Shown piece by piece: positions 1 to 33,977 of a stretch of DNA of 33,977 nt. The notes below the pieces were generated by a model, which saw nothing but the letters and a program-made list of their open reading frames with translations, did not search any database and had not been told where the DNA came from. The first letter of the stretch is position 1; the number at the start of each line of letters is the position of its first letter. Origin of the DNA: Dehalococcoidia bacterium. GTDB taxonomy: Bacteria; Chloroflexota; Dehalococcoidia; SM23-28-2; WHTN01. Location: NCBI GenBank assembly GCA_009377715.1, contig WHTN01000017.1, forward strand, positions 1-33,977, written 5' to 3'. The translations under genes were made by a program, and so were the position numbers.

Positions 1-555
1 GCGCTATCTCCCGGCCGCGGCGTTATTTTCGTGAGCGGCCACATGGGTAGCATGGAAGTGGCGAGCACTATAGTCCTGCTTCGCGACTTCAAGGTCACAT
101 CGGTGACAGAACAGCTAAAGCCTAAGGTGTTGATGGACTGGTTCGTTAGCAGCCGGGCTCGCATGGGTGTAACGCTTCTGCCGGTCACACGGTCCGGAGT
201 CCGTTTGCTGAGGGCGCTGCGGAACAAAGAGATGGTGGCCCTGGTGGTCGATGTCGGCGTGAAGGGCTACGACGAAATACCGGTCAGATTCTTCGGCCGC
301 CGAACATACTTTCCCGGCGGCCCGGCGCGACTAGCCCGGCTCAGCAACGCGCCCGTCCTCTTCGGCGTCGGTTTGCGAGAACGCGATGGCCGTTTCGTCG
401 CCTACATCAGCCCGCCGGTGTTCGCCGATCGCGAGGTTGACGGGGAGGCCGACGTTATAGCCACGACCCAGCGCCTTGCCGATATCTTCGAGTCGTTCGT
501 TAGACGCTATCCGGGGCAGTGGTACGCGTTTCGAGACATGTGGCCGCAAGACTAG
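1..555 (+). CDS. LpxL/HtrB-like (lysophospholipid) acyltransferase, 5' truncated by window edge
   Basis: The frame is open from base 1 with no start in the window, so only the C-terminal ~184 residues are present. The HX4E catalytic motif of the lipid A/phosphatidylinositol-mannoside acyltransferase family is visible as GHMGSME (His near residue 14 of the visible part). The family's C-terminal signature is also present as RRYPGQWYAFRDMW, comparable to the usual YPEQWYWFH..W. The enzyme would transfer an acyl chain to a glycolipid at the inner face of the membrane. In a Chloroflexota-like genome the acceptor is more likely a PIM-type glycolipid than lipid A (inference). It is convergent with the DUF5317 gene, 11 bases away. 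Confidence 0.82.
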   Translation, partial: ALSPGRGVIFVSGHMGSMEVASTIVLLRDFKVTSVTEQLKPKVLMDWFVSSRARMGVTLLPVTRSGVRLLRALRNKEMVALVVDVGVKGYDEIPVRFFGRRTYFPGGPARLARLSNAPVLFGVGLRERDGRFVAYISPPVFADREVDGEADVIATTQRLADIFESFVRRYPGQWYAFRDMWPQD

Positions 556-566
556 GAACTGGAAGA

Positions 567-1151
567 TCAGGAACGGCTTTCGGCACTTCCGCTAGTCGAA
601 GTTGTGATGGCGCGGCTATTACGGGTCGCGTAATAGTAGGCGGCCTCTAAAGGGCCGACTATCAGTAGACCGAAGCCGATAACTACGTCTCCCGGGCTGA
701 AAATTCGCAGGTTAGAAGGGTTTTCGATCACGATAATATCGGAGATCGGCCAAAGTCTCGTGTCCTCCTTCCTGAGGACAACGTCTTTGGAATGCACCAG
801 CGGATCGCTCAGCACTGCTCTCTCAGCTTTTTCGTGTAGGCCTGACCGGGCGATGGCTTCAGGAGTAACCGGCATTAGGCCGCCGTTGGTGACAATCACG
901 ATGAAATTCATCGCTAAGCCGATGCCGATTACCAGGACCGAAGACGACCAGCGGTTGAACCAGACGAAAGCGAGCAGACCTACATAAGTGAGGGGGAAGA
1001 GCGTACGCCGTAGGACTTCGTTTTCTTCGATGGAGCCGCCCCCGGACACGAGCCAAGCCTGGATTGCCAGGCAGATAATTGGGAGTAAACTAAAGCGAAG
1101 GCGCGCCCGTTGCCGGTTTAGGAGCAGACGCGCCTTCGCTTTTCCCCACAT
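567..1151 (-). CDS. DUF5317 family membrane protein
   Basis: The 194-residue protein has three or four hydrophobic segments (about 20-36, 50-64, 70-88 and 154-174). It carries the family's landmarks NGGLMPV (about 88-94) and IFSPGDVVIGFG (about 150-161), known from Chloroflexota and Actinomycetota proteins of unknown role. The family usually begins with a hydrophobic helix before the basic RxxxLxxxRLRxxLL stretch. Here translation starts straight in the basic stretch, and an in-frame TAG lies three codons upstream of the ATG, so the first helix seems missing. No Shine-Dalgarno sequence precedes this ATG. It probably shares a transcript with the 29-residue ORF 37 bases upstream. Confidence 0.75.
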   Translation of the reverse strand: MWGKAKARLLLNRQRARLRFSLLPIICLAIQAWLVSGGGSIEENEVLRRTLFPLTYVGLLAFVWFNRWSSSVLVIGIGLAMNFIVIVTNGGLMPVTPEAIARSGLHEKAERAVLSDPLVHSKDVVLRKEDTRLWPISDIIVIENPSNLRIFSPGDVVIGFGLLIVGPLEAAYYYATRNSRAITTSTSGSAESRS

Positions 1152-1188
1152 GGGGTTTATGCTAAAGCATCCGAATATAAAAAACTAC

Positions 1189-1278
1189 TTAGCCAAAGAT
1201 TGGCGGCGCTGCAGCAGCGGCTGCTAATGCACCGACGACGAGGCCTGTGTAGACGAACTTCCACAGTCTGCTCTTCAT
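1189..1278 (-). CDS. 29-residue hydrophobic microprotein
   Basis: A short ORF with an excellent ribosome-binding site (AAGGAGGG, five bases before the ATG). It starts MKSRLWKFVY, followed by one hydrophobic helix (TGLVVGAL plus an alanine run) and ends PPIFG. The positive N-terminus and single helix suggest a membrane microprotein. A sigma70-like promoter lies just upstream and the DUF5317 gene follows after 37 bases, so the two are probably co-transcribed. I do not recognise a family. It could supply a helix in trans to the DUF5317 protein, which seems to lack its first helix. That is speculation. Confidence 0.55.
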   Translation of the reverse strand: MKSRLWKFVYTGLVVGALAAAAAAPPIFG

Positions 1279-1321
1279 AATACCCTCCTTAATATTCCCT
1301 TAGAGTTAGTAATTATTGCTC

Positions 1322-1367
1322 ATTACTATCTCGATATTACTATCTCAATAAGATAAGAGGGTGTCAA
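1322..1367 (-). promoter_or_regulatory. Promoter with tandem direct repeats (14-bp period)
   Basis: Read on the minus strand, TTGACA (1362-1367) is followed after 17 bases by GATAGT (1339-1344), a weak -10. The 11-mer GAGATAGTAAT occurs twice in exact copy (1336-1346 and 1322-1332), three bases apart, overlapping the -10 and the start region. Direct repeats so placed are typical of an operator. The promoter would drive the microprotein/DUF5317 unit. Confidence 0.5.
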
Positions 1368-1489
1368 GCATACTGGGAGATTCATGCGTTCAAACTATAG
1401 CCACTAAACTGCGTTGCTAGTGAAGCTAAGTGGGGCTTGTATAACGGCGGAAGAATGCGTCTGCTCACCTAGTGCTGCCGCGAACGTTA

Positions 1490-1526
1490 TGCTATATTGG
1501 CTTTTGTGTTAAACGAGGAGACCGCG
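1490..1526 (+). promoter_or_regulatory. Extended -10 promoter and ribosome-binding site of the aminotransferase gene
   Basis: TGCTATATT at 1490-1498 is an extended -10 element; no good -35 precedes it. GAGGAG at 1515-1520 lies six bases before GTG at 1527. Together they rule out the in-frame TTG at 1497, which lies inside the -10 element, and select the GTG start. Confidence 0.55.
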
Positions 1527-2741
1527 GTGAAGCGGTTGCTGCCGGACCTCTTGGCCGACCGCGCTAAGCCCCTTTGGCAGAGCGAGGCAGCCAGCTTCGC
1601 GCCGCCTTCCGTGCCGCTGTTACGTCTTGGCGGTGGCGTGCCGGACCCCGTAGCAGTGCCCCTCGCAGGGCTGGAAGAGGGGTGCCGTCTGGTGTTAGAG
1701 CGCGAGGGCGATGACGCGCTCCAGTACGGCGGACCACAGGGTTACGCCGGGCTTCGCGAGATGCTGGCCCAGCGCATCGGACAACAGGAGGCTACCGAGC
1801 TTACCGCGGCTAACTTCATGCTCGCGGGCGGCGCTGCTCAGGCGCTGGCCGCCGTTTGCTTCGCCTTTTTAGACCCGGGCGATGTCGTGATCTCCGAAGA
1901 CCCAACTTTTCCCGGGTCGTTACGAACCTTTCGCGCCCACCAGGTCGAACTAGTAGGCGTGCCTTTCGATGAAGAAGGGCCGGTAATCGATGTACTCGAA
2001 GCGTCTCTTCAAGCGGAGACCGAGCGTGGCCGGCGTACGAAGTTGCTTTACTTCACGCCGAACGCGCAGAACCCGACCGGCATCAGCTTTTCGCTGCCGC
2101 GCCGCCAGGCGATCGTCGATCTCGTGTCGCGTTACGATTGCCTGATCGTCGAAGACGATGCCTACGGCGAGCTACGGTACGATGGCCATTGGTTGCCTTC
2201 GCTTTATACGCTGGCTGGCGGGCAAGGCGTGGTCCGCCTCGGCACGTTCAGCAAGACCATCGGCCCCGGGCTGCGGCTCGGTTGGACGCAGGCGAGCGCT
2301 GAGCTTACGCAGGTGTTCACGTCGATGCGCCTCGATATGGGGACGAGTCCTTTTCTGGCGCGGGTCGTGGCAGCGTTCGCCGAAAACGGCCACTACGACC
2401 GGCACGTCGAGGAGCTGGTTTCGTTCTACCGCGACAAGCGAGATAAAGTAGCCGCGCTCTTAGAGCGATACTGCGGCGAATGGGCTAGCTGGCGCGTTAC
2501 TGACAGCGGTTTTTTCTTCTGGCTCGAACTCGGCCCGGGGCTGGATGCAGATGCTCTGGCAAAGGCGGCCTACAATGAAGGCGTATCGGTGGCATCAGGC
2601 AACGGTTTCTTCTGTGGCGAGCCGGCCGGCAATTTCCTGCGCCTCGCATTTAGTTACGTTGCCATAGAGGAGATGGAGGAAGCCGTACGGCGATTGGCCC
2701 GCGCGGCTGAAAAGCTTCTTACCGGCCCGCCGGAGAGTTAG
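1527..2741 (+). CDS. PLP-dependent aminotransferase, class I/II (LysN/MocR-catalytic type)
   Basis: The 404-residue protein is a fold-type I aminotransferase. The PLP lysine is K243 in SKTIGPGLRLGW. Cofactor contacts are seen in NPTG (N182) and the D211/Y213 pair of EDDAYGELRYDG. The SKTIGPGLRLGW form is that of the 2-aminoadipate/kynurenine aminotransferase (LysN-like) group and of MocR catalytic domains, but there is no N-terminal GntR HTH, so it is a free enzyme. The amino donor cannot be told from sequence; branched-chain, aromatic or 2-aminoadipate use is possible. The GTG start is chosen on GAGGAG spacing. The small membrane-protein gene follows after 24 bases and may be co-transcribed. 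Confidence 0.88.
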   Translation: MKRLLPDLLADRAKPLWQSEAASFAPPSVPLLRLGGGVPDPVAVPLAGLEEGCRLVLEREGDDALQYGGPQGYAGLREMLAQRIGQQEATELTAANFMLAGGAAQALAAVCFAFLDPGDVVISEDPTFPGSLRTFRAHQVELVGVPFDEEGPVIDVLEASLQAETERGRRTKLLYFTPNAQNPTGISFSLPRRQAIVDLVSRYDCLIVEDDAYGELRYDGHWLPSLYTLAGGQGVVRLGTFSKTIGPGLRLGWTQASAELTQVFTSMRLDMGTSPFLARVVAAFAENGHYDRHVEELVSFYRDKRDKVAALLERYCGEWASWRVTDSGFFFWLELGPGLDADALAKAAYNEGVSVASGNGFFCGEPAGNFLRLAFSYVAIEEMEEAVRRLARAAEKLLTGPPES

Positions 2742-2765
2742 GTCACAGATGGTGGAAAAGTAGAT

Positions 2766-3056
2766 ATGTCATCAAGGAATCAACGCAGACGAAGCAGACG
2801 TCCCGCTGGCACGGCCCAGCGTGAGCGAGAGCGCTTGGCTTCTTACCTGCCCGCAGAAGAGGCGCCTGTAACCACAGCAGAAGAAGCGGCCTCGGAGACG
2901 GAGAGCGGGGCCGCATCTCGTGCGACCCCGCAAGTTCGGCCTCAACAACGCTCGGCCAGGGACTATAGCTACGTCCCGACCGAGCTGCTACGGCAGCTAA
3001 TTCTCACAGTGGGCATAGCTATCTTGCTGGTAATCCTGGCCCTCGTCCTTCGCTAA
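2766..3056 (+). CDS. Small tail-anchored membrane protein, unknown function
   Basis: A 96-residue protein with a very basic N-terminus (NQRRRSRR), a low-complexity acidic/serine middle, and a single C-terminal transmembrane helix (about 73-94). That topology puts the long soluble part in the cytoplasm with only a C-terminal anchor. I recognise no family. Its stop codon overlaps the stop of the convergent SnoaL-like gene (3053-3056). Confidence 0.6.
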   Translation: MSSRNQRRRSRRPAGTAQRERERLASYLPAEEAPVTTAEEAASETESGAASRATPQVRPQQRSARDYSYVPTELLRQLILTVGIAILLVILALVLR

Positions 3057-3478
3057 GCATTTAGCTGGCGTTGTAAGTCAGCAAGGTTGAAGTACGAGCG
3101 GTCCTCTACGCAAAGACCCTGTTCATTGACCCGGCCGTACATCAATACGTTTATTTCGAAGCGCTTGCCGCTCGGCGGGATCTCGCCGTCTGGGGTCTTC
3201 AACGGCCCGCTGTGGGTGCCGCGGCATGTGAGTTCTACGGCAAAGGCGTCGGTAAGGCCGCCGACCACGTTGGCGATTTCGCCGCTGAGGTTCGGGAAAG
3301 CGGTCAGAAGCTCGGTGTGCACACGCTCGACGGCATCGCGGCCGCGCTCCAGCTTCAGGTTCGCGTTGTCCCAAATCGTTGCGTTCTCGGCGTAAAGCTG
3401 CGCCGTCGCCTTGGCGTCGCCGTTGGTCAAAAACTGATGGAAGTACTGGTTGATGAATTGCTTGTATTCGCCTGCCAT
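3053..3478 (-). CDS. SnoaL-like / NTF2-fold polyketide-cyclase-type protein
   Basis: The 141-residue protein has the SnoaL/ester-cyclase pattern: an N-terminal helix pair (YKQFINQYFHQFLTNGD), the YAENATIWD segment, then FPNLSGEI and G-THSGPL and PPSGKRFEIN, typical of SnoaL-like proteins that use a cone-shaped alpha+beta barrel pocket. Substrates of most such proteins are unknown. An AAGGAGG sequence precedes the ATG with good spacing. No pathway neighbours are present, so a detoxification or small-molecule isomerase role is only a guess. Confidence 0.75.
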   Translation of the reverse strand: MAGEYKQFINQYFHQFLTNGDAKATAQLYAENATIWDNANLKLERGRDAVERVHTELLTAFPNLSGEIANVVGGLTDAFAVELTCRGTHSGPLKTPDGEIPPSGKRFEINVLMYGRVNEQGLCVEDRSYFNLADLQRQLNA

Positions 3479-3559
3479 TTATTCCTCCTTCGCAAGCTGA
3501 ACTCAATGAAGTAAACGCTGCTGATTATAGCCCGCCATAGCGGAGGCCGTCAACGATTT

Positions 3560-3677
3560 GGGGAAGGAGGAAGAGGGTTTTAATTAGCATGATTAACACA
3601 GATATATTGACGGATGCTTTCTATTAATATCTGTGTTCCATCTGTACATATCTGTAGTGATCCCTCCTTCTTTCTCC
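3560..3677. repeat. Composite palindromic repeat (ATCTGTG type inside purine-rich arms)
   Basis: The inner arms AACACAGATAT (3595-3605) and ATATCTGTGTT (3627-3637) are a perfect 11-bp inverted repeat, followed by two further ATCTGT copies. The outer arms GAAGGAGG (3563-3570) and CCTCCTTC (3663-3670) are also inverted. From memory, intergenic ATCTGTGTTCATCTGTG-type repeats recur in many environmental genomes. Confidence 0.6.
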
Positions 3678-3752
3678 GATCTCCTCATTGGTGAATACTT
3701 TGGTCTCCTCGCAGCGTTTCTGGCGGGTTTGCGATAACTTTTGTCCAATATC

Positions 3753-3782
3753 TTGACAAAAAGTGAAATAGAGTGCTACTTA
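3753..3782 (+). promoter_or_regulatory. Candidate promoter of the tandem-HTH gene
   Basis: A consensus TTGACA (3753-3758) is followed after 18 bases by TACTTA (3777-3782), which is preceded by TGC as in an extended -10. The -10 is a poor match. Transcription from here would give a leader of about 105 bases containing the poly-C tract. Confidence 0.4.
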
Positions 3783-3870
3783 TAGCAAGAAATGCATACC
3801 ATAGCGCTGGTCTATTGTTGTGGACTTCCTCCATCGGCCAGGGCGGCAGTAAGGAAGCTTACGGAAATGG

Positions 3871-3880
3871 CCCCCCCCCC
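3871..3880 (+). repeat. Homopolymer tract C10 in the leader
   Basis: Ten consecutive C lie 16 bases before the GTG start of the tandem-HTH gene, outside its reading frame (an in-frame TAG lies at 3885-3887). Length changes in such tracts can alter leader folding or expression. Confidence 0.8.
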
Positions 3881-3896
3881 GGATTAGGATGAAGTT

Positions 3897-4304
3897 GTGC
3901 AAGAGTGGTACGCATTGTCCGTGCGCGAGCGGCAATTCATCGAACTTCTAGTGAGAGACCCGAGCGATAAAGAAATCGCCAAAGCCCTTGGCATAAGCCA
4001 AAATACTGTCCGTTATTATTTCACGCGCCTTTTTGCTAAGACCGGCTGTACTAGCCGGGTGCAACTAGCGAATTGGGGCCGGCGGATTTTACTACCAGGC
4101 TTTGAAATCTCCATCAATTTGAGCAGCCGCCAGCGGCAGATCGCCGAATCAGTCGCTCTCGGATTGCATAACAAACAGATAGCGGAGCGTCTTGGCATCA
4201 CGGCGAACACCGCCAGGGACGAAGTGAGTGCGCTGCTGAGAAAGCTTAACCTTCATACCAGGACTGAGCTGGCTACTTGGTGGACAAGGTATTCCTCCTC
4301 CTAA
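3897..4304 (+). CDS. Tandem LuxR/GerE-type HTH protein (two DNA-binding domains, no sensor domain)
   Basis: The 135-residue protein consists almost wholly of two GerE/LuxR helix-turn-helix domains. The first is residues 7-60 (LSVRERQFIELL, KEIAKALGISQNTVRYY, RVQLANW). The second is 75-128 (LSSRQRQIAESV, KQIAERLGITANTARDEV, RTELATWW). A short linker (GRRILLPGFEISIN) joins them. There is no receiver, PAS, autoinducer or ATPase domain. Normal family members carry one such domain at the C-terminus and dimerise through it, so this one may bind a full site as a monomer. The start is GTG with a weak AGGA. It probably controls itself or the secreted pair downstream (inference from position). Confidence 0.85.
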   Translation: MQEWYALSVRERQFIELLVRDPSDKEIAKALGISQNTVRYYFTRLFAKTGCTSRVQLANWGRRILLPGFEISINLSSRQRQIAESVALGLHNKQIAERLGITANTARDEVSALLRKLNLHTRTELATWWTRYSSS

Positions 4305-4511
4305 AACTACCGAAAAACCCTACATTTGTAGGATCGTTTTCATAGTAGATTAGCATAGTCTAGGAACAGAGCACAAAAAGAGAGATTTTTGGGGTAATTA
4401 GCTTGGAGCTTAAGGACGAAGTTTTATCCGCGTATTCGTTCTGCGGCATCAAAGCGAAACGCCCCCGGTGGGCGCCCTCCAAAATCGATGTTCAGGTAGA
4501 GGAGGTTAAAA
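4305..4511 (+). promoter_or_regulatory. Leader/operator region with palindrome upstream of the secreted pair
   Basis: CCTACA-TT-TGTAGG (4319-4332) is a perfect 6-bp dyad 15 bases after the stop of the tandem-HTH gene, a candidate operator for it. A hairpin CGCCC-ccggt-GGGCG lies at about 4459-4473. The region is AT-rich, with a possible -10 near 4349. I see no real gene here. Confidence 0.35.
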
Positions 4512-4988
4512 TTGCGGAAGTTAATTATAAGTGTTTTAATCTTGTCCTCGCTGGCTCTTATCTTCTTACAGCAAGAAGAAGTAAAAGCTGACCATGGGTC
4601 TGAATGGCATGTCTCGAACGTTACAATGATGCAGGGCTGGAGTAATCCTAGCGGAGTTATGGCGCAGTGGTATCAAGGTGGTTATGGCGATTGTTTTGCG
4701 TCAGGGGGTCACAACGTTTGCGTGTTCCACGCCTCTTGGTGGGATGTAATCTGTGATAGTATATGCGCGTGGTATGATAATGGGTACGGTGCCAACACCG
4801 CTCATGGCGTATCTGCAACCTGGCATTGCCAGCTGCCAGAAAACTATTGCGGTAGCTATCAGGTATCCTTGCCCACATATTCGCCGTCCTGTTGGTGGTA
4901 CGAGACAGTGCATGTATACGCGATTGGCGGTATGCAAGAAACTCTAGATGACGATTGGTCATCAAATTGGGAATACGTAGACTGCTAG
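4512..4988 (+). CDS. Secreted cysteine- and tryptophan-rich protein, unknown family
   Basis: The start is TTG, fixed by GAGGAGG about seven bases upstream. Residues 1-26 form a signal peptide (RK, then a LIISVLILSSLALIFL core, probable cleavage after VKA). The mature part of about 130 residues has eight cysteines and about eleven tryptophans, suggesting four disulfides and an extracellular life. I recognise no enzyme motif. Base composition is more AT-rich than the neighbouring genes, hinting at recent acquisition. The lipoprotein gene follows after 16 bases, so the two are very likely one operon. A toxin/bacteriocin, adhesin or carbohydrate-binding role is possible; none can be shown. Confidence 0.7.
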   Translation: MRKLIISVLILSSLALIFLQQEEVKADHGSEWHVSNVTMMQGWSNPSGVMAQWYQGGYGDCFASGGHNVCVFHASWWDVICDSICAWYDNGYGANTAHGVSATWHCQLPENYCGSYQVSLPTYSPSCWWYETVHVYAIGGMQETLDDDWSSNWEYVDC

Positions 4989-5004
4989 TCAGGGGGTTAT
5001 TACA

Positions 5005-5496
5005 GTGAAACGAGCGTTTATTGCTCTGGTAGTTTGTCTGTTTGTAATCGTCGTAATAGCTTGTAAGGGAGCTACGGCCGAGCAAGAATCTCCCCAGGCT
5101 GTTACTAATGAGCCTTATGAGGCGGTGGACTATTCGTACTCTTCTCAGGTGGTTGCGGATGAGTTTCTCATAAATTTCCCCGTGCCGGATGCTCTGAGCA
5201 GTTGCGGCTTGAGTCAAGAAGAGCTTAAAGAAAGAGTCAGAAGTTACGCTAACGGAAATGCAGCGGAACTTCGGTCTAAGGATATTTCTGCGATTGATGT
5301 TATCAATTGTCCAGACGCTGGCAGTATCGGAGCGCTTCTGTTGAAGACACCGGGCAATGTTTACGTTCCGCCGGAGCATTGTCAGGAACTAATAAGAAAT
5401 ACTATGGGAACTAGAGACAAATCGATTCCCGCCCCGGATCTACCGGAAGAATGCTACCCGCCAGCACACTTCGAGCCTGTCGCGATACCCAAGTAG
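5005..5496 (+). CDS. Lipoprotein, unknown function
   Basis: GTG start preceded by AGGGGG. The N-terminus MKRAFIALVVCLFVIVVIAC is a lipoprotein signal with the lipobox VIAC (acylated Cys20). The mature part (about 144 residues) has four more cysteines and no family I recognise. It is the second gene of a two-gene unit with the secreted Cys/Trp-rich protein and may anchor, process or give immunity to that protein (inference). A strong terminator follows. Confidence 0.68.
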   Translation: MKRAFIALVVCLFVIVVIACKGATAEQESPQAVTNEPYEAVDYSYSSQVVADEFLINFPVPDALSSCGLSQEELKERVRSYANGNAAELRSKDISAIDVINCPDAGSIGALLLKTPGNVYVPPEHCQELIRNTMGTRDKSIPAPDLPEECYPPAHFEPVAIPK

Positions 5497-5515
5497 CAGC
5501 GAAAATTCTTAACAC

Positions 5516-5541
5516 AAAGCCCCCGAAAGGCCGGGGGCTTT
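5516..5541. terminator. Bidirectional intrinsic terminator
   Basis: Perfect 10-bp stem AAAGCCCCCG/CGGGGGCTTT with loop AAAGGC, between the lipoprotein gene (plus) and gltB (minus), which converge here. Confidence 0.85.
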
Positions 5542-5627
5542 GGCGTTTGTAGATGAAAGAGGAATGGCCGTCCACGGGCAGTAAAGTCCGCTACGAGCTG
5601 TATTGAAATGCGTCCTCTACCGCCTTC

Positions 5628-8600
5628 TTACGGCGCGCTTTCGCCTGCCGTCACTTCCTCCGCTGACTCTTCTCGGCTTGAGTGCGCGTCCACGTGGCCG
5701 TCGATCTTGTAGGCGACCGGTCTCGGCACGACCTTCCAGAATAGCGGCAGGTAGCGGTCCCAGCGGTACAGGATCTCGTTCGCCCGCGGGCTGCCCGTTG
5801 CGTCACGGTGTTCGCCGATCAGCGATTGCAAGAACAGTTCTTCCGCCGGCTCCAGGCGGCGGACATCCACCAGTTCGGGGTTGTACTTGCGCGGAAAGCT
5901 GTCGTCCTCGTCGAGGACGTAGGCGTAGCCGTTCGACATGCCCGCCCCGAAGTTGCGGCCGGTCGAGCCGAGCACGACCACGACGCCCTTCGTCATGTAT
6001 TCGCAGGTGTGGTCGCCGGTGCCTTCGACGACGGCGATCGCGCCGCTGTTGCGCACGGCGAAGCGTTCGCCGGCGCGGCCGGCGGCGAAGAGTTTCCCGC
6101 CCGTCGCGCCGTATAGCACGACGTTGCCGATGATCACGTTCTCGTGGCCGGCGAAGCTCGCGTCTTCGGTCGGCTTGATGACGATCTCGCCGCCGCTCAT
6201 GCCCTTGCCTACGTAGTCGTTCGCTTCGCCTTGAAGGGCGATACGCATACCGTTCGTGCAGAAAGCGCCGAAGCTCTGACCGGCAGTGCCGAAGAAGTCG
6301 ATGCGGACCGTCTCGTCCGGTAGGCCGTCGATGCCGTACCGTTCGGCGATCGCGCCCGCGACGCCTGCGCCGACCGTAAGGTCGCTGTTGAGTAGATCGT
6401 AGGCCAGGCTGACGCCCTCGCCTGTTTCGAGGGCTGGCGTAATATCGTTTACGATGACCTCGTGGTCGAGGCGGCGGATGTTGCGGTCGTTCCTCGGCTG
6501 CATGCAGTGGCGAGGCAACGTGCCGCTCGGGTCGACGTCCTTCAGGATCGCGTCGAGGTTCAGGGCGGCTGCCCGGCCCACCAGTTGCTCCTCCATCGGC
6601 GCCAGCAAGTCGACGCGGCCGATGATGTCGTCCAGCCGGCTGTAGCCTAGCGACGCCATGATCTCGCGCACATCCTCGGCGATGAAGGTGAAGTAGTTGA
6701 TGACCGCCTCGGGCGTGCCGGTAAACTTCTCCAGCAGGTCTTCGCGCTGGGTAGCGATGCCCGTCGGACAGGTGTTGAGGTGGCACTGCCGCGCCATGTC
6801 GCAGCCGATGGAGACAAGCGCCGCCGTCCCGAAGTCGAACTCGTCCGCGCCGAGCAGGGCGGCTACCACGATGTCGCGGCCGGTCTTCAGACCGCCGTCC
6901 GTGCGCACGCGGACGCGGCCGCGCAGGCCGTTGAGCATCAGCACCTGCTGCGTCTCGGCCAGGCCCAGCTCCCACGGGCAGCCGGCGTTCTTGATAGACG
7001 ACAGAGGCGAAGCGCCCGTGCCGCCGGAGTCGCCGCTTATCTTCACATAATCGGCGTAGGCCTTGGCGACGCCCGCGGCGATGGTGCCCACGCCGCTTTC
7101 GGCGACGAGCTTAACGCCGACGCGCGCTCTCGGGTTGACCTGCTTGAGGTCGTGGATCAGCTGGGCGATGTCCTCGATGCTGTAGATGTCATGATGAGGT
7201 GGCGGCGAGATAAGCGGTATGCCCGTTATTGCGTGCCGCACCGAGGCGATGAAGGCTGAAACTTTCGCCCCGGGGAGTTGGCCGCCTTCGCCGGGCTTGG
7301 AGCCTTGCGCGATTTTGATCTCGAGTTCGTCGGCGTTAGCGAGATACTCTGTGGTCACCCCGAAGCGGGCCGAGGCCACCTGCTTGATGCGGCTGTTCGC
7401 CGAATCGCCGTTGGGGAACGGCTGGTACCAGTCGCGGTCCTCGCCGCCTTCGCCGGTGTTGCTCTTGCCGCCCATGCGGTTCATAGCGATCGCCAGCGTC
7501 TTATGCGCTATAGGCGAAAGCGCTCCCATAGACATGGCCGCGGTGCTGAACCGCAGGCGGATCTCCTCCATCGGCTCCACTTCGGCGACCGGTATCGGCT
7601 GCCGGTCGCTTCTAAGGGCGAGCAGGTCGCGCAGTTCGCGAGCCGGGCCGCCCTGTATCATGCTCGCGAAGACCTTGTATTGGTCGTAATCGCCAGTGGT
7701 CACGGCTTTTTGCAAAGCCTTAACGCTCTGCGGGCGGAAGGCGTGATATTCGCCGTCGCGGCGATAGTGGACGTAACCGATGTCCGGCAGTTTGCCTTTT
7801 AGCGCGTCGCCATAGGCTTCCTCATGCCAGCCGAGGATGTCCTCGGCCAGTTCTAGCAAACCGATGCCGCCAAGGCGGGCCGGCGTTCCGGTGAAGTAGC
7901 GGTCGACTACATCCTGCGCCAGGCCGATGACTTCGAATATCTGCCCGCCACGATAGCTCCGCAGGGTCGAGATGCCCATCTTCGACATGATCTTAAGGAG
8001 GCCGTTTTGGACTGCTTGGCGGAAGTTGGCTTCGGCTTCCTCGATGCTGATCGGTTCGGCGTCGCTCTCTTTGACCTTCTCATTCTCTTTAGGCGTCACA
8101 AGGTCGCTCACCGTTGCTAAAGCTAGATAAGGGTACACGGCGTTTGCGCCGTATCCTATAAGCAGGGCGATGTGATGGATGTCCCATGCCGAGCCGGTCT
8201 CGCAGATAAGCTCTGCCTTCATCCGACGGCCTTCCCGGATCAGGTGATGGTGAACGGCCGCCGTTGCGAGCAGCATCGGAATAGGCGCGTTGTTGGCGCC
8301 GACACCGCGATCGCTGAGGACGAGCAAGGTGGCGCCTTCATCGACAGCGCGGCAGGCCGCTTCGCATAAGTCTTTGGCGGCTCGCTCCAGCCCTTCTTTA
8401 CCTTCACCTACAGCGAAGTAAGCGGGCAGTTCCTTCCAGGCGAACGCTTCTTCTTTAAGCCCTTTCAGGGCTTCCATCTGACGGCCGTCGAGGAGCGGAC
8501 TCGCCAAGTGCACAAGTTTAGCATGCTGCTCCGTCTCTTCGAAGATGCTCGGACGCCGGCCAAGGTAACAGTCGAGCGACATCACAAGCTCTTCGCGCAG

Positions 8601-10193
8601 CGGGTCAATCGGCGGGTTAGTCACCTGGGCGAAGCGCTGCTTGAAGTAGAACGGCAGCGGCCGGTGCAGTTGCGATAGGATCGCTAGAGGCGTGTCGTCG
8701 CCCATCGACCAGACGGGGTCGAGGCCCTGGTTGCCCATCGTCGCGAGGATCATCTTCACGTCCTCGCTGGTCATACCGAAAGCGCGTTGCGTCCGCGTCA
8801 AGTCCTCAGGTACTTTGCTGTGGTGCCCGTTCTGGCTGGTCGGCGTGGCGAGTCGCGTTACGTTTCTCTTGAGCCACTCGCCGTATGGCTGGCGGCCCAC
8901 GACCTCGGCCATTATCTCTTCGTTCTTGAGCAGCTTGCCGCGCTCCGTGTCCACCGCGATCATCTGGCCGGGGGCGAGCCGTCCCTTCTCGACGATGTGT
9001 GCGTCGTCCATTTCGACAACGCCGACCTCAGAGGCGGCAACGATGAGGCCATCGTCCTGCACCTTGTAGCGCAGAGGTCGCAGGCCGTTGCGGTCGAGCG
9101 TAGCCGCGATAACCTTACCATCGGTAAAGGCAAGGGCGGCTGGGCCGTCCCATGGCTCGATGAGGGCAGTGTGGTACTCGTAGAATTCGCGCCAGGCTGG
9201 ATCGAGGTGCGGCATCCGCTCCCAGGCCTCAGGCACCAGCATAAGCATCGCGTGGCGGACATCGCGGCCGGAGAGTACGATCGCTTCGAGCGCGTTATCG
9301 AGCATCGCGGAGTCGCTGCCGCCCGCGACGATGATCGGCGACAGCTTTTTGACGTCTGCGCCCCAGACTTCGCTCTCAAGCTCTGGCTCACGGGCGCGCA
9401 TCCAGTTGGTGTTGCCCTGAAGCGTGTTGATCTCGCCGTTGTGCGCCAGCATGCGGAACGGCTGGGCCAAATGCCACGTCGGGAAGGTATTCGTGCTGTA
9501 GCGCTGGTGGAACAGCGCCAGCGCCGACTCGAAAGTTGGGTCTTGTAAGTCGAGGTAAAACTTCGGGATCTGTCCCGCTACCATCAGTCCTTTGTAAATC
9601 AGGGTCCGGTGTGAGAACGAAGGCAGATAGCACTCCAGCCCCTGAGCCGTGAACTGCGTTTCAGCCTCTTTTCGGACGAGGTACAAGGTTTGCTCGTATT
9701 TGGTGTCGTCCATTTTCTCCGGCGGAAGAACGAGTAGCTGTTCGATCTTCGGGGCAGTGGAGCGCGCCTTCTCGCCGAGCTCATCCATATCGACGGTGAC
9801 GGAGCGCCAAGCGAGCACCTGTAGTCCGCGCGCTTGCGCCTTGCGCTCGATGATCTCTCGCGCTTGCTGTGTCTGCGGCTCGGCCGGCGGAAGGAACGCC
9901 ATCGCCACGCCGAGCCGATCGCCTACGTCGAGACGGAAGCCAAGCTTGCGGGCTTCGTGGGCCATGAAACGCTTCGGGATCTGCACCAGGATGCCGGCGC
10001 CGTCGCCGCTCTTGCCGTCGGCATCGAGCGCTCCGCGGTGGCTGAGGTTCTTCACCGCTTCCAGCGCCATCGTCACGATGTCATGCGTTTGGGTCGCGCT
10101 CGACCTCGTCACGAAGCCGACGCCGCAGGCGTCATGCTCGAAGTTGGGGTCGTATAGCGATCCCTTCGCCTCTTTTGGTATCCAATTCATCAT
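5628..10193 (-). CDS. gltB: Glutamate synthase large subunit
   Basis: The 1521-residue protein has the normal length and order of bacterial GltB: type-2 glutamine amidotransferase domain with nucleophile Cys23 (HDACGVGFV) after a short propeptide, central domain (about 480-780), FMN-binding synthase domain (about 830-1200), and the GXGXG beta-helix domain (about 1260-1450). The 3Fe-4S ligands are C1131, C1137 and C1142 in CDMARQCHLNTCPTG. It makes two glutamates from glutamine and 2-oxoglutarate with reducing power from GltD or ferredoxin. No gltD lies nearby. AGGAGG precedes two adjacent ATGs; the second (10190) has the better spacing. The leader holds an attenuator-like hairpin. Confidence 0.97.
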   Translation of the reverse strand: MMNWIPKEAKGSLYDPNFEHDACGVGFVTRSSATQTHDIVTMALEAVKNLSHRGALDADGKSGDGAGILVQIPKRFMAHEARKLGFRLDVGDRLGVAMAFLPPAEPQTQQAREIIERKAQARGLQVLAWRSVTVDMDELGEKARSTAPKIEQLLVLPPEKMDDTKYEQTLYLVRKEAETQFTAQGLECYLPSFSHRTLIYKGLMVAGQIPKFYLDLQDPTFESALALFHQRYSTNTFPTWHLAQPFRMLAHNGEINTLQGNTNWMRAREPELESEVWGADVKKLSPIIVAGGSDSAMLDNALEAIVLSGRDVRHAMLMLVPEAWERMPHLDPAWREFYEYHTALIEPWDGPAALAFTDGKVIAATLDRNGLRPLRYKVQDDGLIVAASEVGVVEMDDAHIVEKGRLAPGQMIAVDTERGKLLKNEEIMAEVVGRQPYGEWLKRNVTRLATPTSQNGHHSKVPEDLTRTQRAFGMTSEDVKMILATMGNQGLDPVWSMGDDTPLAILSQLHRPLPFYFKQRFAQVTNPPIDPLREELVMSLDCYLGRRPSIFEETEQHAKLVHLASPLLDGRQMEALKGLKEEAFAWKELPAYFAVGEGKEGLERAAKDLCEAACRAVDEGATLLVLSDRGVGANNAPIPMLLATAAVHHHLIREGRRMKAELICETGSAWDIHHIALLIGYGANAVYPYLALATVSDLVTPKENEKVKESDAEPISIEEAEANFRQAVQNGLLKIMSKMGISTLRSYRGGQIFEVIGLAQDVVDRYFTGTPARLGGIGLLELAEDILGWHEEAYGDALKGKLPDIGYVHYRRDGEYHAFRPQSVKALQKAVTTGDYDQYKVFASMIQGGPARELRDLLALRSDRQPIPVAEVEPMEEIRLRFSTAAMSMGALSPIAHKTLAIAMNRMGGKSNTGEGGEDRDWYQPFPNGDSANSRIKQVASARFGVTTEYLANADELEIKIAQGSKPGEGGQLPGAKVSAFIASVRHAITGIPLISPPPHHDIYSIEDIAQLIHDLKQVNPRARVGVKLVAESGVGTIAAGVAKAYADYVKISGDSGGTGASPLSSIKNAGCPWELGLAETQQVLMLNGLRGRVRVRTDGGLKTGRDIVVAALLGADEFDFGTAALVSIGCDMARQCHLNTCPTGIATQREDLLEKFTGTPEAVINYFTFIAEDVREIMASLGYSRLDDIIGRVDLLAPMEEQLVGRAAALNLDAILKDVDPSGTLPRHCMQPRNDRNIRRLDHEVIVNDITPALETGEGVSLAYDLLNSDLTVGAGVAGAIAERYGIDGLPDETVRIDFFGTAGQSFGAFCTNGMRIALQGEANDYVGKGMSGGEIVIKPTEDASFAGHENVIIGNVVLYGATGGKLFAAGRAGERFAVRNSGAIAVVEGTGDHTCEYMTKGVVVVLGSTGRNFGAGMSNGYAYVLDEDDSFPRKYNPELVDVRRLEPAEELFLQSLIGEHRDATGSPRANEILYRWDRYLPLFWKVVPRPVAYKIDGHVDAHSSREESAEEVTAGESAP

Positions 10194-10204
10194 CCGCCTC
10201 CTGC

Positions 10205-10222
10205 AAAAAACCCCGAAGGGAT
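10205..10222 (-). promoter_or_regulatory. Small UUCG hairpin with U run just before the gltB ribosome-binding site
   Basis: In the minus transcript CCC-UUCG-GGG is followed by six U and then GCAGGAGG. The stem is short, but the tetraloop and U run beside the Shine-Dalgarno sequence suggest a pause or secondary termination point. Confidence 0.35.
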
Positions 10223-10239
10223 AATTAGCGATGTAAGCT

Positions 10240-10275
10240 GAAAAAAAGAAACTCTATCCCCAATAGGGGGTAGAG
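10240..10275 (-). terminator. Candidate attenuator in the gltB leader
   Basis: The minus transcript has a 10-bp stem (CUCUA.CCCC/GGGG.UAGAG, one C.A mismatch, loop UAUU, 10252-10275) followed directly by a U-rich run (10240-10251). It lies between the candidate gltB promoter and the gene, so termination here would shut the operon. Confidence 0.45.
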
Positions 10276-10295
10276 ATTTCTTGTGACACTTGCAA

Positions 10296-10322
10296 AGTAT
10301 AAGATACAAGTACGAAAGTCAA
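10296..10322 (-). promoter_or_regulatory. Candidate gltB promoter
   Basis: Minus-strand TTGACT (10317-10322) and TATACT (10296-10301), 15 bases apart, a short spacer. The transcript would start near 10289 with a leader of about 95 bases. Confidence 0.4.
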
Positions 10323-10332
10323 CTAATATAGA

Positions 10333-10413
10333 CTTCCGTATGTTAAGTTTGTGTTACGGAGGCGGAATGCTTGCCAGCATAGGAGTGAAGCGACTCCTTT
10401 TTTGACTGCTGGC
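10333..10413 (+). ncRNA. Possible small structured RNA with plus-strand terminator
   Basis: On the plus strand a hairpin with arms near CTTCCGTA (10333) and TTACGGAGG (10354) is followed by AGGAGT-gaagcg-ACTCC (10381-10397) and six T (10398-10403), a canonical plus-strand terminator. GCCAGCA (10373-10379) and TGCTGGC (10407-10413) enclose it. No plus-strand gene precedes it, so either it ends a small RNA divergent from gltB, or it is simply the 3' end of the minus-strand operon beyond it. Confidence 0.25.
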
Positions 10414-10437
10414 CGGCCAGGTTAACGGGACAAGAAA

Positions 10438-10686
10438 TTAGGCCTGTATCGTTCCTGCGAGCGGCACCTTGCGCGTTGTTCCTGGAGAAGCGTTCCGATA
10501 TGCAATGACGACTACTGCAGCGGGTGAGTAGTTGGATGAGCCTGCCGATGCAGGCATGGCCGAGACACTTACGCCTGTTATCTCGATCGTTGGATCGGCT
10601 TCAAGCCAGGCGTTTATCGACTTTTCAAGCGTCCCCATGCCTGTAGCGTACGGATTACCACCAAAGATCTTTACGCGATCGCTCAT
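10438..10686 (-). CDS. Small hypothetical protein (Cse60-like pattern)
   Basis: An 82-residue protein preceded by GGAGGG. The layout VKIFGG near the start, LEKSINAWLEADP, ITGVSVS, then a hydrophobic strand AAVVVIAYR is like the beta-alpha-beta-beta pattern of the small sporulation-associated protein Cse60 (DUF2758). Identity is too low to claim membership. It is the last gene of a three-gene minus-strand operon, 11 bases after the preceding gene. Confidence 0.55.
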   Translation of the reverse strand: MSDRVKIFGGNPYATGMGTLEKSINAWLEADPTIEITGVSVSAMPASAGSSNYSPAAVVVIAYRNASPGTTRKVPLAGTIQA

Positions 10687-10697
10687 AGTTCCCTCCG

Positions 10698-10907
10698 TTA
10701 TTGATGCGTTTCCTTGGCCAGACGATATTGCTGCTCAAGTGCATGCTGGGCCAACCACGCAGCGTCGCAGGCGCGGTCCAGGGCGTCGTATTCATCCCAC
10801 TGCGTTGACGAAAACAGGGGCGTCATGGCCTCATGTCTAGCCTTGGCCAGGCGAAGGTATTCTTCCATCGCTTGATACCACCGATTGCCAACTTCTTCAC
10901 AACTCAT
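10698..10907 (-). CDS. Small helical hypothetical protein
   Basis: A 69-residue, probably all-helical protein rich in Ala, Glu and aromatic residues (NRWYQAMEEYLRLAKARHEA, AAWLAQHALEQQYRLAKE). There is no signal peptide, membrane segment or family I recognise. The spacing of Trp/Tyr/Leu suggests a two-helix hairpin. It lies 39 bases after the septum-formation-like gene and 11 before the next small gene, hence the same operon. Its GGGGTGA is a weak ribosome-binding site. Confidence 0.55.
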   Translation of the reverse strand: MSCEEVGNRWYQAMEEYLRLAKARHEAMTPLFSSTQWDEYDALDRACDAAWLAQHALEQQYRLAKETHQ

Positions 10908-10946
10908 CGCACATCACCCCGACGGCGTAGCGTCATTGGCACGTGG

Positions 10947-11534
10947 CTATCCCTCGTCCAGACAAACGACCGATCGATCACCTTCGGCCCAAGTGTCTTC
11001 GGATGGGTAGAAGAAGAAGTCGTGAGTTCTTGGACAACGTCTAGCCGCCTCTTGGGCGAACGCGACATCGCTTGGATAACCCCCGGTAAGTGAGCTAGCA
11101 TACGATGACAAAACTCTATAATCCCAAAAGCCCACACAGGGGGTAAGTGTTACGTCCTCAAAATACTGAACGGCCGAGCCGGTGATGGGCGAATTGGTGT
11201 TGAAGCAATCTCCGTCTCGAACATCGAAGACACTGATCCGTCCCGTCTCTAGCTGACTTCGCGAGTTTCCGGACTGTTGTGCGGCCGCGTTCGCATCGCG
11301 AATCCGGTCCGCGTCTTCCTGACGATCCAGATAGTTCACGAGCGCTGACCCACCGATGACCAAGGCAACAATGATCCCGATGATGGCGCCGATCGAGAGT
11401 GGAAAGCGCCGCTTGCGTTCCGGCGGTGGCTGCCAGGTGGAGAAAGTTTCCGTAGCATCATCAGGCGTTTCTACTGGTGGGCTATATTCCTCGCGGTTGC
11501 TATGGCTCCGCGGTGGCCGCCGTCGTCGCTCCAT
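10947..11534 (-). CDS. Membrane-anchored septum-formation-like (DUF4190/Septum_form) protein
   Basis: The 195-residue protein has an Arg/Pro-rich cytoplasmic N-terminus, one transmembrane helix (about 44-66) and an extracytoplasmic domain. That domain shows the Septum_form pattern: FDVRDGDCFN, then a second Cys (LTPC), YPSDVAFAQEAARRC, and a closing PSEDTWAEGDRSVVCL. Four cysteines could form two disulfides. The His-Asp usually seen after the second Cys is changed (VGFWDYRV). Such domains are common in Actinomycetota surface proteins; a cell-division role is unproven. It is the first gene of a three-gene operon. Confidence 0.68.
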   Translation of the reverse strand: MERRRRPPRSHSNREEYSPPVETPDDATETFSTWQPPPERKRRFPLSIGAIIGIIVALVIGGSALVNYLDRQEDADRIRDANAAAQQSGNSRSQLETGRISVFDVRDGDCFNTNSPITGSAVQYFEDVTLTPCVGFWDYRVLSSYASSLTGGYPSDVAFAQEAARRCPRTHDFFFYPSEDTWAEGDRSVVCLDEG

Positions 11535-11667
11535 GTCGCATACTTACCTGACCTTCCTTCGGATTTCGAGACTACCCCCTCCACCTTCCCATCCTCTATG
11601 GTATATGCCTCACAATTAAGGCCGACTACTCTTTTGTCACCCGGTGTTGTATCGTTATATGTCAGTA

Positions 11668-11696
11668 ATAATATTGAGGTTTTGACAGTAATACAA
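11668..11696 (-). promoter_or_regulatory. Candidate promoter of the septum-formation-like operon
   Basis: Minus-strand TTGTAT (11691-11696), 17-base spacer, TATTAT (11668-11673). It would give a leader of about 125 bases. Confidence 0.5.
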
Positions 11697-11703
11697 GGGA
11701 TAA

Positions 11704-11729
11704 GGCCGCCATGCTTGGCGGCCCTTTTT
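11704..11729. terminator. Intrinsic terminator after the ABC permease gene
   Basis: Perfect 8-bp stem GGCCGCCA/TGGCGGCC with loop TGCT. The T run (11725-11729) is on the plus-strand side; on the minus side only TTATCCCTT follows, so it is a better plus-strand terminator although it sits at the end of a minus-strand operon. Confidence 0.65.
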
Positions 11730-11746
11730 GAAGATGCGCAATACCC

Positions 11747-12580
11747 TCATGCCACCTCCTGCTTCCGCAAAACGAACCCTGTGAGCACAACGAAGGCTCC
11801 AAAGTAGGCCGCCAGCACCGAGAACGCCTGAAGGCCGCTCACGTACGGGCCTCTAAAGGCGCCTGGGCCGTTGCCTCTGACCTGCTCGGTCGCAAGGCCG
11901 AGCGGCTCTACCAGCGAGTAGCCGTTGGATCGTAAGAACGCTTCTGTCACAGGGCGCAGGACGCTGATGTCGTTGACGAACGCGCTTAACAGCCCTTCAA
12001 TTACCAGCCCGTACAATATGCCAAGACCAATGGCCAGCGCCGTGCCTCTAGATAGAACTGCGAGAACAGCTCCGAAAGCAGCCCATACGACCATTAGGAA
12101 CCAGCCTGCTGCAAGCCCCCGCGCAATCACCGATACGCTGGGCCAGTCGATCGCCTCGTCTTCGCGGAGCGCTATACCGTAACTGAGGAGCGCCCCGACA
12201 AGAAATGGGACTATGACGAAGCTCGTCAACACGATACCAAGGGCGATGATTTTGGCGGCAAGGACTTGGGATCGCTTTGGACCTTGCGTGTAGACCGTCT
12301 TCAAGGTTCCCCAACCGTACTCGCCACCGAAGGTAAGTACGCCCAAGATCAAGACGATCACGCCACCGAAGAACGGATACCCCTCCAGGAGGGTAGCTAC
12401 GAGGCGCGATGGCAGCATATCCGCCAGCGGTCTTACGGAATCTCCGCTGCCGTTTAAGTAAGCCACGTACGAGAATATGTATCCGAAGTTAGCCGCAAGC
12501 AGCGTCCATAGGCCGAGCAAGACCCAAGTGCTTGGCCGCTTGCGAAGCAAAAGAAGCTCCGCAGATATGCTATTCAACAT
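11747..12580 (-). CDS. ABC-2 type transporter permease
   Basis: The 277-residue integral membrane protein has about six helices. The N-terminal segment LLRKRPSTWVLLGLWTLL and the EYGWGTLKTVYTQGPKR coupling-helix region are typical of ABC-2 type exporter permeases. It starts inside the ATPase gene (overlap of 11 bases) with its own GGAGGAG, so translation is coupled. With the ATPase it would form an exporter for an unknown substrate, perhaps a peptide or lipid-like antibiotic, as in many kinase-linked ABC systems. Confidence 0.9.
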   Translation of the reverse strand: MLNSISAELLLLRKRPSTWVLLGLWTLLAANFGYIFSYVAYLNGSGDSVRPLADMLPSRLVATLLEGYPFFGGVIVLILGVLTFGGEYGWGTLKTVYTQGPKRSQVLAAKIIALGIVLTSFVIVPFLVGALLSYGIALREDEAIDWPSVSVIARGLAAGWFLMVVWAAFGAVLAVLSRGTALAIGLGILYGLVIEGLLSAFVNDISVLRPVTEAFLRSNGYSLVEPLGLATEQVRGNGPGAFRGPYVSGLQAFSVLAAYFGAFVVLTGFVLRKQEVA

Positions 12581-13547
12581 CGTTATCTCCTCCGTTCTTT
12601 GTCAGTCCAAGGAAGACGGCTTCCAAGGACGCCTTCTCTCGGTAGATTTCGCTTACCTCGATACCGGCGCCGATTAATTGTCGGTTGAGCCATGATGCGT
12701 CGGCCGGATCTATAGCGATCCGTAACGTGTCATCGTCTAACACTTGCACCTCACCCACTCCGTCAAGCTGTGAGGCTATTCGGCGCGCCTCATCAAGAGG
12801 ATGTGCCCGCACGCGCAGGCCCCCCTGTCCGCGCAAATCATCTACCGTTCCTTCGGCAATAAGCTTGCCGCTGTGGATCACGCCCACGCGGTCGCAGATC
12901 TGCTCTACCTCCGCCATCAGATGGCTGGACAACAGGACGGTCCGGTTATCCCGTCCGAAATTCTTGATAAGGTCGCGCATTTCGGACATACCGGCGGGGT
13001 CGAGGCCGTTTGTCGGTTCGTCGAGGATTAGCAGCTCCGGGTCTTTGAGCAAGGCCGCAGCAACACCCAGGCGTTGCTTCATGCCGAGGGAGTAAGTTTT
13101 GAAGGCATCCCCGGCGCGGTCGGCGAGATCGACTTGCTCCAGCACTATAGGGATCCTGTTCTGTTGCGTGCCAGCGTGAAGTGCCAGCACACGCAGGTTG
13201 TCCCAACCCGAAAGATACGGGTAAAAAGCGGGTGTCTCCACCAGCGCCCCAATATGGGCTAGACCTTCCGGTGACCCGGGCGGCTCGCCAAGCACGCGAA
13301 CACTGCCAGAGGTCGGGCGGATCAGGCCGAGCAGCATCCGCAGGGTCGTGGTCTTGCCGGCGCCGTTCGCGCCGAGGAAGCCGTAGACCTCGCCGCGTCG
13401 GACACGTAGATCCAGATCTTCCACGGCTATCACGCGCTCGCCATAACGCTTGGTAAGGCCTTCGGTCTCGATGATAAGGGCATTGCTGCCGGTATCACCG
13501 CGACTTTGGCCTACGAGCGTAGGCGGGGTAAGGGTTTCAAAATCCAT
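12570..13547 (-). CDS. ABC transporter ATP-binding protein
   Basis: The 325-residue protein has Walker A GANGAGKTT (59-67), signature YSLGMKQRL (152-160) and Walker B LLILDE (172-177), then the D-loop GLDP and switch His in SSHLMAEVE. The type (CcmA/NatA/BcrA-like, with a C-terminal extension of about 90 residues) belongs to ABC-2 exporters. A longer start at 13586 is possible, but AAGGAGG sits six bases before the ATG at 13547. The gene lies 132 bases after the response regulator, with a dyad in the gap that resembles the one before the kinase gene. Confidence 0.93.
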   Translation of the reverse strand: MDFETLTPPTLVGQSRGDTGSNALIIETEGLTKRYGERVIAVEDLDLRVRRGEVYGFLGANGAGKTTTLRMLLGLIRPTSGSVRVLGEPPGSPEGLAHIGALVETPAFYPYLSGWDNLRVLALHAGTQQNRIPIVLEQVDLADRAGDAFKTYSLGMKQRLGVAAALLKDPELLILDEPTNGLDPAGMSEMRDLIKNFGRDNRTVLLSSHLMAEVEQICDRVGVIHSGKLIAEGTVDDLRGQGGLRVRAHPLDEARRIASQLDGVGEVQVLDDDTLRIAIDPADASWLNRQLIGAGIEVSEIYREKASLEAVFLGLTKNGGDNDVE

Positions 13548-13630
13548 AGTCGCCTCCTTCGAATGTTTCCCTTCGCTTATCAGCATAAGTAGACGAGGCT
13601 GCGACGGCGTCCTCCGGAAGAAGGCTTTTT

Positions 13631-13652
13631 AACTACGTCGCTGGGAGTAGAG
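13631..13652. promoter_or_regulatory. Candidate operator B, upstream of the ABC operon
   Basis: CTAC and GTAG half-sites flank a centre containing CGCTGG. The right side CGCTGGGAGTA is identical to operator A at 15546-15567; 16 of 22 positions match overall. It lies about 83 bases upstream of the ATPase start. Confidence 0.5.
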
Positions 13653-13679
13653 TGGTCCTTTGTGGAGGGTGAGAAAGAA

Positions 13680-14342
13680 CTAGTCGAGCCGTCCGGGTTG
13701 GACTAAGCCGGACTCGTAGGCGAATACAACCATCTGGGCCCGGTCGCGGGCGCCCAGTTTGATCATCGCCCTGCTCACGTGCGTCTTGGCGGTGGTGGGG
13801 CTGACGACGAGCCGCTCGGCGATCTCGTCGTTGGATAATCCGGCGCCGACGAGGGCCATCACTTCGCGCTCCCTGTCGGTCAGCACTTCCAGAACGGGCG
13901 CCGACGTTTTCTTAAGGCGCGACGCGAACTGCGCTATGAGCCGTCTCGTTACGCTGGGCGAAAGAAGGGCGTCGCCTTGGGCTACCGCCCGCACCCCGCG
14001 CAGGAGATCGATAGGCTCTGTGTCCTTTACGAGAAAGCCGCTCGCGCCGACGCGCAGAGCTTCAAACACGTATTCGTCTAGGTCGAAAGTGGTAAGGATG
14101 ATGATGCGGGTTTGAGTGAGTCGCTCGTCCGCCACGATCCTTCGGGTCGCTTCAAGGCCATCGCAGACGGGCATACGGATGTCCATGAGCACGATATCCG
14201 GCGTCATGGCCGTTGCCATCCGCACCGCTTCTTCACCATCCGCCGCTTCGCCGACCACTTCGATATCTGCTTCGGCCTCCAGCAACGCGCGGAAACCGGC
14301 TCGCACAAGAGCTTGGTCGTCGGCGAGAAGGATGCGTATCAT
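13680..14342 (-). CDS. NarL/FixJ-family response regulator
   Basis: The 220-residue protein has a receiver domain (D8/D9, phosphoacceptor D54 in VLMDIRMP, K106 in LVKDTEP) and a LuxR-type HTH (about 150-205, LTDREREVMALVGAGLSNDEIAERLVVS). It starts in the ATGA overlap with the kinase gene, so the two are translationally coupled. It is the likely DNA-binding output for the two matching dyads and so the probable regulator of the ABC exporter and of its own operon. Confidence 0.95.
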   Translation of the reverse strand: MIRILLADDQALVRAGFRALLEAEADIEVVGEAADGEEAVRMATAMTPDIVLMDIRMPVCDGLEATRRIVADERLTQTRIIILTTFDLDEYVFEALRVGASGFLVKDTEPIDLLRGVRAVAQGDALLSPSVTRRLIAQFASRLKKTSAPVLEVLTDREREVMALVGAGLSNDEIAERLVVSPTTAKTHVSRAMIKLGARDRAQMVVFAYESGLVQPGRLD

Positions 14343-15505
14343 TGGCCGGTGTTCAGGGGCAACCTGGCGACTACGCGAAAGCCGCCATCGGGTCGCGGCC
14401 CCGCTTCGACCACGCCGCCGAGGGCAGCCGCCCGCTCCTGCATGCCGAGGATGCCCTTACCGATGCCGTCTTGTAGGGTGGCGCCGCGGCCGTAGTCGTC
14501 GATCTGTAGGGTGAGTTCTCGCTCATCGCGCGTTATGTGGATAGCCGCAGTAGTCTGCCCGGCGTGCTTCAGTATGTTGGTCAGCGCTTCCTGCACGATG
14601 CGAAAAGCTGTTAGATCTAGGCTGGCGGGCAGCCCGTGCAGATCGCCCGTGATCTCCGTGTGTACCTGTAGACCGGCCGTTTCCGCGCGGGAGATCAGCT
14701 CGTCGAGCCGGGCCAAGCTCGGGGACGGCGAGCGCAGCGCCTCCTGGTCGACTTGCCGCAGCATATCGAGCACCGATCTTATCTCGCGTAGAGTGTCTTT
14801 GCTAACGTCCTTGATCGCGGAAAGAGCCGTCCTCGCCTGTTCGGGCCGTTCGTCTATGAGGTGCAAAGCGACGCCGGCCTGCACGTTGATTAGGGATATA
14901 TTGTGAGCCAGAACGTCGTGCAGTTCCCGGGCTATCTGCAGCCGCTCTTCGCTTATGTGGCGACGAGTCTCCTCCTGGCGAATTCGCTCGGATTCTATAG
15001 AACGTTCTCGGCGCACCCGAGCGAACTCCGCTACGGCGCCGAGCAGGAGCAGCCAGCCGCCGAGAATAAGTATCGCTGGTGTGCTAGGCGCTGGTTCGCT
15101 TCCAAACAAGTACGGTAGCCAGAGGAAGGACACGAACCCTGTGCAGAGCACTGTCCAAGCGATCAAACGCCGGCCGTACATCATGGATGTGAAGAGGGCG
15201 AGAATCAAAGCGAGGAAGATCGGCCCGCGCGGATAGTCGAGGACCCAGTAGAGCAGCGTTGCAATCTTGGTGAAGACTAGCACTCCATCCGGGTACTCTC
15301 GCCGGAACGCTAGCGCGCCCGCGCCCGCGACGAGTAAGGCGATCCCGCCGGCGTCGATGGCCCTTCGTTCGGGCTGATGCTGCCCTACAAACGAAGTCAC
15401 GACGATCTCGATAGCGGCGATAGCAAGCGCCAGCGCTATATCGAACCGCCAGTGTTCGTATCGGGCAGACCAATTTGTCCAGGGCAGTACGGCTAGGTTT
15501 CGCAT
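14339..15505 (-). CDS. Sensor histidine kinase, HisKA_3 (NarX/DesK-like) family
   Basis: The 388-residue protein has about five transmembrane helices in residues 20-160, a short coiled segment, the HisKA_3 box RLQIARELHDVLAHN (phosphorylated H196) and a C-terminal HATPase_c domain with a G-box (GKGILGMQERAAALGG). No extracytoplasmic sensor domain is visible, so it resembles intramembrane-sensing kinases that detect envelope stress or the state of the adjacent transporter. The ATG at 15505 is chosen because AGGGAGAAC precedes it; a start at 15547 would run into the operator. Confidence 0.93.
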   Translation of the reverse strand: MRNLAVLPWTNWSARYEHWRFDIALALAIAAIEIVVTSFVGQHQPERRAIDAGGIALLVAGAGALAFRREYPDGVLVFTKIATLLYWVLDYPRGPIFLALILALFTSMMYGRRLIAWTVLCTGFVSFLWLPYLFGSEPAPSTPAILILGGWLLLLGAVAEFARVRRERSIESERIRQEETRRHISEERLQIARELHDVLAHNISLINVQAGVALHLIDERPEQARTALSAIKDVSKDTLREIRSVLDMLRQVDQEALRSPSPSLARLDELISRAETAGLQVHTEITGDLHGLPASLDLTAFRIVQEALTNILKHAGQTTAAIHITRDERELTLQIDDYGRGATLQDGIGKGILGMQERAAALGGVVEAGPRPDGGFRVVARLPLNTGQ

Positions 15506-15520
15506 GTTCTCCCTAGAATA

Positions 15521-15567
15521 AGTATACGCGGATGATCGGCGGTTCAAATACTCCGCTGGGAGTATTT
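15521..15567 (-). promoter_or_regulatory. Promoter and operator A of the kinase-regulator operon
   Basis: A 9-bp inverted repeat AAATACTCC (15546-15554) and GGAGTATTT (15559-15567), centre GCTG. On the minus strand TATACT (15521-15526) is a good -10, and TTGAAC (15542-15547), 15 bases away, touches the edge of the dyad. The position suits repression or class II activation. Confidence 0.55.
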
Positions 15568-15600
15568 CGCGATTGGACGATTGCTGAAAAATTCAAAACT

Positions 15601-15700
15601 ACGTAGGGGCATGGCACGCCGTGCTCCTACGTTTTCGCCATACACTTTTAGCCATGCGTACCCTTATCGCCGTAGGGGCGCACAGCCGTACGCCCTTACG
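15601..15700. repeat. Two copies of a CGTAGGGGC-type palindromic repeat
   Basis: Copy 1 (15601-15632) has arms ACGTAGG/CCTACGT with inner GCACG-C-CGTGC. Copy 2 (15671-15700) has arms CGTAGGGGCG/CGCCCTTACG (one mismatch). They fill most of the gap between the kinase operon and the zinc-finger gene. Related pieces occur near 22986, 24199 and at the window end. Confidence 0.65.
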
Positions 15701-15784
15701 ATACGTCATCGCATAATCATTGACTTTGTGCACAGGCCGTGCGCTAGACGACATGGGCTTGTAGCTATAGGTACAAAAGCCGCG

Positions 15785-16276
15785 TTAGCGCAGTTGGTTC
15801 ACCACTACGGCGATAGCCACTGCAACCAGTACAAGCCCATCAAGGTCATTGCCGAGATTGAAGCTGCCGTTGGCGGTGTTCTCCAAGAGTCCGCGAACGA
15901 CGTAAGCGAGGATCGCCCCCGCGCCGCCGATGATCTGGAGGCCTAGGCCGCGCTTGCGGTTCGTCGCCCAGTTCACTGATGTACCGATAAGGTACCCCAG
16001 CCCTGCGCCTACCAAGATCCCGAAGATTATCCCTAGGTTGAAGGAGAAGAGGAACGACCAGAGGAACCCACCCAGCACCCCCGCCGCCGCAGAAGCGGCC
16101 ACTGCTCGCAGTAAGTACACGCCGGAAAGCTGGTACATCGGCGCGCGGTGCATACGGGCGCAGTCCGGGCAGCGCGCGCCGACTGGCGTTTGCACTAAAC
16201 AGCGCGGGCAGATTGGAATGCCACAGCGGCTACAAGCGAGTTCGGTCTCGGTATTGGGATGGCGGACGCATTGCAT
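15785..16276 (-). CDS. B-box-type zinc-finger membrane protein
   Basis: The 163-residue protein begins with a cysteine/histidine-rich finger (C3, H6, C15, C18, C23, C26, C36, C39) of the bacterial B-box type, followed by three or four transmembrane helices rich in Gly and Ala (about 50-75, 78-98, 112-130, 145-160). The same layout is known from Chloroflexota and Actinomycetota proteins of unknown function; some resemble the N-terminus of rhomboid proteases, but the rhomboid catalytic residues are not seen. There is no Shine-Dalgarno sequence before the ATG, where a purine-rich repeat begins within 10 bases. Confidence 0.7.
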   Translation of the reverse strand: MQCVRHPNTETELACSRCGIPICPRCLVQTPVGARCPDCARMHRAPMYQLSGVYLLRAVAASAAAGVLGGFLWSFLFSFNLGIIFGILVGAGLGYLIGTSVNWATNRKRGLGLQIIGGAGAILAYVVRGLLENTANGSFNLGNDLDGLVLVAVAIAVVVNQLR

Positions 16277-16283
16277 TTCGATG

Positions 16284-16340
16284 AGGAAGTAGGTAGAAGG
16301 AAGTGGGAAGAAGATAGGGCTCTTCTTTTGCCTACTTCCT
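16284..16340. repeat. Purine-rich inverted repeat / terminator-like hairpin
   Basis: AGGAAGTAGG (16284-16293) pairs with CCTACTTCCT (16331-16340), which is followed by TTTTT on the plus strand. It resembles the purine-rich hairpins at 3560 and 18015 and lies between the YmdB-PHP and zinc-finger genes, both on the minus strand. Confidence 0.55.
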
Positions 16341-16368
16341 TTTTTCCATCGTCTTAAAACCCATTGTC

Positions 16369-17985
16369 TTAAAGCCGGCCACGATCTCCCGCTAGTTCGA
16401 GGAAGCGTTCGACTGCCTCGGGCGGTAGGGGGATGTCGCCTGGGAGCTTTTCGCCGGGGCCTTGAAGCGCGTGGTAGTCGCTGCCGCCTAAGGGCAGAAT
16501 ATTGTGACGTTCGGCGGTTAGGCGAAGTCGCTCAACCTCTTCCGGCAGGTAATCTTTGTAAAATACTTCCATGCCGACCAGGCCAGCCTGGCACATCTGG
16601 TCGAGTAATGCATCCAGCCCTTGCAGTTCGCGAGGATGCGCCAGCGCAGCAAGGCCGTTCACGCTGTTTATTACGTTGACCGCCTCGATTGGGCTGAGGC
16701 GTTCTCTTTCGACGTACGCTGGACCGTTGCGACTCAAGTAAAGGTCGAAGGCCTCTTGTATCGATGCGACATGGCCTCGCTCGACCAGCGCCTGGGCAAT
16801 ATGGGGCCGGCCTACGGCGCCTTCGCCTGCGATCTCCTGCACGCGCTCCCACGAGACTGGCATTCCCAACTCGGTTAGCCTCTCCACCATCCGCACGCCC
16901 CTGTCCAGGCGCGACTCGCGGAAGTGGGCCAACGTTGCCTGGAAATCTGGGTCGTGCCAGTCCAGGAAGTAGCCGAGCACGTGGACTTCGTTACCGGGAA
17001 CGTCTGTGGAAAGCTCCACGCCGTGGATGAGGGACATCCCTGGATGCTGGCTTACCGCCTCTTCGGCTTCCGGTATGCCGTCGGTGATATCGTGGTCGGT
17101 CAGCGCCAGCCAGCGAACGCCGCGACTGGCCGCCAGGTTCACAAGCTCTGTAGGCGATAGACGGCCGTCCGAATAGGTGCTATGCGAGTGAAAATCGCCG
17201 ATGCTACCATGATCCTCCACCTGCCGGTCGACCCGCTGAATGCTCATTGCGCGTCCGGTCTTATCGTCTAACTCTATCAGCACTGAATTGAAGATCGCAG
17301 CGCCCTTATCTACCGGGTTGAAGCGCGTCGGTAGCTGAGTAAGGAAGCGTTCCATTATCGGCTCGATCTCCCAGCCGATGATCGCATCGCGCGCGCCGCA
17401 CATGCCGAGGTCGCTTACGTAGGCGGTGCCATTTGGCAAGATCCGCGTATCCGCAGTAGCTACGTGCGTATGCGTGCCCACCATGGCGCTTACGCGTCCG
17501 TCCAAGTGGAAGCCCATCGCCATCTTCTCGCTAGTGGCCTCCGCGTGCAGATCTACCATGATTATGGGTGTTTGCGGCTGGAGCACTTCGAGGGCGATAT
17601 CGGCGCCGCGAAAGGGACAGTCTACCGTAATTCCCATAAAGGTACGTCCTATGAGGTTAAGCACACCTATGCCGTTGTGTACTACGAAGCCGCGCCCCGG
17701 CACGTTCGGGGGGTAATTGTGGGGACGAATTACAGGCGCTTCGCTATCGAGGAGCTCGTACGCTTCGCGATGCTCCCAGATGTGATTGCCTGAGGTTATA
17801 ATGTCGACGCCGGAGTCGAAAAGTTCTTGCGCCGTTTTATTTGTCAGGCCGCGCCCGCCGGCTACGTTCTCGCCATTCGCTATTACGGTGTCCAGCTTAA
17901 GCTCATTTCGTAAGCCGGGCAGCACGTCTTGGACGGCTTTACGGCCGAGCTGGCCCACTATATCGCCGATCATTAGGATGCGCAA
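16369..17985 (-). CDS. YmdB-type metallophosphoesterase (TIGR00282) fused to a PHP phosphoesterase domain
   Basis: This 538-residue two-domain enzyme has a TIGR00282/YmdB dimetal phosphodiesterase at residues 1-255, with D8, E39-N40, N67-H68, H147 and H172/H174 (GTHTHV) in place. Residues about 260-538 are a PHP domain of the RNase AM/TrpH (YciV) group: H266/H268 (HSHSTYSDG), D297-H298 (LTDHD), E324, RPHIA (H395), AHP (H450) and GSDYH (D503, H505). YmdB hydrolyses 2',3'-cyclic nucleotides; TrpH-type proteins hydrolyse 3',5'-bisphosphonucleotides and trim short RNA 5' ends. Stand-alone YmdB is about 260 residues. The gene follows rny directly, with a perfect hairpin in the 82-base gap, suggesting one RNA-turnover operon. 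Confidence 0.92.
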   Translation of the reverse strand: MRILMIGDIVGQLGRKAVQDVLPGLRNELKLDTVIANGENVAGGRGLTNKTAQELFDSGVDIITSGNHIWEHREAYELLDSEAPVIRPHNYPPNVPGRGFVVHNGIGVLNLIGRTFMGITVDCPFRGADIALEVLQPQTPIIMVDLHAEATSEKMAMGFHLDGRVSAMVGTHTHVATADTRILPNGTAYVSDLGMCGARDAIIGWEIEPIMERFLTQLPTRFNPVDKGAAIFNSVLIELDDKTGRAMSIQRVDRQVEDHGSIGDFHSHSTYSDGRLSPTELVNLAASRGVRWLALTDHDITDGIPEAEEAVSQHPGMSLIHGVELSTDVPGNEVHVLGYFLDWHDPDFQATLAHFRESRLDRGVRMVERLTELGMPVSWERVQEIAGEGAVGRPHIAQALVERGHVASIQEAFDLYLSRNGPAYVERERLSPIEAVNVINSVNGLAALAHPRELQGLDALLDQMCQAGLVGMEVFYKDYLPEEVERLRLTAERHNILPLGGSDYHALQGPGEKLPGDIPLPPEAVERFLELAGDRGRL

Positions 17986-18014
17986 TGAAATATGCCTTTC
18001 CGTGGTGAGAAAAG

Positions 18015-18062
18015 GAAGGAGGAAGAGAGAAGGAAGCTTGCTTCCTTCTCTCTTCCTCCTTC
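18015..18062. repeat. Perfect 23-bp hairpin between rny and the YmdB-PHP gene
   Basis: Purine arm 18015-18037 and pyrimidine arm 18040-18062 are exact reverse complements with a two-base centre. The arms contain AAGGAGG and AGAGAAGGAAG. In the rny transcript it would fold just six bases after the stop codon and could act as a processing site, a partial terminator or a 3' stabiliser. No U run follows. Confidence 0.8.
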
Positions 18063-18067
18063 ACCAT

Positions 18068-19573
18068 TTACTTCGCGTAATCTATCGCTCTTGTTTCTCG
18101 GAGAACGGTTACTTTTATCTGGCCTGGGTATTCCAAATTTTCTTCTATCTTTTTACTTATCTCGCGAGCCAAACGATTGGCCCCGAGATCGTCGACGTCG
18201 TCTGGTTTCACCATGATGCGAATTTCGCGTCCCGCCTGGATAGCGAACGCCTTTTCGACGCCGGTAAAGCTCGTAGCGATCGATTCAAGGGCTTCGAGTC
18301 GTTTGATGTAGTACTCGAGCGACTCGCGCCGGGCGCCTGGACGGCTGCCACTGATAGCGTCGGCTACGATGGTCAGGAGCGACTCGGCCGTGCTCGGCTC
18401 CTCTTCTTCGTGGTGGGCAGCGATGCAGTGGACTACCGACTGGTTCATGCCGTAACGGCGGGCCAGGTCAGCGCCGATCATCGCGTGTGTGCCTTCCATT
18501 TCGAAGTCTACCGACTTGCCGAGGTCGTGCAGTAGGCCGCCGCGCCGGGCGATCTCGATGTCCGCGTTCGTCTCGTGAGCGATGAGTACCGCCAGCCTCG
18601 ACGTTTCGACCGCGTGCTGCAACTGGTTTTGCCCGTAGCTGGTCCTGTACCTTAGCCGTCCGAGGAGTTTTATTATCTCGGGGTGAAGGCCAGGGCATTC
18701 GGCGTCTATAGCGGCCTGTTCGCCCGCTTCCCGGATGGAGACGTCAACCTCTTTACGGGCCTTTTCGATCATTTCTTCGATGCGTGCCGGATGGATGCGT
18801 CCATCCATCACTAGTTTCGTCAGAGCGACGCGTGCCGTTTCCCGTCTTATTGGGTCGAAACAGGATAGGCTTACGGCATCTGGAGTATCATCGATGATAA
18901 CATCAACGCCGGTGATAGCTTCGAAGGCGCGGATGTTACGACCCTCACGGCCGATTATCCGACCCTTCAGTTCGTCGCTCGGCAGAGGTACTACCGAGAC
19001 GGTGGTCTCGCCTACGACGTCGGTTGTGAGGCGTTGCATGCTTGTGACCAGGATGTCCCTGGCGCGGTGGTCGGCTTCGACCTTAAGCTCAGCTTCAACC
19101 TGGCGCAGGCGGCGATTGGCATCCTCGCGTAGTTCGGTCTCTAGCTCGGACATCAGTATCTGTCGGGCCTCTTGGGCTGTAAGAGACGCTATACGTTCGA
19201 TCTCTTGCCTTCGTTGAGCTTGCAACTCTTCCGCGCGCGTGCGCGTGGTTTCTATTTCCCGCTCTTTTTCGCCCAATGATCGCTCGCGACGCTCTAGAGT
19301 CTCCGAGCGTCTATCGAGGTTTTCATCTTTTTGGTTGATGCGGCGCTCTTGGCGTTGTAATTCGGATTGACGCTCTCGGAGATCGGCCTCCATTTGCGTT
19401 CTTAGCCGCAACGCTTCTTCCTTGCCTTCTAAAAGCGTCTCTTTGCGCTTCTGTTCGGCGTTGGCGATTATCTGCTCTGCTTCAACACGGGCCGCTTCTG
19501 AAGCTTGGCGAGCGCTTTTACCGGTCAGAGCGCTTATTAGGGAAGACAGTCCTGAGAACAGCTGTTGGAACGT
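18068..19573 (-). CDS. rny: Ribonuclease Y
   Basis: RNase Y, an endonuclease that starts mRNA decay. It has a long charged coiled coil (to about residue 175), KH domain with GRIIGREGRNIR (204-215) and HD domain with H320, H349-D350 (GLLHDLGKS). Family-typical coil sequence (AEQIIANAEQ, then LLEGKEEALRLR) continues upstream of the first canonical start (TTG at 19411), so translation must begin earlier. GAGGTGA is followed after six bases by ACG at 19573, my best guess, giving 501 residues. An in-frame ATG at 19588 is followed two codons later by TGA. No N-terminal membrane helix is seen, only an amphipathic FQQLFSGLSSLISALTG, unlike most RNase Y proteins. Confidence 0.93.
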   Translation of the reverse strand, partial: TFQQLFSGLSSLISALTGKSARQASEAARVEAEQIIANAEQKRKETLLEGKEEALRLRTQMEADLRERQSELQRQERRINQKDENLDRRSETLERRERSLGEKEREIETTRTRAEELQAQRRQEIERIASLTAQEARQILMSELETELREDANRRLRQVEAELKVEADHRARDILVTSMQRLTTDVVGETTVSVVPLPSDELKGRIIGREGRNIRAFEAITGVDVIIDDTPDAVSLSCFDPIRRETARVALTKLVMDGRIHPARIEEMIEKARKEVDVSIREAGEQAAIDAECPGLHPEIIKLLGRLRYRTSYGQNQLQHAVETSRLAVLIAHETNADIEIARRGGLLHDLGKSVDFEMEGTHAMIGADLARRYGMNQSVVHCIAAHHEEEEPSTAESLLTIVADAISGSRPGARRESLEYYIKRLEALESIATSFTGVEKAFAIQAGREIRIMVKPDDVDDLGANRLAREISKKIEENLEYPGQIKVTVLRETRAIDYAK

Positions 19574-19753
19574 TCTATCTCACCTCATTTCTATAATAAT
19601 TTCTTTCAGTCGATTGACCCAGGTTTATGACGGCGATAGAATACCGCAGTTTCATCATACGAGCGCCCGAAATCCAGTGTCAAGGAACGTAAGCGCCCGT
19701 ACATCGTTTCGATCAAGCAGCTTTTAGCGCTTCTACGAGCCAGCGTGGCTCGC

Positions 19754-19782
19754 TTGTATCGCCTAGCCTGTGGTGCTAGACT
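19754..19782 (+). promoter_or_regulatory. Promoter of the PAC2 gene
   Basis: TTGTAT (19754-19759), 17-base spacer, TAGACT (19777-19782) preceded by TGC (extended -10). The start site would be near 19789, ten bases before the ATG, which supports the 19799 start. Confidence 0.55.
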
Positions 19783-19798
19783 GCAATTAGGTAGATTT

Positions 19799-20680
19799 AT
19801 GGAAGGGTTGAATCTCTTTAATACCCCTGCTTTGCAGGAACCCACAATGGTAGCAGCGTTTGCGGGATGGCCCGATGCTCATGAAGGGGCTAGTTACGCT
19901 GTGCGTTACCTAATTCGCGAGCTTAAAGCTGAACGTATTGCGGAGATCGATCCGGAAGTATATTACGATTTCACCCAGGTGCGCCCTGTGACTCGCATGA
20001 ATGAACAGGGAGAACGCTCTATCACCTGGCCGACGAACGAGTTTTACTATAGAGCAAGCGACGAGACGCTATCTAAAGACCTAGTATTTTTCGTGGGAAT
20101 AGAGCCAAACTTACGCTGGCGCTCCTTCACGAGCGCATTGATGCACGTAATTCAGGAATGTGGCGTAAAGATGGTCATTAGCCTCGGCGCTCTTCTGGAT
20201 GCCGTGCCGCATACGCGAGAGGTTAAGGTCACTGGCTCCAGTCCCGATAGGAAACTGCGGCGGGGCCTTGGTCTGCGTGGGTCTACCTACCAAGGACCTA
20301 CAGGCATAACCTCTGCTTTGATGGAGGCCTGCCAGCGTGCCGAAATCCCGTTCGCCAGCATCTGGGGTCACTCGCCGCACTATCTCCAAGTCGTCCAGAA
20401 CCCCAAAGTAAGCTATGCCCTGCTTACCCGCCTGAACGAGATCTTGGGCACCGATTTCGAACTGGACAACTTGCGCTCCTCCGGAGCGACCTTCGAGAAG
20501 GAGCTGCAAGACGTAATGGCCCAGAATACGGACTTGAATTCATACATAAACCGCCTGGAGCAAGACTACGACTCTTCGTTCAGTGTGCAGACGCCGCAAG
20601 AGATGCCCAGCCCGGAAGCCATCGTGCAAGAGCTCGAAGAGTTCTTGAGACAGCAACGTCCCCAAAGCCCTTCCGACTAG
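19799..20680 (+). CDS. PAC2 family (proteasome assembly chaperone 2-like) protein
   Basis: The 293-residue protein follows the PAC2 pattern: MVAAFAGWPDAHEGASYAVRYL near the start, a middle FFVGIEPNLRWRSFTSAL, LGALLDAVPHTREVKVTG, and YQGPTGITSALMEACQRAEIP followed by WGHSPHYL. In Actinomycetota and Chloroflexota these proteins are common; some belong to the ATP-grasp/proteasome neighbourhood, but the role in bacteria without a proteasome is unknown. The C-terminus is an acidic, probably coiled tail. ATG at 19799 (AGGTAG before it) is preferred over the longer frame from 19745, whose start lies upstream of the promoter. Confidence 0.85.
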   Translation: MEGLNLFNTPALQEPTMVAAFAGWPDAHEGASYAVRYLIRELKAERIAEIDPEVYYDFTQVRPVTRMNEQGERSITWPTNEFYYRASDETLSKDLVFFVGIEPNLRWRSFTSALMHVIQECGVKMVISLGALLDAVPHTREVKVTGSSPDRKLRRGLGLRGSTYQGPTGITSALMEACQRAEIPFASIWGHSPHYLQVVQNPKVSYALLTRLNEILGTDFELDNLRSSGATFEKELQDVMAQNTDLNSYINRLEQDYDSSFSVQTPQEMPSPEAIVQELEEFLRQQRPQSPSD

Positions 20681-20745
20681 CGTCGCTAGCGCATTCTTCT
20701 CTCCCCCGCGCCCTTCATTTCGCATAGCTTTGTGCGAATTCGGCA

Positions 20746-20754
20746 TGATATAAT
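20746..20754 (+). promoter_or_regulatory. Extended -10 promoter of the NHL-repeat gene
   Basis: TGATATAAT, a perfect -10 with the TGn extension. GGGAGG then lies seven bases before ATG 20807. Confidence 0.55.
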
Positions 20755-20806
20755 CTGCCGCAAAAGCCGGGCGGCCATTAGGCGGCGGCTCCTGGGAGGC
20801 ATACCT

Positions 20807-22953
20807 ATGTTAGCAGCGATGATACGCAGTCCCTGGCGGACGCTGGGCGTCCTAGCAGCGGGGGGTTGCTGGCGGCCCTGATCGCCGTTTCGCCAGTGGA
20901 GGCGCTGCCGGACGACGATATAGCGGACATCGTTTTTGGCCAGGATGGGAACCTCGCAGCGCGAGAGTGCAACAATGGAGGTATCTCTGCGTCCTCTCTC
21001 TGCGAGCCCTTTGGCGTGACGGTGGATGGCGATGGTAACGTATACATGGCGGACACGATTAACAATCGGGTGCTCGTCTACCTGAACGTCGGAGGCGTAG
21101 TGGATGACATTGCAGACGTAGTGTTCGGCCAGGCGGACTTCACGTCCCGGATCTGCAACGAAAATCCTAGCGCCGATACCCTTTGCAGCCCGGTGGGCCT
21201 GTATGTGGCGGATCAGCTCAACGACCGGGTGCTGGTCTACGAAGACCCGATTGACCATAGATCGCACGGCCGACTTTGCATTCGGCCAGCCGGACTTCGA
21301 GTCCGGGATCTGCAACCGGGGGCAGGCGTTGGTTCACCCCCTGACGATGACACCCTCTGCTTCCCGGTGGGTGTGGCGGTGGATGGCGATGGTAACGTAT
21401 ACGTGGCGGACTACAACAATAATCGCGTGCTAGTGTACTTCGACCCGCTTAGCGAAGACCTACACGCCACAACGGCCGACCTCGTGTTCGGGCAGGCAGA
21501 CTTCACGTCCGGGATATGCAACCGGGGGGCAGGCGTTGGTTCACCCCCAGACGATGACACCCTTTGCGGACCGACTGATGTGGCGTTGGACGCAGGCGGT
21601 CGTCTGTACGTATCTGACAGGGACAATCACCGGGTGCTGATATACGAGGAACCACTCAGCGGTAACGGCGCTGCCACAGCGGACATCGTTTTCGGCCAGA
21701 ATGGAGACTTCACGACGGCGGTCTGTAACAAAGGTGGGTCTGTCACCGCCAATACTCTCTGTCATCCGTTCGGGGTCGACGTAGACATTGATGCCAACCT
21801 CTACGTGTCGGACTCTAACAATCATCGTGTGCTCGTCTATCTCGATATGCTAGTGGCACCGCCGGACACCACCGCTGATTTCGTCTTCGGCCAAAATGGG
21901 AACCTCGCAGCGCAAGAGTGCAGAAATGGAGGTATCTCTGCGTTCTCTCTCTGCGAGCCCCTTGGCGTGGCGGTGGACGGTGACGGCAATCTCTACGTGG
22001 CGGACCGGGCCAACCACCGGGCGCTGGTGTATCTGGAGAAGAGCCCGCGGGCGACCTACTGGCAGTGCTTCAACCTTACGGACGGCGACGACCCCAAGCG
22101 CTCGCTGACCCTCTCGACGGAGTTCGGGGACGATAGCGTCGTCGTGCGCCGAGCGACCCGCCTCTGCGAGACGGCGACCAAGAACGGCGGGGGTATCGTG
22201 ACCCCTGAGTTCTACCTGTGCTACACCATAACGGGCGGCATGGACCCCAAAGCGAACGTAACGCTTGAGACCGGTAACTTCGGCGAGGATGAGGTCGTGG
22301 TGCGCGCCTCGACGACTATGTGCGAGTCGGCGCAGAAGAAAGTCAACGGGAACTATGTGGGTAGCCTTTTGCGGCCATCGCAGCAGTGCTTCAACCTTAC
22401 CGGGGGCATGGATCCTAAGGCGAACGTGACCTTGGAGACGGATAACTTTGGTGAGGACGGGGTCGTAGTACGGGCGTCGAGCCTAATGTGTGCCGGGGCC
22501 GTAGTCGGCGGTGGCGATCTGGAAGAGACGCGGCGGCAGTGCTTCAATCTTACGGGCGGTATAGACCCGAACAGCATGGTGGAGTTGCGGACGGAGCGCC
22601 ATGGCGAGGACACCGTACGAGTGCGTGCGGCTACGATTATGTGCGAGGGCGCCACACCCAACCAGCCACCGGTAGCGGAGGATGATTCTTACGGCCCGTT
22701 CGACTGTAACATCAACGTATCTGCACCTGGGGTATTGGCCAACGACCACGATCCTGACAACAGGCCGCTGCCGCTCACGGTCGAACTAGTGGACGATTCG
22801 TTCTTAGGCACCCTCACCCTCAACCCTGATGGGAGCTTTTCTTACTCGAGTGGGTCTGTTGAAATAGAGGACGGTTTCACCTATCGGGCGTTTGACGGCG
22901 CCGACTACTCTAACGTAGCGATCGTGACTCTATCGGGGATATGTCTATCGTAA
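20807..22953 (+). pseudogene. Secreted NHL-repeat / Cys-repeat surface protein, frameshifted
   Basis: Promoter, GGGAGG and ATG 20807 begin a signal peptide (MIRSPWRTLGVLAAGG) that leaves frame in a G6 run (20860-20865). The remainder is read in the frame of TTG 20866. One more G would join them. Six NHL-type units of about 55-75 residues follow (FGQ..C....LC.P.GVAVDGDGNLYVAD..NHRVLVY), suggesting a six-bladed propeller. Unit 2 lacks eight residues. Unit 3 is out of frame from about 21262 and returns at a G5 run (21318-21322) that is G6 in unit 4. Four repeats of about 45 residues follow (QCFNLTGGMDPKANVTLET, ending MCE), perhaps DUF7450-like, then one cadherin-like VLANDHDPD domain. It may be read from TTG without its signal peptide. 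Confidence 0.75.
20946..21979 (+). repeat. Near-identical DNA blocks inside the NHL gene
   Basis: The segments 20946-21028 and 21898-21979 (units 1 and 6) are almost identical at DNA level, as are parts of units 3 and 4 (about 21310-21355 and 21516-21563). Recombination or conversion between them can explain the deletion and indels. Confidence 0.65.
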
Positions 22954-23346
22954 GCCCTATCTGCCGGCGCTTGATTCTCTAATATCGTAGCGGCGCATGG
23001 CTGTGCGCTTCTTGCGCGTCGTAGTTCTCGTAGCCGCAGACCTTCAGGGCTGCCCCTGTTACGCCGTCTGAGAGACGACCGGCTTACACACCTACTTCGC
23101 GCAGCGCCCAGCTTACGAATGGCTCTCCCGGTCCGCTCACCCTATCATTCTGAGCGCAAGCGAAGAATCCGTACTCCTCGCGCTCCTCTTGTAACATCGA
23201 AGAAACTCAAGAGGAGGAGCAAGCCACTGAGACGCACCGTAAACGTCCATGCTATTGTACGTACGCCCCGCTTTCCTCGGGTTGTGCGCCCGCTTTTTGA
23301 CGGGAACTTTTTACTCCTCCGAAACGTCTCTATTTTAGGAGAACGT
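22954..23346. other. Intergenic region with interspersed repeats
   Basis: No gene seen. A degenerate CGTAGCGGCGCATGGC-type palindrome lies at 22986-23008, and an ATTCTGAGCG...GAAGAATC repeat at 23145-23170. The rest is featureless except the ribosome-binding site AGGAG at the end. An open frame from 23119 runs into the lipoprotein but has no coding character before 23347. Confidence 0.5.
23145..23170 (+). repeat. TCATTCTGAGCGCAAGCGAAGAATC-type interspersed repeat
   Basis: A copy of the ATTCTGAGCG(AA)GCGAAGAATC motif found between genes in many environmental bacterial genomes (recalled). Its GATTC/GAATC ends are inverted. Confidence 0.55.
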
Positions 23347-24189
23347 ATGAGGCTTTACCGAGCGCTATTCATAACACTGTTAGCACTGGTTGTCCTGTGT
23401 GCGCTCGCTTGCCGCGGTAGCTCGGAAGCAGGCAATGATAGTGGCCCGAGTATGCCCGACGACACGCAGCCGCCTGTTGTGACAATGGCGATTAACGACC
23501 TGGCGGAACGGCTCGGAATTAGCTCCTCCGAGGTGAATGTCGTGGAGGTCCGACCTACGCAGTGGCCAGACGCCTGTCTCGGGGTCTACTACGCGGATCG
23601 CCTGTGCCTGCAGGCCATCACGCCCGGCTATCAAGTACTGCTGAGCGCAAATGGTGCGAATTACACGTACCATACCGACTTAAACGAAAACGTGGTAGCC
23701 GTAGACTTTGTCGAAGGAGCTACCGTCGGCGTGCCGGACTCCCGACCACAAGGCCGGGCCGGTGTTCCTCCCGAAGCTCGTCTGCTGGCAGGACAAAACG
23801 ATCAGGTCGGAGGTATCGGCAGCTACTGCTGGTCCGGCAACAGCCTCGGCCGTTGCGTCGATAGCGTTGGCGTTTCTGTGCCGAAGGACGTGATTACGGT
23901 CAGCGATGGTGAAAACGTCACTTTCGTTCTGGGTTTTGAGCCAGAGAACGCATCGTTAACCGTATTGCCGCACAGCAGCGGTACGATCGTCGCTAAAGTA
24001 GGCGGTTTCGACATTTGGCAGGGGCAGCCGACCGCTGAGGCCACGTTAACATATGGGTGGGTCGATCTATCTCAAGCGCTCAACGTGACACTCGACTTGG
24101 AGCCAGGCCGTTACGTGATCGAGTTGTTCGTATCTGGTCAGCCGGGCGACGTAAGCTACGGCTTCTTCGTGGAAATCGTAGGCGAATAA
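23347..24189 (+). CDS. Lipoprotein with PGYxxxLxxxGxxYxYHT motif
   Basis: Start ATG after TTTTAGGAGAACGT. Signal peptide with lipobox ALAC (acylated Cys22). Residues about 48-115 show a pattern shared by many secreted Chloroflexota and cyanobacterial proteins: AINDLAERLGIS..EVNVVEV..TQWPDACLGV, then ITPGYQVLLSANGANYTYHTD. A second domain from about 150 (GGIGSYCW, RCVDSVGV) is all-beta. Both parts likely act outside the membrane; no enzyme motif is seen. The upstream open frame is not used because it lacks a signal peptide and crosses a repeat. Confidence 0.75.
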   Translation: MRLYRALFITLLALVVLCALACRGSSEAGNDSGPSMPDDTQPPVVTMAINDLAERLGISSSEVNVVEVRPTQWPDACLGVYYADRLCLQAITPGYQVLLSANGANYTYHTDLNENVVAVDFVEGATVGVPDSRPQGRAGVPPEARLLAGQNDQVGGIGSYCWSGNSLGRCVDSVGVSVPKDVITVSDGENVTFVLGFEPENASLTVLPHSSGTIVAKVGGFDIWQGQPTAEATLTYGWVDLSQALNVTLDLEPGRYVIELFVSGQPGDVSYGFFVEIVGE

Positions 24190-24198
24190 ATATCATGT

Positions 24199-24210
24199 CG
24201 TAGGGGCGCC
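24199..24210 (+). repeat. Half copy of the CGTAGGGGCGCC repeat
   Basis: CGTAGGGGCGCC, followed by GGGGCCGGCGCC, lies between the convergent lipoprotein and flavoprotein genes; it may also act as a terminator-like hairpin. Confidence 0.4.
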
Positions 24211-24232
24211 TCGGGGCCGGCGCCAATCGGAG

Positions 24233-25414
24233 TTACGGCTGTGGTGGCGCAGATATGCCCAGAAGACGCATGATGAAGGGCGCGACCTTGTTAAGCTTGC
24301 CGTAAAGTCTGGAAGGGTAGTCGATGTCGCCGAACGAGTTCACCAGCCGCCGTAAATACGGCTGGGAGAGAATGGCCAGAGCCCGTTCCTTCTGTTCGTC
24401 CGAGGTCGATAGGTACAGCCGCCGCAATACGCTTCCCTGGAGCAACTCGCCGCCGATGTCCGCCATCCAACGTCGCTGATATTCGCTCAGAGATTCCGTC
24501 GAAACGTCGTCACGCCTTAAGGCATCGATGCCGACCTCCGCCGCATGCTTCGCACCAACAAGCCCCATGTAAATGCCCCCGCCCGATGTCGGCTTTACCT
24601 GGCCCGCTGCGTCGCCGACGAGCATTATGTTGTCGTCGTAAGTCCGCTCCCACAGTCGCATTGGGATAGACCCGCCGTAGAACCGCACGAACTCTAGGCC
24701 CTTAAACTGGCGCGGGAAGGTCTCGCGCAGGCGGTCGAGATAGTGGACAGGCTTGTGCCCGTTGGCCGTCGCGATGCCGACGCGTATGCGCCCGCCGCTC
24801 AGCGGTATCATCCAGGCGAAGAAGCCGGGTGCTATATTCTGCCCGGCGAACACCTCGACCATCGCCTCCGAGCGCGGTTCGCCGCGCGATTCGATGCCAA
24901 GGCCGGCGAGTATCTCGTGGTAGCGCGGGCGCAGCCCCAACCAGCGGGCTGTGCGTGAATGAGCGCCATCCGCGGCTACTACGAGGCGCGTTTGAACGGT
25001 CGCTTGCTTGCCACGACTCTCGATCTGCACGTTCACATGGCCGTTTTCGCGCTCGAAGCCAACTGCGCGAGTGGACATAAGCAGTTCGGCTCCGCTCTCT
25101 TGAGCGCCGCGTGCCATCTCCTGGTCGAAGCGGACTCGGTCCATAACTACTGCCCGCAACTGTTTGCCGCCTAGCTTGAGCTCGTGACCGGCGGTATTGA
25201 TGTACGCGCCGTAGATGCGGTTCATCACAACCGTGCTCTCGTCGACCTGCGATAGGGCGAGCGTGCGCAGGGTTACAAGGCCGGCACAGTGCAACGGCTG
25301 CCCCATGGTGGGATGTTCCTCTAGCAGCAGCGTCTTAAAGCCGTTAGCGGCTATCTCGCGGGCGGCGGCGGAGCCGGCAGGTCCGGCGCCTATAACAACA
25401 GCATCGTATTTCAT
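24233..25414 (-). CDS. Geranylgeranyl reductase family flavoprotein
   Basis: The 393-residue FAD enzyme has the dinucleotide motif GAGPAGSAAA (9-18), an LHCAGLV segment near Cys43, ADGAHSRTARWLGL (148-161) and the second FAD motif GDAAGQVKPTSGGGI (267-281), as in geranylgeranyl reductases (ChlP/GGR, TIGR02032). It would reduce double bonds in isoprenoid chains of lipids, quinones or pigments. No pigment genes lie nearby, so a quinone or lipid chain is more likely. The usual ribosome-binding site is absent: GAGGG lies inside the terminator hairpin nine or ten bases before the ATG. Confidence 0.88.
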   Translation of the reverse strand: MKYDAVVIGAGPAGSAAAREIAANGFKTLLLEEHPTMGQPLHCAGLVTLRTLALSQVDESTVVMNRIYGAYINTAGHELKLGGKQLRAVVMDRVRFDQEMARGAQESGAELLMSTRAVGFERENGHVNVQIESRGKQATVQTRLVVAADGAHSRTARWLGLRPRYHEILAGLGIESRGEPRSEAMVEVFAGQNIAPGFFAWMIPLSGGRIRVGIATANGHKPVHYLDRLRETFPRQFKGLEFVRFYGGSIPMRLWERTYDDNIMLVGDAAGQVKPTSGGGIYMGLVGAKHAAEVGIDALRRDDVSTESLSEYQRRWMADIGGELLQGSVLRRLYLSTSDEQKERALAILSQPYLRRLVNSFGDIDYPSRLYGKLNKVAPFIMRLLGISAPPQP

Positions 25415-25423
25415 AATAAAAAA

Positions 25424-25444
25424 CCCTCGGTTGGTGACCGAGGG
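25424..25444 (-). terminator. Intrinsic terminator between the GGDEF gene and the flavoprotein gene
   Basis: 8-bp perfect stem CCCTCGGT/ACCGAGGG, loop of five, then six T on the minus strand, ending four bases before the flavoprotein ATG. A second small hairpin (ACCCT-GAGA-AGGGT) lies just before it, in the GGDEF gene's 3' region. The GAGGG that could serve as ribosome-binding site is one arm of the hairpin. Confidence 0.75.
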
Positions 25445-25480
25445 AGCCAGAGCTAATCAACCCTTCTCAGGGTAGCTAGC

Positions 25481-26356
25481 TCATGCGCTTGAGAAGCTTT
25501 CGGCCTCCTGTTTTTCGATCTTGTGCGCGTTCAGGTCTTGCTCGGCCCAGGAGATTATATCAGCAGCGTCTAACGTGTTGCCACTGTCGTCAGTAGCCGA
25601 GTAGGCTGCAATACCCCAGGTGGCCGAGCCTTCAACTATTGCCTTTCCGCCTAGGCCAGAAGCCTTAAGATCGATTGGTGTTTCTGCCAAGATCGTTGCT
25701 AGCCTGGTAGCCAGTATCTTTGCTCCCTCATAATTCGTGTTAGTCGCCAGCACTGCGAACTCGTCTCCGCCTATCCTTGCGCAGATATCCGTCGTCCGGA
25801 CATCATTTTTCATGACTGTTGCGAAGGTACGCAGAAGCTCATCCCCCGCTAACTGGCCCAGGCCATCGTTAATGGCTCTTAGGTTATCGACGTCGAATAA
25901 GATGATAGAGAAGGGGGCGCCATAACGACGGGAACGGCTCAACTCTCTTTCTAGTTGTTCATGGAAATAACGGCGATTGTAGATTTTTGTCAGTTCGTCG
26001 AGGATAGAGAGCTCCGCCAGGCTCTGACTCGTGCTGTTCAAAGCGTCAACCAACTGTTGCAGCTTACGAAGCTCCAACCGCCTGAGCATTATAACCATAA
26101 GCCCAGTCGCCGCATACAAGAAGAACACCGACAAAACGGCGAGCAGGCCTCCAGCCAAGCCACCGGTACCAACAGCTACGATGACTGCTACTGTCGATAG
26201 GGCGAAGAAAACGGCGGCAAAAGCAAACGCTCTGCCAGCCGGAGTCTTAATGAGAGGTCCGGAAACAGGCGCGGCAACCCGGGGACTCTCCGAGACTTCT
26301 GATCCCCTGCTTGTTTCGGTGTCAGGAACATTTACAGAATTGCTCTCTCGTTGCAT
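25481..26356 (-). CDS. Membrane-anchored diguanylate cyclase (GGDEF)
   Basis: The 291-residue protein has a Ser-rich N-terminus, two transmembrane helices (about 43-63 and 68-90), a short helix and a GGDEF domain starting at SILDELTKIYNRRYF. The active site GGDEF is intact (196-200) and the inhibitory I-site RTTD (187-190) lies exactly five residues before it, so it should make c-di-GMP with product inhibition. There is no EAL domain. Sensing may come through the membrane helices. Terminator hairpins follow. Confidence 0.93.
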   Translation of the reverse strand: MQRESNSVNVPDTETSRGSEVSESPRVAAPVSGPLIKTPAGRAFAFAAVFFALSTVAVIVAVGTGGLAGGLLAVLSVFFLYAATGLMVIMLRRLELRKLQQLVDALNSTSQSLAELSILDELTKIYNRRYFHEQLERELSRSRRYGAPFSIILFDVDNLRAINDGLGQLAGDELLRTFATVMKNDVRTTDICARIGGDEFAVLATNTNYEGAKILATRLATILAETPIDLKASGLGGKAIVEGSATWGIAAYSATDDSGNTLDAADIISWAEQDLNAHKIEKQEAESFSSA

Positions 26357-26514
26357 TTTCGCTAGACCTCTAGCATAGCTTTGCTATAGCCGATAAACGA
26401 ATCATGAGGGACACTACCGCGTCCATATTGTATGACGCGGCTCAGTCCGTTTCGTTACTTCATAGACAGAGGATGTAAGCTTTCCAGAGGCCAGGCATTT
26501 ATAAGATGTTGTAA

Positions 26515-26520
26515 TATAAT
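26515..26520 (+). promoter_or_regulatory. Promoter -10 for the tRNA
   Basis: A perfect TATAAT 25 bases before the tRNA. The -35 is weak. It would yield a 5' leader of about 20 bases. Confidence 0.45.
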
Positions 26521-26545
26521 GTAAGCGCAAGTCATCTTCGCGGAA

Positions 26546-26620
26546 GGGCCCGTAGCTCAGCGGCAGAGCGGTCGGCTCATAACCGATTGGTCGTAGGTTC
26601 GAATCCTGCCGGGCCCACCA
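26546..26620 (+). tRNA. tRNA with CAU anticodon (elongator Met or Ile2)
   Basis: A 75-base tRNA including the encoded CCA. Acceptor stem GGGCCCG/CGGGCCC, anticodon arm TCGG-CTCATAA-CCGA with CAU, T arm with GGTTCGAATCC. It lacks the C1-A72 mismatch and the three G-C pairs of the initiator. The anticodon arm and variable loop look like tRNA-Ile2, whose C34 would be converted to lysidine by TilS, but Met cannot be excluded. Confidence 0.92.
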
Positions 26621-26648
26621 CTTACCACTCAGTTTTAGGTTATTTCTT

Positions 26649-27194
26649 TTGAGCATCGAAATCGTCTTCGAAACGCATTCCCTGACCACCGATAACGAGC
26701 GCGGGATCGCTACAGGTTGGCTCGATGGTCGTCTTTCCGAGGCCGGCAAGCTGTTTGCCTCCGAGATGGGGAGGCGCAGGCGCGACGAAAATATCGCGGC
26801 GGTCTTCACCTCTGATCTTCATCGCGCTGCTGAGACAGCCGAGATCGCCTTCAGCGGATCTGGCATCCCTGTCCATCGGGAACTTCGCCTGCGTGAGTGT
26901 AACTACGGCGCGCTCAATGGCATACCTGTATCGCAGCTAGAGGCGGAACGTTCGCTGCATATCGATGTGCCGTTCCCGGACGGCGAGAGCTACCAGCAGG
27001 TCGTTGACCGCGTTCGGAGCTTCTTGGATGATTTGCAACACACGTTTGATAATGGAGCGCGGATAGTTATAATTGGCCACTCAGCCACTCAATGGGCGCT
27101 CGATCACCTTATATCCGGAATAGCGCTCACCGATCTAGTGGACGCGCCTTTTAACTGGCGTGAAGGATGGTTTTACGATCTTCCGACGAAATAA
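26649..27194 (+). CDS. Histidine phosphatase-family protein with THS in place of RHG
   Basis: The 181-residue protein has the phosphoglycerate-mutase-like fold: catalytic His in FETHSLTTDNERGIATGW, then LSEAGK, VFTSDLHRAAETAEIAF, LRECNYGALNG, GESYQQVVDRVRSFL and the second His in IIGHSATQWALDHL. The canonical RHG is replaced by THS, so the first Arg is missing. I recall a small actinobacterial-type subfamily with the same ETHS, so this is a subfamily trait rather than decay. The start is TTG with a weak AGG. It lies just after the tRNA and may be separately transcribed. Confidence 0.85.
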   Translation: MSIEIVFETHSLTTDNERGIATGWLDGRLSEAGKLFASEMGRRRRDENIAAVFTSDLHRAAETAEIAFSGSGIPVHRELRLRECNYGALNGIPVSQLEAERSLHIDVPFPDGESYQQVVDRVRSFLDDLQHTFDNGARIVIIGHSATQWALDHLISGIALTDLVDAPFNWREGWFYDLPTK

Positions 27195-27233
27195 GCGGTC
27201 ATGAATCAATGCTATAGCGAGGCAGGAGGCGAA

Positions 27234-27547
27234 ATGAGCCATAATCGACCGAATCCGTATGCGCGTTCGATGGATAAAGAGGCAACGGACTGGTATACCG
27301 GTAGCCTGATGACTTTCTGGCGGAAGCCGCGGACACTAATGGTTAACTAACAGTTATGGAGACTACGGCTCGCCGTGGATTTGGAGCGCCACTCCATATC
27401 CATTCTAATGAGGATGAGGCTGAGCCGGCTCGTGAAATGGCGCTGCCACCGCCGCTTCAGGGGCCTCCCGACATCGCTAAGATGCTCGCCGTGTTTGCCA
27501 GATACGGCAGTCGATCGGCCGGCAGGCCGGTGAGTTCGCCTGATTAG
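27234..27547 (+). pseudogene. Decayed cupin-domain gene
   Basis: CAGGAGG precedes ATG 27234, whose frame reads NPYARSMDKEATDWYTGSLMTF and stops at 27350. A different frame from 27356 reads TTARRGFGAPLHIHSNEDE, the first cupin motif (HIH and E), and then runs directly into AEPAREMALPPP...DIAKMLAVFARYG, which looks like a cupin C-terminus. The barrel core with the second motif is missing. So the gene has at least one frameshift and an internal deletion. Confidence 0.7.
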
Positions 27548-27571
27548 GCAAGCGGCCCCTCGCTTTCTACC

Positions 27572-28165
27572 ATGGCACGCTCATCGAAGACAGCATTGGG
27601 ACGCTACCAGGCCGTAGACCGCGCCGATTGGCGTCGGTGGTTGAAAAACAATCACGCCTCTTCTCCGGGTGTATGGCTGGTCTACTATAAGCAAGCCAGC
27701 GGTAAGCAGCGCGTTTCCTACAACGACGCCGTGGAAGAGGCGCTTTGCTTCGGCTGGATCGATAGCCGGGGAAACGCCTGGGATGACGAACGCACAATGC
27801 TTCTGTTCTCCCCGCGCAATCCTAAAAGCGGGTGGTCGAAGATCAATAAAGGGCGAGTCGAAAAACTTATCGAGCAAGGTCTGATGGCAGAACCGGGTCT
27901 GAAGGCTATCGAAGTCGCCAAGCAGAACGGCGCCTGGAGCGCGCTAGATGCAATCGAGGAGATGCAGATGCCCGGCGATCTTCAGCAGGCTTTGACTCTC
28001 AACGCAGCAGCGCACAAAAACTTTGAGGCGTTTCCTCCGTCATCGAAAAAGATCATCTTCTCTTGGATCGAGAGCGCGAAGCGGGCTGAAACGCGTGCGA
28101 AGAGGATAGAAGAGACCGTTACGCTAGCAGCTCAGAATCTAAGGGCGAACCATTACCGGCAATGA
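27572..28165 (+). CDS. YdeI/OmpD-associated family protein
   Basis: The 197-residue protein has the family landmarks: DWRRWLKNNH...GVWLVYYK, YNDAVEEALCFGWIDS, FSPRNPKSGWSKINKGRVEKLIEQGLM, a DLQQAL helix and FPPSSKKIIFSWIESAKRAETRAKRIEETV at the C-terminus (OmdA domain, PF13376). Members protect some bacteria against antimicrobial peptides or bacteriocins; most are of unknown role. No Shine-Dalgarno sequence is seen before this ATG. The cupin remnant ends 24 bases upstream. Confidence 0.9.
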   Translation: MARSSKTALGRYQAVDRADWRRWLKNNHASSPGVWLVYYKQASGKQRVSYNDAVEEALCFGWIDSRGNAWDDERTMLLFSPRNPKSGWSKINKGRVEKLIEQGLMAEPGLKAIEVAKQNGAWSALDAIEEMQMPGDLQQALTLNAAAHKNFEAFPPSSKKIIFSWIESAKRAETRAKRIEETVTLAAQNLRANHYRQ

Positions 28166-28183
28166 ACTTCGAAGCACCATCTC

Positions 28184-28738
28184 TTAACGGGCAGGGACGC
28201 CTTTTTGATACTCGTCGAGCACGCTTTTATCGAATTTCTTAGGGCCGCCTTCGCTAGACGTAATTCGGCCTTCATAGACCAGTTCCAGCAGGCGCGTTTG
28301 GCTTACGCCTAAGTACGCAGCCGCCTCCGCGAGCGTCATCGCATCATCCACGATTATGCAATCACGAAGGATATCGGGGAAGTGCCAGGGAAGCTCCTGG
28401 TTAGTGTAGCGGTCCAAGCCGTCGCAGACGCGTCCCTCCGCGGCAACAGCGTTGCAGGTGATCAGGCGACCGCCTAATTGGGAGCGTTCGAAACGAAGGA
28501 CCTCTTTGATAAGGTCGTCGCGATGCATCTTATCGGCGTTGGGGATGTGATGGCGATAGGTCTCGATCAGTTCGGCGGTGCGCAGACGAAAGATACCGCC
28601 GCAGCAGGGGCCGACTCCGTAGTCGGCGTACATCTCCCAGGTCGAGAGGCAATCGTACTCGCGCAAAAGCTCAAGCTGGCTTTCGGTAATCAACCGCTCA
28701 GCTTCTGCTCGCGTAACGATCCGCTTCTTCGACTTCAT
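28184..28738 (-). CDS. Excisionase-type HTH protein with Cys-containing N-terminal domain
   Basis: The 184-residue protein ends in a MerR/excisionase-type HTH (about 130-178: MTLAEAAAYLGVSQTRLLELVYEGRI, then KFDKSVLDEYQK). The N-terminal ~125 residues are helical, with a CC pair (GVGPCCGGIF) and RLITCNAVAAEGRVCDG; I do not recognise the domain. It may be a metal- or DNA-binding regulator. There is no phage or integrase gene nearby, so excisionase function is unlikely. Start ATG 28738 is chosen for AAGGAGG eight bases upstream, over GTG 28747. It converges with the YdeI gene 18 bases away. Confidence 0.72.
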   Translation of the reverse strand: MKSKKRIVTRAEAERLITESQLELLREYDCLSTWEMYADYGVGPCCGGIFRLRTAELIETYRHHIPNADKMHRDDLIKEVLRFERSQLGGRLITCNAVAAEGRVCDGLDRYTNQELPWHFPDILRDCIIVDDAMTLAEAAAYLGVSQTRLLELVYEGRITSSEGGPKKFDKSVLDEYQKGVPAR

Positions 28739-28836
28739 TTCCCCCACCTCCTTGTCTGCGTCAGAATAATTATAGCACTGCGGCTGGTTACGTACCTGAG
28801 CAAAAACCTAAAGTTATGGATCCAGCGGCCGAATGT

Positions 28837-28895
28837 GGCGACCTAAAGGTCGCCGCTATGATACTTCTCCGCTCACCCTGAGCTTGTCGAAGGGG
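28837..28895. repeat. Two interspersed repeats: GGCGACC hairpin and CTTCGACA-type motif
   Basis: GGCGACC-TAAA-GGTCGCC (28837-28854) is a perfect 7-bp hairpin. At 28870-28895 CGCTCACCCTGAGC then TTGTCGAAGGGG is one copy of the widespread CCCTTCGACAAGCTCAGGG motif. Confidence 0.6.
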
Positions 28896-28926
28896 TCGCT
28901 CATAATGATTCTCTGCAGAGGTCAAG

Positions 28927-29775
28927 CTACGAGGACTTGATAATCGCGATGCGGTCGAGGCCGGCGAGGTCTTGCTTTACGCTTAGGTGAGATTGCGGCA
29001 GCAGTTCTTCGACTAATGAACGGAGGGCACGGGCCTGGTCCCAGCTGATCTCCAAAATCATTAGGCAGCCCGGAGACAGAACGCCCGCCGTCTGCGCTAG
29101 CAAACGCTGGATAAGTTGTAGCCCGTCGTCTCCACCATCGAAGGCTCGAAGCGGCTCGTAGAGTCTTATCTCCGGCGCTAAGCCCTCCCAATCGCCTGAC
29201 TTTACATAAGGTAAATTCGCGACCACGATGTCGAAAGGCCCTTCGAGGCCGGCGATTAGGTCGGTCTGGACGTATTCGATTCTATCCGCTAGCCCTAACC
29301 GTTCGGCGTTTCGCTTCGCTAGGGTAAGTACGTCGGTCGCGATATCGGTCGCGAGGACTCTGGCTCGTGGCAAATGTTTGGCGACTGCCAAAGCGATCGC
29401 GCCTGAGCCTGTCCCGACGTCTACGACCGTCAGCGAATTGGCGAAGTTTTTAGCGAAGCGTAACGTTTCTTCGACCACAAGCTCAGTCTCCGGACGCGGG
29501 ACCGGCGCTACTGGCGTCACCTCCAGTTCGATGTCGTAGAACTCGCGATGGCCGATGATGTAAGAGGTGGGTTCACGTCGCAGTCGTCTTTTCAGCGCCA
29601 TCTCGAAGCGATTCGACTGCTCCTCTGAGGCTGCTTCATCTAGCGCTGCCAATAGGCGTGTACGGTCTACGCCTAACGCGTAGCAAAGTAGAAGCTGGGC
29701 TTCGAGGCGGCTGTCTTCGATGCCGGCCGAGCGCAGCCGTTGGTCGGCCTGCCTCAAAGCATCGGCGATTCGCAT
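28927..29775 (-). CDS. prmC: Release factor glutamine methyltransferase
   Basis: The 282-residue protein methylates the GGQ glutamine of release factors. It has the N-terminal helical domain, PRPETELVVEE (about 94-103), SAM-binding VDVGTGSGAIALA (118-130), D144 and the glutamine-binding NLPY (187-190). Most PrmC proteins have NPPY; the first Pro is Leu here. FDGGDDGLQLI is also typical. One base separates it from prfA, so they are co-transcribed. Confidence 0.93.
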   Translation of the reverse strand: MRIADALRQADQRLRSAGIEDSRLEAQLLLCYALGVDRTRLLAALDEAASEEQSNRFEMALKRRLRREPTSYIIGHREFYDIELEVTPVAPVPRPETELVVEETLRFAKNFANSLTVVDVGTGSGAIALAVAKHLPRARVLATDIATDVLTLAKRNAERLGLADRIEYVQTDLIAGLEGPFDIVVANLPYVKSGDWEGLAPEIRLYEPLRAFDGGDDGLQLIQRLLAQTAGVLSPGCLMILEISWDQARALRSLVEELLPQSHLSVKQDLAGLDRIAIIKSS

Positions 29776-29776
29776 T

Positions 29777-30841
29777 TTAACCGGTCACGAGCAGTTGCGC
29801 GTGTCGTTGGGTAATTAGGGCATCGATGATCTCGTCGAGTTCGCCGTCGAGGATGCCGGGCAGATTATGCGCGGTAAGGCCGATGCGGTGGTCCGTCACA
29901 CGGTCTTGAGGAAAGTTATAGGTGCGGATCTTCTCCGACCGGTCGCCAGTCCCGACCTGTGACCGTCGTTCCTCGGTGATTTCTTCTTCCTGCTTGCTAC
30001 GTTCCATCTCCAAAAGGCGCGCGCGCAGCACGGCCATAGCCTTGGTGCGGTTCTTTAACTGAGAGCGCTCGTCCTGGCAGACGACAACTAAGCCTGTGGG
30101 CAGATGGGTTATACGTACTGCTGTGGCCACCTTGTTAACATTCTGTCCGCCGTGGCCGCCGGCATGGAAGATGTCCACGCGCAAGTCGTCATCGTTTACC
30201 TTTACGTCCACCTCCTCGGCCTCTGCGAGGACTGCCACAGTGGCTGTAGACGTGTGTATCCGACCGCTAGCTTCAGTAGCCGGCACCCGCTGTACCCGGT
30301 GTGGGCCGCTTTCGTACTTCAGGCGCGAATAGGCGCCGCGTCCCCGTATTTCGAAGACGATCTCTTTAAAGCCACCGATACCGGTCTCGTTGGTAGACAG
30401 CACTTCGACCTGCCAGCGATGACGTTCGGCGTAACGGCTGTACATTCGGAAGAGTTCGGCCGCGAAAAGTGCCGACTCTTCGCCGCCGGCGGCCGCTCTG
30501 ATTTCGACGATGGTGTTCTTTTCGTCGCGCTCGTCTTTCGGCAACAGGGCTACTTTAAGGTCTTGGGTTAGACTTTCACGCTGATCTTCCAGGCTATCGA
30601 GCTCTTCTTTAGCGAGCGCTTTGAGTTCGGGATCAGCCGAATCGGACAGGAGCGACTGCGAGTCTTCTATCTGCCGTTCCGTTTCTTTATAGGTATGGTA
30701 AAGGGTAACAACATCCTCTAGACGCGCCCTTTCCTTCGCGAGGATTTGAATGCGTTCGTAGTCAGTCGAGACTTCCGGGCGCGACATCTCGTCGTTTATC
30801 TCTGCGTAGCGTTTCGCTATCTCTTCTAATCGTTCCCACAT
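29777..30841 (-). CDS. prfA: Peptide chain release factor 1
   Basis: The 354-residue RF1 has the GGQ loop (231-233, [10 protein letters not shown]) and the codon-recognition PAT (187-189, position of PxT), with full length and normal domain order. It releases the peptide at UAG and UAA. It forms an operon with prmC. A stable GCCCCCG hairpin (30866-30886) lies 24 bases before its ATG. Confidence 0.97.
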
Positions 30842-30865
30842 GATGGCAGCTTCTCAACATAGATA

Positions 30866-30886
30866 AGCCCCCGGACTACGGGGGCT
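30866..30886 (-). terminator. Hairpin before prfA (terminator or leader element)
   Basis: 8-bp perfect stem AGCCCCCG/CGGGGGCT, loop of five, followed on the minus strand by only TTAT. It uses the same GCCCCCG core as the terminator at 5516. It may end hisS transcription or fold in the prfA leader. Confidence 0.5.
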
Positions 30887-30969
30887 CGTTCTCACGAATC
30901 TGTCTCCATTATAGCACGCGAAGCGGCTTTGAGTCCGACGAGTGAGGAAGGCATAAGACAATGTTGTCG

Positions 30970-30994
30970 CCCTTCGACACGCTCAGGGTGAGCG
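30970..30994 (+). repeat. CCCTTCGACACGCTCAGGG-type interspersed repeat
   Basis: Nearly identical (one base in 24) to the reverse complement of 28870-28895, so the two copies flank prmC-prfA as inverted repeats. Confidence 0.65.
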
Positions 30995-31106
30995 AAAAAT
31001 TAGAGGAATATATACTGCAGGATAGATCCTGCAACTTCGGTCGGCAATTGGAAGCTGCGGATTTTAATTCGCAGACCATTTCGTTATTAACCTCATCTAA
31101 TGCTAA

Positions 31107-32357
31107 CTATCGGTTCGCTAAGAAAGACGCCACATCATTAGAGGCGATGCGTTCCTCCGTGCCGTCGTTCATGCGTTTGAGCATCACAGTGTCGCTGTTT
31201 AGCTCTTCGCGACCGATGATTGCCGTGTAAAGCGCCCCGAGGGCGTCCGCTTGGCGCATCTGCGACCTTAGACTGCGGCCGGCGGTCGCAGCCGTGGCGC
31301 TGATGCCGCTGCGGCGCAGCCGCCCGGCCAGCGCAATAGCCGCCTCTCGCGCCTCTTCCTGGAAAGCGACAAAGACTTGTGGGGGAGCGGCTTCCGGGAC
31401 TGCGACCTCCTGGCGTTTGAGGTTTAGAATAATGCGTTCGATACCCGTCGCGAAGCCGATGCCTGGCGTAGGCCGGCCGCCGAGCACTTCGATCAGGCTG
31501 TCGTAGCGGCCGCCAGCGCCGATGGTCGATTGGCCGCCTTCCTCCTGTGGCACCACCTCGAATACCGTCTTTGTGTAGTAGTCGAGGCCGCGTACCAAGC
31601 GCGGGTTAAGCTCGTAAGGTATGGATAGAGCTTTTAAGTAGCCGCGCAGGGCCTCGAACGGTTCCGAGCACTCTACGCCTAAATAATCCAGAGTGATTGG
31701 GGCTTTGGCGATGAACGGCTGGCACTGCTCGTTCTTGCAGTCGAGAAGGCGCAGCGGGTTCTTTTCGAAGCGATCACGGCAATCGCGACAGACCAGGTCC
31801 AGCTTATCGCTGTAGTATTCGCGCAGCGCTTCGATATAACGCGGCCGGCAGATCGGGCAGCCGATGCTATTGAGTTGGAGCGTTAGCCCGGTCAGGCCGA
31901 GCTCCTCGTATAGCCTCCAGCACATCTCGACGACTTCCGCATCGATCGATGGGTCGCTTTCGCCGATAGCCTCGACGCCGAACTGCCAGAACTGGCGCTG
32001 CCGGCCGGCCTGAGGCCGGTCGTAGCGAAAGATGGGTTCGAGGTAATAGACGCGCACGGGCTGTGACCTTGCATGCATGCCGTGCTGAATGTAGGCGCGG
32101 CAGGCGCTTGCCGTCCCTTCGGGACGCAGCGCCAGGACGCCACCGCCGCGGTCTTCGAAGACGTACATCTCTTTCGAGACGATGTCCGTCACTTCGCCCA
32201 CGCCCCGCGTGAACAGCGCCGCCTCTTCGAAGATGGGTGTATCGATACGCTCGTAGCCGTAGAGACGGCACAGCCGCTCAACCGTCTGCGAAACGTAGCG
32301 CCAGTGCGCCTGCTCTTCGGGCAGAATATCGACTGTGCCGCGCGGTGCCTTGAACAA
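31107..32357 (-). CDS. hisS: Histidyl-tRNA synthetase
   Basis: The 416-residue class II synthetase has motif 1 (APRGTVDILP), RPEGTASACRAYIQHG (motif 2 region), LNPRLVRGLDYYTKTVFEVV, AGGRYD and motif 3 GIGFATGIERI. Between them lie the cysteines of CPICRPR, CRDCRDR and LLDCKNEQC, as in HisRS of the bacterial zinc-containing subgroup. The start appears to be TTG with GGGA upstream; no ATG or GTG lies in frame between it and the upstream stop. The C-terminal anticodon domain is complete. Confidence 0.97.
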   Translation of the reverse strand: MFKAPRGTVDILPEEQAHWRYVSQTVERLCRLYGYERIDTPIFEEAALFTRGVGEVTDIVSKEMYVFEDRGGGVLALRPEGTASACRAYIQHGMHARSQPVRVYYLEPIFRYDRPQAGRQRQFWQFGVEAIGESDPSIDAEVVEMCWRLYEELGLTGLTLQLNSIGCPICRPRYIEALREYYSDKLDLVCRDCRDRFEKNPLRLLDCKNEQCQPFIAKAPITLDYLGVECSEPFEALRGYLKALSIPYELNPRLVRGLDYYTKTVFEVVPQEEGGQSTIGAGGRYDSLIEVLGGRPTPGIGFATGIERIILNLKRQEVAVPEAAPPQVFVAFQEEAREAAIALAGRLRRSGISATAATAGRSLRSQMRQADALGALYTAIIGREELNSDTVMLKRMNDGTEERIASNDVASFLANR

Positions 32358-32433
32358 ACCGAGTTCCCTTTCTACTTCCGGGTCGATTCAAGGATAAACA
32401 AGGCCCTTTGGCTTTGTAAAGGAAGCTAACGCA

Positions 32434-32464
32434 AAAGTGCCGTAGCTATCTGCTACGGCACTTT
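32434..32464. terminator. Strong terminator between the M23-like gene and hisS
   Basis: 13-bp perfect stem AAAGTGCCGTAGC/GCTACGGCACTTT with loop TATCT. The U run is on either side, so it is likely to serve the minus-strand secreted operon. Confidence 0.85.
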
Positions 32465-32544
32465 ATTAGAAGGAGTTGCTGTGCAGCTCGCGAACGAACC
32501 AGTTGTTCTAAAATTCAGTCTCCGTACCAACTGAACGAATGCGA

Positions 32545-33165
32545 TCAGTAATCTAGATCTGCCGAGGTATAGCAGCCGGGCGGGCAGTAATCGCCAGTTG
32601 GGATAGCGCCGTTAGTACCAGCACTCACCCCATTCGGTGCCATCGATAAGTGGATATGTGTCCCCTGCCAAAAACACTCCTCAGTATTCTCCTGTCCTGT
32701 ATATCCTACATACCGGCTGTTAAACTGTTCGGGATCTCTAGGATTAATGTAGAACCATGAGGAATAATAAGTGTCGCGCAACGAGTGTACGTAATTCACG
32801 GTGTAGCGTAACGGCCACGTATAGGGGTCTACAGTCTCATAAACCCCTATCTTCCAATTCAGGCAGCCTTCGTCCGGATCAGTGTTTATATCTTGGGCGT
32901 AACCTTGAAGTTGGGCACCCGATGAGGTGTTGTCTCGGAAGAACCAGCCTTGGAAATATACGCCCAGAGGTTCCCAGTTTTGCCACCAATCAATTGCTGA
33001 GCCAGAGTAATATCCGCATGCCCCATGCCAGCCACAGGTGAGGATATCAACCCCTGGATCCGACATGTAAGCGTAATAGTAGACCGAGCCGCCTTTACTT
33101 TCCTGAGGCCAAGCGAGGCCCGCTAGAGATCCAATGACTAAAGCTGGGATGATTAACCAGCGCAT
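32545..33165 (-). CDS. Secreted LasA-like M23 metallopeptidase candidate
   Basis: The 206-residue protein has a signal peptide (MRW, then LIIPALVIGSLAGLAW). The metal site is inferred from motif order: H47 and D59 (TCGWHGACG ... SAIDWW), H127 (NYVHSL), a G-TG turn (VGYTGQ) and H170/H172 (GTHIHLSM). That matches M23 peptidases, with the wide first H-D gap of the LasA type (I recall H23/D36 and H120/H122 in mature LasA). It would cut peptidoglycan bridges or Gly-Gly bonds outside the cell. Eight cysteines (C44, C50, C101, C164, C194 and others) may form disulfides. AAGGAGG overlaps the stop of the upstream gene. Confidence 0.62.
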   Translation of the reverse strand: MRWLIIPALVIGSLAGLAWPQESKGGSVYYYAYMSDPGVDILTCGWHGACGYYSGSAIDWWQNWEPLGVYFQGWFFRDNTSSGAQLQGYAQDINTDPDEGCLNWKIGVYETVDPYTWPLRYTVNYVHSLRDTYYSSWFYINPRDPEQFNSRYVGYTGQENTEECFWQGTHIHLSMAPNGVSAGTNGAIPTGDYCPPGCYTSADLDY

Positions 33166-33182
33166 AGTGTTTTTATACCTCC

Positions 33183-33857
33183 TTATTTCGTGGCTAGGGC
33201 AACGGCTCTCGCGACTTCCATAAGGTCCTCCAGAGCGAGGCCTGCAGCTTGAATCGAGGTCTTGCCAAACGGTTCGGGAAAGATGACCGCCGACCAGGAA
33301 CTTATGCCATTAGCAGTTATCGGCTCTGCCACTATCGCTTCCCTCCCCTCAATGTTTAAAGTCTTCACGCGATCCTCCGCAACATCGGCCGTGAAGTCGA
33401 GACTCGGATTACGAGAAATTAGCACCTCCCCTGGATATCCAGTAGATGTCACCGTAACCGTGTAAGCCCAGCGGGCCGCAAAGACTTTGCCGTTGCAGAT
33501 CGATACGCCGGTGTTCAGGCTGTTCTCGTCTAATTTGTAGTTGTCGGACAGATTAAGCGCCATATCAAGCTCGCCAGCTTCGTCAACCCGTTTAAGTTCC
33601 GCCCGAGTATCACACGTAAACTTCGGAGCAAATTCCTCTGGGGTGGCGACCCCTCTGGGCGCTATAAAGATGCCAAGCAATTCTCCTTGGAAGCGAGGTT
33701 TCTGCCTTTCCTCTTCGAAAACCTCCGGAGGTGTTTGAGGTTCAGCTTCAGCGCTACCACCGCTCTTTAAAGAACTCGCGGCGAAAAAAGTTGCATACCC
33801 TATCCCTCCAAGGGCAAAAAGGCTGAGGAGTGTAAGCAAGACCTTCGGTTTTCGCAT
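33183..33857 (-). CDS. Membrane-anchored exported protein, unknown family
   Basis: The 224-residue protein has an N-terminal anchor (RKPKVLLTLLSLFALGGIGYATFF), no lipobox, and a Pro/Glu-rich linker. The C-terminal domain contains two cysteines (FTCDTR, SICNGK), mixed alpha/beta, with no family I recognise. Its stop overlaps the ribosome-binding site of the M23-like gene, so they are one operon; it may be an inhibitor, receptor or chaperone of the peptidase (inference). Base composition is AT-richer than neighbouring housekeeping genes. Confidence 0.65.
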   Translation of the reverse strand: MRKPKVLLTLLSLFALGGIGYATFFAASSLKSGGSAEAEPQTPPEVFEEERQKPRFQGELLGIFIAPRGVATPEEFAPKFTCDTRAELKRVDEAGELDMALNLSDNYKLDENSLNTGVSICNGKVFAARWAYTVTVTSTGYPGEVLISRNPSLDFTADVAEDRVKTLNIEGREAIVAEPITANGISSWSAVIFPEPFGKTSIQAAGLALEDLMEVARAVALATK

Positions 33858-33891
33858 AGTCTATGCCTTCTTTCTCTATCTATATTGAGCA

Positions 33892-33936
33892 GAGAATACA
33901 CTTTTTAAAGGATTGTCAAGGGTACGCAGTATTCTC
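33892..33936 (-). promoter_or_regulatory. Promoter flanked by inverted repeats upstream of the secreted operon
   Basis: GAGAATAC (33892-33899) and GTATTCTC (33929-33936) are an exact 8-bp inverted repeat. Between and over them lie TTGACA (33914-33919, minus strand) and TATTCT (15-base spacer, at the left arm). This layout suits a regulator that loops or blocks the promoter. Confidence 0.45.
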
Positions 33937-33970
33937 CGTAAATATCCGACAGTCAGCTAGGCTCCTTTCT

Positions 33971-33977
33971 GTAGGGG
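33971..33977 (+). repeat. Edge of a further GTAGGGG-type repeat
   Basis: The window ends in GTAGGGG, the first bases of the CGTAGGGGC repeat family. It is too short to be certain. Confidence 0.3.

Follow-up and report, generated by a model that had tools for sequence, protein, structure and literature searches.

Why does a reading frame of just 29 codons, lying shortly upstream of a DUF5317 membrane protein gene in the genome of a Dehalococcoidia bacterium, come with its own ribosome-binding site and promoter-like elements, and what might its product do? The window, i.e., the whole 33,977-nucleotide stretch of DNA that was analysed, shows the following features at this locus:

1367-1362, minus strand: -35-like TTGACA, 17 nt before GATAGT
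1346-1336, minus strand: direct repeat copy 1, GAGATAGTAAT, an exact copy containing the candidate -10
1344-1339, minus strand: candidate -10 GATAGT, inside direct repeat copy 1
1332-1322, minus strand: direct repeat copy 2, GAGATAGTAAT, exact, 14 bp downstream; a candidate regulator site
1317-1312, minus strand: alternative -10-like AATAAT, with the second GAGATAG heptamer 8 bp ahead of it, a SARP-promoter geometry according to the available portion of PMC10936776
1303-1313, plus strand: third repeat copy, inverted and with one mismatch, GAGTTAGTAAT
1290-1283, minus strand: Shine-Dalgarno (SD) sequence AAGGAGGG, with the ATG 4 nt further on
1278..1189, minus strand: micropeptide ORF of 29 aa, MKSRLWKFVYTGLVVGALAAAAAAPPIFG, from sequence reading and homologues
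1151..567, minus strand: gene for a DUF5317 (PF17248) membrane protein, short form without helix 1
1142-1092, minus strand: 18-bp RNA hairpin over the opening codons of DUF5317 (-41.6 kcal/mol, z -5.3)

The encoded peptide has a basic N-terminus, a single hydrophobic helix and a C-terminus reading ...AAPPIFG. The elements on which the first-pass annotation had built its case, namely an ideal Shine-Dalgarno sequence, a TTGACA and two exact 11-mers over the -10, are all present on the minus strand. The TTGACA and GATAGT pair gives 10/12 promoter matches, which says little by itself because the region 1-5000 holds five promoter-like matches against 2.7 expected. Both GAGATAGTAAT copies fall within one 14-bp tandem repeat (13/14 identical); when the local 101 bp were dinucleotide-shuffled 20,000 times, 44 of the shuffles contained an exact repeated 11-mer, and the 25-bp double site occurs a single time in the genome's own 2.35 Mb, even at up to three mismatches. 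Elsewhere in the window, positions 3897-4304 (plus strand) encode a 135-aa protein that consists only of two LuxR-type (GerE) DNA-binding domains. Behind it come two small secreted-looking ORFs (4512-4988 and 5005-5496) that gave no Pfam match.

The 29-aa ORF is a real gene and a member of a selected family of 24-60-residue, SD-led peptides that precede DUF5317 genes across the Chloroflexota and share a basic start, one hydrophobic helix and a short tail. An initial search with the peptide returned hits in 25 of the 100 genomes searched (E<=10), the own genome included; that genome aside, only the four best matches (G024, G004, G015 and G019), each adjoining a DUF5317 gene, are counted as true, and the others lie mostly within longer frames. 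Upstream of DUF5317, a similar ORF is found in most relatives from the order and the class. Using a strict filter (SD of at least 5, 20-45 aa, hydrophobic), a peptide was recovered at 34/57 class loci, whereas the antisense strand gave 0/57 and shuffled sequences 0.05. Beyond the class, where 90 of the DUF5317 matches listed were read, the same filter, whose length limit missed a family of 46-48-aa peptides, found 15/89, with one antisense and 0.2 shuffled hits. The pN/pS ratios of seven groups (0.11, 0.18, 0.35, 0.23, 0.12, 0.00 and 0.18, the last three being single pairs and group g3 including one genome from another genus) point to purifying selection in all of them; as the sample contains no other member of the family to which the window genome belongs, selection was measured in its relatives. 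Hence, the earlier view that so short an ORF is real and lies behind a repeat-bearing promoter is borne out by homologues, by selection in relatives and by the repeats themselves, and the check that it had proposed, a short ORF ahead of DUF5317 in relatives, succeeds well beyond the genus. None of the known small-protein families fits when 19 of the peptides are scanned against Pfam and NCBIfam, the lone match being one member to OppC_N at 0.001. In one genome, two identical 45-aa micropeptide genes stand in tandem, 220 bp apart, upstream of DUF5317 (L143); tandem copies elsewhere are two different peptides at L217 and two near-identical ones at L272.

In the phylum-wide sample we used 146 of 152 DUF5317 loci, leaving out six with less than 480 bp of upstream sequence, and found the peptide at 81 of them. 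Clustering of flanking ORFs, followed by domain searches, brought out a large regulator of 1,030-1,190 aa with an AAA/NACHT-like NTPase domain, TPRs and a C-terminal BTAD domain; these clusters contain duplicates (some genomes appear both among L126-L135 and under G handles), and their sizes are not used as counts here. A regulator ORF lies upstream of DUF5317, on the same strand and within about 1.4 kb, at 56 loci, where the peptide was detected by script in 55 and by eye, with a weak SD, in the last (G217:C20). At the 90 loci without a linked regulator, the peptide is found in 26 and neither is found in 64 (Fisher 1.3e-18 over the 146 loci, related genomes not being independent). Some of these 26 are order-mates in which the regulator does occur 1.2-1.4 kb upstream, beyond a small secreted-protein gene. 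This intervening ORF (L128:5342-5632 and similar ones in order-mates) encodes a conserved small secreted, Cys-containing protein with no Pfam family.

The pairing also holds when approached from the side of the regulator. A search of 61 relatives and 301 phylum genomes, with the regulator of the window genome as the query, yielded 35 regulator loci for examination, and a hydrophobic microORF with an SD of at least 5 lies no more than 450 nt downstream in 26/35, against 4/35 antisense and 0/35 upstream; looser limits bring up further microORFs beside regulators. Twelve genomes have both the regulator and the peptide without any DUF5317 match listed:

G045, G048, G049, G090, G152, G442, G495, G499, G576, G590, G617, G635

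The weaker cases among these are G495, with an unusual peptide, and G617, whose regulator has two stops. The peptide thus tracks the regulator across the Chloroflexota, with DUF5317 or without it; since it occurs with the regulator in the absence of DUF5317, the regulator and the peptide form the core, to which DUF5317 is an optional addition. Among the regulators with no adjoining peptide are those of G000:C76, G040 and G074, three genomes in which the peptide lies beside DUF5317 elsewhere, and those of G410, G562 and G583:C10. The first of these is that of the window genome, which has one close regulator homologue, unlinked to the peptide and on another contig (G000:C76:8694-11939), beside which no same-strand microORF was found.

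The regulator of the window genome is 1,082 aa long (others are 1,034-1,191 aa), and its sequence suggests a MalT/AfsR hybrid, in which an NTPase-TPR part is joined to an AfsR-type SARP DNA-binding end. Its N-terminal part matches the NCBIfam MalT model over residues 30-604 (6e-60) and PDB 8bob (3e-24). The MalT score of 203 bits is far below the equivalog cut-off of 537, and the AfsR equivalog of NCBIfam reaches 77 bits against a cut-off of 1430. In a full-length search, residues 77-271 of the AfsR SARP chain 8hvr align to residues 876-1067 (E 3.4e-10), and the match is recovered when the C-terminal part alone is searched. The BTAD domain scores 61.5 bits (cut-off 22.1); Pfam Trans_reg_C is absent from this protein and gives 14.5 bits in one relative. 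The unlinked regulator thereby has both the OmpR-type DNA-binding and the BTAD domains that define SARP domain membership. Its TPR region also exceeds the Pfam RNPP_C cut-off, a weak match of the kind that TPRs give by cross-matching. It is hence like MalT in its NTPase-TPR sensor half and unlike it at the other end, where a SARP part replaces the LuxR part.

SARP regulators act on direct repeats with a spacing of 11 or 22 bp, and 8 bp separate the final repeat from the -10, according to the part of PMC10936776 available to us. Direct repeats, with 8 of 9 positions matching, were counted in the 81 peptide promoters. Lags of 11 and 12 are found in 24/81 and 14/81 of them, with about 0.9 and 0.6 expected; a lag of 22 is found in 6/81 and other lags in 0 to 3. 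In the two controls, lags of 11 and 12 occur in 2 and 4 of 65 DUF5317 loci without the peptide and in 5 and 2 of 79 regions 500 bp further upstream. Repeat-bearing promoters make up 31/55 of those with an adjacent regulator, versus 4/26 of those without. A TAnnnT element begins 8-9 bp past the repeat in 24/34 promoters and within an offset of 5-11 in 29/34, against 3.4 in shuffles. Many peptide promoters of the relatives therefore carry SARP-type repeats that are correctly placed before the -10.

In their distance from the start codon (60-72 nt), the repeats of the window agree with the 11/12-bp repeats of the relatives. Read as heptamers, they give GAGATAG-N7-GAGATAG-N8-AATAAT, which fits the rule of 8 bp to the -10 and misses the 11-bp spacing, the interval being 14 bp versus 11 or 12 in relatives; read conventionally, as TTGACA-17-GATAGT, the first copy falls on the -10. 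Owing to the 14-bp spacing and the unlinked regulator, the reading of the GAGATAGTAAT repeats is uncertain. By eye, the promoters of order-mates are of a sigma-70-like TTGACA-17-TATTAAT type whose spacer holds a palindrome, e.g., CCAATANTATTGG; a hairpin precedes the SD of their peptide genes. With the regulator unlinked, the spacing at 14 and the promoters of order-mates of another type, it is at best plausible that this regulator controls the window promoter.

The number of operators per genome differs between families. In family f38, a scan of ten genomes for the repeat TCGCGAGAANNTCGCGAGAA found 12 matches, of which 10 are at the peptide promoter; the two extra sites have two mismatches each and neither is clearly a promoter, so that the operator is essentially a single site per genome and a wider regulon was not seen in this family. 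Ten genomes of family f104 hold 16 operator matches, nine of them at peptide promoters, while G464 has no match despite having the peptide. The seven extra matches, one of which overlaps another, are spread over five genomes; six were read, and they could be taken as a hint of a regulon. The ORFs encountered behind peptide-type operators by sequence reading include these: a 68-aa stand-alone LuxR-type HTH ORF behind one with a 12-bp period (L321 and L322, in G418:C11 and G534:C3), and secreted proteins of about 1,000 aa (L318 and L319, in G653:C14 and G611:C50).

The peptides themselves have a recurrent anatomy. Net positive charge ahead of the hydrophobic core is seen in 75 of 78 distinct peptides, and by the positive-inside rule (MK.R at the N-end in the window) the predicted orientation is N-in/C-out. 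A small-x-small-[PDENS] motif with a tail of at most 14 residues occurs in 70/78, as opposed to 29 in shuffles, and W, F or Y is present among the last six residues in 56/78. The tails vary strongly in length and charge between families (e.g., AAPFQSW, VAPWYWG, GAPEDGGGVGR, LADATLPF, GADAVWP and AAWPVATGP); within f38, the tail (AGAAPxxxW) is the best conserved part, being kept across genera rather than diverging.

Taken together, we put at nearly even odds the proposal that the ORF encodes the precursor of a secreted or membrane-anchored peptide, which partners the NTPase-TPR-SARP regulator in an autoinduction loop. The computed support for it comes from the gene, the selection on it, the pairing, the promoter geometry and the domains of the regulator. 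For activation, export, cleavage, uptake and binding, we infer the following course: the regulator would activate the peptide gene, and the peptide would leave through its hydrophobic signal; cleavage after small residues (A-x-A) might then release a tail of 4-12 residues, or else the peptide may stay anchored; finally, the TPR domain of the regulator would sense the peptide or its tail, thereby closing a loop like that of the RRNPP systems of Firmicutes. DUF5317 could be an accessory membrane partner in processing or export. The window genome has its regulator gene elsewhere (G000:C76), and the peptide-DUF5317 unit stands under the repeat-bearing promoter. Oligopeptide-binding proteins (SBP_bac_5) are encoded downstream of DUF5317 at several loci of the order, and the window genome has 24 SBP_bac_5 matches; hence, an uptake route exists, though an unspecific one.

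Comparable systems share individual parts of this arrangement. The RRNPP systems, in the accessible text of PMC10075063, likewise place a TPR receptor beside a small propeptide with a basic N-end, a hydrophobic core and a short C-terminal tail. The window peptide, at 29 aa, lies within the 10-100 aa of such propeptides and has their basic N-end and hydrophobic core, as do its relatives in the charge count above; a TPR receptor adjoins the propeptide at 56 DUF5317 loci and 26/35 regulator loci, that of the window genome being on another contig. Unlike the RRNPP receptors of 250-500 aa, the putative Chloroflexota receptor has about 1,030-1,190 aa (1,082 in the window genome), a STAND NTPase and a SARP output. 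The RRNPP detector described in PMC10075063 is restricted to receptors of 250-500 aa and gram-positive genomes, and the word Chloroflex is absent from the portion of that paper available. The AfsR-afsS pair of Streptomyces, as presented in part of PMC10936776, similarly has a big STAND/TPR regulator with a SARP domain, a small target gene and 11-bp direct repeats, the last about 8 bp from the -10; it differs from the Chloroflexota system, in which the SARP domain is C-terminal, the sensor part is MalT-like and the predicted product is a signal-like peptide of 24-60 residues, often partnered by DUF5317. PimR-type SARP-LAL regulators also have a direct-repeat SARP operator, located in a single target promoter; the target, going by the available excerpt of PMC5930380, is a PAS-LuxR gene and no peptide.

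Somewhat more tentatively, we extend the proposal to a Chloroflexota-wide mode of peptide communication with a new receptor class, in which a MalT/AfsR-hybrid STAND regulator would respond to the tail of the exported micropeptide that belongs to it and autoactivate the peptide gene via SARP-type repeats, DUF5317 would often take part in processing or export, and the regulon of some families would include secreted proteins and a LuxR-type regulator. Points against the proposed signalling loop are the one operator per genome in f38, the conserved tail in that family, a receptor 2-4 times as long as those of RRNPP, the regulators with no adjoining peptide and, in the window genome, the unlinked regulator and the 14-bp spacing. 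The main rival explanation, which we consider possible though rather unlikely, is a membrane-resident small effector: a SARP-type regulator would switch on a single-pass microprotein that acts on DUF5317 or another target without export, as in AfsR-afsS. The single dominant operator at the f38 peptide promoter would suit such an effector, as would the conservation of both the C-terminal aromatic residue and the hydrophobic core in f38 and the frequent adjacency or overlap of the peptide and DUF5317 genes. Against it, the peptide exists without DUF5317, the tails differ strongly in length and charge between families, and a signalling regulon is suggested by the extra f104 operators, which lie ahead of genes for secreted proteins and of a LuxR-type gene.

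It is improbable that the ORF is a leader or arrest peptide, whose translation controls DUF5317 in cis. A short ORF ahead of a gene, the Pro near its C-end and the hairpin at the start of the window DUF5317, about 45 nt past the peptide stop, would suit such a leader, and the hairpin (1092-1142) may lower the expression of DUF5317 relative to the peptide. Yet the peptide occurs with no DUF5317 downstream, the distance from its stop to the DUF5317 domain varies between roughly 40 and 300 nt across loci, and Rfam gives no match within 500-1700 of the window at E 0.1. We give still less credence to a small membrane toxin or bacteriocin under the control of the regulator: the size and hydrophobicity of the peptide resemble those of type I toxins, but the phylum-wide pairing with a STAND regulator would be unlike them.

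The DUF5317 protein of the window is a member of its family, with a PF17248 match of 89.4 bits (3e-25), above the gathering cut-off of 25. Its structure model (pLDDT 88.6) has no PDB match at E 0.001, with VIA-align Z-scores of at most 5.8, a middling value; this lack is evidence neither for a new fold nor for a function. The first-pass annotation had correctly seen that this gene lacks its first helix, as the hydrophobic helix 1 of long-form members is absent. In a second genomic setting noted by eye (L088, L052, L053 and L115), long-form DUF5317 genes follow an HD-GYP-like gene and have no micropeptide. The further suggestion that the peptide completes the protein, standing in for helix 1, accounted perfectly for the first class sample, where the peptide is found only with DUF5317 proteins that lack the helix, and it agrees with the presence of the peptide at 47/53 helix-less loci versus 34/93 helix-1 loci. 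It is the most improbable of the alternatives and is contradicted by the phylum sample and the loci without DUF5317: 34 of the 81 peptide loci have helix 1 (47 lack it), the peptide is present at every regulator-linked locus that has helix 1 (23 of 23), the 12 genomes listed above lack a DUF5317 match, and helix 1 of the long form (followed by GGRL..L..LR) is predicted to run out-to-in, opposite to the peptide.

Neither DUF5317 nor a description of the peptide-regulator pairing was found in the open-access papers searched, subscription journals and preprints being mostly outside that search. SARP regulators, small targets and peptide pheromones are each known, and it is their combination that appears to be new. 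The conserved peptide and its regulator suggest a previously undescribed peptide-signalling system. If this is true, it would supply a concrete candidate for peptide signalling in a large, mostly uncultured phylum, an explanation for the retention of a family of such short ORFs, and a testable role for both DUF5317 and the orphan MalT/AfsR-like regulators. More generally, a microORF below the normal length for annotation can be a conserved part of a regulatory module.
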